A stretch of DNA of 64,000 bases from an uncultured Desulfosoma sp. (lineage in GTDB: Bacteria; Desulfobacterota; Syntrophobacteria; Syntrophobacterales; DSM-9756), in assembly GCA_937960435.1 (NCBI GenBank), contig CALGPN010000012.1, forward strand, positions 1-64,000, read 5' to 3'. The notes beneath the pieces were generated by a model, which had not been told where the DNA came from, ran no database searches, and saw nothing but the letters and a program-made list of their open reading frames with translations. Position numbers and translations under genes: made by a program. Numbering within the stretch: the first letter of the stretch is position 1; every line of letters starts with the position of its first letter. This document shows, one piece after another, positions 1-64,000 of the stretch.

Positions 1-284
1 AAATCCGCCCGGAAAGCGCTTTCATCGATCCCCAGCTTTTCCAGAATTGTTTCCAAAGGCGCCGGTCCGTTTTCCTCGAGAAGTTGCAAGATCTTTCTCT
101 GCCGATCCGTCAGGGCGCCTTGCCCCTCTCCCGTTTTCTTGGCACTGTAAACGGCCCAGGGATCGCATACCTTTGGTGTGGCCACCCGATCCAAGTAGCA
201 GTCTTCGCAGACCGTCTGCCCGGAAAGTTCGAATCGATCGTCTTCTGCTGTGAGGGATGTGCCGCACCGAGCACACTGCATCAT
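1..284 (-). CDS. Zinc-ribbon / winged-helix-like protein, truncated by window edge
   Basis: Reading leftward from an ATG at 284 gives at least 94 residues with no stop before the edge, so the C-terminus is missing. The N-terminus carries MQCARCG and, about 30 residues on, VCEDCY, a CxxC...CxxC pair of zinc-ribbon type. A predicted helical segment (LTDRQRKILQLLEENG, near residue 65) looks like the start of a winged helix. A strong AAGGAGGTG lies 9 nt before the ATG, and a second ATG follows immediately. A regulatory role is inference; I do not recognise a named family. Confidence 0.7.
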   Translation of the reverse strand, partial: MMQCARCGTSLTAEDDRFELSGQTVCEDCYLDRVATPKVCDPWAVYSAKKTGEGQGALTDRQRKILQLLEENGPAPLETILEKLGIDESAFRAD

Positions 285-506
285 GGATCACCACCTCCTT
301 TGTCCTGAGAAATTTTCCAGCCCGCGTCCATGGCTTCGCCAAAACACACCGAGCCGCTATCGGTGATTCAAGACCCCAGCCGGATGCTTCTTGATCTTTT
401 TACTGGAATTTTCTAAAGGCTCATCGCCTTTCGGCCGATTCATTAACGAGATGTTTTCTTACGACCAAAACTAAAACTTCCAGCGGCAAGAGGGAAGGGT
501 CGAAAA

Positions 507-3083
507 ATGCTCCGCACCCGAAGTTTTCTGTTTTTCGTCGGCGTGACGCTTTGCCTGGTGGGGTTGTCTCTATCGGCTGCTTGGTTCATCTTGGTGCACG
601 CCATCGATAGGGTGGAACGCCAGCTGGCAGAAAACAAAATCCAGGGCGTTCGGGCCGTGTTGGAGTCCCAATTGACCCAATTGGCCCGCACCACTCGCGA
701 TTGGGCCTTTTGGGACGCCACCTATCAGTTCATCGAAAACCTCGACAAGAGCTACATTAAGGAAAATCTCAGCTCTGATACATTCAAGATTCTTCGCCTC
801 AAGGGCATGCTCTTTTTCGACAAGCGTCGAGTGCTCCAGCATGAAGCGGCATTCGATCCCGACACCGAGGCGGAAACCCACCTTTCAGCGCAACTGGTCA
901 GCGAAATTAAGGCCACACCCACTCTGTTCCCATCGCTAAATGCCCAAGACTGTCTTTCGGGAGTTTTCGTCCACGACGGGAAAGCTTTTTTCGCCGCCGC
1001 CTGTCCCATCCTGACAAGCGGCATTGAAGGACCTGCACAGGGAACACTGATTTTCCTGCAAGAGATCGATTCAGAAATCATCGACCTCTGGCAAACCATC
1101 ATCGGTCGTCCCGTCACGGTCACCGGGGTTCAGTCCGACAAAGATATTTCTTCAGCGTCCCCCGCGGAGCCTGAAGTCTCATGGGAATTCTTCGCCGATC
1201 ACATAACGGCGCGTCTTGTCTTCCCTGGGCTTCAAAAGAGTAGGGCGATGGTTCTTGAAACCACGCTGGAACGTTCCATTTATCGGCAAGCCGTCCGGTC
1301 GGTTGTCCTTTTTGCCGTGGCACTATCGGTTTTGGTGCTGTGGGCCCTGGGAGCTTTATGGTACTTCGTGGACCGAAAGCTCCTCCAAAGAATCGGCCAT
1401 CTCGTCTCGAAGGTTCAAAATTTCCCTTCGGTGGACGAGCACGCGCCGCATAAGTCGCCTGTGGATGAAATTGCGGCCCTCCATCGCTCCATCGATGGTT
1501 TGTTTTATGCGCTTGAAAGAAACGTGGAAGACAAGCTGGAAAAACATCAAGAGCTGCATACCATTCTTGAATCCAATCCTGTGGGCATCGTCCTTGTCAA
1601 CACAGAGAAAAGGAGGGTGTCCTGGGCCAACTCCAAGGCCTTGGAACTCATGGGACGTCCACTCGGCGAAATTCTGAACAGGCCGTGCAAGGACGTCGTG
1701 TGCCCCTCTCAGGACACACAGTGTCCCGTCTTGGACCGGGGACAGAAGGTATGCGACGTGGAATGCATTATGCCCACCCATGACGGCAAGGGCGTTCCAG
1801 TCCTGCGAAGTATTACAGAAGTGACCTACCAGCAAGAGCGCCATCTCCTCGAAGCGATGATGGATCTTCGGCCGCAAAAGGCCTTGGAATCCCAACTGGA
1901 CCAAGCCAAAAAACTGGAAACCGTGGGGCTTGTCGCAGGAGGAGTGGCTCACGATCTCAACAACCACTTGACGACTCTGGTCGGTTATCCCGACATGCTG
2001 CTTCGCCGCCTCAACGCCGCAGACCCCATGTTTCGGCATCTAACCTTGATCCGTGACGCCGGCCTCAAAGCGGGCGCCATCGTCCAAGACCTCCTTACCC
2101 TTGCTCGGCGTGGGGTGAAATCCAGCGAGCATTTTGAACTGGCCGATCTGATGCGCCGAGTTTTTTCCTCCCCGGAATTCGCCGCACTTCGAAGTTCCCG
2201 CCCCAAAGTGCAATTTCACATGGAACTAGAAAGTCGACGATTCTACTGTTTTGGGTCCGAACCCCATCTGGAGAAAGCCATATTGAATCTCGTGCGCAAC
2301 GCCGCCGAGGCCATCGCCGACGTGGGCACAGTGCGTGTGGCTCTCCAGGGTTTAGAATTGACTCAACCCAAATCCGGCTACGAAACCGTGCCGCCAGGCC
2401 GTTGGATCCTTGTGAGGGTCCAGGACACGGGAAGCGGGATCGCGGCTGAGGACCTCCCGCATATTTTTGAACCTTTCTACACAAAGAAAAAAATGGGCCG
2501 AAGCGGGACAGGTTTGGGGATGACCATCATCCGGCACGCCGTGAAGGACATGGGAGGTTTTATCGACGTGGAGAGCACACCGGGGCGAGGCACCACCTTT
2601 ACCCTGTATCTTCCGGAGGCCGACCCGCCGCCCGCCCAGGCATCAAAGGAGGTCTTCACACAAGCCCTCCCCAGAGGTTCGGGCGAGAAAATCCTTGTGG
2701 TTGAGGACATGGAAGACCAAAGAACTCTTGTGGAAAGCCTGCTCACGGACCTCGGATACCGTGTGTCCACGGCATCCAGCGGCCGGGAAGCCTTGGCTCT
2801 GGCGGCCACCCAAAACTTCGATGGCCTGGTTCTGGATATGACGCTGGGGGACGACCTGGACGGCTCCGATGTCTATCGGGAGATCCGGAAGCGCCACCCC
2901 ACAATCAAAGCCGTGATCGTCAGCGGCGACGTATCCGGCAGCCGGGTGGCCGCCGTCGAGGCTTTAGGCGTTTCCCGTTTCCTGGCCAAACCTTACAGCC
3001 TGAAAAAACTTGCCGAAACGGTCTACGCCATGTTTCACGAGGCTTCGGGAAAGTCATCTCACGCCTCGGCGTCACCGGAATAG
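507..3083 (+). CDS. CHASE4 hybrid sensor histidine kinase with receiver domain
   Basis: An 858-residue membrane hybrid kinase. Membrane segments lie near residues 7-30 and 266-288. The periplasmic part between them contains RDWAFWDATYQF (about 64-75), typical of CHASE4 sensor domains. A PAS-like region follows at about 350-440, with several cysteines (VVCPSQDTQCP, KVCDVEC) that might bind metal or sense redox. The H-box AHDLNN places the phosphorylated His at 482; the ATPase has DTGSGI and GTGLGM. The C-terminal receiver (about 725-845) has its acceptor Asp near 777 in LVLDMTLG. No partner regulator is adjacent, so the attached receiver is the visible output. The ligand is unknown. It converges on the next gene with 3 nt between stops. 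Confidence 0.92.
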   Translation: MLRTRSFLFFVGVTLCLVGLSLSAAWFILVHAIDRVERQLAENKIQGVRAVLESQLTQLARTTRDWAFWDATYQFIENLDKSYIKENLSSDTFKILRLKGMLFFDKRRVLQHEAAFDPDTEAETHLSAQLVSEIKATPTLFPSLNAQDCLSGVFVHDGKAFFAAACPILTSGIEGPAQGTLIFLQEIDSEIIDLWQTIIGRPVTVTGVQSDKDISSASPAEPEVSWEFFADHITARLVFPGLQKSRAMVLETTLERSIYRQAVRSVVLFAVALSVLVLWALGALWYFVDRKLLQRIGHLVSKVQNFPSVDEHAPHKSPVDEIAALHRSIDGLFYALERNVEDKLEKHQELHTILESNPVGIVLVNTEKRRVSWANSKALELMGRPLGEILNRPCKDVVCPSQDTQCPVLDRGQKVCDVECIMPTHDGKGVPVLRSITEVTYQQERHLLEAMMDLRPQKALESQLDQAKKLETVGLVAGGVAHDLNNHLTTLVGYPDMLLRRLNAADPMFRHLTLIRDAGLKAGAIVQDLLTLARRGVKSSEHFELADLMRRVFSSPEFAALRSSRPKVQFHMELESRRFYCFGSEPHLEKAILNLVRNAAEAIADVGTVRVALQGLELTQPKSGYETVPPGRWILVRVQDTGSGIAAEDLPHIFEPFYTKKKMGRSGTGLGMTIIRHAVKDMGGFIDVESTPGRGTTFTLYLPEADPPPAQASKEVFTQALPRGSGEKILVVEDMEDQRTLVESLLTDLGYRVSTASSGREALALAATQNFDGLVLDMTLGDDLDGSDVYREIRKRHPTIKAVIVSGDVSGSRVAAVEALGVSRFLAKPYSLKKLAETVYAMFHEASGKSSHASASPE

Positions 3084-3086
3084 GAA

Positions 3087-4043
3087 TCACCAAGCCTTGT
3101 TCACGGCGTCCTGAGGACCGGCCGGGTCCCCGCCGGCCAAGCATTCCAAAGCCAGAAGAAGCGCTTGGGTGCCCTTGCGCCCATGCCCCTGAGCTTTTAC
3201 GGCCACATAGAGCTGATGGACCAACGCCAGGCCGGGAAGGCTCAAATTCATGCGCTCCGCTTCCTTGAGGGCGATCCCCATGTCCTTGATGAAGTGCTCC
3301 ACATAAAAACCCGGAGCGAAATCGCGCCGCATCATGCGCGGCATCAGGTTGTCCAAAGCCCAACAGGAGGCCGCCCCGCGGCTGATGCTCCGAAGCACCT
3401 TTTCCGGGTCCAAACCTGCACGCACCGCGTAAAGAAGGCTTTCGCACACGCCGATCATGGTGCCGGCGATGACGATCTGGTTGCACATCTTGGCGTGCTG
3501 GCCCGATCCGGCGGGCCCGTGATGGACGATGTTTTTCCCCAAAATTTCAAAGATCGGGCGAACAGCCTGAACCGCGGCCGGCTCACCCCCCACCATAATG
3601 GACAAGGTGGCATCCCGCGCCCCCACGTCACCTCCCGAAACCGGCGCATCCACGGCATAAGCGCCGCGACGTCGCGCTTCGGCATCGATGGCGCGGGCCA
3701 ACTGCGGATCCGTGGTGGTCATATCCACGAGGACCATGCCTTCCCGAAGGCCGTCGAAAATGCCGCCCGAACCAAAGTAGATCTCGCGCACATCGTCGGG
3801 GAAACCCACCATGGTGCACACCACGTCGGATGTGGCGGCCACTTCGGCCGCCGACTCGGCCCATTGGGCGCCACGGTCGAGAAGCGCCGCGGCCTTGGCT
3901 GCAGTGCGGTTGAAAACCGTGACAGCATATCCGGCAGCCAAAAGGTGGCCGCACATGGCCGATCCCATAACACCGGTCCCAACCCACCCGATGCGCGTCC
4001 GCGACGGATCACACGGTTTCAGAAAACCCCCGTCCGAGTCCAT
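3087..4043 (-). CDS. NAD(P)-dependent beta-hydroxyacid dehydrogenase (3-hydroxyisobutyrate dehydrogenase family)
   Basis: A 318-residue member of the family that holds 3-hydroxyisobutyrate dehydrogenase, tartronate semialdehyde reductase and glyoxylate/succinic semialdehyde reductases. Seen: the N-terminal nucleotide motif GWVGTGVMGSAM (19-30), substrate motif DAPVSGG (132-138) and catalytic Lys in GQHAKMCNQ (K185). The reading frame extends further upstream, but GAAGGAGAAGGG lies directly before the ATG at 4043, so that start is chosen. The exact substrate cannot be read from sequence. It stands alone on the minus strand, 118 nt after the start of the flavoprotein transcript's end. Confidence 0.9.
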   Translation of the reverse strand: MDSDGGFLKPCDPSRTRIGWVGTGVMGSAMCGHLLAAGYAVTVFNRTAAKAAALLDRGAQWAESAAEVAATSDVVCTMVGFPDDVREIYFGSGGIFDGLREGMVLVDMTTTDPQLARAIDAEARRRGAYAVDAPVSGGDVGARDATLSIMVGGEPAAVQAVRPIFEILGKNIVHHGPAGSGQHAKMCNQIVIAGTMIGVCESLLYAVRAGLDPEKVLRSISRGAASCWALDNLMPRMMRRDFAPGFYVEHFIKDMGIALKEAERMNLSLPGLALVHQLYVAVKAQGHGRKGTQALLLALECLAGGDPAGPQDAVNKAW

Positions 4044-4161
4044 CCCTTCTCCTTCTTCTGGGCGCGCTCCACGGAAGACACGAAAATCCGTCCCGCGAGC
4101 ACGCCCAGGACAACAGGACAAGCATCTTGGGATCATCCTGTAAAGAGCGAACTGTGCAACG

Positions 4162-5037
4162 TCACTTTTTTTCAGGCCGAATCCACGTGCCCGTGTCCTT
4201 GTAGGCTCGGGTCACGGCCTTGAGCTCGTCGCGCCGTTTCGCAAAGAGGTCCTTCATGGTCCGAAGCCACTCCAGATGCGCCACGGCGTCCTCCCGGCTC
4301 AGGAAGAAGGGGTGATCTCCCCGGACCGTTTCCACCGAAAAGCTCGTGCCGTCCCAGCGCACAGTCCCTTCGCTGCTGCACGTCATGCACCGGATCCTTT
4401 GGACCTCGGATTTTTTGGACTCCTTTGGGGGAAGAAATCGGAAAGTGTCGCCGCCGCACAAAGGGCAACGGGGCGTTTTCGGATCGGAGCCATCCGCCCC
4501 GAGCTCCAAAGCACGGGCCAATTTTCGGGCGGCGGCCGGGCCGTCTTCGCCCAAAAGAACTTCCCCCGGAAGGGCGCCGTAAACCACCTCGGACCCCCGA
4601 TGGTCGGCCAAAATGAGCTTCAAGAAACTGTCCACCATGAGCTTGGTGTAGCCTTCGAGTCCCGGGACGCCGGCGATGGCCACTCCCACGGCAGGTTTTC
4701 CCCACAGGGCGTCGATGTGGGCGTAAAAGCTCAAGCCCCGGTCCAACAAACGTTTCAGGCTCGCATTGGCCCCGAGAAAATAGGTAGGGGCGGCCACCAC
4801 CACGGCATCCGCGTGGACCAAGGCCTCCAGGACGAGCTCCAAATCATCCTTCTGCACGCAGCGCATGGGCTCGAAAAGGCATTGGTAACAGGCCAGACAC
4901 GGGCGAAGGTCCAGTTCGGGAAGCCGCACGAGCCGCAAATCCCACGAGCCTTCCAAACATCGGTGGATTTCCTTGATGAAAATCTCACTGTTTCCAAATT
5001 TCCTCGGGGACGCGATCACACCCAACAGAGTTCCCAT
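4162..5037 (-). CDS. Iron-sulfur flavoprotein (NADPH-dependent FMN reductase fold) with C-terminal zinc ribbon
   Basis: 291 residues. The N-terminal part has the flavodoxin-like FMN reductase pattern (GVIASPRKFGNSE near residue 6). C47, C50, C53 and C60 form CxxCxxCx5C, the compact motif that binds a 4Fe-4S cluster in archaeal and anaerobe iron-sulfur flavoproteins. Residues about 190-235 add CPLCGG...IRCMTC, a zinc-ribbon-like pair that the simple family members lack. The start at 5037 has AAAGGAG upstream. A role in electron transfer or detoxification of oxygen species is family knowledge; the physiological partner is unknown. Confidence 0.88.
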   Translation of the reverse strand: MGTLLGVIASPRKFGNSEIFIKEIHRCLEGSWDLRLVRLPELDLRPCLACYQCLFEPMRCVQKDDLELVLEALVHADAVVVAAPTYFLGANASLKRLLDRGLSFYAHIDALWGKPAVGVAIAGVPGLEGYTKLMVDSFLKLILADHRGSEVVYGALPGEVLLGEDGPAAARKLARALELGADGSDPKTPRCPLCGGDTFRFLPPKESKKSEVQRIRCMTCSSEGTVRWDGTSFSVETVRGDHPFFLSREDAVAHLEWLRTMKDLFAKRRDELKAVTRAYKDTGTWIRPEKK

Positions 5038-5240
5038 GGAATTCCGCTCCTTTCCCTCTTCGTCTGAATCGCTTACAAATATACGGCTCTTCGCCTTTTT
5101 GCCGTCGGGTTTCCAACATAACGAGAATCGCGGGGGGAAGCAAACGAGGATCTCGGGCCGGCTCTCGTGTCGCCATTGATTGGGTCGACTCGTCCCATTA
5201 AGGGAAAAATAGTTTTTCGCCAGAGCATGGAGTGAACACG

Positions 5241-6581
5241 ATGGTGGAAAAAGTCCTCATCATGGGCGCCGCCGGAAGGGATTTCCACAATTTCAACGTC
5301 TACTTCCGAAACAATCCCCGGTACCGGGTCGAGGCTTTCACCGCCGCCCAAATCCCGGATATCGAAGGGCGACGGTATCCGTCCGAACTGGCGGGACCCG
5401 GGTATCCGGAAGGGATTCCCATCTATCCGGAAGAAGCGCTGGCGGCGCTCATCCGTGAGCACCGCATCGATTTGGTCGCCTTTTCCTACAGCGATGTGCC
5501 CCACGTGGACGTCATGCACAAGGCCTCCCTGGTTATGGCCGAAGGGGCCGACTTCATTCTGATCGGGGCGACTTATACGATGCTGCGCGCCTCCAAGCCC
5601 GTCATCGCCGTGTGCGCCGTACGCACGGGGTGCGGCAAGTCCCAAACGACGCGCAAGGTCTGCGAAATCCTTCGTTCCTACAAGGTGCGCGTGGTGGCCG
5701 TCCGCCATCCCATGCCCTACGGCGACCTGCGCTCTCAGGTGGTGCAGCGGTTCGCCCGATACGAGGATTTCCAGCGATGCCAATGCACCATCGAAGAACG
5801 CGAAGAATACGAACCCCTGGTCGAACAGGGGATTACTGTCTACGGAGGGGTGGATTACGAAAAAATTCTTCGGGAAGCGGAAAAAGAAGCCGACGTCATC
5901 GTCTGGGACGGAGGGAACAACGACACGCCCTTTTACTACCCCGATGTCCATATCGTGCTCCTGGATCCGCACCGACCCGGCCACGAGCGGCTCTATTACC
6001 CGGGGGAGACGAACCTCCGCATGGCGCACATCGCCGTCATCAACAAAGTGGACACGGCTTCGCCCCAAGGCATCGAGGTCGTGCGGGAAAACATTCGAGA
6101 TTTCGCGCCGAAGGCGGATATCCTCATGGCCGAATCTCCTGTGATCGTCTCCGACCCGGAGAGGATCCGAGGAAAACGCGTCGCCGTCGTGGAAGACGGC
6201 CCCACGCTCACGCACGGGGAAATGCCCACGGGGGCGGGCATGATCGCAGCGAAAAAATTCGGGGCCGCGGCCGTTGTGGACCCCAAACCGTATGCCCGGG
6301 GGAGCCTCAGGGAAACCTACAGCCGCTACCCCCACATCGGCCCGGTGGTGCCGGCCATGGGCTACAGCCCGCGCCAGATCGCCGACTTGGAAGCTACCCT
6401 GAACGCGGTGCCGTGTGATGTGGTGCTCTTCGCCACGCCGATTCAGCTCACCCGCATCGTGTCTCTGAAACACCCCACGGTGCGCGTGCGCTACGAATAC
6501 CGCGACCACGGCGAACCGACCTTGGAAGAGGCTCTGAAACGCCGCCTTCCCCGAGTGTTTTCTCAGGAGCCGGCAAAATGA
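5241..6581 (+). CDS. Cyclic 2,3-diphosphoglycerate synthetase-like P-loop protein
   Basis: 446 residues. The N-terminus (KVLIMGAAGRDFHNFNVYF) and the P-loop VRTGCGKSQTTRK near residue 132 match the family annotated after archaeal cyclic 2,3-diphosphoglycerate synthetase. WDGGNND and VINKVDT (GTPase-like NKxD) follow. In bacteria these proteins are often linked to nitrogen or amino-acid genes and the cyclic-DPG function is unproven. An in-frame GTG exists at 5232, but GGAG 8 nt before the ATG at 5241 and family N-termini favour 5241. It overlaps arcC by 4 nt (ATGA), so the two are translationally coupled. Confidence 0.85.
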   Translation: MVEKVLIMGAAGRDFHNFNVYFRNNPRYRVEAFTAAQIPDIEGRRYPSELAGPGYPEGIPIYPEEALAALIREHRIDLVAFSYSDVPHVDVMHKASLVMAEGADFILIGATYTMLRASKPVIAVCAVRTGCGKSQTTRKVCEILRSYKVRVVAVRHPMPYGDLRSQVVQRFARYEDFQRCQCTIEEREEYEPLVEQGITVYGGVDYEKILREAEKEADVIVWDGGNNDTPFYYPDVHIVLLDPHRPGHERLYYPGETNLRMAHIAVINKVDTASPQGIEVVRENIRDFAPKADILMAESPVIVSDPERIRGKRVAVVEDGPTLTHGEMPTGAGMIAAKKFGAAAVVDPKPYARGSLRETYSRYPHIGPVVPAMGYSPRQIADLEATLNAVPCDVVLFATPIQLTRIVSLKHPTVRVRYEYRDHGEPTLEEALKRRLPRVFSQEPAK

Positions 6582-7525
6582 ACCCTGTGACCGCGCCGAA
6601 GCCCGTCCTTCTCGTCGCCTTGGGCGGCAACGCCCTCATCCGCAAAGGCCAAAAGGGCACCATCCAGGAACAATTCGAAAACCTTCGCGTGCCCATGCGC
6701 CAAATCGCCCGGCTGACGGAATCCTTCCGGATCGTCATCACCCACGGCAACGGCCCCCAGGTGGGAAACCTCATGCTCCAACAGGAGTGTTGCCCCGAGG
6801 TGCCGCGCCTTCCCCTGGAAATTCTGGTCGCCCAGACCCAGGGACAAATCGGCTACATGATCGAATCCACCCTGGACAGCGAACTCATGGCCTTGGGGAT
6901 CGTCACCCAAAAATGCCTGGTGAGCCTCATCAGCTATGTGGTTGTGGACCCGAAAGACCCCGCCTTCGCCGACCCGTCCAAACCGGTGGGCCCGGTCTAC
7001 CCTGAAGAGGCTGTCCCGACCCTGCCGTTTCCCGTCAAAAAAACGCCCAAAGGATACCGCCGTGTGGTGGCATCCCCCAAACCGGTCACCATCGTGGAAC
7101 AGCGAGAAATCCGAAGACTCATCGCGATGGATTTCGTGGTGATCTGCTGCGGGGGAGGGGGAATTCCCGTGGTGCGTGAAGGACGCGGCTTTTGCGGGGT
7201 GGACGCCGTCATCGACAAGGATCTGGCCAGCGCCAAACTGGCCCGTCAGGTGGGGATCGATATCTTCTGCATCGTGACCGATGTGCCCGGCGTGTTCCTA
7301 GACTACGGGTCTCCTGAGCAGCGCCTCCTTTCCCGACTCTGCGTTCGTGAGGCGGAAACCTATCTCGCTCAGGGGCACTTTCCCGAAGGATCCATGGGCC
7401 CCAAGGTGGAAGCGGCCATAGAATTCGTCCGCGCCACAGGAAAGCGCGCCGCCATCGGTTCCATCGACGACATCACCGGAACCGTCGCCGGCACGAGCGG
7501 CACCCAAATCACCCTGGAATCATAA
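6578..7525 (+). CDS. arcC: Carbamate kinase
   Basis: 315 residues, the usual family length. Carbamate kinase interconverts carbamoyl phosphate plus ADP with carbamate plus ATP. Seen: the amino-acid-kinase start LLVALGGNALIRKGQ, the HGNGPQVGNLMLQQE substrate loop, CCGGGGIPV, and DKDLASAKLA near the nucleotide site; PEGSMGPKVEAAI is the typical C-terminal motif. It overlaps the upstream gene by 4 nt. An ornithine-cyclodeaminase-like gene lies convergent downstream, so ATP recovery from arginine or citrulline breakdown is plausible, but no arginine deiminase or ornithine carbamoyltransferase is visible here. Confidence 0.95.
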   Translation: MNPVTAPKPVLLVALGGNALIRKGQKGTIQEQFENLRVPMRQIARLTESFRIVITHGNGPQVGNLMLQQECCPEVPRLPLEILVAQTQGQIGYMIESTLDSELMALGIVTQKCLVSLISYVVVDPKDPAFADPSKPVGPVYPEEAVPTLPFPVKKTPKGYRRVVASPKPVTIVEQREIRRLIAMDFVVICCGGGGIPVVREGRGFCGVDAVIDKDLASAKLARQVGIDIFCIVTDVPGVFLDYGSPEQRLLSRLCVREAETYLAQGHFPEGSMGPKVEAAIEFVRATGKRAAIGSIDDITGTVAGTSGTQITLES

Positions 7526-7579
7526 GCTGTCTCCACCCCCCGTATCCACCCGTCATCTCCTCCCGTACTCATCTCCTCC

Positions 7580-7614
7580 CGTAGGTTGGGGTGAGCGCAG
7601 CGAACCCCAACACC
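7580..7614 (+). repeat. REP-like hairpin repeat, copy 1
   Basis: A 35-nt element that recurs at 21701 and 21808. Its arms GTTGGGG and CCCCAAC pair around TGAGCGCAGCGAA. It sits between the convergent ends of arcC and the ornithine-cyclodeaminase-like gene. Just upstream, a CATCTCCTCCCGTA sequence is also duplicated in tandem. Confidence 0.85.
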
Positions 7615-7669
7615 CGCGAACCCCCAACCCTTCGCCCTCACCCCTCCGATAGCCCTCACGAAACACGAA

Positions 7670-8788
7670 TCACAACGCCGCCCCCGTTTCCTCCTGGCGC
7701 CGCAGGCCCCTTTCCACGGTCACGACGAAATCCTGCACATTGGTAAGCACAGATCGGGCGGTGAGCGACCCGCGATTGGCCAGTTTCTGCACGGCAAACT
7801 CCGACATGTCCACCGTGTAGAAAAACACCGGGCGCACCGTGCCGTCTTCCAGCACCCGATAAGCCGGCGCCATGTTGCCCGTGGCGATGGCATGGAGTTG
7901 GGTCGCCAGGGCCACGATGGTCGTGGCACGGCGCACCACCGCCCGCATGCGATCCTGGGCGGCGTAAACGTCCGCCACCACTTCCGGCAAGGGACCGTCG
8001 TCTCGGATGGATCCCGCCAGCACCACGGGAATGCCGCACTGCAAAGCCGCATGCATGATCCCTTCTGTCACAAAACCGGCTGCCACGGCGGCCTCGATGG
8101 ACCCCAGAGCGCGCACCCGGTTGATGGCGTCCAAATGATGGTAATGCCCCAAGGGCGCCAGGCGTTTCGAATAGATTTCCTGCCCCAAAGCCGTCCCGAA
8201 CATGGCCGCTTCCAGATCGTGAACGGCCAAAGCGTTGCCGGCGAGGATCCCGTGGACATAGCCCCTGCGGATCAAAGCGCAGAAGGCATCGCGAGCGTCC
8301 CGGTCGAACACCAGCGCGGGCCCTAGGACCCACACGATGAAGCCGTGATCCCGTTCGTGGCGCAATAGGTCGTAAAATTCGTCATAGTCGATGGAGAAGG
8401 ATGTCTCCCGAGTCAGCCGGGTCCGGAAGGCGAATTTGTCTCCGCGGTGCTCGTCTTCGGCGAATGCTTCGGCATGGACGTAAATGCCGTCCTCCCCGTT
8501 TTCCCTTCGGCCCAAGGCCACAAGATCGCCCACCTGCAGCCTGCGGAACTCCACGACCTCCAAGAGGCCATGGGGTCGCCGGACCACGACGCAGTCCATC
8601 CGAGACTCCCGCAGGAGCTCCCAACGGCCGGGACTCACATGAAAATATTCCGGGAAGATGGATGTGGCATGGTAGCCTTCGGGGGCCACCCCCGAGCGTT
8701 CCACCATGGCGAAACGCACGAGAGGGGCGTCCCTCAAGGGCGGTTGAGAAAAATCCGGGGCCGTGTAGCTGGGAAACCAAAACGCCAT
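7670..8788 (-). CDS. Archaeal-type ornithine cyclodeaminase / LOR-SDH domain protein (TIGR00300-like)
   Basis: 372 residues. The central and C-terminal parts (GILAGNALAVHDLE, GIMHAALQCGIPVVLAGSIR, DDGPLP, TGNMAP) match the family first named for a domain in LOR/SDH bifunctional proteins. An archaeal member is an NAD-dependent ornithine cyclodeaminase, turning ornithine into proline and ammonia. That activity is known for the archaeal enzyme; for this bacterial copy it is inference. The frame opens at 8824, but AGGAGGGTGCC directly before the ATG at 8788 fixes the start. It converges with arcC and diverges from the LysR gene. Confidence 0.85.
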   Translation of the reverse strand: MAFWFPSYTAPDFSQPPLRDAPLVRFAMVERSGVAPEGYHATSIFPEYFHVSPGRWELLRESRMDCVVVRRPHGLLEVVEFRRLQVGDLVALGRRENGEDGIYVHAEAFAEDEHRGDKFAFRTRLTRETSFSIDYDEFYDLLRHERDHGFIVWVLGPALVFDRDARDAFCALIRRGYVHGILAGNALAVHDLEAAMFGTALGQEIYSKRLAPLGHYHHLDAINRVRALGSIEAAVAAGFVTEGIMHAALQCGIPVVLAGSIRDDGPLPEVVADVYAAQDRMRAVVRRATTIVALATQLHAIATGNMAPAYRVLEDGTVRPVFFYTVDMSEFAVQKLANRGSLTARSVLTNVQDFVVTVERGLRRQEETGAAL

Positions 8789-8894
8789 GGCACCCTCCTG
8801 GTCGGTTTTTTCTAAACGTCTCAAAGGCCCAGCACCCGCCTTGGCGATCCCTTGGTCCGAAGGCCTTGCCCCCAGGGAAAACCCCAGGCGCCGC

Positions 8895-8922
8895 TTGACA
8901 AGGTTTCCCCCCTCGATAGAGA
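8895..8922 (+). promoter_or_regulatory. Candidate sigma-70 promoter for the LysR gene
   Basis: TTGACA (8895-8900) and TAGAGA (8917-8922) are separated by 16 nt and lie about 50 nt before the LysR ATG. The -35 is perfect and the -10 is weak. Two abutting TGTGCATTG copies begin 2 nt downstream. Confidence 0.45.
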
Positions 8923-8923
8923 C

Positions 8924-8941
8924 TGTGCATTGTGTGCATTG
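8924..8941 (+). repeat. Tandem 9-bp repeat in the LysR promoter region
   Basis: TGTGCATTG occurs twice head to tail with no spacer, immediately downstream of the candidate -10 and 29 nt before the LysR start. Position suggests an operator, perhaps for autoregulation; this is inference. Confidence 0.6.
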
Positions 8942-8970
8942 CCGAGTCCGATAAAAAAGGAGCCGTCCTC

Positions 8971-9876
8971 ATGGATATCCGCCGCCTCGAAGTTTTTTGC
9001 AAGGTCGTGGAGTTGGGCAGTTTCACCAGAGCGGCCGAAGCGGTGTTGTTGTCTCAGCCGACCATCAGCGAACACATCAAAACACTGGAAGACATGGTCG
9101 GCGAACGCCTCGTGGACCGGCTCGGCCGGGAAGCCCTGCCCACGCCAGCCGGAAAGATCCTTTACCGATACGCCAAAAAGATCATTCAGATCAAGGATGA
9201 AGCCGTCCAGGCCATGGCGGCTTATCGGGGGGCTTTGGCCGGGGCGTTGCGCGTGGGGGCCAGCACCATCCCGGGTACCTACATTCTGCCGCGCGTGATC
9301 GGCCTTTTTAAACAGCGTCATCCGGAAGTGCAGATCAGCATTCACATCGCCGGCACCAAGGAAGTCGCCGAAGCCGTCGCCGAAGGCCATCACGAGCTGG
9401 GCCTTGTGGGGTCTCAGTGGAGGGATCGGCGGTTGAGTTTCGAGCGCATCTTTTCCGACGAACTGGTTTTGGCCGTTCCCCAAAACCACCCGTGGACTCG
9501 CGAAAGTTCCATCGCCCTGGAACGGCTTTGCGAGGAGCCCTTCATCGCTCGGCATCGAGGGTCGGGAACGCGCATGGTCACCTATGAAATCCTGGAAAAC
9601 TCCGGGTTTGACCCCACACGCCTGAGGGTCGTCGCCGAAATGAGCACCACCGAAGCGGTTCGTCAAAGTATCAAGGCGGGCATCGGTGTCTCCATTTTGT
9701 CCCGACAGGCGGTGGCGGAAGATGTCGCTCACGGGACTTTGGCCGTGGTTTCCATCGAAGGCGTGGTGTTTCAGCGGCCTTTTTTCCTTGTCAAACGCCG
9801 AGGTCGGGACGCCTCTCCGGTGTGCACCGCTTTTGAAGAGCACCTGAAAACTTATAACCACCAGGCCGACGTTTAA
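8971..9876 (+). CDS. LysR-family regulator, selenium-metabolism associated type
   Basis: 301 residues. The N-terminal winged helix (MDIRRLEVFCKVVELGSFTR, then AAEAVLLSQPTISEHIKTLE) and the ligand domain beginning near LRVGASTIPGTYILP are standard LysR. These sequences and the position upstream of yedE fit the LysR type that accompanies selenium genes. An upstream frame extension from 8932 is rejected because AAGGAG lies about 10 nt before the ATG at 8971. It diverges from the ornithine-cyclodeaminase-like gene, so it could act on that gene instead, but the downstream selenium genes are the better guess. Confidence 0.88.
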   Translation: MDIRRLEVFCKVVELGSFTRAAEAVLLSQPTISEHIKTLEDMVGERLVDRLGREALPTPAGKILYRYAKKIIQIKDEAVQAMAAYRGALAGALRVGASTIPGTYILPRVIGLFKQRHPEVQISIHIAGTKEVAEAVAEGHHELGLVGSQWRDRRLSFERIFSDELVLAVPQNHPWTRESSIALERLCEEPFIARHRGSGTRMVTYEILENSGFDPTRLRVVAEMSTTEAVRQSIKAGIGVSILSRQAVAEDVAHGTLAVVSIEGVVFQRPFFLVKRRGRDASPVCTAFEEHLKTYNHQADV

Positions 9877-9984
9877 CTCGACCCTTTTTGCGATTGGATT
9901 CACCAATCTCTCAAAAGTCCAACCATCCAGCTTTCCTATTTGTTTTTTCCCCGTGATTTTCCGTACCTTTGCGCGGGGTTGGGC

Positions 9985-10083
9985 TCCGGCGACCATGGCT
10001 GTAGAGGTCGCCCGGAATCCAAGGGGTGTGTGCCCGCGGACCCGACCCGGGAGGCGGTTCCACTCGGCGCCGCGTCCCCGCGG
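9985..10083 (+). other. GC-rich, potentially structured leader upstream of yedE
   Basis: The 238-nt gap 9877-10114 holds no convincing gene. TCCGGCGACC (9985-9994) can pair with GGTCGCCCGGA (10006-10016), ten pairs with one bulge. CCGCGGAC (10034-10041) can pair with 10074-10083, eight pairs with a two-nt bulge, enclosing CCGA...TCGG. The second helix ends 18 nt before the AGGAGG of yedE. A cis-acting RNA is possible, but GC-rich DNA forms chance hairpins. Confidence 0.4.
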
Positions 10084-10114
10084 CCGACTCACAGCGCACA
10101 AGGAGGGAGCGTCG

Positions 10115-11206
10115 ATGCCAATGAAGAATGTTTTTGCGTCGCGGAGGGGTATTGTTGCGGTTGGAGCGGTCATCGGCATTCTGGCGCCGGTGCTCCAGAA
10201 ATTGGGTAACCCCGGCAACATGGGCATATGTGTGGCCTGTATGGAGCGCGACATGGCGGGCGCCCTGGGATTGCACCGCGCCGAGGTAGTCCAGTACATG
10301 CGCCCGGAAATCATCGGTTTCGTTCTAGGATCCCTGATCGCCGCCTATCTGTTCAAAGAATTTCGCCCCCGCTTGGGATCCGCGCCCATCGTCCGGTTTA
10401 TCCTTGGGGTCTTTGCCATGATCGGCGCTTTGGTTTTTCTGGGGTGCCCGTGGCGGGCCATGCTACGCCTTGCAGGAGGCGACGGCAACGCCATCTTCGG
10501 TCTTTTAGGTTTGGCTTTCGGCACCTGGGTCGGCACGCTTTTTCTCAAGAACGGCTATACGCTGGGAAGAACACAACCGACCTACACTTCCGCAGGATGG
10601 ATCCTGCCATTGACCATGCTGGGTTTTTTGGTCTTGCTTTTTGTTTTTCCGCAAATTCCCGGAGAACCCAAAAGCGGCGTTCTCTTCTATAGCGTCAAAG
10701 GGCCCGGGGCCATGCACGCGCCGGTGGCTTTGTCGCTCGCCGTGGGGCTTTTGGTGGGTTTTTTGGCACAAAGAAGCCGGTTTTGCACCATGGGGGCCCT
10801 TCGGGATCTGATCCTCTTTCGGCAGACCCACCTTTTCAGCGGCTTTGTCAGCCTCATCGTCTTCGCGTTCCTCACCAACCTGATCCTTGGGCAGTTCAAG
10901 GCGGGTTTTGCGGGACAGCCCGTCGCCCATACCCAGCATTTCTGGAATTTTGCGGGGATGGCTCTGGCCGGATTGGCTTTCGCTCTGGCGGGCGGGTGCC
11001 CCGGTCGACAGCTTTTTCTCGCCGGCGAAGGGGACGGGGATGCCGCCGTGTTCGTTTTCGGCATGATCGTCGGCGCGGCCTTTTCCCACAACTTCGGATT
11101 GGCCAGCTCGCCTCAGGGAATCGGCCCGCACGGCATCGCGGGCTTGGTCGTCGGCTTTGCCGTGTGTCTTTTCATCGGCTTGACCATGCGCAAAAAGACG
11201 GCGTAA
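10115..11206 (+). CDS. yedE: YedE/YeeE-family selenium-associated membrane transporter
   Basis: 363 residues with about nine or ten hydrophobic segments. It has the cysteine motifs of YeeE/YedE transporters: FLGCPWRAMLR, QRSRFCTMGALRD and ALAGGCPGRQLF. YeeE relatives import thiosulfate; the branch next to TusA-like and selD genes is assigned to selenium uptake or handling, by association. The frame opens at 9953, but AGGAGG 8 nt before the ATG at 10115 marks the start, and the extra upstream residues are not membrane-like. It leads a tight block with the next four genes (gaps of 11 and 8 nt, then overlaps). Confidence 0.9.
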   Translation: MPMKNVFASRRGIVAVGAVIGILAPVLQKLGNPGNMGICVACMERDMAGALGLHRAEVVQYMRPEIIGFVLGSLIAAYLFKEFRPRLGSAPIVRFILGVFAMIGALVFLGCPWRAMLRLAGGDGNAIFGLLGLAFGTWVGTLFLKNGYTLGRTQPTYTSAGWILPLTMLGFLVLLFVFPQIPGEPKSGVLFYSVKGPGAMHAPVALSLAVGLLVGFLAQRSRFCTMGALRDLILFRQTHLFSGFVSLIVFAFLTNLILGQFKAGFAGQPVAHTQHFWNFAGMALAGLAFALAGGCPGRQLFLAGEGDGDAAVFVFGMIVGAAFSHNFGLASSPQGIGPHGIAGLVVGFAVCLFIGLTMRKKTA

Positions 11207-11217
11207 GGAGGATCACG

Positions 11218-11436
11218 ATGGCTACAACGGTGGATGCGCGAGGGTTTTCATGCCCACAACCTGTCTTGATGACCTTGGAGGCCATCAAGAAAGGATCGCC
11301 CCAAGATCTGATCGTTTTGGTGGATACGGACACGTCCAAGGAAAATGTCATGCGCGCGGCCCAGAGCCAAGGCTACACGGTCCAAGAGGTGGCGCCTGAA
11401 GGAGAAGGCTACCGCATTCAATTGGTCAAAGGCTGA
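11218..11436 (+). CDS. TusA/SirA-like sulfur (selenium) carrier protein
   Basis: 72 residues, the whole of a TusA-like domain. The motif DARGFSCPQPV has the conserved CPxP cysteine at position 12, which in TusA carries persulfide. AAGGAGGATCACG precedes the ATG. Between yedE and selD-related genes, a selenium-carrier role is likely but inferred; it may accept sulfur as well. Confidence 0.92.
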   Translation: MATTVDARGFSCPQPVLMTLEAIKKGSPQDLIVLVDTDTSKENVMRAAQSQGYTVQEVAPEGEGYRIQLVKG

Positions 11437-11444
11437 GACCTTTC

Positions 11445-11996
11445 ATGTTTCGTTTCTTGAAAAAGCTCTCGCCCCGAAAGAACACCGCCTCCGGGGCGGC
11501 TTCAGATCGGGGCATTCTTGTTTTTGAAAACACAAGCGAGGTCATCCAGGCCGAAAAGCGGCTCAAGGGCCTGGGATTTCCCATCGCCGTCAAGGGCCCG
11601 CCGCCGGAAATCCAAAAGGGATGTGACCTCGTCATTGAATTTCCTCTCATGGAAAAGCTCACCATCGAGCGGCACTTGGAGGCCGCGGGCCTTCACCCGT
11701 TGGCCGTAGTGCCGGTGACGGCCCCGCTGCTCGAACCGGTGAGCCTCTTCCACACGAAAGACTACGGCCGCTACCTTATGGTTCGGGCCGCCAACATGAA
11801 AATCACGGTGGATAAGGAATCTTTGCGCATCGTGAACATTTCGGGAGGCGGTTGCCCCGACGTGCCCTATCTCGCCGACCGCCTCGTGGGGCAAAGCCTG
11901 GGCGAGGCCCCTCAGCCGCGAGAGATCGGCCACACTCTGTGCGGGTATGCCCTGCAACTGGCTTACGAGGAGCTGTGCCGCCGATGCTCGCCGTAG
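11445..11996 (+). CDS. DUF3343 protein, putative Se/S carrier-like
   Basis: 183 residues. The N-terminal half (GILVFENTSEVIQAEKRLKG, then GFPIAVKGPPPEI) matches the DUF3343 pattern, a small fold thought to resemble sulfur carriers. The C-terminal half (about 95-183) contains ISGGGCPDVPYLADRL, HTLCGYALQLAYEEL and CRRC, so several cysteines could be reactive or bind metal. Its function is not established. It follows the TusA-like gene by 8 nt and overlaps the next start by 13 nt, so it belongs to the selenium block. Confidence 0.85.
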   Translation: MFRFLKKLSPRKNTASGAASDRGILVFENTSEVIQAEKRLKGLGFPIAVKGPPPEIQKGCDLVIEFPLMEKLTIERHLEAAGLHPLAVVPVTAPLLEPVSLFHTKDYGRYLMVRAANMKITVDKESLRIVNISGGGCPDVPYLADRLVGQSLGEAPQPREIGHTLCGYALQLAYEELCRRCSP

Positions 11997-12871
11997 TGGG
12001 AACGGTGCCCGACGCCTCCTTCCCCTTAACTTGCGGAAGGGCCCGGCTGAAGATGGGCCGGCTCGAGGTGCAGGGTGTGAGCGTCCCCATCGGCCGAGGC
12101 ACACCGGCTTTGGCGGCCGCAGCGGTCGCCGCCATGGAACGACTCTCCGGCGGGGACGTGTTCGTTTTTCTCGTGGGGGATGTGGGCCGGGGCGACGGCA
12201 GCCGGGTTCTCTACCGATTCCTTGCCGAAAATCTTCGCCAATTTTCTTTTTCTGTGATGGTCTTTCACTACCTACAGCCCGATGTGGACTGGCACAACAA
12301 AGTCCTTTTCGCCGTGGACGCCCTGCCGCAAAGACCCTTCCTTATCGCCGATGCGGGCTTCATGTACGCCGCCAAGATGAGCGGCCAGGCCCCCGCCTAC
12401 GACGTTTTTACGCCGGATATCGGGGAAATGGCCTTTCTCGCCGATGAACGTGCGCCGCATCCCTTCTACACTCGAGGCTTCATCCTCCACGACCCCCACA
12501 AAGTGCCGGAGCTTGTGGCGAGGGCCTATGCCCACGAAGACGCGCCCCGCCGGCTTGTCATCAAGGGAGAGACCGACCATATCGCCGAGGCGGGGCGGAT
12601 CGTGGCGACGGTGAGCCAGCCCGTCTGGGAACCCATGGAGGCCATCGGCGGCACCGGCGATACGCTCACGGGAATCCTCGGGGCCCTGTGCGCCTCAGGG
12701 AAAGATCCTCTTGACGCATGCCGGATGGCGGCCTTAACAAACCGGTGGATCGGGTTCCTCGCGCGGCCCACACCGGCCACTCAGGTGGCGGAACTCATCC
12801 CCACCGTCCCAGAGGCGTTGGAACAGGCTCGGAAGGTGGCGGCCTTGCAGGAAGGGGATAAGAGAGCGTGA
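11984..12871 (+). CDS. Ribokinase / NAD(P)HX-dehydratase-fold protein in the selenium block
   Basis: 295 residues. GGTGDTLTG (G223-D226) is the anion-hole and catalytic Asp signature of ribokinase-fold kinases and ADP-dependent NAD(P)HX dehydratases. DVFTPDIGEMAFL resembles the NxGE-like stretch of that fold. The N-terminal 60 residues are unlike standard YjeF. The start at 11984 overlaps DUF3343 by 13 nt and has GAGGAG upstream; the end overlaps selD as GTGA. Kinase or dehydratase activity and its substrate are unknown. Its coupling to selD suggests a selenium-related or repair role. Confidence 0.75.
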   Translation: MLAVVGTVPDASFPLTCGRARLKMGRLEVQGVSVPIGRGTPALAAAAVAAMERLSGGDVFVFLVGDVGRGDGSRVLYRFLAENLRQFSFSVMVFHYLQPDVDWHNKVLFAVDALPQRPFLIADAGFMYAAKMSGQAPAYDVFTPDIGEMAFLADERAPHPFYTRGFILHDPHKVPELVARAYAHEDAPRRLVIKGETDHIAEAGRIVATVSQPVWEPMEAIGGTGDTLTGILGALCASGKDPLDACRMAALTNRWIGFLARPTPATQVAELIPTVPEALEQARKVAALQEGDKRA

Positions 12872-13923
12872 AGGATAAAAGCGAAAAAATTCGACTGACG
12901 GAAACCGTCACCGGGGCGGGGTGAGCGTCCAAGCTGGCTCCGGGGGACCTGGACCGAGCCCTGTGCGGCATGCGTTTCCCCACGGACGAAAACGTCCTGG
13001 TGGGTTTGGATCGGGCTGATGACGCGGGGGTGTACAAAGTCAGCGACGATCTCGCGCTCATCCAGACCGTGGATTTTTTCACCCCCATCGTGGACGATCC
13101 CTACTGGTTCGGCCAAATCGCCGCCGCCAACGCGCTGAGTGACGTTTATGCCATGGGGGGAGTCCCCAAAACGGCCATGAACCTCGTGGCCTTTCCCGCC
13201 AAGGATCTGGGGCTGGACATCCTGAGGGCCATCATCCAAGGCGGAATTGACAAGCTCACCGAAGCTCGGGTCGTGCTCGTCGGTGGGCACAGCATCGAAG
13301 ACAAGGAATTGAAGTACGGGCTTTCCGTCACGGGCTTCGTCCATCCCAGACGCATTCTGACCAAGAAAAACCTTCAGGCCAGCGACCGTCTGATCCTCAC
13401 CAAACCCTTGGGAACCGGAATTGTCAACACGGCCATCAAAGCTCGCATGGCTTCGGATGAACTGACCGAACGGGTCACCCGCCTCATGGCCGCCCTCAAC
13501 CGCACGGCCGCTCACGTCATGGCCGATTTTCCCGTCCATGCCTGCACGGACGTGACCGGGTTCGGCCTCTTGGGACATTTAGCGGAAATGGTGGAAGGGT
13601 CGGGAAAGAGTGCGCTCATTTCGGCCGGCCGCGTCCCCATCTTCCCGGAAGCCGTGGAACTGGCCTCCATGGGGCTGATTCCCGCCGGAGCCTACAAAAA
13701 CCGAGACTTCCGGCGGGCCATGGTGTCTTTCTCCCCCGATGTTCCCTTGGCTCTCCAAGACATTTTGTTCGACCCCCAGACCTCCGGAGGACTTCTCATC
13801 AGCATCGAAGCCACACATGCCGAACCCCTCCTCGTCGCCCTCCGGGACGCGGGCTTGGAAACAAGCGCCATCATCGGCGAAGTCCTGGACGATCCCGCCG
13901 AACAAATTGTGGTTGTCGCCTGA
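12868..13923 (+). CDS. selD: Selenide, water dikinase (SelD) with in-frame UGA selenocysteine
   Basis: SelD makes selenophosphate from selenide and ATP. The obvious frame begins only at 12970, without the catalytic loop. Reading through the TGA at 12922-12924 extends it in frame to a GTG at 12868, giving IRLTETVTGAG-Sec-ASKLAPGDLD, which aligns with the GAGCGCK loop of other SelDs, with the catalytic Cys as Sec19 and Lys at 22. The product is 351 residues, normal for the family. DPQTSGGLL and DVTGFGLLGH are present. The GTG overlaps the previous gene by 4 nt. A hairpin just after the TGA supports recoding. A simple nonsense mutation is unlikely, because the residue is exactly the one replaced by Sec in known cases. 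Confidence 0.93.
12922..12960 (+). promoter_or_regulatory. UGA-Sec codon and candidate bacterial SECIS hairpin in selD
   Basis: TGA is at 12922-12924. GGCTC (12936-12940) pairs with GAGCC (12956-12960), and GG (12942-12943) can pair with CC (12954-12955) past a bulged C, leaving a G-rich loop about 20-30 nt after the TGA. Bacterial SECIS elements lie inside the coding region at this distance. The fold was read by eye only. Confidence 0.65.
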
Positions 13924-13946
13924 AAGGGCCGGTTACCACCGCGGTC

Positions 13947-13982
13947 TTGACGTCCGGCCGAAAAAATGCAAATGAGTTGCAT
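13947..13982 (+). promoter_or_regulatory. znu promoter region with candidate Zur operator
   Basis: A perfect inverted repeat ATGCAA-N5-TTGCAT lies at 13966-13982, 50 nt before znuA. TTGACG at 13947-13952 is placed as a -35, so the repeat would cover the -10 region. With a Fur-family gene at the operon's end, a zinc-responsive operator is the natural reading. The match to this clade's Zur consensus was not tested. Confidence 0.6.
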
Positions 13983-14032
13983 AAAAGGCGTCGACGTCTT
14001 TTCGCAACCTGCAAGCCACTGAGGAGGTCGTC

Positions 14033-15001
14033 ATGGCCAGGAACCGCGGAAGTTTTTTCTTCCTTATAATGGTTGGCGTATTGGGGCTTTTGGGCGAGGT
14101 CCAGGCTGCGGATCCCCTGAGGGTTTTTGTGAGTCTTCCCCCGCAAAAATTTTTCGTGGAACGATTGGGTGGCGATCGCGTGAAGGTGGAACCGTTGGTT
14201 CCCGCCGGAGCGGACCCCCATACTTTCGAGCCGTCGCCGGCTCACATGAAAGCCCTCTCCCAAGCATCCCTTTATTTCGCCATCGGGATCCCCTTTGAAA
14301 AAACCCTTGTGTCGCGAATCCGCTCCATAAACCCTCAACTGACCGTCATCCAAACGGACCAAGACTTACCCAAAAGGTTCATGGCTCTCCATTCTCATGG
14401 ACACGGCGATGAGGGAAAAGATCAAAAATCGGGAGGGAAGGGGAAGTCCAAGGCCCAAGGCCAGGGGGTCGAATCGGCAACCCATTCGGAGAGCCACGAC
14501 CATGACCACGGGGAACCCGACCCCCATGTGTGGCTTTCTCCCCCACTGGTCATGGCCATGGCCCGAACCATGGCTTTGGCCCTCATGGAAGCGGACCCTT
14601 CGGATCGAGCGGGGTATGAAGGCCGTTACAAGACTTTTCTTGCCGAGGTGGCCGCTCTGGATCTGGAGATCCACAGGATTTTGCGGGAGGCGAAACCTCC
14701 GAGGGTCTTTTACGTTTTTCATCCTTCGTGGGGTTATTTTGCCGACGCATACGGATTGGAACAGGTATCCGTGGAATCGGAAGGCAAAGAAGCCAAGCCC
14801 GCGCATCTCAAGGCCTTGATTCAGTCGGCCCGGCAGGCGGGTGTGAAAGTCCTGTTCGTCCAACCGCAGTTTTCCAGCCGCTCGGCGGAGATGGTCGCCA
14901 AAGAAATTGGGGCGACCCTTGAGGTTCTTGATCCACTGGCTGAAAACTGGATGGAAAATCTTCGGCAGGTGACCCGGCGGCTTCGAGAGGCCATGCCATG
15001 A
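14033..15001 (+). CDS. znuA: Zinc ABC transporter substrate-binding protein
   Basis: 322 residues, exported by a signal peptide with cleavage likely after EVQAAD (about residue 25). It is a cluster A-I metal-binding protein: PAGADPHTFEPSP supplies the first His ligand, and the loop at about 120-165 is rich in His and Asp (HSHGHGDEG, HSESHDHDHGEPDPHVW), typical of zinc rather than manganese binders. It would deliver Zn to the ZnuB permease. It overlaps znuC by 4 nt (ATGA). TGAGGAGGTCGTC gives a good ribosome site before the ATG. Confidence 0.95.
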   Translation: MARNRGSFFFLIMVGVLGLLGEVQAADPLRVFVSLPPQKFFVERLGGDRVKVEPLVPAGADPHTFEPSPAHMKALSQASLYFAIGIPFEKTLVSRIRSINPQLTVIQTDQDLPKRFMALHSHGHGDEGKDQKSGGKGKSKAQGQGVESATHSESHDHDHGEPDPHVWLSPPLVMAMARTMALALMEADPSDRAGYEGRYKTFLAEVAALDLEIHRILREAKPPRVFYVFHPSWGYFADAYGLEQVSVESEGKEAKPAHLKALIQSARQAGVKVLFVQPQFSSRSAEMVAKEIGATLEVLDPLAENWMENLRQVTRRLREAMP

Positions 15002-15783
15002 GTGTGAGGTTTCAAGGGGAAGTTGCCAGGCTCCAACACGTCTCGTACGCCTACAATAGCCATACGGTGCTGGAGAACGTGGACCTCACAATCAGCGCCG
15101 GTGATTTTGCGGCCGTCATCGGTCCCAACGGCGGCGGGAAAACGACGCTCTTAAAGCTCCTCCTAGGCCTGCTGAAGCCTCGGAGCGGTACGGTCACCCT
15201 TTTCGGCCAGGCACCCGCAAAGGCCGCGCACCGTGTCGGTTATGTTCCTCAAGATGTTCATATCAATCGGTTTTTCCCATTGACCGTCCTGGAATTGGCC
15301 CTCATGGGCCGGCTGGGCCCTGGGCGCTTGCTTCGCCGTTACTCCGCCAAGGATCTAACGGCTGCAGAAGCCGCTTTGGATCGCATGGAGATGCTTGCCT
15401 ACCGAAAGGCCCGCTTGGATGAATTGAGCGGCGGTCAACGGCAAAGGGTTTTCATTGCCAGAGCTTTGGCGTCGGAGCCGGAGGCACTTTTTTTGGATGA
15501 ACCGGCCGCCGGGGTGGATTCGGTGGGCCAAAAGGATCTCTACAGCCATTTGAAGGAGCTCAACGACCGCATGACGATTCTTGTGGTCACGCACGATCTT
15601 TTGGTTCTTTCCACGTACGTGAAATCCGTCGTGTGTGTGAATCGATCCTTGGTTCACCATCCTTCCCCGGAAGTGACGGAAAACATGTTGCGCCTGGGAT
15701 ACCAATGTCCGGTGGAACTTTTGGGGCACGGCCATTTGCCGCACCGGGTGCTGCCCTTGCACGGAGGCAAAGACCGTGGGTGA
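14998..15783 (+). CDS. znuC: Zinc ABC transporter ATP-binding protein
   Basis: 261 residues. It is the ATPase of the zinc importer, with Walker A GPNGGGKTT, signature LSGGQRQRVFIARAL, Walker B ALFLDEPAAGVD and H-loop VVTHD. The C-terminal tail (HGHLPHRVLPLHGG) is His-rich, which is common in zinc-transporter ATPases. The ATG overlaps the znuA stop and the end overlaps the znuB start by 8 nt. Confidence 0.95.
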   Translation: MSVRFQGEVARLQHVSYAYNSHTVLENVDLTISAGDFAAVIGPNGGGKTTLLKLLLGLLKPRSGTVTLFGQAPAKAAHRVGYVPQDVHINRFFPLTVLELALMGRLGPGRLLRRYSAKDLTAAEAALDRMEMLAYRKARLDELSGGQRQRVFIARALASEPEALFLDEPAAGVDSVGQKDLYSHLKELNDRMTILVVTHDLLVLSTYVKSVVCVNRSLVHHPSPEVTENMLRLGYQCPVELLGHGHLPHRVLPLHGGKDRG

Positions 15784-16594
15784 GTGGCTGCACCTAGCCT
15801 TCGTTCAAAATGCTTTTGCGGCGGCGGTCCTGGCGGGTGTCCTGTGCGGCATTGTGGGGACCTATGTGGTGGCCAACCGCATGGGTTACATGGCCGGCGG
15901 GATCGCTCACGCCGCCTATGGGGGCGTGGGGCTCGCTTTCTTTATGAAAATTCCCCCGATGGTAGGCATTTTGGGTTTCACCGGTGTTGCCGCCATGGTC
16001 ATGGGCGTCCTTTCACTGCGGGAAAGGCACCGCGCCGATACCGTCATCAGCGTTCTGTGGGCTTTCGGCATGGCCCTGGGCGTCCTTTTGGTGGATCTCA
16101 CTCCGGGTTACGGCGCCGACCTTATGAGTTACCTCTTCGGCAGCATCCTCACCGTCTCCCGCGCATCTCTCGCCGCCATGGCCGCCCTCACCGCCTCCGT
16201 CCTCATCTTTACGGCGCTTTTCCATAAGGAATTGCTCGCGGTTTCCTATGACGAACATTTCGCTCGGGTGCGCGGTCTGCCGGTGACGACGTTTTATTTG
16301 ACTCTGATCGCCATCATCGCGCTAACGGTAGTCGTCCTGGTGCAGGTGGTCGGGCTTATCCTGGTGATCGCCTTCTTGACCATTGCGCCTTATATCGCCG
16401 AAAAGAGCAGTCGGTCTTTGCAGAGCATGATGTTTCGCTCCGTTTTTTATAACATCGTCTTCGGGGCGGTGGGGCTCGGTTTTTCCCTCGCTTTGAACGT
16501 CACGTCCGGTGCGGCCATTATTTGCGTGGCGGCGGCAGGGTATTTCGCTTCGGTCGCCATGAGCGCCGTAAGACAGAGGATGCAAAACGGGTGA
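15776..16594 (+). CDS. znuB: Zinc ABC transporter permease
   Basis: 272 residues with about eight membrane segments and the ABC-3 family pattern (GIVGTYVVANRMGYMAGGIAH, VVLVQVVGLILVIAFLTIAP). The GTG at 15776 lies inside the end of znuC, a sign of coupled translation. No better ATG start is available nearby. Together with znuA and znuC it forms the complete high-affinity zinc importer. Confidence 0.94.
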   Translation: MGEWLHLAFVQNAFAAAVLAGVLCGIVGTYVVANRMGYMAGGIAHAAYGGVGLAFFMKIPPMVGILGFTGVAAMVMGVLSLRERHRADTVISVLWAFGMALGVLLVDLTPGYGADLMSYLFGSILTVSRASLAAMAALTASVLIFTALFHKELLAVSYDEHFARVRGLPVTTFYLTLIAIIALTVVVLVQVVGLILVIAFLTIAPYIAEKSSRSLQSMMFRSVFYNIVFGAVGLGFSLALNVTSGAAIICVAAAGYFASVAMSAVRQRMQNG

Positions 16595-16598
16595 GCCC

Positions 16599-17036
16599 AT
16601 GTGTGAGCGCTGCAACTACGAAAAACTCATGGAAGGTGTGGGCATCCGAGCTACGAAGCATCGGTTGGCGGTTCTTCGGATCCTGGGAAACGCTCCAAGC
16701 CCCATGACCGCCCAAGAGGTTTTTGACGCCCTTAAGGCCGACCGATCCATCAACCGCGTCACGGTGTACCGCATTCTCGAATCCCTCGTGGAGGGTGGGG
16801 TCGTGGATAAGATCAGCACCGGGGACCGAAGTTTCCGCTACGGGCTGGCCCCTAACGACAATCATCCTCAGCACGCCCATTTTTACTGCCGCCTGTGCGG
16901 CCTCATGACGTGTCTGCCGCCGGAAAGTTTCCGCTTGCCTTTCGGAATTCCTTCGCCAGGGCTGCCGGGCGTTGTGGAAAAGTACGAAATCCGGCTCGAC
17001 GGTGTGTGCCACCGATGCCGCCCGGAAAAATCATGA
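16599..17036 (+). CDS. zur: Fur-family regulator, probable Zur
   Basis: 145 residues with a winged helix (GIRATKHRLAVLRIL, then VTVYRILESLVEGGVV) and metal sites: HPQHAHFYCRLCG and the C-terminal VCHRC supply two CxxC pairs. The N-terminal MCERCN adds a further CxxC. Location 4 nt after znuB supports zinc sensing rather than iron or peroxide sensing. It likely represses its own operon through the inverted repeat before znuA. Confidence 0.88.
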   Translation: MCERCNYEKLMEGVGIRATKHRLAVLRILGNAPSPMTAQEVFDALKADRSINRVTVYRILESLVEGGVVDKISTGDRSFRYGLAPNDNHPQHAHFYCRLCGLMTCLPPESFRLPFGIPSPGLPGVVEKYEIRLDGVCHRCRPEKS

Positions 17037-17103
17037 TCCGCCGCTTCCTGGAGATCATCGGAGGAATCAAACCCATAGCGGCTTTCTAATCGAAACTATC
17101 TAT

Positions 17104-17132
17104 TTGTTTCTGAAGTTCGGCGTTTTTTATGC
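17104..17132 (+). promoter_or_regulatory. Candidate promoter upstream of yedF
   Basis: TTGTTT (17104-17109) and TTATGC (17127-17132) are spaced by 17 nt in an AT-richer stretch, about 80 nt before yedF. Both boxes are imperfect. The 175-nt gap after zur suggests yedF has its own promoter. Confidence 0.35.
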
Positions 17133-17211
17133 TTCCCTGCGTCTAGGCCGAATATCCAAAGTCTTTCACGTGCCTGGAAAATTTTCGGGAAACCCCTTAC
17201 GGAGAGGCGTT

Positions 17212-17814
17212 ATGAAGGAAGAACGTTTGGACTGTCGGGGTTTGGCCTGCCCGGCCCCGGTTCTTAAGGTCAAAGACACTCTGGATCGTTCCCCCTTGGA
17301 TCGCCTTGAGGTCTGGGTGGATAATGCGGCGGCGAAAGAAAACGTGAGTCGGTTTCTGATGAGGGCCGGCTTTCAGGTGCAGGTCCGGGAAGACCAACAA
17401 GCCTTTGTGGTTTTTGGGAGCCGCGAGGGGCAGGAGAGCTGTGAGGTCTTCGTGCCGAAAGCCGATGCCGAAACGGCGCGTATTCTCGTGCTTGTGGGCA
17501 CGTCACGGCTCGGCTCGGGCGATGACACCCTGGGGGCCAAGCTCATGGAAAATTTTCTGGCAACCTTGAAAGAAATGGGGCCTGCCCTGTGGCGCGTGGT
17601 CTTTTTAAACGGCGGCGTCCACCTTACGGTGGAAGGCTCGCCTGTTTTGGAGACCCTGAAAAACCTGGAAAGGGATAAGGTGAGCCTCCTTGTGTGCGGA
17701 ACGTGTCTCAACCATTTCGGCCTTTTGGAAAAAAAGGCCGTGGGGGAGACCACCAACATGCTGGATATCGTCACCTCCATGCAGCTGGCCGACCGAGTGA
17801 TCAGCCTGACATAG
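17212..17814 (+). CDS. yedF: Sulfurtransferase-like selenium metabolism protein YedF
   Basis: 200 residues in two parts. The N-terminal TusA-like domain has LDCRGLACPAPV with Cys13 as the CPxP cysteine. The C-terminal half (about 78-200) is DsrE-like and contains LLVCGTCLNHFG, the CxxC of selenium-linked YedF. The frame is open far upstream, but GGAGAGGCGTT precedes the ATG at 17212 and the protein begins normally there. It accompanies selD in many Sec-using bacteria. Here it is separated from the rest of the selenium block by the zinc operon. Confidence 0.9.
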   Translation: MKEERLDCRGLACPAPVLKVKDTLDRSPLDRLEVWVDNAAAKENVSRFLMRAGFQVQVREDQQAFVVFGSREGQESCEVFVPKADAETARILVLVGTSRLGSGDDTLGAKLMENFLATLKEMGPALWRVVFLNGGVHLTVEGSPVLETLKNLERDKVSLLVCGTCLNHFGLLEKKAVGETTNMLDIVTSMQLADRVISLT

Positions 17815-17913
17815 GGACGGGCCCGACCACGGGGCGACGCGATGAGATCTTTGGGAGGGGACGATCGCCGCCCCGGGGCATCGACCCGGATCGAGCAGCC
17901 ATGTCCTCGATGA

Positions 17914-17941
17914 TTGACAAAATCGCGGGCTTTTCTAACAT
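17914..17941 (+). promoter_or_regulatory. Candidate sigma-70 promoter for the DAC-domain gene
   Basis: TTGACA (17914-17919), a 16-nt spacer and TAACAT (17936-17941) stand 42 nt before the ATG at 17983. The -35 is perfect. Confidence 0.5.
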
Positions 17942-17982
17942 GGGGCGGTTTTCCATGACCGCATATCCAGGGAGCGCTCCCC

Positions 17983-19419
17983 ATGCCCGTGAAAACTTCA
18001 AAAAATCACCTCATCTTCAATATCCTTGAGGCGCTTCGGGAAGGGTTCACGCATTTTTCCGGCCCAAGCCGGGTGGCGGTGCTCTATGCGGAAAAACGAG
18101 ACGACCCCATGCGGGTCTGCGACCCGGAGGATCTCCTTCGGGGTCACGAGCCGAAGCTCAAAGAGCTATATCTCGACAGCGACGCGTGGCGGACCCAGGC
18201 TCCGGACACGCGCGAAATGAAGCGATTCGGCCAAATTTACGCTCTTCCCAATCTGCATCTCTCGGGGCTTATTTCTTTCGGCGGCCGATCGCGCTCCGTT
18301 TTTTATCAGATGTGGTTTACGGAACATCACCCCGACATGTGTTCCGTCCTGCCCACGGAACGCTGGCTGGAACATGCAGCCTATCTGCTGTCCCATGATT
18401 TCGCCACAGCCCAAACGTTCTACACGGACTCCTCCCGATACGTCCTTCGCGAATACGCCACCCACGCCGTCCATGACGCCATTTTGGACGGCTTGAACCT
18501 CAAAGTCGGCTGGGACAGCCGCCTTCGGATCTACCCCATTTTGGACGCCGTCCTGGAAATTTCGAAGACGCCGGAGGAAGGGGCCTGGCCCCGAGGCAAG
18601 CTGGTGTTTGTGGAAGAGACTTCCCTAAAAGACATCCCTTTCATGGTTGTTTTCCCCGAATGGGAACGTCCAAGCATCAGCAATGCGAAGCACATCCGAA
18701 AGATTTTGTTGGCCGTGGAACATTCGGAACGCTGGCTGGTCTCCGAAGGGCGAACCCTTGTGGGGATCGGCAGAGGTCCCTTGCCGGAGTGCCGCGTGAG
18801 CGCCGAGTTCCTCGGCAGTTACGGCTTTCTTCGGTTCAACGGCCAACCCATGTGCAGCTTTTCGGAAGGGCGTTTTTACTCATCAAACCGTCGGGCGAAA
18901 CTGGTCCAGCTCGAGGAAACCCTCCTCACATCGGAATTGGCCCCTTCGATGGCCCACACGCTTTTTCAAGTCTCGGCGGCCATTGTGCATAGCGCCCAAG
19001 AACGCAAGCACGGGTGCACCCTGGTCCTGGATCTGGGCCCCACACCCCTTTCCATATCGGGGCATCTTTTGGAAACCGCCTTGGACTTGCAGGATCCCGC
19101 CAACCTGGATTTGGCCAAATCCCTCTCGAAAATGGATGGGGCTTTGCATATCGGGGCGGACGCCAGACTGTATCGATTCGCCTGCCTTCTCGACGGCCGC
19201 AGCGTGGCAGGCGAAGACCGAAGCCGAGGAGCCCGCTACAATTCAGCTTTGCGCTTCAGTGCTGAGCATGACCAAGCTATCATCCTGGTCGTCTCTTCCG
19301 ATCGGCCGGTCTCCGTTATCCATGGGGGGGTAGAGCTTTCGGCCATGTGCCCATGGACCCCGACTTTTACCCTCTCCGGCGTGCCCCCCACGCTGTCCGA
19401 TTGGATTTCTCTAGGTTAA
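17983..19419 (+). CDS. DisA_N / diadenylate-cyclase-like (DAC) domain protein with N-terminal sensor region
   Basis: 478 residues, no signal peptide or clear membrane segment. The C-terminal 150 residues look like a DAC domain, which makes c-di-AMP from two ATP: DGA at 385-387 matches its first motif, and GARYNSALRFS (from 416) sits where canonical enzymes have GTRHRAA, followed by IILVVSSDRPVSVIHGG. The N-terminal 300 residues would be the sensor region of a DACN-type architecture. The second motif lacks the usual His, so activity is uncertain. GGGAG precedes the ATG. It appears monocistronic, 163 nt before the TIM-barrel gene by my start. Confidence 0.65.
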   Translation: MPVKTSKNHLIFNILEALREGFTHFSGPSRVAVLYAEKRDDPMRVCDPEDLLRGHEPKLKELYLDSDAWRTQAPDTREMKRFGQIYALPNLHLSGLISFGGRSRSVFYQMWFTEHHPDMCSVLPTERWLEHAAYLLSHDFATAQTFYTDSSRYVLREYATHAVHDAILDGLNLKVGWDSRLRIYPILDAVLEISKTPEEGAWPRGKLVFVEETSLKDIPFMVVFPEWERPSISNAKHIRKILLAVEHSERWLVSEGRTLVGIGRGPLPECRVSAEFLGSYGFLRFNGQPMCSFSEGRFYSSNRRAKLVQLEETLLTSELAPSMAHTLFQVSAAIVHSAQERKHGCTLVLDLGPTPLSISGHLLETALDLQDPANLDLAKSLSKMDGALHIGADARLYRFACLLDGRSVAGEDRSRGARYNSALRFSAEHDQAIILVVSSDRPVSVIHGGVELSAMCPWTPTFTLSGVPPTLSDWISLG

Positions 19420-19546
19420 ACCCTCTTTCGGATCATGTTTTCCTATTGGATCGCTCATGGCGGGCGCAGTATGGTCGTTTGGCCCATTATCAGGAACATG
19501 GCCGTAGGTGCCATCTTCGACCTTGACCCGGAGGCCCGGAAAGTTC

Positions 19547-20362
19547 ATGTGGAGGCCCAAACTGGCTTGCCCCAATTTCACGAGAGATTGTGCAGTCCTT
19601 CGCCGTTTCGCGGAGGACTGCGGCCTTGACGGCATAGACTGGAGCTTCACCCTCCGGGAGCTGCCGCAAAACCCCAAGGAGGCCTCCCGGCTCCATCGAC
19701 AATTGGCCGAACTCCGTCCTCTCACCGTACGCTATCACGCCGCCTTCCCTACCGTGGACTTAGGGGACCGCGATCCGGAAAAGGCTCGATCCGCCCAACG
19801 GATTTTTGAACAGGTCTGCCGCCTTGTTTCCAAGTTGGAGGGGGAAACTCTGACAATTCATGTGGGGCTGGGACGAACCACAACGGAAGATCTTTCCTGG
19901 GAAAGGACGCTGGAAAACCTTTTGCGCCTAAACACCTTGGCCCAAAGGCTCGGGGTCCGGCTCTGCCTGGAAAACCTCGCCTGGGGCTGGACCAGCCGTC
20001 CCGAACTATTCGAAAAAATGCTTCGTCGAAGCGGCCTCTGGGCCACCTTCGACATCGGCCACGCCGTAGTCAGCCCATCCATTGTCTCCGAGCGTTTTGA
20101 CCTCGAGGACTTCGTCACCCCTCACGGTGAACGCATTCTCAACGCCCACGTCTATCACAAGGAGTTGAGCGATCGCCATTTCCCACCGGAATCCGTGGAC
20201 GATGTGGCTGATCGGCTGGACCTCCTCCGATCTCTCCCCGCCTGCGAATGGTGGGTCCTGGAACTGCGGGACGAGCCGTCTGTGCGCTCCACTCTTGACG
20301 TCATCCGAAAGTATCTGGAAAAAGACAACGATGACGTCCGGGTGGCCGGATCGACGCGGTAA
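19547..20362 (+). CDS. Xylose-isomerase-like TIM-barrel protein (sugar phosphate isomerase/epimerase family)
   Basis: 271 residues. Typical AP-endonuclease-2/xylose-isomerase-like barrel motifs are visible: LTIHVGLGRTT, LCLENLAWGW, WATFDIGHAV and NAHVYHKE, supplying the Glu, Asp and His metal ligands of the fold. The function is unknown; members include isomerases, epimerases and endonuclease IV. The frame can be extended to a GTG at 19508, but the ATG at 19547 is preceded by GGAGG and the barrel begins right after it. It is followed after 27 nt by a CDP-alcohol transferase. Confidence 0.8.
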   Translation: MWRPKLACPNFTRDCAVLRRFAEDCGLDGIDWSFTLRELPQNPKEASRLHRQLAELRPLTVRYHAAFPTVDLGDRDPEKARSAQRIFEQVCRLVSKLEGETLTIHVGLGRTTTEDLSWERTLENLLRLNTLAQRLGVRLCLENLAWGWTSRPELFEKMLRRSGLWATFDIGHAVVSPSIVSERFDLEDFVTPHGERILNAHVYHKELSDRHFPPESVDDVADRLDLLRSLPACEWWVLELRDEPSVRSTLDVIRKYLEKDNDDVRVAGSTR

Positions 20363-20389
20363 CGAGCAGGACGGAGAGGGAAAACCCTT

Positions 20390-21055
20390 TTGACTTCATC
20401 GTCGTCTTGGCAGACCAAACCCACCGACCGGTTTATCCTGCGCTGGATTAAGCGTCACTTGTCGGCCCGCATCACGCCGCACGTGGCCCACGTCCCCGGG
20501 CTTGCCCCCTGGATGGTGACGGTGGTCTCCGCCGCCTTGGGTGTCCTGGCGGGCATCGTCTTCGCTCTGGGTTGGGGCTTTGCAGCCGGTTGTGTCGCCG
20601 CCGTGGCCCAGGTCTTGGACGGCGTGGACGGGCAGCTGGCTCGACTGAAGGGGGCAGAAACGCGATGGGGAGCTTTCTGGGATTCCACCCTGGACCGGTA
20701 TGCCGACGGCGCCATGCTCGTGGGGATGGGGGCTTACGTGGCTCGAGAATTTGCCGTCGTTCCCCTTGGGGCGCTCCTTTTTTTGGCGGCTTCGGCCCTC
20801 ATCGGGTGCGGTCTCATCAGTTACACCACGGCCCGGGCGGAAACCCTCGGTTTGGATCTTGGGCCGCCGACTTTGCTGAGCAAAGGGACGCGAACGACGC
20901 TCATGATCTTTTCGGCATGGGCCTCGGTGTTTTGGAAAGGGGCGCCTTTGATCGGCTTGGGTGTCCTGGCCGTTTTGAGCAACGCCGTTGTGGTCTACAG
21001 GCTCCGGCGCGTCAAGGTGAACGGCGCGCCTCATCCGCCCCAAGGAAAGGACTAA
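20390..21055 (+). CDS. CDP-alcohol phosphatidyltransferase family membrane protein
   Basis: 221 residues with about five membrane segments. The signature is complete: DGVDGQLARLKGAE followed by GAFWDSTLDRYAD, that is DGxxARx8GxxxDxxxD, whose Asp residues bind the divalent metal. These enzymes transfer a phospho-alcohol from a CDP-activated donor to an acceptor alcohol. Substrates cannot be named. The start is a TTG at 20390 with GAGAGGG upstream, and no ATG fits. It sits 4 nt before a nucleotidyltransferase gene, so the pair may act in sequence. Confidence 0.85.
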   Translation: MTSSSSWQTKPTDRFILRWIKRHLSARITPHVAHVPGLAPWMVTVVSAALGVLAGIVFALGWGFAAGCVAAVAQVLDGVDGQLARLKGAETRWGAFWDSTLDRYADGAMLVGMGAYVAREFAVVPLGALLFLAASALIGCGLISYTTARAETLGLDLGPPTLLSKGTRTTLMIFSAWASVFWKGAPLIGLGVLAVLSNAVVVYRLRRVKVNGAPHPPQGKD

Positions 21056-21059
21056 GGCG

Positions 21060-21635
21060 ATGTCGTCACGCCACAACGGGATGAACCTGGAAACCCTCGT
21101 GCCGTGCGGCGTGATCCACGGCCGGTTCCAGATCCTTCACAACGACCATCTGCGATACCTCCTGGCCGGGAAGGCCCTTTCGAACCATCTAGTGGTCGGG
21201 ATTACCAACCCGGAACCTGCCCTGAGCGCCGACGACGAGGCGGATCCCGCCCGGAGCGATCCTGCCGCCAACCCGCTGACGTACTACGAAAGACAGCTCA
21301 TGGTGCGCCGGGCTCTGGAAACGCATGGGGTGGCGTTGGAGGACTTCACCATCGTCCCTTTTCCCGTGAATTTCCCGCAACGCTATCGGTATTATGTGCC
21401 TTTGGACGCGGTCTTTTACCTGACCATTTATGACGACTGGGGCCGGAAGAAACTTCGCATGTTTCAGTCTCTGGGCTTGAAAACCCACGTGCTTTGGGAA
21501 AAACCACCGCACGAGAAGGGTATCAGCGCTTCCGAGGTGCGGCGCCGCATTCGAGAGGGGCTGCCGTGGGAGCATCTCGTCCCCGAGACCACTGCCGAGT
21601 TGGTCAAGGCATGGAAAATCGCCGAGCGTCTCTGA
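21060..21635 (+). CDS. NMN-adenylyltransferase-like nucleotidyltransferase
   Basis: 191 residues. GVIHGRFQILHNDHLRYL is the nucleotide-binding start of the HxGH superfamily, here with HNDH, and ISASEVRRRI near residue 155 is the second (ISSTxxR-like) motif. The closest named relatives are archaeal NadM-type adenylyltransferases. The position directly after a CDP-alcohol transferase leaves open that it uses CTP to activate an alcohol phosphate. ATG at 21060 follows the previous stop by 4 nt. Confidence 0.8.
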   Translation: MSSRHNGMNLETLVPCGVIHGRFQILHNDHLRYLLAGKALSNHLVVGITNPEPALSADDEADPARSDPAANPLTYYERQLMVRRALETHGVALEDFTIVPFPVNFPQRYRYYVPLDAVFYLTIYDDWGRKKLRMFQSLGLKTHVLWEKPPHEKGISASEVRRRIREGLPWEHLVPETTAELVKAWKIAERL

Positions 21636-21700
21636 TGGGGCGGGCCACCACAACATCTCGCCAGAAGTCGAGGTCGTGGAACGTCATCGGCCTGGAGTGC

Positions 21701-21735
21701 CGTAGGTTGGGGTGAGCGCAGCGAGCCCCAACACC
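21701..21735 (+). repeat. REP-like hairpin repeat, copy 2
   Basis: Same 35-nt unit as at 7580 with one change (GAGCCCC for GAACCCC). It lies downstream of the nucleotidyltransferase gene, in the gap between convergent genes. Confidence 0.85.
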
Positions 21736-21807
21736 TGCCGCAAGCCGCCGCCAGCCTCCCGCTCGAAGGCTCATCCCGGGCACGGGGTTTTCATTTCGGC
21801 CTAGGAC

Positions 21808-21842
21808 CGTAGGTTGGGGTGAGCGCAGCGAACCCCAACACC
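21808..21842 (+). repeat. REP-like hairpin repeat, copy 3
   Basis: Identical to the copy at 7580 through all 35 nt. It lies 72 nt after copy 2 in the same orientation, just before the stop of the convergent small gene. An 11-nt fragment resembling the 5' end (CCCGTAGGTTG) is also present near 22954. Confidence 0.85.
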
Positions 21843-21846
21843 TTCC

Positions 21847-22218
21847 TCAGGCTTTTGCCGTAGGGACTTCCCAGAGCAGGTCCTTGTCTAATTCTTGAAA
21901 CAGATCCTCCAGCCGGTACAACAGATGATCGAGATCACGCAGCTCCCGTGCAAGGAGCGCCTCGCGGGCTTTGTCCCGACACCCGACCACTTGCGGCAGA
22001 TGCTTATCCAAGACCTTTTTCCAAAGGGGGGACACATTCGGGTCCCGTGCCGTGCGGGCCAATTCGTCCACAAGATGGTAAAGGGTGAGCGGCTCATCGA
22101 TGAGACGCTTTTTGCCCACGTCTCGAAGAAGCGCGCTGCAGCCGGGATATTGCTTGGCAAAACCTCCTTGGTCATAGACCGGGATCAAACGAATCTCGAT
22201 GTGCATGGTACGACTCAC
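21847..22218 (-). CDS. Hypothetical small protein
   Basis: 123 residues that I do not recognise. The sequence is soluble and charged, with a helical C-terminal half (LDHLLYRLEDLFQELDKDLL). GGAGG stands 7 nt before a GTG at 22218, which I take as start; the ATG at 22206 is the alternative. The longer frame to 22497 gains residues of poor composition and is not favoured. It is divergent from the PilZ gene and convergent with the nucleotidyltransferase. Confidence 0.6.
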   Translation of the reverse strand: MSRTMHIEIRLIPVYDQGGFAKQYPGCSALLRDVGKKRLIDEPLTLYHLVDELARTARDPNVSPLWKKVLDKHLPQVVGCRDKAREALLARELRDLDHLLYRLEDLFQELDKDLLWEVPTAKA

Positions 22219-22453
22219 GGTCACTCCTCCCATAATCGATGTTTTGGGCATGGTTCTCCCGGACGGCCGGACCCGCCTCGCCGTCGCCTGCCATATCAAA
22301 ATGCGCACGGAAATTTCCTCAAGATGCGCCGTCATTGTGCCGAACTCTTTGATGGGCTTATGCCGCGGTCTTCTCCGGAAAAGCCGGTAGTCGGCCTCAT
22401 CGGGCCTGGGCGGCCGCGAAAGTATCATGCATTGGAACCAAGCCGGAGAAAGT

Positions 22454-22930
22454 ATGAAACCACTCAAAGTCTTCGTGGCTTCCGACGGGAAAGGCACGAT
22501 CGTCTGTCCCCAATGCGGTTATACCCGCCGGGTGGACGCCGCTCGTTTCGGCGATTCCAAAAACCCTGTCACCGCTCGCTGCCCTTGTGGGCATGTCTTC
22601 CCCGTGTCCCTCGAGATCCGCAAGGCTTATCGAAAGTCGGTTTTTCTTTTCGGAGAATATCGGAAAAAAACGGACAAGGCGAGCGAACCCCTTCGACAAA
22701 TGATCGTGCAGGATCTGTCGCAAACCGGTTGCCGCTTTCAGACGCCGTCGGCTCACAACCTGAAGCCGGGGGATTTGGTTTATCTTGAAATTCCTCTCAC
22801 CGATGAGCGAAAGTCCGTGATCCGAGCCACGGGCGAGGTGCGGCGTGTGGACGGAAAGAACGTCGGAATCGTTTTTGTCCATTTCGAGTCCGGGTCGGAG
22901 AAAGCCCTCTACTTCTTTCTCCTCCCTTAA
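22454..22930 (+). CDS. PilZ domain protein with N-terminal zinc-ribbon-like segment
   Basis: 158 residues. The N-terminal part has IVCPQCGY and ARCPCGHVF, a four-cysteine zinc-ribbon-like pair. From about 85 the protein follows the PilZ pattern (LRQMIVQDLSQTGCRF...LKPGDLVYLEI...NVGIVFVHF). PilZ domains usually bind c-di-GMP, but the RxxxR motif before the strand is poorly matched (only one clear Arg), so binding is uncertain. GGAG lies 7 nt before the ATG at 22454. Confidence 0.75.
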   Translation: MKPLKVFVASDGKGTIVCPQCGYTRRVDAARFGDSKNPVTARCPCGHVFPVSLEIRKAYRKSVFLFGEYRKKTDKASEPLRQMIVQDLSQTGCRFQTPSAHNLKPGDLVYLEIPLTDERKSVIRATGEVRRVDGKNVGIVFVHFESGSEKALYFFLLP

Positions 22931-23228
22931 GCTTTGAGGGCTTCATCGGCCTCCCGTAGGTTGTCCCACCCTGGTTCATGAACCTGTCAGGGGCCTGAAA
23001 CCCTTCATGGCTGTGAAGCCTCAGCCCGATATTTGCGCCCCCTAACCTTGACCGGCGGTGCCCCTTGGGATAGATTTTGCGTAATTTCTCACGTCCTGTG
23101 TGCAAATACCGAAGCCGGCCGCCGTGGTATGATTTCGACACGTGGAAGCTTTTTTTATGTGTTTTTTTGGGGTTCCGTTCCCAGAGGGTTGAGAGATCCG
23201 AAGATCTCTCCCGAGGAGGGCAGAAGCC
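22931..23228 (+). promoter_or_regulatory. 298-nt leader upstream of cooS with candidate promoter and palindrome
   Basis: No gene is seen. A 12-nt palindrome GGTTCATGAACC lies at 22973-22984, and CTTCA-TGGCTG-TGAAG follows near 23001-23016. TTGACC (23048-23053) and TAGATT (23071-23076), 17 nt apart, form a candidate sigma-70 promoter about 150 nt before the cooS start. The palindrome's position, upstream of the -35, would suit an activator; I cannot assign it to a CooA/CRP-type regulator. Confidence 0.45.
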
Positions 23229-25112
23229 ATGTTGCTCAGAAAAGACGACATCCAGGCACGCACCATCACCGAAGACGGTCGTATTTTTCTCGAGAAAGCC
23301 GCCCGAGACGGCCTTGAAACGGTTTGGGATCGTTACGAAGCCCAAAGGCCGCAGTGCGGCTTTTGCGAGCTGGGGTTGAGCTGCCGCAATTGCTCCATGG
23401 GGCCGTGCCGGATCGACCCCTTCGGGGAAGGGCCGCAGCGTGGCGTATGCGGCGCCGATGCGGACATCATTGTGGCCCGAAACCTAGGGCGCATGATCGC
23501 CGCCGGATCGGCCTCCCATTCCGATCACGGCCGGGATCTGGTCGAAGTGCTCCGAAAAGTGGGCGAAGGCCGCGCCCCGGGCTACGCCATCCGCAGCCCG
23601 GAAAAACTCAAAAAAGTCGCCGCGGAATTCGGGATCAGCCCCGACGGCAAAACGCCCGAAGCCTTGGCGGTGGAACTGGCCCACGCCATGGAGGAGGAGT
23701 TCGGCACTCGCAAAAAGGCGCTGACTTTCCTCAACAGGGTGCCGGAAAAACGCCGTGCCGTCTGGGAAAAGCTGGGGATCACACCCCGGGGTATCGACCG
23801 GGAAACGTCGGAAATGATGCACCGCACCCACATGGGTGTGGACAACGACTGGCAAAGCCTTCTTCTGCATGGGCTGCGCAACGCCCTTTCCGACGGTTGG
23901 GGCGGGTCCCTCATCGCTACCGAGGTTTCCGACATCCTGTTCGGCATTCCCCAACCGGTTTCCTCCGAAGTCAACTTGGGCGTCCTGAAGCACGACCAGG
24001 TGAACATTATTCTCCACGGTCACAACCCCATTGTGTCCGAGATGATATTCGAGGCGGCTCAAGATCCCGAACTGCTGGCGCTGGCCTCGCACAAAGGGGC
24101 GGCCGGGATCAATCTGGCCGGGTTGTGCTGCACGGGCAACGAACTTCTCATGCGCCGCGGCATTCCCATGGCGGGCAATCATCTCATGACGGAACTGGCC
24201 CTGAGCACCGGGCTGGTGGACATGATGCTCGTGGATTATCAATGCATTATGCCGGCTTTGGGTGAAATCGCCACCTGCTATCACACCCTCATGGTTTCCA
24301 CGAGCGACAAAGCCAAGTATCCCCACATGGTTCACCATGAGTTCCACCCCGAAACGGCTCAGCAAAAAGCTCGAGAATTGGTTCGCCAGGCGGTGGAAAA
24401 TTTCACCCGACGCATTCCGGCGAAAATCCTCACCCCTCCCAACGCCCCCACGAAAATGATGGCCGGTTTCAGCGTCGAAGCCATCGTGGCGGCCCTCGGT
24501 GGAAGCGCAACCCCGCTCATCGACGCCATCAAATCCGGAGCGGTCCAAGGCGCCGTGGGCGTCGTAGGATGCAACAATCCCAAAATCCGTCATGATTACG
24601 GCCACGTCACCCTGACACAACGCCTCATCCAAAACGACATCCTCGTCGTAGATACAGGCTGTGCCGCCGTGGCCCATGCCAAAGCCGGCCTCAAGGTGCC
24701 CGAAGCCGCGGGGCAAGCGGGACCGGGCTTGCAGAAGGTCTGCACGGCGCTGGGCATTCCCCCGGTTCTCCACATGGGCAGCTGTGTGGACAACGTTCGC
24801 ATCCTGGACCTGGCGGCCGCGCTGGCCAAGACGTTGGGAACCGACATTTCGGATCTTCCGTTGGCCGCCGCCGCCCCCGAATGGTATTCGGAAAAGGCTG
24901 TGTCCATCGCCTGTTACGCCGTGGCTTCAGGGGTTTTCACGGTGCTGGGCACCCCGCCGCCCATTTTCGGCAGCCCCAAGATCGTCAAGCTCCTGACCGA
25001 AGACATCCACGGTCTTCTGGGTGCCTCGTTCGCTGTGGAACCCGACCCGGAAAAAGCGGCGACGCTCATTGTGGAGCACATCCGCCGGAAGAGGAAAGCT
25101 CTCGGGCTTTAA
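23229..25112 (+). CDS. cooS: Anaerobic Ni-CO dehydrogenase catalytic subunit
   Basis: 627 residues, full length. It oxidises CO to CO2 at a Ni-Fe-S C-cluster. C-cluster ligands are recognisable in LHGHNPIVSEM (His), GLCCTGNELLM, YQCIMPALGE, VVGCNNPK, VDTGCAAVAH and HMGSCVDN. The B-cluster cysteines are in SCRNCSMGPC (52-60) and VCGA. At the subunit interface C43 and C46 form CxxC; the CxxC form in Desulfovibrio vulgaris binds a 2Fe-2S D-cluster, whereas most CooS have a Cx7C 4Fe-4S site. GAGGAGGGC precedes the ATG. No CooC maturation gene is adjacent. It is followed after 21 nt by a ferredoxin-like gene. Confidence 0.97.
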   Translation: MLLRKDDIQARTITEDGRIFLEKAARDGLETVWDRYEAQRPQCGFCELGLSCRNCSMGPCRIDPFGEGPQRGVCGADADIIVARNLGRMIAAGSASHSDHGRDLVEVLRKVGEGRAPGYAIRSPEKLKKVAAEFGISPDGKTPEALAVELAHAMEEEFGTRKKALTFLNRVPEKRRAVWEKLGITPRGIDRETSEMMHRTHMGVDNDWQSLLLHGLRNALSDGWGGSLIATEVSDILFGIPQPVSSEVNLGVLKHDQVNIILHGHNPIVSEMIFEAAQDPELLALASHKGAAGINLAGLCCTGNELLMRRGIPMAGNHLMTELALSTGLVDMMLVDYQCIMPALGEIATCYHTLMVSTSDKAKYPHMVHHEFHPETAQQKARELVRQAVENFTRRIPAKILTPPNAPTKMMAGFSVEAIVAALGGSATPLIDAIKSGAVQGAVGVVGCNNPKIRHDYGHVTLTQRLIQNDILVVDTGCAAVAHAKAGLKVPEAAGQAGPGLQKVCTALGIPPVLHMGSCVDNVRILDLAAALAKTLGTDISDLPLAAAAPEWYSEKAVSIACYAVASGVFTVLGTPPPIFGSPKIVKLLTEDIHGLLGASFAVEPDPEKAATLIVEHIRRKRKALGL

Positions 25113-25133
25113 CTTCGGGGGAGGAAAGACGTG

Positions 25134-25679
25134 ATGGAAGGAACCGTGAGAGAAAGGGTCATGGTAAGGTTGGAGCGGTGTGTGGGATGCCGTTCCTGTG
25201 AAATGGCCTGTCGGGTGGCTCATTCGCGAAGCGGCATCCTTCGGGACGCCGTATGTGAAGAGCCGAGACCCTTACGGCGGATTTTCGTGGAACAGGCGGC
25301 CGACAGCCCGGCTCCCTTTCTGTGCCGGCATTGTGAGGATGCCCCCTGCGTCCGCTGCTGCCCCACCGGGGCCCTGGCCTTCGACGAAGAGAGTCGTCTG
25401 GTGGTCTACGGCGTGGAACGCTGTATCGGCTGCCACGCGTGCGTCATGGCCTGTCCTTTCGGGGTCATCCAGCCCGGTCGAGGAGACGGTTACGTGGTGA
25501 AATGCGATCGGTGCGTGGGACGGGAGGAACCGGCGTGCGTGGAGGCGTGCCCGACCAAGGCTTTGGTCTTGGAAAGCCGTTTTCTTTCCGAGCGGCGGCG
25601 GCGTACGGCGATTCAGTTTGTGCAAGCCGCCCGTGGCGGCCCACGGGTTGAGGACATGCTCGCCTCAGGGAGTCCTTAG
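25134..25679 (+). CDS. CooF/HycB-like 4Fe-4S ferredoxin-type electron carrier
   Basis: 181 residues with four 4Fe-4S cysteine sets: C16xxC19xxC22xxxC26, then LCRHCEDAPCVRCCP, RCIGCHACVMACPFG and KCDRCVGREEPACVEACP. This architecture is shared by CooF, HycB and HydN, which move electrons between CO dehydrogenase, formate dehydrogenase and hydrogenase. Between cooS and a formate-dehydrogenase-like gene it probably links the two. GGGAGGAAAGAC precedes the start; a GTG at 25131 is a possible earlier start. Confidence 0.93.
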   Translation: MEGTVRERVMVRLERCVGCRSCEMACRVAHSRSGILRDAVCEEPRPLRRIFVEQAADSPAPFLCRHCEDAPCVRCCPTGALAFDEESRLVVYGVERCIGCHACVMACPFGVIQPGRGDGYVVKCDRCVGREEPACVEACPTKALVLESRFLSERRRRTAIQFVQAARGGPRVEDMLASGSP

Positions 25680-25684
25680 AGCGT

Positions 25685-27751
25685 ATGAGCACTGCAATCC
25701 CCGTTCGCACCGTGTGCCCCTATTGCGCCGTCGGCTGCCACCTGGACCTACTCGTGGAAAACGGCCGGGTCAAAGGTTTGGAATACGCCGTGGATTCCCC
25801 GGTGAATGCCGGTCGTCTCTGTGCCAAGGGGCACGCAGCCCTGGAAATCCTCTATCACCCCGATCGGCTCCAACACCCCATCCAAAGGTCGCCTTCCGGG
25901 TGGAAGCCCGTTTCGTGGGACCACGCTCTGGAAACGGCGGCCGAGAAGATCCGCAATATCGTCACCGCCTACGGCCCGAACGCCCTCGCTTTCCTTTCCA
26001 CGGCCAAAGGGACCAACGAGGAAAACTATCTGGTCCAAAAACTCGCGCGAGTCGTCGGCACCCACAACGTGGACCACTGCGCCCGGCTGTGCCATGCCAG
26101 CACCCTGACGGGACTCGGACCCATGCTCGGCCTGGGGGCGGCCACCAACCCGCTGTCGGATCTTTCCCAATCCCACTGCCTTTTCTTTGTGGGATCCAAC
26201 CCGGCGGAGAACCATCCGGTGGCTTTCCGCTGGGTGCAGGAGGCCAAAGACAGAGGGGCTCGGATCCTTGTGGCCGATCCTCGGCGCACGCCCACCGCGT
26301 GGATCGCCGATCTCCACCTGCCTCTCAGGCCCGGGACCGACCTAGCCCTTCTCGCCGCCATGCTGCATGTGATCTTTCAGGAACGCCTCCAGGACGACGC
26401 CTTTATCGCCCGAAGGACTCGAGGGGTAGAGGCTCTGCGCGCCTCTGTGAAGCACACCGACCCCACCTGGGCGGCGCGCCTTACCGGCGTCCCCGCCCGG
26501 GATATCGTCCGAGCGGCTAGAATGTATGCGACGGCCCCGCGGGCCTCGCTCATCTATTGCATGGGCGTGACCCAACACGTGGTCGGCACCGAAACCGTTC
26601 GAGCGTGCGCCGACCTGGCCCTGGTCACGGGTCATGTGGGCTCGCTGGGATCGGGCCTCTTTCCGGTGCGCGGCCAAGACAACGTCCAGGGCGCGTGCGA
26701 CATGGGCGCTTTGAGCGGCCTGTTGCCCGGGTATCGACCGGTGACGGATCGGGAAGCTCGAGCATTCTTCGAATCGGCATGGGGGCTGCCTCCCGGTGCC
26801 CTCGGCGCCGCCCCGGGTCTTACGGTGACCGAAATGGAACAGGCCGCGGGACGAACGGTGCGCGGCCTGATCGCCATAGGGGAAAATCCCGTGGTGACGA
26901 GCCCTGAGAGCCGAAAAACGCGGGAGAGTTTGCAGCGCTTGGATTTCCTTGTGGTAGTGGACCTCTTTATGACGGAAACGGCCGAACTGGCGCACCTGGT
27001 GCTCCCAGCGGCCGCTTGGGCGGAAAAAAGCGGGTCTCGGACCAACACGGACCGACGTGTCCAGTGGTCGCCGAAAGCCGTCGATCCTCCAGGGGAAGCG
27101 CGTCCCGACTGGAAGATCGTCATCGATCTGGCCCATCGGCTGGGACTCGGTCAATTTTTCCCCTATGGTTCCCCCGAAGACGTGTTGGAAGAAATCCGCC
27201 GGATCGTGCCCGCTTACGGCGGCATCAGCGCCGGGAGGCTTTCCCAGGCCGCTGAAGGCATCGCCTGGCCGTGCCCGGATGAAACTCACCCCGGCACCCC
27301 GGTGCTTTACGAGAACCACTTTGCCACCGAAGACGGCCTTGCCCGTCTTTACCCCATCGAGTTTCGGGAGCCGCCCGAAATGCCCGACGCCGACTTCCCT
27401 TATTGCCTGACCACCGGCCGCGTGAGCCTCCATTACAACAGCGGCGCCATGACTCGACGCAGCCCCAGCCTGTTCTCCCGATCCCCGCATCTTTTCGTGG
27501 AAATCCACCCGGACGACGCCGCCCGGGAAGGGCTCCGCCATCGGGACCGGGTTCGGCTCATCACGCGCCGAGGTTCCATCGAAGCTCAGGCCCATGTCAC
27601 GGGATCCGTCTGCCCCGGCGTCCTCTTTGCCCCTTTTCATTTCCCCCAAACCAATGCCATCACTCAGAACATGCTGGATCCGTCCGCCAAAATCCCCGAA
27701 TTCAAAACGGCGGCTTGCCGATTGGAAAAAATGGAAGGGAAGGGACCATGA
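25685..27751 (+). CDS. Formate-dehydrogenase-like molybdopterin oxidoreductase, Cys form
   Basis: 688 residues of the molybdopterin oxidoreductase family. An N-terminal 4Fe-4S site is formed by C11, C14, C18 and C46, followed by the conserved K48. The active-site stretch NVDHCARLCHAS has Cys136 where E. coli FdhF has selenocysteine, followed by the conserved His137. FFVGSNPAENHPV and the C-terminal LTTGRVSLHYNSG-type dinucleotide-binding domain are also present. The likely reaction is formate oxidation or CO2 reduction. The gene begins 5 nt after the CooF-like gene and overlaps the next by 4 nt, so a CO-to-formate unit is inferred. Another DMSO-reductase-family substrate is possible. Confidence 0.88.
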   Translation: MSTAIPVRTVCPYCAVGCHLDLLVENGRVKGLEYAVDSPVNAGRLCAKGHAALEILYHPDRLQHPIQRSPSGWKPVSWDHALETAAEKIRNIVTAYGPNALAFLSTAKGTNEENYLVQKLARVVGTHNVDHCARLCHASTLTGLGPMLGLGAATNPLSDLSQSHCLFFVGSNPAENHPVAFRWVQEAKDRGARILVADPRRTPTAWIADLHLPLRPGTDLALLAAMLHVIFQERLQDDAFIARRTRGVEALRASVKHTDPTWAARLTGVPARDIVRAARMYATAPRASLIYCMGVTQHVVGTETVRACADLALVTGHVGSLGSGLFPVRGQDNVQGACDMGALSGLLPGYRPVTDREARAFFESAWGLPPGALGAAPGLTVTEMEQAAGRTVRGLIAIGENPVVTSPESRKTRESLQRLDFLVVVDLFMTETAELAHLVLPAAAWAEKSGSRTNTDRRVQWSPKAVDPPGEARPDWKIVIDLAHRLGLGQFFPYGSPEDVLEEIRRIVPAYGGISAGRLSQAAEGIAWPCPDETHPGTPVLYENHFATEDGLARLYPIEFREPPEMPDADFPYCLTTGRVSLHYNSGAMTRRSPSLFSRSPHLFVEIHPDDAAREGLRHRDRVRLITRRGSIEAQAHVTGSVCPGVLFAPFHFPQTNAITQNMLDPSAKIPEFKTAACRLEKMEGKGP

Positions 27752-28269
27752 GCGGTTTTCTTCATGTGGATTTTCGGCGCTGCACGGCGTGCTTTGCCTG
27801 CGAAACGGCCTGCCGCACAGCCCACGGGGGCGGTTTACGCATCCAGCTTGCTTTCGTCGACGGTCTCCCGGTCCCGCTCATGTGCCGCCATTGCGAACAG
27901 AGCCCTTGCGCCGCCGTGTGCCCGGAACACGCTCTGGTGTGGGATCAAGACCACGGGGTCACCCTCCTCGCCGATCGGTGCACCCGATGTGGCTTGTGCG
28001 CCGTGGCTTGTCCCTTCGGTGTGTTGTTTGTCGACCCGTTTGCTCAACCCAGCGTGATAAAATGCGACCTTTGTCGGGCACGGCGGGCGGAAGGAAAGCG
28101 CCCCGCTTGCGTGCTCACCTGCCCGACGGAAGCCATCACCGAGGAGCCACACCACAGTCTTCGACGGCGACGCCTCACCACGCCGGTTTTCCCAATCGCT
28201 GGAAAACCCCCTCGGCCCTTCCAGGGTGGGGCATCGCGGGCTTCACGAAAAAGGAACGACATGGTCTAG
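27748..28269 (+). CDS. HycB/HydN-like 4Fe-4S protein
   Basis: 173 residues with four 4Fe-4S motifs: RCTACFACETACRTAH, MCRHCEQSPCAAVCP, RCTRCGLCAVACPFG and KCDLCRARRAEGKRPACVLTCP. It is a paralogue of the CooF-like protein upstream and begins within the last codons of the molybdoenzyme gene (ATGA), so it is a likely dedicated electron-transfer subunit. The tail after residue 130 (RRRRLTTPVFPIAG...) is basic and without cysteines. Confidence 0.9.
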   Translation: MSGFLHVDFRRCTACFACETACRTAHGGGLRIQLAFVDGLPVPLMCRHCEQSPCAAVCPEHALVWDQDHGVTLLADRCTRCGLCAVACPFGVLFVDPFAQPSVIKCDLCRARRAEGKRPACVLTCPTEAITEEPHHSLRRRRLTTPVFPIAGKPPRPFQGGASRASRKRNDMV

Positions 28270-28284
28270 GGAGAAAAACCTGCG

Positions 28285-28743
28285 ATGAGAGAGACGCCCA
28301 CCCGTCAACGGCTCATCATCGATTTCGAGAAATGCTGCGGATGCTTCGCCTGCGCCGCCGCCTGTCCGGAAAAGCGCATCGCTTTTTCGGACCAGGGAAC
28401 GGAACGGCGTTTTTCGGCTCCGGGCGTGTGCTCAGGAGAATGCGAGACCTGCCGAAAGGTCTGCCCTGTAGACGCCATCGTCCTTGAACCCTTCCCCCTC
28501 GAGGACGACGAATGCCACCCGCCGGCCCTCACCTGGACCCTCCCTTTGGTGCGCTGCCGACGATGCGGCGAACCCTTCACCACGGAAAAGATCCGCCGCA
28601 TGACCATGGAAAAGCTCACCATGCTGCTGGAGGCACCGGATGCGGTGTCAGACTGGGTCCCGGTGTGCCTTGCCTGCCGTCGCATCGAGGAAGCCCATCG
28701 GGTGCGAACCGCCACCCGAACCCTGCCCGATCCTCTGCGCTGA
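28285..28743 (+). CDS. Dicluster ferredoxin-like protein with C-terminal CxxC pairs
   Basis: 152 residues. EKCCGCFACAAACPEK supplies one 4Fe-4S motif; GVCSGECETCRKVCPVDAIV supplies a second, unusual one. The C-terminal half adds VRCRRCGEPF and VCLACRR, a zinc- or rubredoxin-like set of two CxxC. I know of no named family with this composition. It is the last gene of the cooS cluster, 15 nt after the previous stop, so a redox partner or assembly role is inferred. Confidence 0.75.
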   Translation: MRETPTRQRLIIDFEKCCGCFACAAACPEKRIAFSDQGTERRFSAPGVCSGECETCRKVCPVDAIVLEPFPLEDDECHPPALTWTLPLVRCRRCGEPFTTEKIRRMTMEKLTMLLEAPDAVSDWVPVCLACRRIEEAHRVRTATRTLPDPLR

Positions 28744-28857
28744 CGGAAAACCAAGACCATCCCCTCCCCATCCGTCCTTTCCATCCCCCAGGTTCATGAC
28801 GGGAACGCCCGGCATGATGCGCCACCCGCGGGTTTCCCTGTCCGGCCGAGAATCGGC

Positions 28858-28886
28858 TTGACAGGACCGGCACGATTTTCTACTTA
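28858..28886 (+). promoter_or_regulatory. Candidate sigma-70 promoter for the IclR-BKACE operon
   Basis: A perfect TTGACA (28858-28863) is followed after 17 nt by TACTTA (28881-28886), which leaves a leader of about 50 nt before the ATG at 28943. Confidence 0.55.
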
Positions 28887-28942
28887 GCAGAACCAATCTT
28901 TGCATTGTGGTATTTTTGTGGACCCCCAGGGGAGTGACGCTC

Positions 28943-29773
28943 ATGGCACCCAAAGTGACGATTGTGGAAGATGCCTCCAGGATCTTTATCCAGTCTCTAG
29001 CCCGGGGCATAGCGGTCCTAGAAATCTTGTCCCAGGCCGAAAGGCCTCTCAACCTGACGGAAATCGCCGAAGCCGTCGGGCTCAATAAAGTGACCGTCTC
29101 CCGATTTTGTTACACGTGGGTTCGGCTGGGATATGTCCACAAAACCCCCGACAAACATTATCAACTGGCGCCGAAGATCCTCAGCCTCGGCTATGCGGCC
29201 TTGAGTCGCATGGACATTCGGCAAGTGGGAGAACCGTATCTTCAAGAATTGTCCCGCCGGTTGGGTGAAACGGTCAACATGGCCGTTTTGGACGGCCTCG
29301 ATATCCTCTATGTAGACCGTTACGTCACCGAACCGATCATGAAGCATCCGCTCCACATCGGCGCTCGGCTCCCCATTTATTGCACCTCCATGGGCAAGGC
29401 CATGGTGGCGTTCCTTCCCGACAAGGAGCGGGAAGATCTTGTCAAGCGGCTTCATTTCTATTCGCTGACCCATCGCACCATCCTATCCGAGGAAGCTTTT
29501 CGAGAAGAATTGAAGCGGGTGCGAAGCCGCGGCTATGCCGTCAACGATGAAGAACTATCCGTAGGGTTGCGCTCCATCGCCGTGCCCGTTCTCAAAGGCG
29601 GTTATCCCGTAGCGGCCGTCAACGTGGCCGTGCCGACGATGCGATACACCGTCGACCAGCTTGTGGAGCGATGCCTGCCTGCGCTCAAAGAAACAGCGCA
29701 AACCATTGCGGATCTTTTGAGCAAACAGATTTCCGTGAAGAGAATTTCCCGCCGATCCGGGGGCGATGTATGA
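28943..29773 (+). CDS. IclR-family transcriptional regulator
   Basis: 276 residues. The helix-turn-helix is in LNLTEIAEAVGLNKVTVSRF, and the C-terminal ligand-binding domain has GARLPIYCTSMGKAMVAFLP and a final VAAVNVAVP, typical of IclR. The ATG at 28943 has GGGGAG about 9 nt upstream, and the longer frame from 28907 is not needed. It overlaps the next gene by 4 nt, so it probably senses a substrate or product of that enzyme or of the downstream Liv transporter. Confidence 0.93.
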   Translation: MAPKVTIVEDASRIFIQSLARGIAVLEILSQAERPLNLTEIAEAVGLNKVTVSRFCYTWVRLGYVHKTPDKHYQLAPKILSLGYAALSRMDIRQVGEPYLQELSRRLGETVNMAVLDGLDILYVDRYVTEPIMKHPLHIGARLPIYCTSMGKAMVAFLPDKEREDLVKRLHFYSLTHRTILSEEAFREELKRVRSRGYAVNDEELSVGLRSIAVPVLKGGYPVAAVNVAVPTMRYTVDQLVERCLPALKETAQTIADLLSKQISVKRISRRSGGDV

Positions 29774-30591
29774 AGAAGCTGGTGATCACTGTGGCCCCGA
29801 CGGGTTCTTTACCCACCAAGTCCAAAACCCCCCATGTGCCCATCACGCCGCAGGAGATCGTGGCTTGTGCGCTGCGCTGTGAATCGGCGGGAGCGGCCAT
29901 GGTGCACGTGCATGTGCGCGATCCCGAAACACAAGCCCCTTCGCCGCGTTACGATCTTTTTCAAGAAGTCGTGGATGGCCTTCGGGCGCGATCCCGCTTG
30001 ATCATCCAGATCAGCACCGGCGGGCGGGCCGGCATGGGTTATGAGGAGCGCAGCGACCGGTTGCGGCTCCGCCCTGAAATGGCGAGCCTAACCACGGGGT
30101 CCGTCAACTTTCCCGACTCCGTCTACGTCAACGGTCCGGATCTCATCGACAAGCTGGCCACCGACATGCTCCGATACGGCATCAAGCCGGAAATGGAAAT
30201 CTTCGATACGAGCATGATCGCCAACGCCTTGGATCTGGCGGCCCGCGGGCTGGCACGACGGCCCCTTCACTTCAATTTTGTCATGGGGCTTAAAGGAGCC
30301 ATCCCCGCCACGGCGGAAAATCTGATGCATTTGAAGAACAGCATTCCGGACGAGGCCACCTGGACCGTGTCGGGCATCGGGCCGGCTCAACTGCCCATGA
30401 ACGTTTTGGGTATCGTTTTGGGGGGCCATGTCCGCGTGGGCCTTGAGGACAATATTTACTATCGCAAGGGGGAATTGGCCTCCAACGAACAGCTGGTGGA
30501 ACGCATTGTGCGGATCGCCCGGGAGCTGGGCCGTGAAGTGGCCTCACCCGATGAGGCGCGCGCCATCCTCGGGCTTGAGAGGGCTTCCTGA
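29770..30591 (+). CDS. Beta-keto acid cleavage enzyme (BKACE, DUF849 family)
   Basis: 273 residues. BKACE enzymes condense a beta-keto acid with acetyl-CoA and split it, as in 3-keto-5-aminohexanoate cleavage. The zinc ligands HVHVRDP (HxH) and the VGLEDNIYY pair (Glu-Asp) are visible, plus SVNFPDS, HFNFVMGLKG and WTVSGIG motifs. The substrate is unknown; the preceding IclR regulator and the following Liv-type transporter suggest an imported organic acid or amino-acid catabolite. It starts 4 nt inside the regulator gene. Confidence 0.9.
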   Translation: MKKLVITVAPTGSLPTKSKTPHVPITPQEIVACALRCESAGAAMVHVHVRDPETQAPSPRYDLFQEVVDGLRARSRLIIQISTGGRAGMGYEERSDRLRLRPEMASLTTGSVNFPDSVYVNGPDLIDKLATDMLRYGIKPEMEIFDTSMIANALDLAARGLARRPLHFNFVMGLKGAIPATAENLMHLKNSIPDEATWTVSGIGPAQLPMNVLGIVLGGHVRVGLEDNIYYRKGELASNEQLVERIVRIARELGREVASPDEARAILGLERAS

Positions 30592-30662
30592 GCCGCGTTG
30601 TGGGGGTGCTGAGTGTCCTGCCCCCTTTTCTCGGTCAAGCACAAATGGGAAGGAGGTTTCGG

Positions 30663-31853
30663 ATGGTCTGGAAAAAGGTGGTGACGGTTCCGGTGATTCT
30701 TGGGCTGTGCCTGGCGGGGTTTTTGCCTGCCCATGCAGCGGAGACGATCAAGATCGGGGTTGTGGGGCCGCGCACGGGGCCGGCGGCGGCCACAGGCGCC
30801 GCCTTTGAAGAAGGGATCGCCCTTGCCCTGGATGTCATCAACGGCGAACAGGGCGGCGTCCTGGGCAAAAAGGTAGAGGTTGTTTTTGAGGATACGGGCG
30901 GCACTCCGGAAAAGGCCGCCTCGGGTTTTGAAAAGCTCATCACCAAGGACCAGGTGGTCGTGACCGTGGGGGAAAGCCACTCGTCGTGCGCCCTGGCTGA
31001 AGTCCCCATCGCCGACCGATACAAACACCCGTTGATCATCGCCGAAGCCTGGGCCGACGAGATCACGGCCAAGAATTCCCGTTATGTGTTCCGTGCCGGA
31101 CCGTGCAACAGCGGCGTCGTCAAGGACAATCTGCTGGGCTTCGTCAAGGATTACGGCTTCAAGCGCGTGGCCATCGTGGCGGAAAACACCGATTGGGGCC
31201 TGGGCATCAAGAAGCTGGCTGAAGACGGCCTCAAAGCCATGGGCGTGGAATTCATGACCGTGGAAACGGAGCGCCAGAGCCAGGATCACTACACGGAACT
31301 GAACAAGATCGCGGCCTTCCAGCCGGATCTGGTCTTGGCCTTTATCTATGGATTCGGTGTCCATTATTTCATTGCTCAAGCCAACGAAACCGGCTTGTTC
31401 CCGAAGAAAGCCCTGATTCTCGAAGGGGCCGGCCCGCCGAGCCTTTGGCCTGAATTCTGGCAAAACGTCGGGGATGCGGGCAATCTGGAGCTGTTTCTTT
31501 CGAGGATGCACAGCAAAGTGGATTTCAACCCGGTATCAAAAAAATTTCGAGAGGCCTACACGAAAAAATTCGGCAAAGAACCGACGGATTACAAATCCCG
31601 CTCCGTCTATGACGTACTATTGATCGCCGCCGACGCGCTGCGCCGCGCCGGATCGACGGACAGCGAAAAGGTTGTGGATGCTTTGGAAAAAACCAATCTG
31701 GAAGTGGGCAGCGGTGTGGTCCAGTTCGGTTTGGAAAAGGGCGATTACCGATACCATCAATGGCAGCCCCCCATGCTCATCGTTCAATGGCAAAACAAGG
31801 AGCAGGTGGTGGTCTATCCCATGAGCGTCAAGACGGGGGAACTCAAAAAGTAA
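30663..31853 (+). CDS. livK: Branched-chain amino acid ABC transporter substrate-binding protein
   Basis: 396 residues. The signal peptide (MVWKKVVTVPVILGLCLAGF...HAAE) ends near residue 24 with AHA-like cleavage. IKIGVVGPRTGPAAATG is the start of the periplasmic binding fold. Relatives bind leucine, isoleucine, valine, amides, urea or aromatic acids. GGAGGTTTCGG precedes the ATG. It heads a complete Liv operon and follows the BKACE gene by about 70 nt, so the ligand is more likely related to that enzyme than ordinary leucine. Confidence 0.93.
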   Translation: MVWKKVVTVPVILGLCLAGFLPAHAAETIKIGVVGPRTGPAAATGAAFEEGIALALDVINGEQGGVLGKKVEVVFEDTGGTPEKAASGFEKLITKDQVVVTVGESHSSCALAEVPIADRYKHPLIIAEAWADEITAKNSRYVFRAGPCNSGVVKDNLLGFVKDYGFKRVAIVAENTDWGLGIKKLAEDGLKAMGVEFMTVETERQSQDHYTELNKIAAFQPDLVLAFIYGFGVHYFIAQANETGLFPKKALILEGAGPPSLWPEFWQNVGDAGNLELFLSRMHSKVDFNPVSKKFREAYTKKFGKEPTDYKSRSVYDVLLIAADALRRAGSTDSEKVVDALEKTNLEVGSGVVQFGLEKGDYRYHQWQPPMLIVQWQNKEQVVVYPMSVKTGELKK

Positions 31854-31858
31854 AGGCC

Positions 31859-31885
31859 TTCGGGCGGGCGGTGCGCCCGCCCGAA
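31859..31885 (+). terminator. Strong hairpin between livK and livH
   Basis: A perfect 12-bp stem, TTCGGGCGGGCG (31859-31870) and CGCCCGCCCGAA (31874-31885) with loop GTG, begins 5 nt after the livK stop codon. Only three T residues follow, so it may act as a partial terminator or protect livK mRNA, giving more binding protein than permease. That pattern is common in such operons. Confidence 0.7.
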
Positions 31886-31949
31886 TTTACCAAGCCGGCA
31901 ATCTTCGCGGCCCGTTCCCGAACGGATCCTTGAAAAAGGAATTTTTCGC

Positions 31950-32813
31950 ATGCAGGATCTCCTTCTCTATTGCACCAACGGTCTCCTGCTGGGTGTCATC
32001 TATGCCTTGTCTGCCTTGGGTGTTTCGCTCATTGTGGGAATCATGAATGTCATCAACTTTTCCCACGGGGAGCTTTACGTCTTGGCGGGCTATTTCAGCG
32101 CCCTGTTCGCCCGGGCTCTGGGCCTGCCTGTCCTCGCCGGCGCCGGGCTAGCCGTCGCTGTGGTTTTCCTCTTCGGCCTTCTTGTGGAACGCACTCTCAT
32201 CCGAAACACCTACGGCAACGACATGGCCTCGTTGATCATCACCTTTGTTTTGTCCATCGTCTTGCAAAACGCCTACCTGCTTATCTTCGGCCCCTACCCC
32301 CAGAAGCCCCCCAACTGGGTTGACGGCTCCACGCGCCTCTTCGGCCTCTTCTATTACGGCAATCAGCGTTTGGCCGCTCTTGGGGCCGGAGCCGTCGTGA
32401 TCGCCGTGCTTTTTCTTGTGGTCAAAAAAACCTGGTTCGGCAAAACCGTCAGGGCGGTGGCTCAAGACCGGGAAATGGCCGCCATGGTGGGCGTGAACCC
32501 CGACGGAGTCAACATGCTCTCTTTTGCCCTCGGGTGCGCTTTGGCCGCTGCAGCGGGGGTCATCCTGGCGCCGATTTTTCCTGTGACTCCCACGGTAAGT
32601 GTGGGGGTGAGCCTGACGGCTTTCATCGTGGTTGTGCTGGGAGGCATGGGCAGTCTCGGCGGCTGCGTGATCGGAGGCCTCATCCTCGGTTTGGTCCAGA
32701 ACCTCGGATCCGCCTACGTGTCTTCGGGGTACAAACACTTTTTCGGGTTCTTCATCCTCCTTTTGGTCTTGACCGTCCGCCCCACGGGGCTTTTCGGCCG
32801 CAAACAGCTCTAG
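31950..32813 (+). CDS. livH: Branched-chain amino acid ABC transporter permease LivH-type
   Basis: 287 residues with about eight membrane segments. MNVINFSHGELYVL and the later GGMGSLGGCVIGG are typical LivH signatures; the second is the coupling loop that contacts the ATPases. AAAAAGGA lies near the ATG at 31950. LivH forms the membrane pore with LivM. Confidence 0.94.
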   Translation: MQDLLLYCTNGLLLGVIYALSALGVSLIVGIMNVINFSHGELYVLAGYFSALFARALGLPVLAGAGLAVAVVFLFGLLVERTLIRNTYGNDMASLIITFVLSIVLQNAYLLIFGPYPQKPPNWVDGSTRLFGLFYYGNQRLAALGAGAVVIAVLFLVVKKTWFGKTVRAVAQDREMAAMVGVNPDGVNMLSFALGCALAAAAGVILAPIFPVTPTVSVGVSLTAFIVVVLGGMGSLGGCVIGGLILGLVQNLGSAYVSSGYKHFFGFFILLLVLTVRPTGLFGRKQL

Positions 32814-32825
32814 GGGCAGCATCTC

Positions 32826-33764
32826 ATGAAGGAGCGACCTGTGCCGCGCCGCCGGACCCAAACTCTACAACTTCTCATGGCCCTCGGGCTCGCCCTTTTC
32901 CCTTTCTTTGCCGGAGACTATTGGCTGCATACGGGCATCATCTGCCTCTTTTACATCATGATGGCTTCAAGCTGGAACCTTTTGGCCGGATACACGGGCC
33001 AGGTCTCCTTCGCCCATGCCGCCTTCGCCGGCGTCGGGGCTTATGTTTCGGGCTTGGCGGCCATTCATTTCCATCTGCCGCCGCTCCTCGGGGCCCTTCT
33101 GGGCATGGCGGTGGCCGCCTTTCTGGGGCTTTTGCTCGGCGTGCTGTGCATCCGCATGGGCGGCATTTATCTTTCGCTGACCACGCTGGCTTTTTCGGAA
33201 ATGCTTCGCATCATCATCGACAATGAATATGAATTCACTCGCGGCACCATGGGCCTTTCGGTCCCGTTCATCCTTCCCGTCTATTCCAAAACCACGGCGT
33301 ATTTCCTCATGGGAGCCGTCACCGTCGCGGTGCTCTGCGTCATCCGCTCCATTGTGCGCTCCGACCTGGGCACGGCTTTTCGAGCGGTTCAAAATGATGA
33401 AACGGCCGCGGCGTCCCTGGGCATTCACGTGGTCAAGGTGCGATTGGCGGCTTTCGTTATTTCCAGCACCATGGCCGGGTTGGCCGGCGCTCTCTACGGT
33501 CATTACCACCAGCTCATCACTCCGGAGATCTTGTCGCTCAATCTGATGTTTTTCGTTCTGGCCATCGCGGTCATCGGCGGCATGGGGACTTTTGTGGGAC
33601 CCATCGTCGGCGCAATTTTCCTCGAGTTTCTCTCGGAATACATCCGCATCTACGGCCAATTTCACGTGCTCCTTTTCGGCCTCATCGCCTTGGCCGTGTG
33701 TCGGTTCGCCCCCCAAGGCTTGATGGGGCTGTGGCAGCGGCGCATGCGAGCCCTTTCTTCGTGA
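32826..33764 (+). CDS. livM: Branched-chain amino acid ABC transporter permease LivM-type
   Basis: 312 residues, about nine or ten membrane segments. NLLAGYTGQVSFAHAAFAG and GGMGTFVGPIVGAIFLEFLS are the LivM patterns. The gap to livH is 12 nt. Paired with LivH it would complete the importer. Confidence 0.94.
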   Translation: MKERPVPRRRTQTLQLLMALGLALFPFFAGDYWLHTGIICLFYIMMASSWNLLAGYTGQVSFAHAAFAGVGAYVSGLAAIHFHLPPLLGALLGMAVAAFLGLLLGVLCIRMGGIYLSLTTLAFSEMLRIIIDNEYEFTRGTMGLSVPFILPVYSKTTAYFLMGAVTVAVLCVIRSIVRSDLGTAFRAVQNDETAAASLGIHVVKVRLAAFVISSTMAGLAGALYGHYHQLITPEILSLNLMFFVLAIAVIGGMGTFVGPIVGAIFLEFLSEYIRIYGQFHVLLFGLIALAVCRFAPQGLMGLWQRRMRALSS

Positions 33765-33773
33765 GGCATTCCC

Positions 33774-34505
33774 ATGGCGTTCTTGGAGGTTCAAAACGTG
33801 GTGAAGCGCTTCGGCGGTCTTGTGGCCGTCGCCGGCGTGAGTTTCGAGATCGAACCGGGACGAATCGTCGGGCTCATCGGGCCCAACGGCGCTGGGAAAA
33901 CGACGCTGTTCAACCTGATCGCGGGAACCTTTCCGTGCGATGAAGGCGCCATTCGGTTTTGTGGCGAAGATCTTACCCGCAGCAGACCCTACCATGTGTG
34001 TCGCAAGGGTATTGCTCGGACTTTTCAAATCGCGCGGCCCTTTCATGAAATGACCTGCTATGAGAATGTGGTGGTAGGCCTGATCGGGCGGGACGGTTTT
34101 AGGGGAGAAACGGAGGCCCGGCGCCGCCGCGTGGAAGAACTTTTGGAATTCGTCGGTCTGAAAGATTTCATGCACACCGAAGCCCGCCACCTAAACCTCA
34201 TCCAAAAGAAGCTTTTGGAAATCGCCAGGGCTCTGGCCACGCGCCCCAAACTCGTGCTTCTAGACGAAGTCCTCGGCGGCCTCAATACCGGAGAAATTCT
34301 GAAGGCCCTGGATCTCATCCGCGCCATTCGGGACCGCTTCGGGGTCACCATCCTCTGGATCGAACACGTCATGGGCGCGCTCATGCAGGTCGTGGAAAGG
34401 CTCTTGGTACTCGACCGAGGGCGGTTGTTGTGCGAGGGGGAACCGGCGGCCGTGGTGAAGGATCCCCGCGTCATCGAAGCTTACTTGGGGGAAGCCGATG
34501 ATTGA
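33774..34505 (+). CDS. livG: Branched-chain amino acid ABC transporter ATP-binding protein LivG-type
   Basis: 243 residues. Walker A is GPNGAGKTT and Walker B is LVLLDEVLGGLN. The signature is the relaxed NLIQKKLLEIARAL form usual in LivG, and the H-loop is IEHVMG. It overlaps livF by 8 nt. Confidence 0.95.
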   Translation: MAFLEVQNVVKRFGGLVAVAGVSFEIEPGRIVGLIGPNGAGKTTLFNLIAGTFPCDEGAIRFCGEDLTRSRPYHVCRKGIARTFQIARPFHEMTCYENVVVGLIGRDGFRGETEARRRRVEELLEFVGLKDFMHTEARHLNLIQKKLLEIARALATRPKLVLLDEVLGGLNTGEILKALDLIRAIRDRFGVTILWIEHVMGALMQVVERLLVLDRGRLLCEGEPAAVVKDPRVIEAYLGEADD

Positions 34506-35199
34506 GGTCAGAGACCTTCACGTTTTCATCGGGGAAAACAGGGTCCTGCAGGGTGTTTCCTTTGGGGTGCGGGAAAAGGAAACCGTGGCCGTCGTGGGCG
34601 CCAACGGTGTGGGGAAAACCACCTTGATCCGAACCCTCATGGGCCTTTTGAAGCCCGCTCAGGGCGTCGTAAGCCTCAACGGCACCGATATTGGCCCGTT
34701 GGCGCCCCATCAGGTCGTCCAACTCGGCGTGGCGTGCGTCCCAGAAGGTCGGCGGGTTTTCAAGGATCTGACCGTGAAGGAAAACTTGGAAATGGGGGCG
34801 TATCGGAAAGAAGCCCGCGCTCGCATGGCCAAGTCCATGGAGTGGGTGACGGCCATGTTCCCTGTTCTGCGACAGCGTTGGAACCAAAGAGCGGGAACCC
34901 TTTCCGGAGGCGAACAGCAGATGTTGGCCATCGGCCGGGCGCTCATGGCACGCCCCAATATCCTCTTGATCGACGAACTTTCCCTGGGTCTCGCGCCGCT
35001 GGTGGTCAAGGAAATCTTCGAGCAGCTTCGGGAAATTCGTCGCCGCATGACGGTCCTGCTTGTGGAACAGAACGTGGAAATGACCCTGAAGAACAGCGAC
35101 CGGGCTTACGTCATGGAAACGGGTCGCATCGTCCGTGAAGGCCCGTCGGCGGAACTTCTCCACGATCCCAAGATCCGGGAAGCTTATCTCGGGCTGTGA
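34498..35199 (+). CDS. livF: Branched-chain amino acid ABC transporter ATP-binding protein LivF-type
   Basis: 233 residues. Walker A is GANGVGKTT, signature LSGGEQQMLAIGRAL, Walker B ILLIDELSLGLAP, and the Q/H region is LLVEQNVEM. It closes the Liv operon. The stop abuts the end of the convergent MoaD/ThiS-like gene directly, with no space between. Confidence 0.95.
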   Translation: MIEVRDLHVFIGENRVLQGVSFGVREKETVAVVGANGVGKTTLIRTLMGLLKPAQGVVSLNGTDIGPLAPHQVVQLGVACVPEGRRVFKDLTVKENLEMGAYRKEARARMAKSMEWVTAMFPVLRQRWNQRAGTLSGGEQQMLAIGRALMARPNILLIDELSLGLAPLVVKEIFEQLREIRRRMTVLLVEQNVEMTLKNSDRAYVMETGRIVREGPSAELLHDPKIREAYLGL

Positions 35200-35433
35200 T
35201 CAGCCGCCTTCCAAGGGAGGGAAAAAAACCAGCGAGTCGCCTTCCTCAAGGACGGTCTCCAGCGAGCGCGCTCTGCCGTTCACCAGAAGAATCTTTGGGG
35301 CGTCCTCGGGCACACCCAGCAGAGCCAGCACCTGAGAGACGCTGGTCCCTTCGGGCACGTCCATGGACTTGTCCTCGGGAAGGCTTCGCGTATAGTGTCG
35401 ATATGTGGCAAAACTTTCAACTCGAATCTTCAT
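35200..35433 (-). CDS. MoaD/ThiS-family small sulfur carrier
   Basis: 77 residues ending in PPLEGG, the Gly-Gly C-terminus that is adenylated and thiocarboxylated in MoaD and ThiS proteins. The fold pattern (KIRVESFATYRHY...VNGRARSL...GDSLVFFPPLEGG) supports it. The start at 35433 has a weak GGCGG upstream; a longer form from 35475 is possible. It lies divergent from an aldehyde:ferredoxin oxidoreductase gene, and MoaD-like genes often accompany such enzymes, where they serve tungstopterin synthesis. Confidence 0.85.
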   Translation of the reverse strand: MKIRVESFATYRHYTRSLPEDKSMDVPEGTSVSQVLALLGVPEDAPKILLVNGRARSLETVLEEGDSLVFFPPLEGG

Positions 35434-35553
35434 GAATCCGCCGTGTTCGAGGTTCTTCGGGAAGGGCAGGGGCATTGGGCCATGCCCTCGAAAACACTTT
35501 TAGGTTAAAGAAAAAATTAAAAAAAATCGAGCGACAAGCGCGGGAGGACGGTC

Positions 35554-37383
35554 ATGGGATGGATGGGGAAAATCCTTCGGGTCGATTTGACGGCGGGGAC
35601 AACCGCCGTGGAAACCCTGGATCGGCAAACCGCCAAGGACTATGTGGGGGGACGAGGCTTGGGTGTTCGGATGTTGCTCGACGAAGTCTCTCCCACAGTC
35701 GATCCCTTCTCGCCTGCAAACAAGCTCATTTTCCTCACGGGGCCCCTCACGGGGACCGGCACCCCTACCGGCGCCCGCTACATGGTCATGACCAAATCGC
35801 CGCTCACCAGGGCTCTCACCTGTTCCAACGCAGGGGGACAGTTCCCCACCATGCTGAAAAAGGCCGGGTTCGACGGCATCGTTTTCGAAGGCTGCGCCCC
35901 GGAACCCGTCTATTTGTGGATCTGCGAAGGCTCGGCGGAACTGCGCAAGGCAAGTCACCTTTGGGGGAAGGACACGCATGAGACGGATCGAATCCTGCGC
36001 GAAGAGACGCGCGAAGACGCCAAGACGGCCGTGATCGGTCCCGCGGGGGAACGCCGCGTTCTTTTTGCCGGGATCATGAACGACAAGGATCGGGCGGCAG
36101 GCCGATCTGGCGTGGGCGCCGTCATGGGGTCCAAGAACCTCAAGGGCGTCGTCGTCTTCGGCACCCACAAGGTTCCCATTCACGACCCCGAAGGGTTCAA
36201 GAGGCTCCTGAAAGACATCATGGCCGGCTTCAAGGAGGCCACCAAAAAAGGGCCGTTGCCTCTTCGGGTGTACGGAACAGCCATCACTTCTACAGGAACG
36301 CAAAACGTCGGGGCTTATCCCACGCGGAATTTTCAGCAGGGGACCTTTGAACACTGGAAGGACATCGGCGGAGAAGTTCTCACGGAAAAATACTTGGTGC
36401 GCACCAAGTCGTGTTACAGCTGCCCCATTGCCTGCGGCCGAGTGACCCGGGTGGCCGAAGGGCCTTTCCAAGGCGAGGGCGAAGGACCCGAATACGAGAC
36501 CGTGTATGCGCTGGGCAGCAACTGCGGCGTTCGGGACTTCGCCGCCGTCATTAAAGCGAACTACATCTGCAACGAAATGGGCATGGACACCATTTCGGCG
36601 GGAGCGACCATCGCCTGTGCCATGGAAATGTTCGAACGGGGCATCCTGGACGAAAAGACCATCGGGCGGCCTCTTCCTTTCGGCGACGCCCACGGCCTCG
36701 TGGAGATGGTTCGCAAGACGGCGCTTCGTGAAGGGTTCGGCAACGAACTGGCCGAAGGCAGCCTGCGCCTGGCGACCCGCTATGGGTGCCCGGAACTGGC
36801 CATGGTGTCCAAAGGGCAGGAATTCGCCGGTTACGAACCCCGCGCCGAAAAGGGCATGGGGCTGGCCTACGCCACCTCGCCCATCGGGGCAAGTCACATG
36901 CGGGGGGATCCGGCGTATATCGAAATTCTCGGGGTGCCGATCCTGGTGGATCCTCTGACCTGGGAAGACAAGCCCCAAATTGTCAAAGACTGGCAGGATG
37001 TTTTCGCTCTGATCGATTCAGCGGGTTTGTGCGTGTTTTTCTCTGTGAGGAATCTTGTGAGCAAGACCAAAGACATCCGCCCCGTTCGGATCCTGGAGCT
37101 CCTGAACGCCGTCACGGGCGCCGGCTACACCATGGAAAGCCTGATGACGGCCGCCGAACGCATTATCAACGCGGAACGCCTCTTTTTGGTCCGGGCGGGT
37201 TTCGACGCCAAGGACGATTCTCTGCCGCCGCGCATCACTCGAGAACCCATGCCCGTGGGGCCCGCCAAAGGGCATGTGTGCGAATTGGACAAGATGCTGC
37301 CCGTCTATTACCGACTCAGGGGGTGGGACCCTTCGGGTCGCCCCACCCCGGAACTTTTGCAACGCCTCGGCCTCGCAACCTAG
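35554..37383 (+). CDS. Aldehyde:ferredoxin oxidoreductase (tungsten-type)
   Basis: 609 residues, full length. It oxidises aldehydes to acids with ferredoxin, or reduces acids. The N-terminal tungstopterin-binding part has GGRGLGVRMLL. C287xxC290xxxC294 (CYSCPIAC) and C493 in DSAGLC (488-493) ligate the 4Fe-4S cluster. The ATG follows GGAGGACGGTC. A MoaD/ThiS-like gene diverges upstream, which fits cofactor supply. The substrate is not clear; an aldehyde from amino-acid or fatty-acid breakdown would suit the neighbouring genes. Confidence 0.95.
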   Translation: MGWMGKILRVDLTAGTTAVETLDRQTAKDYVGGRGLGVRMLLDEVSPTVDPFSPANKLIFLTGPLTGTGTPTGARYMVMTKSPLTRALTCSNAGGQFPTMLKKAGFDGIVFEGCAPEPVYLWICEGSAELRKASHLWGKDTHETDRILREETREDAKTAVIGPAGERRVLFAGIMNDKDRAAGRSGVGAVMGSKNLKGVVVFGTHKVPIHDPEGFKRLLKDIMAGFKEATKKGPLPLRVYGTAITSTGTQNVGAYPTRNFQQGTFEHWKDIGGEVLTEKYLVRTKSCYSCPIACGRVTRVAEGPFQGEGEGPEYETVYALGSNCGVRDFAAVIKANYICNEMGMDTISAGATIACAMEMFERGILDEKTIGRPLPFGDAHGLVEMVRKTALREGFGNELAEGSLRLATRYGCPELAMVSKGQEFAGYEPRAEKGMGLAYATSPIGASHMRGDPAYIEILGVPILVDPLTWEDKPQIVKDWQDVFALIDSAGLCVFFSVRNLVSKTKDIRPVRILELLNAVTGAGYTMESLMTAAERIINAERLFLVRAGFDAKDDSLPPRITREPMPVGPAKGHVCELDKMLPVYYRLRGWDPSGRPTPELLQRLGLAT

Positions 37384-37398
37384 CTTCCCTTCACCTTG

Positions 37399-37428
37399 CC
37401 CTTTCCCCCCTGAAGCGGGGGGAAAGGG
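37399..37428. terminator. Bidirectional rho-independent terminator between aor and thl
   Basis: CCCTTTCCCCCC (37399-37410) pairs perfectly with GGGGGGAAAGGG (37417-37428) around TGAAGC, followed by a run that includes ATTCTTTT. It separates two convergent transcription units. Confidence 0.75.
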
Positions 37429-37498
37429 ACCAATTCTTTTGATCGCTGCGGGGGAAATGGCCGGCGTCCGTCGGGCATCGGCGTCACCAGGCCGTGGG

Positions 37499-38701
37499 TT
37501 AATCGCGGGCGACGAGGGTCGCCATGCCCATCCCGCCCCCCACGCACAGGGTCGCCAAACCCATGGTGAGATCCCGCCGAATCATCTCATAGACGAGCGA
37601 GACCACGATCCGCAGGCCGGTGCACCCCACGGGATGGCCCAAGCCGATGCCGCTGCCGTTGACGTTGGTGATGGAGCGGTCCAAGCCCAGGCCGCGTTCG
37701 CAGGCGATGTATTGGGCGGCAAAGGCTTCGTTGACTTCGATCAGTTGGATGTCTTTCAAAGACATGCCGGTTTTCTTGAGGATCTTCTGGGTCGCCGGAA
37801 CGGGCCCGTAACCCATGAGTTCCGGTTCCACGCCCGCTGCAGCCGTCGCCACAACGCGAGCCATGGGGGAAAGGCCCAATTCCTTCGCCTTGGCCCGGCT
37901 CATGACCAAGGCCGCCACCGCTCCGTCATTCAAGCCCGAGGAGTTCCCCGCCGTCACCGTGCCATCTTTCTTGAAAACCGGTTTCAGACGCACCAGGTCG
38001 TCCATGGTCAAACCGAACCGGGGATGTTCGTCTTGTTCGAACAAAGACGTTTTGCCTTTGGGGCCGGGAATTTCGACGGGAACGATTTCATCCTTGAAAC
38101 GGCCTTCCTTGATGGCCGCTTCGGCGTTGTGATGACTGCGAAGCGCCACCTCGTCTTGGTCTTGCCGGGAAATGCCGTATTTTTCGGCAAGGTTTTCCGC
38201 CGTCACCCCCATGATCATGGGATTGCCCAGAAGGCGGCTTCCCGAATGGAGCATTTCCCAAACGCTGTCCACCACTTCGTGGTTCATGAGGCGCATGCCC
38301 CAACGGGCGTTGGGCAGGTAATACGGCGCCGAGCTCATGGATTCCACACCGCCCACCATGACCACATCGGCGTCTCCGGCCTTGATCATCTGGGAGGCCG
38401 CCGCCAGGGCCTGCATGCTGGAAGCGCACTGCCGCTGAATGGTGTGAGCCGGAATTTCCACGGGAAAACCGGCGCGGAGCATGGCCGTGCGCGCCGTGTT
38501 GGCTTCGTCGAAACACTGGACGCAATCGCCGGTGACCACTTCGTCGAGAAGGTTGGGCGAAAGATGGCCCGCCCGTTTGAGCACTTCCGTCATCACATGA
38601 GAGAGCAAAGCGGAGGCCCGCACATCCTTCAAAGCCCCGCCGAACTTGCCGATCGGCGTCCGCGCCGCCGCAACGATCACCACATCTCGATCCCTGCTCA
38701 T
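37499..38701 (-). CDS. Acetyl-CoA acetyltransferase (thiolase)
   Basis: 400 residues, usual for biosynthetic/degradative thiolases. The nucleophile Cys is in HTIQRQCASSMQAL. The C-terminal catalytic His and Cys are in GSGIGLGHPVGCTG and TLCVGGGMG. Start at 38701 with a G-rich SD; a GTG at 38713 is also in frame. It lies 15 nt after the 3-hydroxyacyl-CoA dehydrogenase gene, so the pair can convert acetoacetyl-CoA and 3-hydroxybutyryl-CoA to acetyl-CoA, or the reverse. Confidence 0.95.
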   Translation of the reverse strand: MSRDRDVVIVAAARTPIGKFGGALKDVRASALLSHVMTEVLKRAGHLSPNLLDEVVTGDCVQCFDEANTARTAMLRAGFPVEIPAHTIQRQCASSMQALAAASQMIKAGDADVVMVGGVESMSSAPYYLPNARWGMRLMNHEVVDSVWEMLHSGSRLLGNPMIMGVTAENLAEKYGISRQDQDEVALRSHHNAEAAIKEGRFKDEIVPVEIPGPKGKTSLFEQDEHPRFGLTMDDLVRLKPVFKKDGTVTAGNSSGLNDGAVAALVMSRAKAKELGLSPMARVVATAAAGVEPELMGYGPVPATQKILKKTGMSLKDIQLIEVNEAFAAQYIACERGLGLDRSITNVNGSGIGLGHPVGCTGLRIVVSLVYEMIRRDLTMGLATLCVGGGMGMATLVARD

Positions 38702-38716
38702 GGAATCCCCCACGCG

Positions 38717-39574
38717 CTACTTGGAGTAATCATAAAACCCTCGGCCGCTCTTCCGCCCCAGATACCCTGCACGGACCATCTTGCGCAGCAAGGGGGCAGG
38801 CCGATACTTGTCTTCACCCAGTTCCTTGTGGAGCCCCTCCAAGACGAAAAGGAGCGTGTCCAAGCCCACCATATCCGCCAAAGCCAAAGGGCCGATGGGG
38901 TGGTTGGCACCCAGGGTCATGGCCCGGTCGATATCTTCCGCGGAGGCGATCCCTTCCGAATAGACAAATATGGCCTCGTTGATCATGGGGCATAAAATAC
39001 GGTTGACGGCAAACCCCGGCGCTTCCTTGACTTCGATGGGCACTTTGCCGATCTTTTCCACCAGAGCTTTGGTGGTCGCAAAGGTGTCCTCCCCTGTGAC
39101 CAAGCCGCGGATAATCTCCACCAGTTTCATCACCGGAACGGGGTTGAAGAAATGCATGCCGATGACCTTGTCCGGTCGTTTCGTCACGGAGGCCATTTCG
39201 GTGATGGAAAGCCCTGAGGTGTTGGAAGCGAGGATCGCTTCCGGTTTACAAAGGCTGTCCAGCTCCTGAAAAACCTTTCTTTTGAGATCCATGTTTTCGA
39301 TAACGGCTTCGATGACGAAATCCGCCCCGGCGGTCGCTTGCGCCATATCCGTGGTGCCGTGAATCCGGGCCACGACGGCCTCGGCTTCGGCCGCATCCAT
39401 TTTGCCTTTGGCCACGGCGCGGTCTAGGTTCCCCTTGATCCCGCCCAAGCCCTTGTCCACGAACCGCTGCTCGATATCCCGCAAAGCCACCTCGAAGCCG
39501 GCCTGAGCCAGCACTTGGGCAATGCCCGATCCCATGATGCCGGCCCCCAACACACACACTTTTTTCACGTCCAT
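38717..39574 (-). CDS. 3-hydroxybutyryl-CoA dehydrogenase
   Basis: 285 residues. NAD-binding motif [19 protein letters not shown] is at the N-terminus, and the catalytic [15 protein letters not shown] and N-terminal SNTSGLSI fit the hydroxyacyl-CoA dehydrogenase fold. AGGAGGGGCTC lies directly before the ATG at 39574; a longer frame to 39616 is not needed. It forms a unit with the thiolase for beta-oxidation or butyrate-type metabolism. Confidence 0.95.
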
Positions 39575-39648
39575 GAGCCCCTCCTGAAGAGTTTCCTGCC
39601 TGAGTTTTCCGCCCATTTTCCTTTGGAAGCGGGCCGGGGTTCGTCTCC

Positions 39649-40317
39649 CTACCCATCGTTGGGAAAACGATCCTTCAGGGCGCGGATGGTTTTCCGGTAA
39701 TCCGTGCCTTGAAAGACGGCCGACCCGGCCACGAAGACATCCACTCCCGCAGCCACCAGATCATCCACCGTGTCCACACAGACGCCGCCGTCCACCTGGA
39801 TGAGCACGGGCAAGGATCGCTCGTCGATCCACCGGCGCAGCTCCCGAATCTTGGGAAGCACCGAGGAAATAAACTTTTGCCCCCCGAAGCCCGGATTGAC
39901 GGTCATGAGGAGCACCATGTCCACGTGGGGCATGATGGGTTCCACCAAACACAGCGGGGTGGCCGGGTTCAGCGCCACGCCCGCTTTGGCGCCCAACTCC
40001 CGGATGCGCTGCACCGTGCGATGCAGGTGCACGCATGCTTCCACATGGACCCCGAGCCAGTCGGCACCAGCGAGGACGAACGCTTCCAGGTACCGATCGG
40101 GCTCGGAAATCATCAAATGGACGTCTACGGGCAGCGACGTCGCGCGGCGCACGGCTTTCAGCACATCCGGCCCGATGGTGATATTGGGCACGAAATGACC
40201 GTCCATCACATCCACGTGAATCCAGTCGGCGCCGGCTTCTTCCACAGCCCGAACCTCCTCGGCAAGTCGGCCGAAATCCGCCGAAAGGATGGACGGGGCA
40301 AGCTTTTGTTTTCCCAT
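39649..40317 (-). CDS. rpe: Ribulose-phosphate 3-epimerase
   Basis: 222 residues, the standard length. [29 protein letters not shown] and VDGGV are the active-site motifs holding the metal ligands and the two catalytic Asp. It interconverts ribulose 5-phosphate and xylulose 5-phosphate. The gene follows rsmB by 115 nt in the usual deltaproteobacterial fmt-rsmB-rpe order. Confidence 0.96.
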
Positions 40318-40432
40318 AAAACGGCCTCATCCAGCTTCCGTCAAAAAGAGGGCGGAGCCACAACTTCCCCCTGTCGGTCCCGTCGCATTTCGCCTTGTCC
40401 GGACACGGCAAAGGCCGTCCCCGGACCGCGAC

Positions 40433-41788
40433 TTAGAGGCGCCGCCACCGGGCCGCAAAAAAACCGTCCGTGCCGTGCCGGTGGGGCCACGTCACCAGGT
40501 ACGGCCCGTCGGTCATGCCTCGGCATAACTCCGGGAGAACCTCCGCCGCCGGCTCCAACCGCCACTCGCGAAAATCTCTGGAAAACGCCTCGGCAACCCC
40601 CTGGTTTTCCAGTTCGAAAATCGTGCATGTGGCGTAGACCAAAATCCCGCCCCTTCTAACAAAACGGGCCGCCTGGCGCAAGAAGGCCTTTTGGGTGAGG
40701 CTCGCCCGGTAGGGAGATCGGGCGGCACGGCGCCATTTAATGTCGGGATTTCGTCGAAGCACCCCAAAACCCGTGCACGGCGCGTCTACGAGCACCCGAT
40801 CAAAAAGCCCCGTTTGAGCCGGATCCAGATCCAGCGCGTCCGAAGCCACGATCTGGATACATCGGATCCCCTGGCGCTCGGCGTTTTCCCGAAGCCCCTC
40901 GAGCTTCCACGCCTCTCGATCCACGGCCACCACCTCGCCGTGGTCGCCCATGAGTGCCGCACAATGGGTCGTTTTTCCTCCGAAACCGGCGCACAGGTCC
41001 AAAACGCGCTCCCCAGGCCGAGGATCCAAGACCAGGGACACCATCTGGGACGCCTCGTCCTGCACCTGAATCCATCCGCGGACAAATGGGTCACTGGCTC
41101 CCAAGTCCATGCGAAGCGAGCCCAGTCGCACGGCTTCCGGCACGATCGGGGACGGTTCCGAGGCCACCTCTCTTTCCTGAAACCACCGGATCACCTCGTC
41201 TTGACGGGCCTTCAGAGGGTTGACCCGACATGTCGTCCCCGCCGGCTCGTTGTTTGCCGCCAAGACGGCACGGGCCTCTTCAAAACCCCATCGTTTCAGG
41301 GCATATTCGGCGAACCACACCGGATGAGACGTCACGACGGACAACCACGTCACGGGATCCTGCCGAGGATCCGGCCACGGCCAGGCATCGCCGACACGCA
41401 GCGCCCCGCGCAACACCGCGTTGACAAAACCCACGACGCGTTTCCCATGGGCGATCTTGGCCAGTTCCACCGTTTCATGCACCGCCGCATGGGGGGGAAT
41501 TCTTCTCAGAAAAAGGATCTGGTAGAGCCCCAGGCGAAGAAGAACCAAAACGTCGGGATCGATTTTTCCCCCTTCACTGAGCACTTGGGCATGCCAGTCC
41601 AATCGCTGCCGCCAGCGGAGCACGCCGTAAACGAGTTCCGTCAAAAGGGCCCGGTCCCGAGGGTCCATCGAAGGGTTTCGCCCCAGAGCCACCCGAAGAA
41701 GCCGATCGGGGTGGGCCGGACGTCTGTCCATCTGGAGCAGAAGGCGATAGGCGAGGGCTCGCACGTCATCCATGGCTGAAGGGGTCAT
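40433..41788 (-). CDS. rsmB: 16S rRNA m5C967 methyltransferase
   Basis: 451 residues. An N-terminal NusB-like RNA-binding domain (about 1-140) precedes the methyltransferase with DLCAGFGGKT (SAM), VDAPCTGFG and YATCTIF, whose two cysteines act in m5C transfer. The ATG overlaps the DUF116 stop by 4 nt. A second ATG five codons on is a possible start. Confidence 0.95.
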   Translation of the reverse strand: MTPSAMDDVRALAYRLLLQMDRRPAHPDRLLRVALGRNPSMDPRDRALLTELVYGVLRWRQRLDWHAQVLSEGGKIDPDVLVLLRLGLYQILFLRRIPPHAAVHETVELAKIAHGKRVVGFVNAVLRGALRVGDAWPWPDPRQDPVTWLSVVTSHPVWFAEYALKRWGFEEARAVLAANNEPAGTTCRVNPLKARQDEVIRWFQEREVASEPSPIVPEAVRLGSLRMDLGASDPFVRGWIQVQDEASQMVSLVLDPRPGERVLDLCAGFGGKTTHCAALMGDHGEVVAVDREAWKLEGLRENAERQGIRCIQIVASDALDLDPAQTGLFDRVLVDAPCTGFGVLRRNPDIKWRRAARSPYRASLTQKAFLRQAARFVRRGGILVYATCTIFELENQGVAEAFSRDFREWRLEPAAEVLPELCRGMTDGPYLVTWPHRHGTDGFFAARWRRL

Positions 41789-42549
41789 TTCCCATCGAGA
41801 AGGCGCGCCAAGACCGCTCGGATCTCATCTAAAGGAACCCGAGTGTCCACGCAGGGCCCATGAGGCCGTTCGTTGAAGATCCCGTAGACCGGCAAAGGCA
41901 GCGTGTCTTGAATCCCGCTCACCAGATCTCGCTCGCACGCCACCGCCACGATCAGGTCGGGGCGGGTTTCCACGACGATGCGCCGCGCGAGAGTACCTCC
42001 TGTCGCCACAGCCAGATCGATCCCGTATCGGTCCTTGATTTCCAGCAGCTCCGCAATGGGACACCGACCGCATCTCCTGCAGTTTTCCACGTGAAAGGTG
42101 AGGCGCACCCCACATTGGGACAGCTGGATGCAGTGAGGCATGAGCAGTAAAACGTGACGGGGTCTCTTTCCCGAGCGAAAAGACGCCATGACCAGTTCGT
42201 TGTTCACCCCCACAAAGGCGTGTTGCACGGTTTTCTTGGGGACGCCCACAAGGCGTCCGGCGACGATGAGGAGCGGCAACAAACCTTTGGCGCTGAGATG
42301 GCGCAAGGACGCCGAAAAGGGCACATCCCGCCCCAGAACGACGGCGACAATGAGAAGGCAGACAGCGATGAACTGCACCGTGATGAGGATCGCAAAAGAA
42401 AACCCGGCGACTCGGGGAAGCATGGGGTGAATGCGGGCAAAACCCCAGTAAGGCACCACAAAGAGAAGCCCAAGGGCCACAGTGAGAAACAGCCCGGAGA
42501 GGACCAGGAGCACCACCATCAGGGTTTTTTCAGAGGACACGAGACGCAT
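41785..42549 (-). CDS. DUF116 membrane-anchored protein
   Basis: 254 residues. Two or three hydrophobic segments occupy residues 8-80. The soluble part has VENCRRCGRCPIAEL, likely an Fe-S or metal-binding site, plus MPHCIQLSQCG and AVACERDLVSG. DUF116 genes commonly sit between fmt and rsmB in deltaproteobacteria, as here; the function is unknown. Confidence 0.9.
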   Translation of the reverse strand: MRLVSSEKTLMVVLLVLSGLFLTVALGLLFVVPYWGFARIHPMLPRVAGFSFAILITVQFIAVCLLIVAVVLGRDVPFSASLRHLSAKGLLPLLIVAGRLVGVPKKTVQHAFVGVNNELVMASFRSGKRPRHVLLLMPHCIQLSQCGVRLTFHVENCRRCGRCPIAELLEIKDRYGIDLAVATGGTLARRIVVETRPDLIVAVACERDLVSGIQDTLPLPVYGIFNERPHGPCVDTRVPLDEIRAVLARLLDGK

Positions 42550-42570
42550 GGCGACGGTGGGCCTTACCGG

Positions 42571-43518
42571 TTAGTGAAACACCGAGCCCGTTGGAAGGTC
42601 GTAGCCTCGCAGGAAGGCTTCCGCCGGCACTGCTTTCCTCCCCTCCAGCTGGAGCGTGCCGATGACCACGGCCTTGCCGTCCCCGGCGCGCACAAGGAGC
42701 CCCTCCCGGGACAGGCCCAGCACCTCTCCGGGAAAGCCTTCCACGGCAAAAGAAGACAATCGAGCGTTGAAGAACTTGATGCGATGAGAACCGTGGTACC
42801 CGTAGGCGCCGGGCCATGGGTCAAAGGCGCGAACCCGACACCACACAGAGACGGCCGATTGGCGCCAGTCCACATGGGCTTCCTGCTTTTGGACGGGAGG
42901 GGCGAGCACGGCTCGGCTGGAATCTTGGGCGACGGGTTCACACAGGCCATGACGCCAGGCCTCCAAGGTGCGACACAGGAGTCGGGCGCCTTCGCGAGCC
43001 AAGGTGTCGTGAAGGGTTCCGAAAGTATCCTCAGGACGGATCGGCACCGAGCTCACGGCCAAAACAGGCCCGGTATCCATGCCTTCATCCATGAGCATGA
43101 TGCACACGCCCGTCTCCGTGTCCCCGTTGAGGATGGCTCGCTGAATGGGAGCCGCCCCGCGGTATTTGGGAAGCAGAGAAGGATGCACGTTTAAAGCGCC
43201 CAAAGGAAAGGCGTCGAGAAGACTTTTGGGAAGCAACTGTCCATAAGCCACGAGGACGAGGCAATGGGCGTTTCGAGACGTCAGGCGGCGGAGGACTTCG
43301 GGGTCGCGAATCCGTTCCGGCTGGAACACGGGCAGGCCGAGCCTTTCCGCCGCCGTCTTGACAGGCGGCGGGCTGGGTTTTCGACCCCGGCCCTTGGGCC
43401 GGTCCGGCTGAGTCACCACCTCGAGGATATCCGCACCGCTTCGATGAAGTTCCTCAAGGGAAGGCACGGCGAAATCCGGCGTGCCGCAGAAAATCACCCG
43501 CACCGGTTCGGCCGTCAC
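42571..43518 (-). CDS. fmt: Methionyl-tRNA formyltransferase
   Basis: 315 residues if the GTG at 43518 is the start, the usual family length. VIFCGTPDFAVPSLEEL, LNVHPSLLPKYRGAAPIQ and the C-terminal RNA-binding domain are recognised. The frame extends to an ATG at 43548 (325 residues), but the GTG overlaps the def stop as GTGA, a typical coupled start. It formylates initiator Met-tRNA; its partner def lies upstream. Confidence 0.94.
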   Translation of the reverse strand: MTAEPVRVIFCGTPDFAVPSLEELHRSGADILEVVTQPDRPKGRGRKPSPPPVKTAAERLGLPVFQPERIRDPEVLRRLTSRNAHCLVLVAYGQLLPKSLLDAFPLGALNVHPSLLPKYRGAAPIQRAILNGDTETGVCIMLMDEGMDTGPVLAVSSVPIRPEDTFGTLHDTLAREGARLLCRTLEAWRHGLCEPVAQDSSRAVLAPPVQKQEAHVDWRQSAVSVWCRVRAFDPWPGAYGYHGSHRIKFFNARLSSFAVEGFPGEVLGLSREGLLVRAGDGKAVVIGTLQLEGRKAVPAEAFLRGYDLPTGSVFH

Positions 43519-44027
43519 ACCGACGCCTCGAGAAGCCTCTTCTTCCATTTTCTCTTGAAGATGTCGCGCTTGATGGGATTGAGATGGTCGATAAAAAGGC
43601 GGCCGTTCAAGTGGTCGATTTCATGCTGCAAGGCCACGGCGAGCAATCCGTCGGCTTGGATTTCCACGGGTTTTCCGTCCGCATTCAACCCGCGCACGGT
43701 GACTTTTTCATGCCGATGCACCTCGGCAAAAAATTCGGGAACGCTCAAGCACCCCTCTTCCCAGACCAGCTCGCCCGAGGCCTGCACAATTTCCGGGTTG
43801 ACAAGCACAATCAATCCGTGCGGGTCTTCCTCCCTCTGAAGATCGATCACAATGACACGTAAGGGCTTTCCCACCTGATTGGCCGCAAGTCCAATACCCG
43901 GGGCATCGTACATGGTTTCGGCCATGTCGTCGATGAGCCTGCGCACGGCGGCATCCACCATCCCAATAGGGCGGGCCTTTTCCCGAAGGACCGGGTCCGG
44001 ATAAACGCAAATGTTCAAAAGAGCCAT
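43515..44027 (-). CDS. def: Peptide deformylase
   Basis: 170 residues. All three motifs are present: GIGLAANQ (44-51), EGCLSVP with metal ligand Cys93, and QHEIDHLNG (134-142) with the HExxH ligands. It removes the formyl group from nascent proteins. It overlaps fmt by 4 nt. Confidence 0.96.
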   Translation of the reverse strand: MALLNICVYPDPVLREKARPIGMVDAAVRRLIDDMAETMYDAPGIGLAANQVGKPLRVIVIDLQREEDPHGLIVLVNPEIVQASGELVWEEGCLSVPEFFAEVHRHEKVTVRGLNADGKPVEIQADGLLAVALQHEIDHLNGRLFIDHLNPIKRDIFKRKWKKRLLEASV

Positions 44028-44143
44028 CTTTCCCCTCGAAACGAGTCTCGCCCTTCACCGGGCACTCTCGATATCTAAATGACTTCACACTAATGGCCCC
44101 TCAACCAAAATGCAAGCCTCGGGAAAAGAAGTGCGCTCCGCTT

Positions 44144-46615
44144 TCAAAGGCTTGACACGGGATCGCGATCCACGGCCACGCTGACGGCTTTGAAAGCGCC
44201 ATGCTGCGAAAGCCCTTCCAAGACCTTTTCCAAGAAAATCTGGAGGTCCCTCGCTTGCCAAGCTTTCACGTAGAGGTTGTAACGAAACCGCTTTTTTAAC
44301 TTCTGGAGCGGCGCCGGGGCAGGACCTAAGACTGCAACGGGAACCCCTTGGGACTCCACGTCGGCTTTCTTTTCCCGGGCGATTCGCCCGAGTTCCATGG
44401 CGGCGTGAGCGGTCGAGGCTTGTTGAGGCCCCGTGATGAGCAGCCGAGCCATCCGGGTAAACGGCGGATATTGGAGGGAGCGACGGCTGGACAATTCACT
44501 TTCGCAGAACTGGTCGTAATCCAACGCGGCCGCCGCCTGAATGACGTAATGGTTCGGATTGTACGTCTGGATAATGACACGCCCCGGCTTTTCGCCACGG
44601 CCGGCTCGACCCGCCACTTGCATGAGAAGCTGCGCCGTGATTTCTCCCGAACGGAAGTCGCTGATCTGCAAAGAGGTGTCCGCGTTGATCACGCCCACCA
44701 GGGTGACGTTGGGAAAGTCATGCCCTTTGGTGATCATTTGCGTCCCCACCATGACGTGCGCCTTCCGGCAACGAAACGCATCTAGGGCGCGGACCAGTTT
44801 GGCCGAGCATGTCATGGCGTCGCGGTCCACGCGAAGCGTCCTGACCCCGGGAAATTGCTGTCGGACCTCCTCCTCGACCCGCTCCGTCCCGAACCCGAAG
44901 GGGATCATGTTCCCTTTGAAGCACACGGGGCAGCCCTCGGGAATGGGTTCTTCGTGGCCGCAGTAATGGCACAGAAGGCGCTCCAGGCTTTGGTGATAGG
45001 TAAGACTCACGGCACAATGGGGACATTGGAGCACGCTGCCGCACGTGCGACACAGGAAAAAGGAAGCGAATCCCCGGCGGTTCAAGAAAAGCATCGCTTG
45101 CCCGTCGGCTTCGATCGTCTCGTGAAGGGCCTTGTGGAGCTCGGGGGAAAGCACGCGAAAGGGCCCACGGTGCCGCCTCATGTCCACAATCTCGATGTGA
45201 GGCAGGGGGCGGTCTTCCACTCTTTTGAGGAGCGTCACCAGAGTGTAGCGTCCGGTGCGGCAGTGATAGAGGGTTTGGAGCGACGGGGTGGCGGATCCAA
45301 GAATGACGGGAACACCGACAATCCTGGCGCGCATGACGGCCATATCCCGCGCGTGGTAGCGAAATCGCTCTTCCTGCTTGTAGGAGCCGTCGTGCTCTTC
45401 GTCCACAATCACTAATCCAAGGTTCTTAACGGGACTCAAGACGGCCGAGCGCACCCCGAGAATCACGGCGGGACGCCCCGAGGCCATCTTGCGCCACTGG
45501 TCGTCCCGCACCCCTGACGCAAGTCCGCTGTGCCAAACGGCCAAGGCCTCGCCGAAGCGCGCCCGAAAAACCGCTTCCAGCTGGGTGCTCAGGGCAATCT
45601 CCGGAACCAGGACGAGAGCCGATCGCCCCAAATCGACCGCCTTTTCCACAAGCCGGAGGTAAATTTCCGTTTTCCCACTTCCCGTCACCCCATAGAGCAC
45701 GAAGGGCCTAAAAGAAGGAGACACCACCGCCCCTTCCATCACCTCCATGGCCGCCTTCTGCTCAAGGGTCAGTTCATAGGCAGGTCCCGGGTCCAGATCC
45801 TGCGCCAGGGGGGATTCCCGCAGAACCTCTCGTTCTTCGACGACGATAACGCCCTCGGCTGAAAGCTTTTTCGCCCAATAAGACGCCTGCGGAACCAGAC
45901 GCCGAAGATCCCCCAACGGGCACGTCCCGCCGGAATCTCGCAGCACGGTCAAGAACCGCCGCAGATGCGGGCTCGCCGACACCCTCTTTTCGGGAGGATC
46001 CTGTTTGAGGACGACAAGTTTCAACGTCTTTGAGGAAGGTTCCAAGGAGGGCCAGCGATCATCCTGAGTCACCCATCCCAGGGATTCCAGCCGTTTGAGG
46101 TGGGATTTCCAGCCTTTGGGCAATGTTTCCAGATCCTTGAGGCTGAACTCCTCTTTGTGTCGAAGCACCGATTCCAGTATTCGGGCGCCCAAGGTTTTCG
46201 GTTCCTCGCGCGACCCTTCCAAGAGCGCGGCTCGCCCCTCGGCCGTGAGCCGATACCATCTTTGGGGACGGGACAGGAGGCTTGCCGGCAGGACCGTTTC
46301 CAAAACCAATGGAAGCGGATGGAAATAGTACGTGGACATCCAACGACACAGGGTGAGCAAATCCCGCGGGAAAAGCGACTCGTCGTCCACAACGGCAAGG
46401 ATGTCTTTGAGTTTTTCTTGGACGGCTTCTTCGGGAACCTGATCGTCCGTATCCACCACAAGAGCCACCGATTCCCGATTTCCCAAGGGCACGAGCACCC
46501 GTCGGCCCACAAGATCGACCCCGCCAAATCGACAGGGTATGCGATAATGTAAACAATCGGAGGGGCCTCGGAAGACCGCACACAAGGCGACGGGGACATG
46601 GGCTGAAGGTGTCAT
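44144..46615 (-). CDS. priA: Primosomal replication-restart helicase
   Basis: 823 residues. An N-terminal DNA-binding domain is followed by the helicase with Walker A GVTGSGKTEIYLR, DEEHDGSYK, and the PriA zinc site CRTCGSVLQCPHC, CHYCGHEE and CPVC, then AGRAGRGEKPGRV. The longer frame to 46786 is rejected because the protein begins normally at MTPSAHVPV and AGGGGG lies about 12 nt upstream. It restarts collapsed replication forks. Confidence 0.94.
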   Translation of the reverse strand: MTPSAHVPVALCAVFRGPSDCLHYRIPCRFGGVDLVGRRVLVPLGNRESVALVVDTDDQVPEEAVQEKLKDILAVVDDESLFPRDLLTLCRWMSTYYFHPLPLVLETVLPASLLSRPQRWYRLTAEGRAALLEGSREEPKTLGARILESVLRHKEEFSLKDLETLPKGWKSHLKRLESLGWVTQDDRWPSLEPSSKTLKLVVLKQDPPEKRVSASPHLRRFLTVLRDSGGTCPLGDLRRLVPQASYWAKKLSAEGVIVVEEREVLRESPLAQDLDPGPAYELTLEQKAAMEVMEGAVVSPSFRPFVLYGVTGSGKTEIYLRLVEKAVDLGRSALVLVPEIALSTQLEAVFRARFGEALAVWHSGLASGVRDDQWRKMASGRPAVILGVRSAVLSPVKNLGLVIVDEEHDGSYKQEERFRYHARDMAVMRARIVGVPVILGSATPSLQTLYHCRTGRYTLVTLLKRVEDRPLPHIEIVDMRRHRGPFRVLSPELHKALHETIEADGQAMLFLNRRGFASFFLCRTCGSVLQCPHCAVSLTYHQSLERLLCHYCGHEEPIPEGCPVCFKGNMIPFGFGTERVEEEVRQQFPGVRTLRVDRDAMTCSAKLVRALDAFRCRKAHVMVGTQMITKGHDFPNVTLVGVINADTSLQISDFRSGEITAQLLMQVAGRAGRGEKPGRVIIQTYNPNHYVIQAAAALDYDQFCESELSSRRSLQYPPFTRMARLLITGPQQASTAHAAMELGRIAREKKADVESQGVPVAVLGPAPAPLQKLKKRFRYNLYVKAWQARDLQIFLEKVLEGLSQHGAFKAVSVAVDRDPVSSL

Positions 46616-47070
46616 GGGCGGGCGAACCCCCTGTGGTCCCGGAAAGGGGACGCCGAGGAACGGCCTGTCCCTGCTGGGCGAGTTTCGACCAGCGCACTGT
46701 AGCACAGCCCGCGAAAGCCCGTCAAAGGGAAGGGCGACGGTTTCGCGAAGGTTGTCACCGCCCTTCGGACGGCACACTGCCGCCATGCGGGTGCGAGGGC
46801 TTAACCCATTGTTTTCACATTTTTATTTTCCAAGAGCACCCGATACATTTTTTCCCGGACGATGCCCTTTTGAAAAAAAAATCTTGATTCCATGCGGCTT
46901 TTCAGCGACTAATCGCTTGCCAAGCACATTTCGGCCAGTATAATTGCCGTGAAATATGATGAATCTTGAATCCCCGCGGGTTTTGTGCCGTTGAGTGTTC
47001 CAGCGTTTCCCTTTGGTGTATCGCCGGGAGTGGGGTGAGGCTTGAACGATAAATCGAACAGGAGGAGAGC
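46616..47070. promoter_or_regulatory. 455-nt divergent promoter region between priA and HU
   Basis: No gene is seen. For priA (minus), TTGACG (complement of 46720-46725) and TACAGT (complement of 46696-46701) are 18 nt apart, about 80 nt before its start. For HU (plus), TTGCCA (46917-46922) and TATAAT (46939-46944) are 16 nt apart with a perfect -10, leaving a leader of about 120 nt. A-tracts near 46873 may bend the DNA. Confidence 0.55.
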
Positions 47071-47343
47071 ATGACGAAGGCGGATCTTATTTCCAAAATG
47101 GCCGACGAGGCGGGAATCACCAAGGCTGCGGCGGAAAAGGCGTTGAACAGTTTCGTCACCGCCGTTGCCGACAGTTTGGCCAAGGGAGACAAGGTGACTT
47201 TGGTCGGCTTCGGCACGTTCAGCGTCGCCGAAAGGGCCCAAAGGGAAGGCCGGAATCCACGCACGGGCGAAACGATCACCATCGCCGCCAGCAAAACCAT
47301 TAAGTTCAAAGCGGGAAGCAAGCTCAAAGACGCTCTCCAATAA
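47071..47343 (+). CDS. HU/IHF-family DNA-binding protein
   Basis: 90 residues, the standard HU length. [23 protein letters not shown] and [23 protein letters not shown], with RNPRTGETI of the DNA-binding arm, are diagnostic. It bends and compacts DNA. AGGAGGAGAGC directly precedes the ATG. Confidence 0.97.
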
Positions 47344-47439
47344 CTATCCTCACCGAGGGCTGGAGAGGGGAACCCGGCTTGCCGGAAGGTCAATTCGGGT
47401 TTTCCTCTTTCCTTGGGAAGCCCGACATTCTTGTGCTTC

Positions 47440-48165
47440 ATGGAATCAGCCGCATCCAGAGCCCTCATCGAACCGAGACGATCCAAAAAAGACGTCCTGC
47501 TGCCTACCGACGCCTTCATCGTTTTTACGGCCGAAGACATGAACCGCATGAAGGCGCAAGTCGCTTCCGCCCGTCGGGTGCAGCGCCTGTTTCTGAGTGA
47601 TGTGGTCCTTTGCGACGGGGAAGGTCCGTCCTTCGCCCTTGTCGGCCCTGTGATCGGCGCTCCCCAAGCGGTTCTGGTTCTGGAAAAGATGATCGTCCTA
47701 GGGGTTCGTCGGGTAATCGCCTACGGGTGGTGCGGCTCCATACAGCCGCAGGTCTCCATCGGCGATGTGGTGATCCCCGAAGGGGCCCATTGCGACGAGG
47801 GCACGTCGGCGCATTATCCCATCCCGGGAGCCCCGGCACCCTGCGCCAGCCTTGTCCAACGGCTTGAAGCCGCTTTGCGATCCAGCGCCAATCTCACCGT
47901 CCACAAAGGTTCCGTATGGTCTACGGATGCCCCTTACCGGGAAACGGAAGAAAAAGTCCGATTTTTCCAACAGAAGGGCGTTCTCGCTGTAGAAATGGAA
48001 ATGTCTGCCTTGTTTACCGTAGCCGCTTTTCGAGCAATCGATCTGGCAGGTATCCTGGTGGTTTCCGACGACCTGTCACGCTTTACGTGGCGTCACGGCT
48101 TTCGAGACCCGCGCTTTCAACAAACAAGAAAACACCTCCCTCCACTGCTCTGCCGTCTCTTTTAA
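47440..48165 (+). CDS. Nucleoside phosphorylase family protein
   Basis: 241 residues. GVRRVIAYGWCGSIQPQVSIGDVVIP is the phosphate- and ribose-site region and VLAVEMEMSALFTVA carries the ribose-binding Met-Glu of the PNP/UDP phosphorylase superfamily. The nucleoside cannot be named; uridine, adenosine or methylthioadenosine are possible. The ATG at 47440 lacks a strong SD, and an upstream TTG in frame exists at 47413, so the start is uncertain. Confidence 0.85.
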   Translation: MESAASRALIEPRRSKKDVLLPTDAFIVFTAEDMNRMKAQVASARRVQRLFLSDVVLCDGEGPSFALVGPVIGAPQAVLVLEKMIVLGVRRVIAYGWCGSIQPQVSIGDVVIPEGAHCDEGTSAHYPIPGAPAPCASLVQRLEAALRSSANLTVHKGSVWSTDAPYRETEEKVRFFQQKGVLAVEMEMSALFTVAAFRAIDLAGILVVSDDLSRFTWRHGFRDPRFQQTRKHLPPLLCRLF

Positions 48166-48263
48166 GGCTCACGCTCTGGCCTTGCCCCTACGCCGACACA
48201 GCGTGTATTTTTGGTTTTTGAAGGATTCCCGCTTCCATCATGGCGGACAACGGAGGAGGATGC

Positions 48264-51343
<3,080 letters not shown>

Positions 51344-51389
51344 CCCCGGGCCGATCCGATCCCGCGCTTGACGGCGGAAAGGAAAGACG

Positions 51390-51674
51390 ATGGAAAAGAA
51401 GCGTGTGCATGTATGGATTTCGGGCCGAGTCCAAGGGGTTTTCTTCAGGGCCTACACCCAGGACGCCGCCCGAAGCCACGGTGTCACCGGCTGGGTGCGC
51501 AACCTCCCGGATGGGCGAGTGGAAGCTGTCTTCGAAGGGGATGATCGCGCCGTGGATGCCATGGTCCAATGGTGCCATCGGGGCAGCCCCTTGAGCCGCG
51601 TGGACCGCGTGGAGGCTCAAGAAGAACCCTATCAAGGGGAATTTGCCGATTTCAATGTGCGTTCATGGAGATGA
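51390..51674 (+). CDS. acyP: Acylphosphatase
   Basis: 94 residues. VHVWISGRVQGVFFRAYTQDAA contains the catalytic Arg (GRVQGVFFR) and GVTGWVRNLPDGRVEAVFEG has the catalytic Asn. It hydrolyses acyl phosphates. GGAAAGACG precedes the ATG. Confidence 0.96.
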   Translation: MEKKRVHVWISGRVQGVFFRAYTQDAARSHGVTGWVRNLPDGRVEAVFEGDDRAVDAMVQWCHRGSPLSRVDRVEAQEEPYQGEFADFNVRSWR

Positions 51675-51678
51675 AGCC

Positions 51679-52011
51679 ATGAAGGAAATGTGGGATGCCG
51701 CGGTGGGTTTTCTCAAGGAATACAATATGACCAAAGCCGGCGAAGCGCTGCAGAAGGTTGACTGGACAAAGCTCCTCCACGAACCGCTCTTCTGGCTTGC
51801 CGTCGTTCTTTTTCTCGGGTGGGTGGTCTGGAAAAAAGCCTTGCGAAGCCTTCTTGTGGCCTGCTCTCTTGTCGCCTTCATTGTTCTCCTGCACTACACC
51901 CTGCCGCCCGCCGGGGAAGCCTTTTCACTGAGCAAATTGCTCCCCTTCGCCGGAGGATGCTTGGGGCTGCTCGCCCTCAACATCTATTTTCTCGTCATCA
52001 GGAACGGTTGA
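51679..52011 (+). CDS. Small membrane protein
   Basis: 110 residues. Three hydrophobic segments are visible (about 46-62, 66-82 and 93-108); the N-terminal 40 residues are soluble and charged. GGAG lies 9 nt before the ATG. I recognise no family. It follows acyP by 4 nt and its end overlaps the end of convergent tilS by 14 nt. Confidence 0.7.
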   Translation: MKEMWDAAVGFLKEYNMTKAGEALQKVDWTKLLHEPLFWLAVVLFLGWVVWKKALRSLLVACSLVAFIVLLHYTLPPAGEAFSLSKLLPFAGGCLGLLALNIYFLVIRNG

Positions 52012-53419
52012 CCATTGGTCTCCATCGGACTTCCAGCGTCGTTCGGGTTCCATCGGTCACCTTGACGCGATCATCCAAACGATACCCGACGACCCAACAA
52101 ATCTTTTCGCCATCGCACAGCAAAGGGATCTTGCGCCGCGCCATGCGTGGAACCTTCGCGTCCGTAAAAAAGTCCTGAAGCTTCTTGGATCCCGGGCCGC
52201 CTAAGGGACGAAAGCGGTCGCCCGGCTGAAAAGTGCGGACTTTCAACGGCCAAAGGACGGTGTCGGCGTCCAGCACCACCGTCCAAGGATCCCGCCCCCC
52301 GATCTTTCCCGCCTGGATCCTCCCTTCGTGAATGGTGATTTCCGCCTGGAACTCAGGCAGCGCATAGGCGCCGGGTCGGTGCATGGGATGGCTTTCCCCC
52401 AGGGGGGGCTCCTGGCCGCCACGTCTCAGAACGACCCTCGAGCCTTCACGGTACGCGAAAAGGCCTTCGGGAAGAGTCGCTTTTCGACCGGAAGGCGCGT
52501 GACGGAGGAGGTGTTCGAGGGCTCGCACGTGCACCGCAAATATCCCCGTGGAGGCACCGATATTTTCCAAAGCCCGGAGAAACACCCGGGAGGTCAGGGC
52601 CCCATGAAGAGCCTTCATCGCCGGGACGTCAAAAGCCACAAAATCGCTCTCTTCGGCCTGCACGACACGAGCCCAGGCATCGGATACCTGCCGATCCCAA
52701 AACTCATCATCCTCTGCGGCAAGATCCGCATGACGACACAAAACCCGACGCACTCTCGGGTGAAAAATTTTTTCCAAAAGCGGCAGAACTTCGTGACGGA
52801 CGCGATTCCTTTGACAAAAGCCTTCCCTGTTGGTGGCATCCTCACGAAAAGGCAGGCCCTTTTCCTCGAGGTATCGAAGGATTTCGGCACGGCTCGCCCA
52901 AAGCAAAGGCCGAATGAAGCCTTCCGTCGTTGCCGCCTGCATCCCTCTGAGTCCCCCCGGGCCCGTGCCGCGGCATAGACGCAGGAGCACTTCTTCCGCT
53001 TGATCGTCCGCCGTGTGGCCCAAGGCCAGGCGATGGAGGTTTCGACGACGCATGGCCTCCAGGTAAAAGGCGCGACGGCACAGGCGCGCCGCCATCTCCA
53101 AAGACGCGCGGAGCTCTCTTTGCACACGCCGCACGTCCCCGGCGCCGACAATCAGCTCACAACCCAGCCTCTGGGCCATGGCTTCCACGAAACAGCGATC
53201 GGCGCACGACTCGTCGCCGCGAAGGCCGTGATCGTAGTGCACGACGATTAGCGACGCGATGGAAAGAGAAGGCTTGAGAGCGCACAAGACGTGCAAAAGA
53301 GCGACCGAGTCCGGCCCTCCGGACACGGCAACGCCGAGGGATGGCCCTCCATCCCACAGCCGTCGGCGGCGCATGAAACCCAGGGTGTTTTTTTCAAAAG
53401 GGTGGAGAAATCCCGTCAC
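51998..53419 (-). CDS. tilS: tRNA(Ile)-lysidine synthase
   Basis: 473 residues. SGGPDS (33-38) is the PP-loop, followed by YDHGLRGDES and the TilS C-terminal substrate-binding domains. It converts C34 of the AUA-reading tRNA-Ile to lysidine. The start is a GTG at 53419 overlapping the upstream stop as GTGA; the upstream frame to 53521 has non-homologous sequence. Confidence 0.93.
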   Translation of the reverse strand: MTGFLHPFEKNTLGFMRRRRLWDGGPSLGVAVSGGPDSVALLHVLCALKPSLSIASLIVVHYDHGLRGDESCADRCFVEAMAQRLGCELIVGAGDVRRVQRELRASLEMAARLCRRAFYLEAMRRRNLHRLALGHTADDQAEEVLLRLCRGTGPGGLRGMQAATTEGFIRPLLWASRAEILRYLEEKGLPFREDATNREGFCQRNRVRHEVLPLLEKIFHPRVRRVLCRHADLAAEDDEFWDRQVSDAWARVVQAEESDFVAFDVPAMKALHGALTSRVFLRALENIGASTGIFAVHVRALEHLLRHAPSGRKATLPEGLFAYREGSRVVLRRGGQEPPLGESHPMHRPGAYALPEFQAEITIHEGRIQAGKIGGRDPWTVVLDADTVLWPLKVRTFQPGDRFRPLGGPGSKKLQDFFTDAKVPRMARRKIPLLCDGEKICWVVGYRLDDRVKVTDGTRTTLEVRWRPMVNRS

Positions 53420-54249
53420 GTGCGGCAATCGGGTGCCGGGGCGTGCGGCAGGGCTTCCTGAGCGGACGTGCGCGCGGAACCCTCCGGAGTCACCTCGAGG
53501 AGCGGCACGGCGTCTTTCCATTTCTTGCCTCGGACCAAGAGCTTGCCGTCTCGGTTGAGGACCGTGTTGTCTTCAAGGATGACCAAACCGTATCGTTCGG
53601 CCACCTGCGACTTGTAATGGTACTCCATGGAGCGCTTTCGGAGCTTATAGTTGAGGATGAGAAACACGAGGGCGAAAAAGCAGGCGACCGCCAGCAGCGT
53701 CCCTCCAGCCATGAGCCCCACTCTCACGGTTTGTTCCCCGATCTGCCCGATGACCCGCAGCACCACGTCCAGGTGGTACACCACACCGATGGCTGCCGCC
53801 AGAAGAATCAAGAGCCCCAAATAAGGCAGTTTCTGCAACCATGCGACGGCCGCGGCCAGCTTAAAGCTCTTGATGTCCTCGGAACCGACCCGTGAAGCTC
53901 CTTCTTGTGCGTCGTCCATGGGATGAGCGGCGCTGGATCCCGAAAAATATCGGTTGAACCCCACCACGATGGTCCCCAAAAGAAAAGTGACGGCCACGGG
54001 TGAAAGGAAAGCCAACAAGAAATAGACCTTCCATGGGAAATGGCGCTCCACGGGCCCAAAACGGTCATAGCCGTCCGTGCCCAGCTGGTAGAGCCAGCAG
54101 CCGATGAAAATGGCCACTTCCAACCACCCAAGAAAGATCAGATACTTGCGAAAAAGCTCTTTGCGTTCCGAATCGTCGAACAACGCCGCCACACCGCCGG
54201 AAGTTTTCTTGACCTTCTGTTCATCTGCATTCATGGTTATGCCCGTCAT
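53416..54249 (-). CDS. Hypothetical multi-pass membrane protein
   Basis: 277 residues with about four membrane segments (near residues 37-55, 75-95, 145-165, 180-203). The C-terminal 75 residues are soluble and hydrophilic (MEYHYKSQVAERYGLVILED...). No family is recognised. Start may be ATG 54249 or ATG 54234, neither with a good SD. It is coupled to tilS by a 4-nt overlap. Confidence 0.75.
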   Translation of the reverse strand: MTGITMNADEQKVKKTSGGVAALFDDSERKELFRKYLIFLGWLEVAIFIGCWLYQLGTDGYDRFGPVERHFPWKVYFLLAFLSPVAVTFLLGTIVVGFNRYFSGSSAAHPMDDAQEGASRVGSEDIKSFKLAAAVAWLQKLPYLGLLILLAAAIGVVYHLDVVLRVIGQIGEQTVRVGLMAGGTLLAVACFFALVFLILNYKLRKRSMEYHYKSQVAERYGLVILEDNTVLNRDGKLLVRGKKWKDAVPLLEVTPEGSARTSAQEALPHAPAPDCRT

Positions 54250-54427
54250 TTAGCCGTCGCCGAAAAACCTGAATCCCCGCATGCCGCACCTTACCAAAAC
54301 GCCATGAAGACGGTCAACTTGGAAAGAAGTGACAAGAGTCTTTCCCCATTGGCGATGCGGGAAGCCTGTGGTAAGAAACCCCGCGGGTCTGTGCCCACGA
54401 AAGTCCACCGATAAAAAGGAGATGGTC

Positions 54428-55327
54428 ATGCCGAGTCTGGCTCTCTTTGAGACCCATTTTCCGTCCCTCGTTCTGAAGTCCCGAGGCAAAGTGCGGGACA
54501 TTTACGACCTCGGAGACTCCCTGCTCATTGTGGCAACGGACCGCATTTCCGCTTTCGACGTGGTCATGCCGACGCCTATTCCCGACAAAGGGAAAATTCT
54601 TACGGCCCTCTCCCTCTTTTGGTTCGATTTCTTGAAGGACACGGTGCCCAACCACCTCCTCGGAGCGGACGCGGGCGCTTTTCCTGAGCCGTGCAGCCCC
54701 TACCAGGCCACGCTTGCGGGTCGGTCCATGTGGGTCCGTAAAGCCGAGCCTCTGCCTGTGGAGTGTATCGTGCGCGGATACTTGGTCGGATCCGGATGGA
54801 AGGATTACCAGAAGACCGGCGCCGTCTGCGGGATTCCCCTTCCCAAGGGCTTGAAGTTGGCCGAAAAGCTTCCCGAACCCATCTTTACCCCGTCCACAAA
54901 GGCAGAAAAAGGGGCGCACGACGAAAACATCAGTTTTTCGGACCTGGCCGATCGAATCGGCCCCGAGCTGGCCGCTCGGATTCGTGAGAGGACCCTAACC
55001 ATATACGAAAAAGCGGCTGCGTACGCTATGGATAAAGGAATCATCCTGGCCGACACCAAACTGGAATTCGGCCTTGCGGACGGTCGACTGATCCTGATCG
55101 ACGAAGTTCTGACCCCGGATTCCAGCCGTTTTTGGCCAGCCGACCGATACCGCCCGGGATCGAACCCTGAAAGCTTCGACAAACAGTACCTTAGAGACTA
55201 TCTGGTGGACATCGGCTGGAGCCCTGAGCAGCCGCCTCCGGAACTTCCGGAAACCGTCGTCCGAAACACTAGGTCCCGCTACTTGGAAGCCTTGGAACGG
55301 CTCACGGGTCGCGGGCTGGATGAGTGA
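54428..55327 (+). CDS. purC: SAICAR synthase (phosphoribosylaminoimidazole-succinocarboxamide synthase)
   Basis: 299 residues. GKVRDIYDLGDSLLIVATDRISAFDVVMP, VECIVRGYLVGSGWKDYQ and KLEFGLADGRLILIDEVLTPDSSRFW are the family's signature regions. It joins aspartate to CAIR in purine synthesis. GGAG lies 6 nt before the ATG at 54428; an ATG two codons upstream falls on the SD itself. The next gene begins inside its final codons. Confidence 0.96.
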   Translation: MPSLALFETHFPSLVLKSRGKVRDIYDLGDSLLIVATDRISAFDVVMPTPIPDKGKILTALSLFWFDFLKDTVPNHLLGADAGAFPEPCSPYQATLAGRSMWVRKAEPLPVECIVRGYLVGSGWKDYQKTGAVCGIPLPKGLKLAEKLPEPIFTPSTKAEKGAHDENISFSDLADRIGPELAARIRERTLTIYEKAAAYAMDKGIILADTKLEFGLADGRLILIDEVLTPDSSRFWPADRYRPGSNPESFDKQYLRDYLVDIGWSPEQPPPELPETVVRNTRSRYLEALERLTGRGLDE

Positions 55328-56357
55328 AAGACTCATGGCGCCGCCACTGCTCAAGGAGGTTTCTTTAGCCGCCGTTGACTGGGACGACGAAGGTTTCGCC
55401 ATTCCCGCATACGTCCCCGATGAAGCTCTTCTGAAGTCCCTGGAGGCCGTGGGCATCTTGCATCCTCCCGTGATGTGGGAAAAAAAGGCCGGCCTTTTTG
55501 CCGTGGTCGACGGCTTCAAAAGACTTTCATGGCTACGCTCTCGATCCTCATCCGTGCAGGCTCTCCTGTTCCCGGAAGAGACGGATCCGAGGGCGCTTCT
55601 TCGGATTCGGCTTGAAACAAAAATTTTTTCCCGACAATTGAACCTCGCGGAAAAGGCCCACATCCTGGCCCGGTACACAGCTCTCACCTCGGAGGAAGAC
55701 CTGCGGCGAAGAATCTGCCCGGCGTTGCGCATCGCATCGCCGACCGAAAGCCTTTCGCTGTGGCAATCCATCGCCGCATGGCCGGCCCGGCATCTCAGCC
55801 TCCTTGCACGGGATCTTATAGCGGAGAAAACGGCTCTGGCGCTCGCCCCGCTGCCCGAAAAGGACCGGGAAGCGTTCCTGAATCTCCTTGGCGCGCTCCG
55901 ATGCAGCGCGAGCCTTCAAATGGAACTCTTGGAACGTTGCCTGGATATCGCCCGACGCGACGGCATCACAGTCCGTGCGCTCCTGGGGGCATCCGAGATG
56001 CAGACCATCCTCAGGGACGAAAATCTCAACCGCCGCGAGAAAACGGCCGCCGTGAGAGACATTGTGTATCGATGGCGGTTCCCCACCATCCACACTAAAA
56101 TGGCAAAGCTCGAAGGCGCTGTTGAAGCTTTGAAAATGCCTTCGGCCTTGTCCCTCCTTCCGCCCCCGTTTTTGGAGGGGAACGTGTGGGAGCTACGAGT
56201 GCGGTTTCGCACCCCGTCGGAGTTAGCCGCTTCTTTGACGAAAGCGGAACAAATCTGCACAGCGACCCAGTTTCAGGCCATTTTCGACGAGTGCGCCAAG
56301 GGCGTCCCCTCAAAAACGACGGCAACGGCGTCCGTCCCGCCCCATGCCGCCGCTTGA
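55320..56357 (+). CDS. ParB-like N-terminal-domain protein
   Basis: 345 residues. SLEAVGILHPPVMWEKKAGLFAVVDGFKR resembles the ParB/Srx fold start, with DGFKR in place of the usual GERR; TKIFSRQLNLAEKAHILARY matches the helix that follows in ParB proteins. There is no ParA or parS context, so chromosome partition is unlikely. It overlaps purC and is followed by a radical SAM gene after 5 nt. Confidence 0.65.
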   Translation: MSERLMAPPLLKEVSLAAVDWDDEGFAIPAYVPDEALLKSLEAVGILHPPVMWEKKAGLFAVVDGFKRLSWLRSRSSSVQALLFPEETDPRALLRIRLETKIFSRQLNLAEKAHILARYTALTSEEDLRRRICPALRIASPTESLSLWQSIAAWPARHLSLLARDLIAEKTALALAPLPEKDREAFLNLLGALRCSASLQMELLERCLDIARRDGITVRALLGASEMQTILRDENLNRREKTAAVRDIVYRWRFPTIHTKMAKLEGAVEALKMPSALSLLPPPFLEGNVWELRVRFRTPSELAASLTKAEQICTATQFQAIFDECAKGVPSKTTATASVPPHAAA

Positions 56358-56362
56358 CCGTT

Positions 56363-57493
56363 ATGAACCCCCGCGTGAAAAAGATCGTTAAAAACGTTCT
56401 GGTCGAACGAGCCGTCTCGGAGAGCCCTGTGGTTTCCGCGCTGCGGGAGCGACTCCCCGACGCTTCCTTTAATTTTGTGGACAAGGTTCCCGAAAGCTCC
56501 AGAAAGATTCCCGGGCTGCTGGAAGTGGTGCATTTCAAGGGGCGGTTTTGGCGATCATGCCCGGGGACGAAAATCTATGAGTGCTGCGGATATCAGATCG
56601 TGCACATCGGCACCCAATGCAGCTTGGACTGTACCTACTGCATTCTCCAATCTTATTTCGAAAGTCCCAATCTTAGGATTTTCGGCAACACGGAAGATCT
56701 CTTGGCCGAGGTTCAAGCGGTACCGCGCTCGTCCCCTCAAAAGCTCTTTCGGGCCGGAACGGGTGAGTTTACGGACTCTCTGTTGCTCGACCCGTGGACG
56801 GGATTGTCCGAACATCTTGTGCCTTTGTTCGCTCGCATTCCCAATGCCGTTTTGGAATTAAAGACGAAAACGGATCATGTGACTCAGTTGGAAAAACTCA
56901 ACCACGGTGGCCAAACCTTGGTGTCTTGGTCCCTGAATGCCGATGATGTCATCCGATCCGAGGAACCGCGATCCGCACCTTTGAAAGCCCGGCTTCGCGC
57001 CGCACAGCGCTGTGCGGATTGGGGCTATTTCCTGGGGTTTCATTTTGACCCCATGATCGATTACCCCGGCTGGCGGGAAGGGTATCGGCGCACTCTGCAC
57101 GCCCTTTTCGACGCGGTGGATCCATCACGAGTGGTGTGGATCAGTCTGGGAGCTTTCCGGTTCATGCCAGAACTCAAAAGCATCATCCAATCCCGCCATC
57201 CCCAAAGCCGTATTGTGACGGGGGAATTCATCCGGGGCTTGGACGGCAAGATGCGTTATTTTCGGGATATTCGCGTTGCCCTGTACACTTTGATGGTCGA
57301 TGAAATCCGAACGTGGGACCCGAGCTTGACCGTTTACCTGTGTATGGAGGGACCGTGGGTCTGGAAACGGGTCTTCGGGTTCGAACCGTCTGAAAGAGGA
57401 GGCCTTCCCGCCATGTTGGATCAGGCCGTCCGAGACCGCATGGGTGTCGGAATTTCATCTCGGGCAAGAGGGGCGAAAAATGCCGCTGGATGA
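56363..57493 (+). CDS. Spore photoproduct lyase-like radical SAM protein
   Basis: 376 residues. C86xxxC90xxC93 (CSLDCTYC) binds the radical SAM 4Fe-4S cluster, and the overall order (FKGRFWRSCPGTKIYECCGY, VLELKTKTDHV, LGAFRFMPELK) follows the SplB family that repairs spore photoproduct. The position of the SplB hydrogen-donor Cys appears to hold Gly132 (RAGTGEF), so repair chemistry may differ. No sporulation genes are visible. It overlaps the next gene. Confidence 0.8.
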   Translation: MNPRVKKIVKNVLVERAVSESPVVSALRERLPDASFNFVDKVPESSRKIPGLLEVVHFKGRFWRSCPGTKIYECCGYQIVHIGTQCSLDCTYCILQSYFESPNLRIFGNTEDLLAEVQAVPRSSPQKLFRAGTGEFTDSLLLDPWTGLSEHLVPLFARIPNAVLELKTKTDHVTQLEKLNHGGQTLVSWSLNADDVIRSEEPRSAPLKARLRAAQRCADWGYFLGFHFDPMIDYPGWREGYRRTLHALFDAVDPSRVVWISLGAFRFMPELKSIIQSRHPQSRIVTGEFIRGLDGKMRYFRDIRVALYTLMVDEIRTWDPSLTVYLCMEGPWVWKRVFGFEPSERGGLPAMLDQAVRDRMGVGISSRARGAKNAAG

Positions 57494-58511
57494 ACACGAA
57501 AAACGGGCAATCCTGGCCTGGATCGCCCATGTGGCGGATACCATCCCCTTGGTTTTGGAAACCACGCGGGACCGACGCAGCGCTGCGTTGCAGGCATTCG
57601 CCCGAGACCTGACCGCTTTGGCACCCCAAATCGCTTTGGATCACGTCTCCAGAGAGACCGATGACTTGCCGGGTTTTTTCCTGGGCCATGGATGGATTTG
57701 GCATGCAATCCCCGCCGGAGCGGAGTTCAGGCCCTTCCTTGAAATTTTGGCCGTCCTCGGCGAACAGTCCACTTTAACGGAAAAAGCCATGGGTTCTCGT
57801 GGGGTGCGGCTGAATCCGCATGTCCCGTCCGAGCTCATGGAGCTTCTCCAAAACCTCCAGACCCCCCAGGAACTCGAGGTGTTTACAACTCCTCAATGCC
57901 CCCATTGCGCCCACATGCTTCTGGAACTGGTCCCCGCCCCCTTCGTCGCTTCCTCCCTCGTCATCCGCGTCATCGATGCAGCCCTTTTTCCTGAGAGAGC
58001 GAAGGAGGCGGGTATCCGTTCCGTCCCCACGGTGCTTTTCGGGAAAGATTTTCGCTGGACGGGACGTGTAGACATCACACACATCTTCGAAGTGGTGTGC
58101 CGTAAGGACCATACGGGTCTCTCCTCCGCAGCCGCCATTCGCTTGCTTAAGGAAGGAAAAGCCCCCGAACTTGCCCGCCTGATTTTGGCTTCCCCCACCA
58201 CGTGGACCGATTTCGCCGCCGTGCTCACCCATCCCGATTGGTCCGTCCGACTTGGTGCCCTGGTGGTTCTGGAAGAACTGTCAGAAAAGGACCCTAAGAA
58301 AGCCGGCGAGTACCTTCCTCCTCTTTGGGAAAAAATGGAGGCTCTCCCTCCGGCCGTCCAGGGAGATGTGATCTATGCGACGGGAATCGTCGGGGATGCC
58401 TCTTGGAAGGCCAGAGTCCTTCAATGGGCACAGCAAAATGCCCACGACCCCGAACTGGTGGAAGCGGCCGAAGAAACCTTGAAAAAACTGCAAGCATACC
58501 CCTGTCGTTAA
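57480..58511 (+). CDS. PDO-like thioredoxin-fold protein with C-terminal HEAT-like repeats
   Basis: 343 residues. Residues 1-110 look like a thioredoxin fold without CxxC, and 128-210 form a second with CPHC (C140, C143), the two-domain layout of archaeal/thermophile protein disulfide oxidoreductases. From about 235 the chain is helical with HEAT-like segments (DWSVRLGALVVLEELSEKDP, then DPELVEAAEETLKKL). GAGGGGCG precedes the ATG at 57480. The fusion and its position in this operon are unusual; function unknown. Confidence 0.7.
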   Translation: MPLDEHEKRAILAWIAHVADTIPLVLETTRDRRSAALQAFARDLTALAPQIALDHVSRETDDLPGFFLGHGWIWHAIPAGAEFRPFLEILAVLGEQSTLTEKAMGSRGVRLNPHVPSELMELLQNLQTPQELEVFTTPQCPHCAHMLLELVPAPFVASSLVIRVIDAALFPERAKEAGIRSVPTVLFGKDFRWTGRVDITHIFEVVCRKDHTGLSSAAAIRLLKEGKAPELARLILASPTTWTDFAAVLTHPDWSVRLGALVVLEELSEKDPKKAGEYLPPLWEKMEALPPAVQGDVIYATGIVGDASWKARVLQWAQQNAHDPELVEAAEETLKKLQAYPCR

Positions 58512-58623
58512 TGTCGAGGATTTCGCGTTGCCTTTCCGCCAGGCCTCAATTATGATTGCGTAAAAATGGTGGGGAAACGCATTCACCGAACGAAATCTTT
58601 CATTCAATACTCGGAAACGAACG

Positions 58624-59586
58624 ATGTCGGCCGTTACGGATCTCATTCGCCGCCTCGAAGAAGCCAGTCCGGACATTCAAGATATTCGAGCGGCGGTACT
58701 CCTCATTTTGCAACAATGGGAAACCCTCAAGAAACAAGAAGACTTCGCCCAAAAACTCGGAGAATTGACCGATGTCGTGCGCCAATTGGCGACGGCACAG
58801 AAGCGGACCGAGGAAACCCTCCAAAAGTTGGCCCAAGCCCAAAAGGGCACTGAAGAGAGCATTGAAAGACTCACTCAAAGGATCGACCAATTAGCGGAGC
58901 GTGTCGATCAATTAGCGGAACAGCTGGGCCAGCTGGCCGACGCCCAAAGGCAAACTGAAGAACGCCTCGAAAAACTCACCCAAAGGGTCGATGAACTCGC
59001 CCAGGCTCAAAAACTCACCGAAGAGCGCCTCGAAAAACTTACCCAAAGGGTCGATGAACTCGCCCAGGCTCAAAAACATACCGAAGAGCGAGTCGAGCAG
59101 CTTGCGGAAGCCCAGAAGCGCACAGAGCAGACGCTCCATAGCCTCATTAAAGAATTCAAAGGATTTAAAAAGACCTTGGGGGGGATCACGGATGCCGTCG
59201 GATACGGCCTTGAGGACCGTATTATCTCTCTCGTGCCGGCTTTTGCGGCACGCGAATACGATCTTCAGGTTAAGGCGGCTCTTCGCCGTTTTATCGAATA
59301 TCCCGACGGTCGCACCGACGAACTCAACATTTACGCCGAAGGGCTTCGCCAGGGAAAACCTCTGGCTTTGATCGGGGAATGTAAATCCCAACCGGGCAAG
59401 AATGACCTAAGAAACCTCGCTCGAAAGGTGGAACGACTCAAGAGGCATCTGGGAATCGAGGTCGAACCGTTCCTCGTCGGCTACAGCATCACACCGGAAG
59501 TCGCCCGCTTCGCCGCGGCCGAATACCCTCACATTAAGCTTTATTGGAGTTACCAATTCGAAATTTTGCGCGAATCCTCCCGCTGA
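58624..59586 (+). CDS. Coiled-coil protein with PD-(D/E)XK nuclease-like C-terminus (DUF3782-like)
   Basis: 320 residues. Residues 35-185 form a long coiled coil rich in Glu, Gln, Lys and Leu, with a 21-residue unit (EERLEKLTQRVDELAQAQKLT) repeated. The C-terminal 120 residues contain TDELNIYAEG and LALIGECKSQPGKNDL, consistent with the Asp and ExK of a PD-(D/E)XK nuclease fold. Similar proteins are common in thermophiles and cyanobacteria, with unknown roles. Confidence 0.75.
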   Translation: MSAVTDLIRRLEEASPDIQDIRAAVLLILQQWETLKKQEDFAQKLGELTDVVRQLATAQKRTEETLQKLAQAQKGTEESIERLTQRIDQLAERVDQLAEQLGQLADAQRQTEERLEKLTQRVDELAQAQKLTEERLEKLTQRVDELAQAQKHTEERVEQLAEAQKRTEQTLHSLIKEFKGFKKTLGGITDAVGYGLEDRIISLVPAFAAREYDLQVKAALRRFIEYPDGRTDELNIYAEGLRQGKPLALIGECKSQPGKNDLRNLARKVERLKRHLGIEVEPFLVGYSITPEVARFAAAEYPHIKLYWSYQFEILRESSR

Positions 59587-59839
59587 AAGCGGAGGCCGGA
59601 TCCCAACACCGGAATTCCCTGAGATTCCGTAAACCTTACGCCAGAGTCTGCAGGGCACCACTTGCCCTTTGCCCTCCCTGAAGGTGCCCCGCCTTTGACA
59701 CCAGTGTGATAAAAACCCATCGCAGTCTATGATTTGGGGGTGATCATAGGACAACACCGGGATCGCGGTGAAAGGGACCCCTAATCCCGGTGCTGTAAAA
59801 GTCCTCTGGCTCTGAGGGCATAAAGACCTTGGGACCGAA
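59587..59839. other. Gap with two inverted repeats
   Basis: No gene is convincing. CGGAAT (59610-59615) pairs with ATTCCG (59624-59629), a possible weak terminator for the coiled-coil gene. CACCGGGAT (59755-59763) pairs with ATCCCGGTG (59784-59792), a 9-bp stem with a 20-nt loop lacking a T-run. Confidence 0.5.
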
Positions 59840-60040
59840 TCAAGCCGCCTTGCCCATGAGCATGCTTTGCAGGGTTTCCCGCTTCGCGGCAAATTCCTCT
59901 GTAAACATGGGCGGACAAGCTTTCAGCTCCACTTCTTTTTTGGCCAACTTGGCAGCAAACGCCATACACGTGGCCTCGCCACATTCCTTGCAATTGGTCT
60001 TCGGCAAATGTTTCAGAATTTCCACAACATTGAGCTTCAT
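59840..60040 (-). CDS. Small Fe-S cluster domain protein
   Basis: 66 residues. ILKHLPKTNCKECGEATC with a later KACPP gives CxxCx4C...C, the Fe-S domain (as in RnfB and the CO dehydrogenase/acetyl-CoA synthase gamma subunit). It binds a 4Fe-4S cluster. GAAAGGAGGTGGAAGC precedes the ATG, a very strong ribosome site. Partner unknown. Confidence 0.9.
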   Translation of the reverse strand: MKLNVVEILKHLPKTNCKECGEATCMAFAAKLAKKEVELKACPPMFTEEFAAKRETLQSMLMGKAA

Positions 60041-60421
60041 GCTTCCACCTCCTTTCCCATAAATTCAGGGAGTTGCCTTTCGGGCGGCGCCTTCGTGACG
60101 CCGCTTCCCTTCATCCGAAGCCGGAGGTCTCGGTCATGGAGCACAGAATGGAAGATCGCTCGGGAACGGAACACCACATCCGAAAAGCGACTCAACATCT
60201 TGAACCCGTAATAATGCATAACCGGAGGCACTTTGGGTCGTCAAGTCCGCAGGGATCGGCCTCATGAAAGGTCCGGAGAATGCGGAGCGCCCCCCGGAGC
60301 CTGCGCTCCAAGCCGCATGAGCGAGCGCCCTTGGGGCACGCCCCCTCGTAGGGCTCGATAGCCGCGTCGGTATGCCTCACGCTTCGAGGGGGCGCGAGTC
60401 GCAACGGAAATTCATGAAGCT
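60041..60421. promoter_or_regulatory. 381-nt gap with promoter for the small Fe-S gene and an inverted repeat
   Basis: No gene is seen. On the minus strand TTGACG (complement of 60239-60244) and TTATGC (complement of 60216-60221) are 17 nt apart, giving a leader of about 170 nt before the small Fe-S gene. GCCCCCTCG (60340-60348) pairs exactly with CGAGGGGGC (60385-60393), 30 nt beyond the stop of the sigma-54 activator gene, and may form the base of a terminator structure. Confidence 0.5.
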
Positions 60422-61870
60422 TCATTCGGTGTTGGAGCTGGGTCTTCGAAATCTGTCGGCCCGGATGCCGAAGCGCCTCATGATCTGCTGCAAAGCCTGC
60501 CGCTCCAGGCCGCAACGTTTGGCAGCCTGCGTTACATTGCCTTCGCTGGTTGCCAAAAGGTTTTCCAAATATATTCGATGGAATTGGCGAAGGATCATTT
60601 CTTTCGCCTTCTTATACGGCAGGTTCTCAAGGGGTTGGTCATCAAAGACAAGGCACGATCGCCGCTCGGGCGCAAACCCCACATGCTCCGGCCGGATCTC
60701 TTCCCCAGGGGCAAACAGGATTCCGCGCATGACGGCGTTTTCCAGTTCCCGAACGTTTCCCTCCCAGTCCCTGCGCAGGAAAATCTCCATAAGTTCCGGA
60801 GAGATCGTCTTGCACGGACGGCGCAATTCGGCACAGTACTTTTTGAGAAAATAGTCCGCCAGCAATGGGATGTCCTCCCGACGCCGGCGTAAAGGCGGCA
60901 TTTCAATGGGAACCACATTCAATCGGTAATAAAGATCCTCTCGAAATTCACCGGTCCGAATCTTTTCCTGTAAATCCTTATTGGTACAAGCAACCACCCG
61001 CACGTCCACCTTGATGGTTTTCGTGTCGCCCAGAGGCTTGATGGTTTTTTCCTGAAGCACTCTCAGAAGCTTCGCCTGGATCGCAGAGGAAATGTCTCCA
61101 ATTTCGTCCAGAAACAGGGTTCCCCGGTGGGCCTCCTGAAACAAACCGATTCTGTTCTGGGTGGCATGGGTGAACGCCCCTTTCTTGTAACCGAAAAGCT
61201 CGCTTTCCAGAATGTTTTCCGGAACCGTGGGGCAATTCACCGCCACAAAGGGGCCATGGCTGCGTTCACTGAGGTTGTGAATGGCACGCGCCACAAGGTC
61301 TTTGCCCGTGCCGGACTCCCCGGTGATGAGAACTGTCAAATCCGAGGAAGCCACCATCTGAATGGTATCGAAGACGCGACGCATGGCCGGGCTGCTTCCC
61401 ACAATATTTTGAAAAACACCTTCCCTCTTATCCCGCTGCTGCAGGCGCAAGTTCTCCCGCAGCAAACGATTGCGTTCGAAAGCCTTATGAAGTGTAAAAA
61501 CCAGAGTTTCGTGGTCGAAAGGCTTGGTGATGAAATCATAGGCCCCCTGCCGCATGGCCTGGACCACCAATTCCACACAGCCGTGAGCCGTCATCATGAC
61601 GGCCGTCACCCAAGGATGCGACGTCCTGAGATGTTTCAGAAATTCCAGGCCGTCCATACCGGGCATTTTCATATCCACGAGGACGACATCGACAGGCTCT
61701 TCCTCAAGAGTTTGCAGGGCACTTTCTCCCGAAGAGGCCGTAAGCACTTCACATTCCAGGTCTTTGACCAGGCTGCGCTTCAAAAGGCGCAAGAAGTCCT
61801 CTTCGTCGTCCACGATGAGCAAACGATCCTGGATCGTTTCCACTCTTTCGTGCGCACAGCCATTACTCAT
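60422..61870 (-). CDS. NtrC-family sigma-54-dependent response regulator
   Basis: 482 residues. A receiver domain (acceptor D66 in VVLVDMKMPG) precedes an AAA+ module with Walker A GESGTGKD and Walker B TLFLDEIGD, and a C-terminal helix-turn-helix (VTQAAKRCGLERQALQQIM). The loop that contacts sigma-54 reads GAFTHA (H235) rather than the usual GAFTGA. The start at 61870 overlaps the kinase stop by 8 nt; the frame to 61879 is less likely. It should activate sigma-54 promoters after phosphorylation by the kinase encoded just upstream. Confidence 0.95.
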   Translation of the reverse strand: MSNGCAHERVETIQDRLLIVDDEEDFLRLLKRSLVKDLECEVLTASSGESALQTLEEEPVDVVLVDMKMPGMDGLEFLKHLRTSHPWVTAVMMTAHGCVELVVQAMRQGAYDFITKPFDHETLVFTLHKAFERNRLLRENLRLQQRDKREGVFQNIVGSSPAMRRVFDTIQMVASSDLTVLITGESGTGKDLVARAIHNLSERSHGPFVAVNCPTVPENILESELFGYKKGAFTHATQNRIGLFQEAHRGTLFLDEIGDISSAIQAKLLRVLQEKTIKPLGDTKTIKVDVRVVACTNKDLQEKIRTGEFREDLYYRLNVVPIEMPPLRRRREDIPLLADYFLKKYCAELRRPCKTISPELMEIFLRRDWEGNVRELENAVMRGILFAPGEEIRPEHVGFAPERRSCLVFDDQPLENLPYKKAKEMILRQFHRIYLENLLATSEGNVTQAAKRCGLERQALQQIMRRFGIRADRFRRPSSNTE

Positions 61871-63401
61871 ACGGCTCACCCGGTCCAGAGTGCTCTGCAG
61901 TCAACGGAAGGAGAACCGTAAACACGGATCCCTTGCCAGGCTCGCTTTCTACGAGGATTTCTCCTCCGTGGTCCTTCACGATACCGTAGCTGACTGAAAG
62001 ACCCAACCCCGTTCCCTCTCCGGGGCTCTTGGTCGTGAAGAAAGGGTCGAAGATGCGCGGCAGATCCCTAGGATTGATCCCCACGCCCGTATCCGCCACC
62101 GACACCCGAACGTGCCTTCGGTCGGCGTCGAGAGAGGTTTGGATGGAAATGCGGCCCTCTTTTCCGATGGCTTGCTGGGCGTTCATGATAAGGTTCATAA
62201 AAACTTGCCGCATCTTGTCTTTGTCCAGCACCAAAGCCGGCACCTCGGGGTCGAAGTGCAACTCTATTTCGATGCGACGCATTTCCAAATTGTGCCGAGC
62301 GACGCTCAACACTTCGGTGATGATGTCATGCAGAGAGGCGGGTTCTTTTCTCGTGGGCGAGCGCCTTGCAAAGCTCAACAAATCCTCGACGATCGTCTTG
62401 CATGCACGCGTGTGTCTCTCAATGGTCTTGAGATCCTCATAGCGCTCCGTGCCCTCCGGTTCTTCACGGATCAAAAGCTGGGTGTATCCCAAAATGATTC
62501 CCAGAGGATTGTTGATTTCATGGGCGACTCCGGCGGCCAGCTGTCCGATGGAGGCCAGCTTGTCCGCCTGAAGCAGCTGTTTTTGCATGGCCTTGCGTTG
62601 GGAAACGTCCTTCACCACAAAGTGGAAGATTTCCATTTTTTCCATAATGCTGCGTTGAGAGGCAGCACTGAATAGGCCGTTGATCTCGCGGCCGTCTCGA
62701 CTCACCAAGTCAATCTCCGCATCTGAAACATAACATTCCCGGCGAAGCCGCTCTCTGAGGTTTTCCCAGTCTTCGGGGTGCGCACAAAACGTCCCGAAGG
62801 ACACACGCGACGCGGCTCCTTCGCCCTGAAGGTCCAAACCATTAATTCCTAACATTTCCCGGCCGGCCGGGTTCATGTCCAACACGGTTCCGTCAAGCGC
62901 CACTACAGCAATCATATCGCGAGAAGCTTCAAAGATGCGCCGAAACTTCTGCTCCGAACGCTTCAACTCCTCCGTTCGTTCGGACACGAGATCCTCCAGC
63001 CGCTTATTGAGGCTCACTAGCTCTTCGTGGACCGCCTGCAAGGCACGCCGATCCCGAAGAATCTGTTGATAAACCTTCCAGATTCTCTCGAAAAAGAGTG
63101 TCACGGCGCCAACGACGCAAAAACTGATGGTGTTCATGGAACCGCTGTACGGCCTGAGGACATCCCAGAGATACCGATAGTCGCCTAGGAGGAGCAATTG
63201 CTTGGCAATATGGCCCACCCCCCGCGATACGGCAAAGACCGCCAAAGCATGCGAGACCATCAACAAATAAACCCAGAGCACGTTCTCGCGGTCTTGGCCG
63301 TAGAGCCGCAAAGACAGGCGGACACACGCCACGGCAAAAAAAATCATCAAGCCCGAACCGACTAGATCGACTACGAGAACGGGAAAAATCGGCAAGGTCA
63401 T
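61863..63401 (-). CDS. Membrane sensor histidine kinase with PAS domain
   Basis: 512 residues. Three membrane segments lie at about 8-28, 42-60 and 92-108, followed by a coiled linker and PAS domain (about 148-265). The H-box GVAHEINNPLG has phosphorylated His294. ATPase motifs are NLIMNAQQA, DTGVGI and GTGLGLSV. It is coupled to the NtrC-like regulator below and overlaps the membrane protein above by 4 nt. Confidence 0.94.
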   Translation of the reverse strand: MTLPIFPVLVVDLVGSGLMIFFAVACVRLSLRLYGQDRENVLWVYLLMVSHALAVFAVSRGVGHIAKQLLLLGDYRYLWDVLRPYSGSMNTISFCVVGAVTLFFERIWKVYQQILRDRRALQAVHEELVSLNKRLEDLVSERTEELKRSEQKFRRIFEASRDMIAVVALDGTVLDMNPAGREMLGINGLDLQGEGAASRVSFGTFCAHPEDWENLRERLRRECYVSDAEIDLVSRDGREINGLFSAASQRSIMEKMEIFHFVVKDVSQRKAMQKQLLQADKLASIGQLAAGVAHEINNPLGIILGYTQLLIREEPEGTERYEDLKTIERHTRACKTIVEDLLSFARRSPTRKEPASLHDIITEVLSVARHNLEMRRIEIELHFDPEVPALVLDKDKMRQVFMNLIMNAQQAIGKEGRISIQTSLDADRRHVRVSVADTGVGINPRDLPRIFDPFFTTKSPGEGTGLGLSVSYGIVKDHGGEILVESEPGKGSVFTVLLPLTAEHSGPGEPYE

Positions 63402-63880
63402 GGTCTTTCCACGTCTCGAGGGGAAAACTCATGCGGCGAACGAATCATTTGCCGGAGCGCCAGATAGAGGAAGATAATCGCCGGAACACACAGTACGTGA
63501 TCCATTTTGCATATATAAAACATCACGGTCACCCACTCTCGACCGGGATACGGCTGCAGAAAGGCGTGGAGCGTCCCCTCCGAAAACTTCATGAAGAGAT
63601 CATCCTGATTTTCCAGATGATGCACCACAATGGCGTCCACATTCCACAAAACGAAGAGCAACGCGGAATACTGAAGGTAGCGCCATCCTTTATGCCGAAC
63701 CAAGCGCCGGCCCCGAAGCCAGTAAATGAAGACCCCCATGGACACGATGAAAAAACCGTGTCCCAGTTGGTGGCTGTAAAGGCCCTCGGGTTCGGCATGG
63801 ACTTGAGTGGCCCAAGCCCCTGCGGGATCGAAGATCGCGACACAAAAACAAAAAAGAATAAACATCCATTCTTGTCGCAT
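63398..63880 (-). CDS. Small membrane protein of the kinase operon
   Basis: 160 residues. A signal-like N-terminal segment is followed by about three more membrane segments (near 40-58, 70-88, 125-145). HAEPEGLYSHQLGHGFF and VHHLENQDDL are His-rich. The 4-nt overlap with the kinase gene suggests it helps sensing. The family is not recognised. Start at 63880 has AGGG about 9 nt upstream. Confidence 0.78.
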   Translation of the reverse strand: MRQEWMFILFCFCVAIFDPAGAWATQVHAEPEGLYSHQLGHGFFIVSMGVFIYWLRGRRLVRHKGWRYLQYSALLFVLWNVDAIVVHHLENQDDLFMKFSEGTLHAFLQPYPGREWVTVMFYICKMDHVLCVPAIIFLYLALRQMIRSPHEFSPRDVERP

Positions 63881-64000
63881 TGTGAGATGCCCTAACTATT
63901 TGGAATACTTTCGCAAGCGCGGCGACGTTGTTGCTCGATATGCCCTTTGCCTTTACATCAGGGGCATCAAAAGGTCAACCACAGCTCGCCACATCATCCA

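Follow-up and report, generated by a model that had tools for sequence, protein, structure and literature searches.

A DACND–DACNH–DAC protein of an uncultured Desulfosoma sp. with R-Y-N in place of the RHR motif of diadenylate cyclases

Introduction

Diadenylate cyclases (DACs) are described as needing two motifs, DGA and RHR. In the window studied here (the whole stretch of 64 000 nucleotides that was analysed, from contig CALGPN010000012.1 of an uncultured Desulfosoma sp.), a gene codes for a DAC-domain protein of 478 amino acids that keeps DGA and reads R-Y-N where RHR is expected. What can such a protein do? On account of the replaced RHR, we file it as a DAC-domain protein, and not as a diadenylate cyclase. 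The question reaches beyond this locus, as no examined member of the branch to which the protein belongs keeps more than one of the three RHR residues, and the replacements are under strong selection. Found both among sulphate reducers and within phage-defence operons, this R-[YFL]-N branch is a direct test of the role of RHR, and of the idea that DAC folds can produce signals different from c-di-AMP. Several such genes are named 'diadenylate cyclase' by annotation pipelines, which may be wrong.

The gene and its domains

The gene occupies positions 17983..19419 of the forward strand, from an ATG start to 478 codons and a stop. An earlier note, made from the sequence alone, had placed a DAC-domain protein here; its coordinates are exact and all 478 codons are open. 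On the same strand, the sequence GGGAG (17970..17974), 8 bases before the ATG, is a possible ribosome-binding site. It is spanned by a 12-base palindrome, GGGAGCGCTCCC (17970-17981), which lies directly 5' of the start codon and could be due to chance. Two sigma-70-like matches occur in the region, versus 0.5 expected; a match of 10/12 at 17914..17941 (+) is a weak promoter candidate.

The protein comprises three Pfam domains, all above their curated cut-offs: DACND (PF21749; residues 7–177, 18001..18513, + strand, E 4e-80), DACNH (residues 184–287, 18532..18843, +, E 4e-30) and DAC (PF02457; residues 335–449, 18985..19329, +, E 1e-14). The DACND profile matches the N-terminal domain over its full length with 267.7 bits (cut-off 27), and the DAC profile scores 54.4 bits (curated cut-off 27). 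A weak match to DACNV (PF21751) at residues 185–252 stays below the cut-off. The domain order is that of the homologues, and we saw no difference from the DACND family, of which the protein is a typical member. Its domains place it as a regular member of the DACND–DACNH–DAC family, which is named and uncharacterised. The large N-terminal region had been proposed to sense a signal, and Pfam likewise names DACND and DACNH 'probable sensor domains'. These N-terminal domains are reportedly described by Galperin (2023, All DACs in a row), in an article that may also describe the R-[YF]-N motif; in the literature searched we found no description of the latter.

A rearranged active site

The DGA motif is found at residues 385–387 (19135..19143, +), and RGARYNSALR (residues 415–424, 19225..19254, +) stands in place of xGTRHRAAxG. 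The earlier note was thus correct in reading DGA, and GARYNSA (residues 416–422) where diadenylate cyclases have GTRHRAA. Its further statement, that RHR is lacking, is accurate for the His, replaced by Tyr or Phe in the family, and for the second Arg, replaced by Asn, and goes too far for the first Arg (R418), which is kept. VSSD (residues 437–440, 19291..19302, +) is the counterpart of the canonical VSEE segment. A further motif, LDG (residues 403–405, 19189..19197, +), is a signature of the DACND/DACNH branch and is missing from the canonical DACs aligned, with respect to which Arg 415 and Arg 424 are new as well.

The conservation of these residues was examined in 89 non-redundant rows (108 aligned rows less 19 repeats). 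Invariant in all 89 are D385, G386, R415, G416, A417, R418, N420, S421, A422, R424, V437, S438 and D440; the Ala of DGA is present in 88, and in LDG the Leu and Gly are kept in 89 and the Asp in 85. Position 419 is Phe in 58 rows and Tyr in 31, so that the pattern RGAR[YF]NSA holds in 89/89. DAC is the best conserved of the domains, with a mean column identity of 0.745 versus 0.69 and 0.67. The ratio dN/dS lies between 0.02 and 0.17 depending on the domain, a crude estimate because dS is saturated. The invariance of the motif is more than chance and reflects selection, not decay. On this alignment the active site is rearranged rather than emptied: D385, R418, S438 and D440 are kept, while neither the His nor the second Arg remains.

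An unbiased measure of the motif comes from a search with the DACND profile, which covers the N-terminal domain and is blind to the motif. It gave matches in 33 of 147 related genomes; 30 were fetched, that of the present gene included, and one cut by a contig end (L025) was dropped. GAR[YF]NSA is present in 29/29 of these proteins with a complete DAC region, two of which (L004 and L005) are alike in the stretches printed. In a wider scan of 84 980 species (one genome each), 485 stretches encode relatives and 80 were kept; the motif count of 79/80, in a set where one protein (L126) is split in two pieces, is partly circular, the motif itself being one of the two peptide patterns used. Among the matches listed, nearly all relatives belong to sulphate reducers or to metagenome-assembled genomes named Desulfobacterales, Syntrophobacteraceae, Deltaproteobacteria or Proteobacteria, and the nearest named relatives are Desulfacinum. 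By comparison, RHR could be read in 30 of 31 high-scoring DACs of related genomes, all but L049. The protein is not an isolated oddity; its motif is family-wide in a named family and common to phage-defence relatives (see below).

In ordinary DACs, changing RHR to AAA abolished both ATP binding and cyclase activity in Mycobacterium tuberculosis DisA (PMC3328451), and activity in Mycobacterium bovis CdaM (PMC13022847). In Leptospira CdaA, the variants D172A (in DGA) and R203A (in GXRHRXA) are inactive, S222A has reduced activity, and the SEET segment is reported to bind the metal (PMC12974146). The section concerned does not specify which Arg of GXRHRXA is R203; R418 corresponds to the first. 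In the alignment, the counterparts of these key residues (D385, R418, S438 and D440) are invariant in the family. The Thr before RHR contacts phosphates in Staphylococcus aureus DacA (PMC6368335). It is replaced by Ala in the Desulfosoma protein; a canonical-looking GARHRAA also exists (L055).

The protein shares DGA, the first Arg, the Ser and the acid with CdaA, and differs from it in that CdaA has HDGA, GTRHRAA, VSEE and a transmembrane N-terminus. The domain of the latter (CdaA_N, PF19293) has no match in the 478-residue protein and is present in the CdaA of the same genome (L001), which also carries YbbR. The His before DGA separates CdaA from DisA, which lacks it (PMC12974146), and in this respect our protein resembles DisA. 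It differs from DisA in RHR, and no other DisA domain was reported in it.

Predicted structure

Searched by sequence, the Protein Data Bank gave no match to the 478-residue protein at E <= 1, and a profile search brought up a diadenylate cyclase at no better than E 0.61. Given this weak link to solved structures, structures had to be compared. An AlphaFold2 model was built from 27 homologues (mean pLDDT 86.7, pTM 0.76). In this model residues 318–455 match diadenylate cyclases with a Foldseek probability of 1.00; the best fit, to the CdaA–AMP complex 8c4n, has Z 15.3 and rmsd 2.9 over 129 residues. The structural matches are CdaA, the Bacillus cereus 2fb5 protein (called CdaS in PMC6368335), DacM/CdaM and DisA, whose DAC domain (3c1y, 9y4s) fits with Z 13. 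The DAC fold, common to CdaA, DisA and the predicted C-terminal half, is well supported by the model. Absence of this fold had been named as what would refute the description of a divergent DAC-domain protein; the predicted structure has the fold and, together with the Pfam match, bears the description out.

A second model, of residues 1–308, was built from 57 sequences with very high confidence (pLDDT 94.8, pTM 0.91). Residues 1–147 resemble GAF, longin and roadblock folds, with Z 6.6–8.1 over 99–137 residues, a range where chance similarity occurs. For residues 180–298, which correspond to DACNH, 10/10 listed rows are diadenylate cyclases (2fb5, DacM, CdaA, CdaM and DisA), with borderline Z of 6.7–8.2 and an rmsd of 3.2 over 116 residues. 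These matches span nearly the whole of DACNH, and the DAC domain itself is absent from this model. In our reading of the modelled secondary structure, DACNH has no helix at the position of the RHR-bearing helix. No similarity was found between DACNH and DAC sequence profiles; the same test scarcely links a true DACND-type DAC to canonical DACs (probability 8.6%). The Foldseek top 50 for the N-terminal model include no DAC. By fold comparison alone DACNH may be a degenerate DAC; since profiles give no support, Foldseek is silent and Z is near 8, we hold this as a lead.

Relatives on plasmids, phage defence and phylogeny

Searching 72 556 plasmid records by tblastn gave six matches, and a repeat with one of them gave seven. 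The seven DACNH-type proteins translated come from Priestia (three), Dyadobacter, Gluconobacter, Phycisphaera and Citrobacter; RG[AS]R[YFL]N[SA] and LDG are each present in 7/7. The Gluconobacter and Citrobacter proteins score 712 and 804 bits (cut-off 630) with DS2_3 (NF053872), which by its name we take to be the model of the DAC of the DS-2 system. The Citrobacter DAC gene adjoins genes for a DS2_1 phospholipase and a DS2_2 nucleotidyltransferase, both above their own cut-offs.

In the DefensePredictor study, DS-2 was validated as a phage defence in Escherichia coli, and defence was reportedly abolished by mutating either of two DAC residues predicted to be catalytic (PMC13092281). Our comparison with DS-2 runs through the NF053872 matches. 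The Desulfosoma protein reaches 62.4 bits with DS2_3, far below the cut-off. It is like the DS-2 DAC in the DACNH–DAC core, matched over residues 187–446, in R-[YFL]-N and in LDG. It differs in its N-terminal region (DACNG in the Dyadobacter relative), in the C-terminal extension present in both proteins above the cut-off, and in standing without adjacent CBASS partners. DACNG had no match in 247 genomes of the phylum, in a search where its profile rang nowhere; PADLOC and PHROGs gave no match, and no phage record matched the Dyadobacter DAC.

A maximum-likelihood tree was computed from 48 DAC domains after thinning (L172 was left out). A branch sets off each of the canonical, DACND (100/97) and DACNH (99/98) groups, and moderate support (89/70) joins DACND with DACNH. 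With this grouping, the simplest history is a single change from R-H-R to R-[YFL]-N, and we infer a probable single origin on the way to the DACNH-type DACs.

The DACNV-type DACs (PF21751) share the side of the tree with the R-[YF]-N branch, away from the canonical DACs, and differ from that branch by keeping the His in 11/11 loci. The motif, variable at its third place, is RHR in five loci, RHN in three, KHN in one and RHQ in two. The loci that carry RHN, KHN or RHQ in place of RHR are L170–L175; these sequences are possibly a half-way series towards the R-[YF]-N branch. Another DACNV locus (L176), on a long branch of the tree, reads RGMRHRSAAR, in which RHR is kept and both extra Arg are already present.

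Genomic setting

The genome measures 3.0 Mb in 61 contigs. It encodes a second DAC, a canonical TIGR00159-like CdaA fused to YbbR (L001) with GTRHRAA, and a PgpH-like phosphodiesterase (7TMR-HDED) whose HD motif is visible. A search for c-di-AMP receptors, proposed in the earlier note, found no c-di-AMP riboswitch and no CdAMP_rec (PF06153) in the genome; it gave five matches to TrkA_C, a domain common enough to occur in E. coli too. The note called c-di-AMP signalling rarely described in deltaproteobacteria; DAC genes are not rare in these bacteria, being present in 135 of the 147 related genomes, and a review likewise states that Deltaproteobacteria often carry them (PMC7288161).

The neighbours at 14033-21635 encode ZnuA, an ABC ATPase, an ABC-3 permease, a FUR protein and a TusA/DsrE protein, then a TIM barrel, a CDP-alcohol phosphatidyltransferase and a cytidylyltransferase-like protein. 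Across 77 DACND loci, each protein cluster recurs in a few at most, with the exception of receiver-domain proteins. The latter, named from the look of one sequence, lie near 19 of the 77 loci, at position −1 in 5/72, at +1 in 4/74 and further out in up to 5/57. As they form a large superfamily and their positions are scattered, we claim no operon partner. A phmmer search with three queries, the nucleotidyltransferases of Citrobacter and Priestia and the phospholipase, found no homologue among the reading frames around the 77 loci, a test that is insensitive for enzymes of such diversity.

Possible functions

We give a probability of a little under one half (about 0.48) to a cytosolic nucleotidyl cyclase that is controlled by a sensor and has a remodelled active site. 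The DACND domain, possibly GAF-like, would bind or otherwise perceive a signal, which DACNH would relay, switching the pairing of DAC domains; the paired domains would then condense ATP or another nucleotide. The Asn and the added Arg would replace the His and second Arg, part of the motif with which ordinary DACs hold ATP, and may change the substrate or the product. The separate CdaA would supply the housekeeping c-di-AMP pool, and the DACND–DACNH–DAC protein would carry a second, signal-specific output. Several observations argue for a cyclase: the DAC fold, the DAC domain as the most conserved one, cleft motifs with little or no variation among 89 rows, the catalytic residue types partly kept (D385, R418, S438 and D440), and the canonical CdaA in the same genome. 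In addition, the DS-2 DAC family, in which mutation of predicted catalytic residues reportedly cost defence (PMC13092281), falls within the R-[YFL]-N branch. Against it stand the loss of activity on changing RHR to AAA in the DisA and CdaM studies cited above, the replacement of the phosphate-contacting Thr by Ala and the absence of a conserved neighbour that names a pathway; a protein that purely binds a nucleotide could show such invariance too.

We place the remodelled, still catalytic cyclase slightly ahead of its closest rival, a pseudo-enzyme receptor, whose DAC cleft would no longer cyclise and would bind c-di-AMP (from CdaA) or ATP, with the N-terminal domains passing the occupancy on to a partner. 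It is possible, with a probability that we put at about one third. The His and the second Arg of RHR are replaced throughout the 89 rows, and the AAA change kills ATP binding in DisA (PMC3328451). Such a receptor would also suit a genome with neither riboswitch nor CdAMP_rec, where receptors are wanting, the five TrkA_C matches apart. A second, higher-scoring DAC is present in 33/33 DACND genomes surveyed; as proof this fails, a DAC being also present in 102/114 related genomes lacking DACND, a contrast that is not significant (hand count). Moreover, the retained Asp, Arg, Ser and acid are the catalytic set, and no output domain turned up, either fused to the protein or encoded beside it.

Ordinary DACs function in head-to-head pairs, so that DACNH and DAC in tandem would form a built-in pseudo-pair, an arrangement somewhat comparable to that of two-domain adenylyl cyclases. 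It is conceivable, and rather unlikely, that there are two DAC folds, a cryptic DACNH without the RHR helix and DGA next to the DAC, that this pseudo-pair regulates or redirects the chemistry, and that the whole R-[Y/F/L]-N branch makes or senses a signal other than plain c-di-AMP.

Less probable by far is a DS-2-like phage-defence accessory that works with a CBASS-type nucleotidyltransferase. The DACNH–DAC core and the motif are those of the DS2_3 proteins, one of which adjoins DS2_1 and DS2_2 genes on the Citrobacter plasmid. Yet the DS2_3 score is 62 bits versus 630, PADLOC is silent, the phmmer test (a weak one) detected no partner homologues around 77 DACND loci, and zinc-uptake and metabolic genes surround the gene. 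That the gene is a duplicated ordinary DAC in decay or without function, as the loss of the textbook RHR might suggest, is refuted in practice by the motif invariant in 89 rows, the purifying selection and the 485 stretches with relatives (one genome per species). Being family-wide and common to phage-defence DACs, the motif makes the function worth a bench test.

Further observations

The consecutive genes at 14033-17036 (for ZnuA, an ABC ATPase, an ABC-3 permease and a FUR-family regulator) form a zinc-uptake set. The TusA and DsrE domains lie in a single reading frame (16972-17814), whose true start is probably further in. About 3 kb downstream of the DAC gene, a PilZ-domain protein with a weak zinc-ribbon match (22427-22930) is a candidate c-di-GMP receptor, and a Prismane/CO dehydrogenase family protein of 627 amino acids follows at 23229-25112. 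The Citrobacter plasmid (NZ_CP029730.1, locus L164) that carries the three-gene DS-2 set is typed as conjugative IncC,IncP, and the DAC of the set is annotated there as a hypothetical protein. Two stretches of the wider scan (L119 and L121) come from the same contig of 24 060 bases (DQXI01000062.1), in opposite orientation and with the same match, probably as a result of an inverted assembly duplication.
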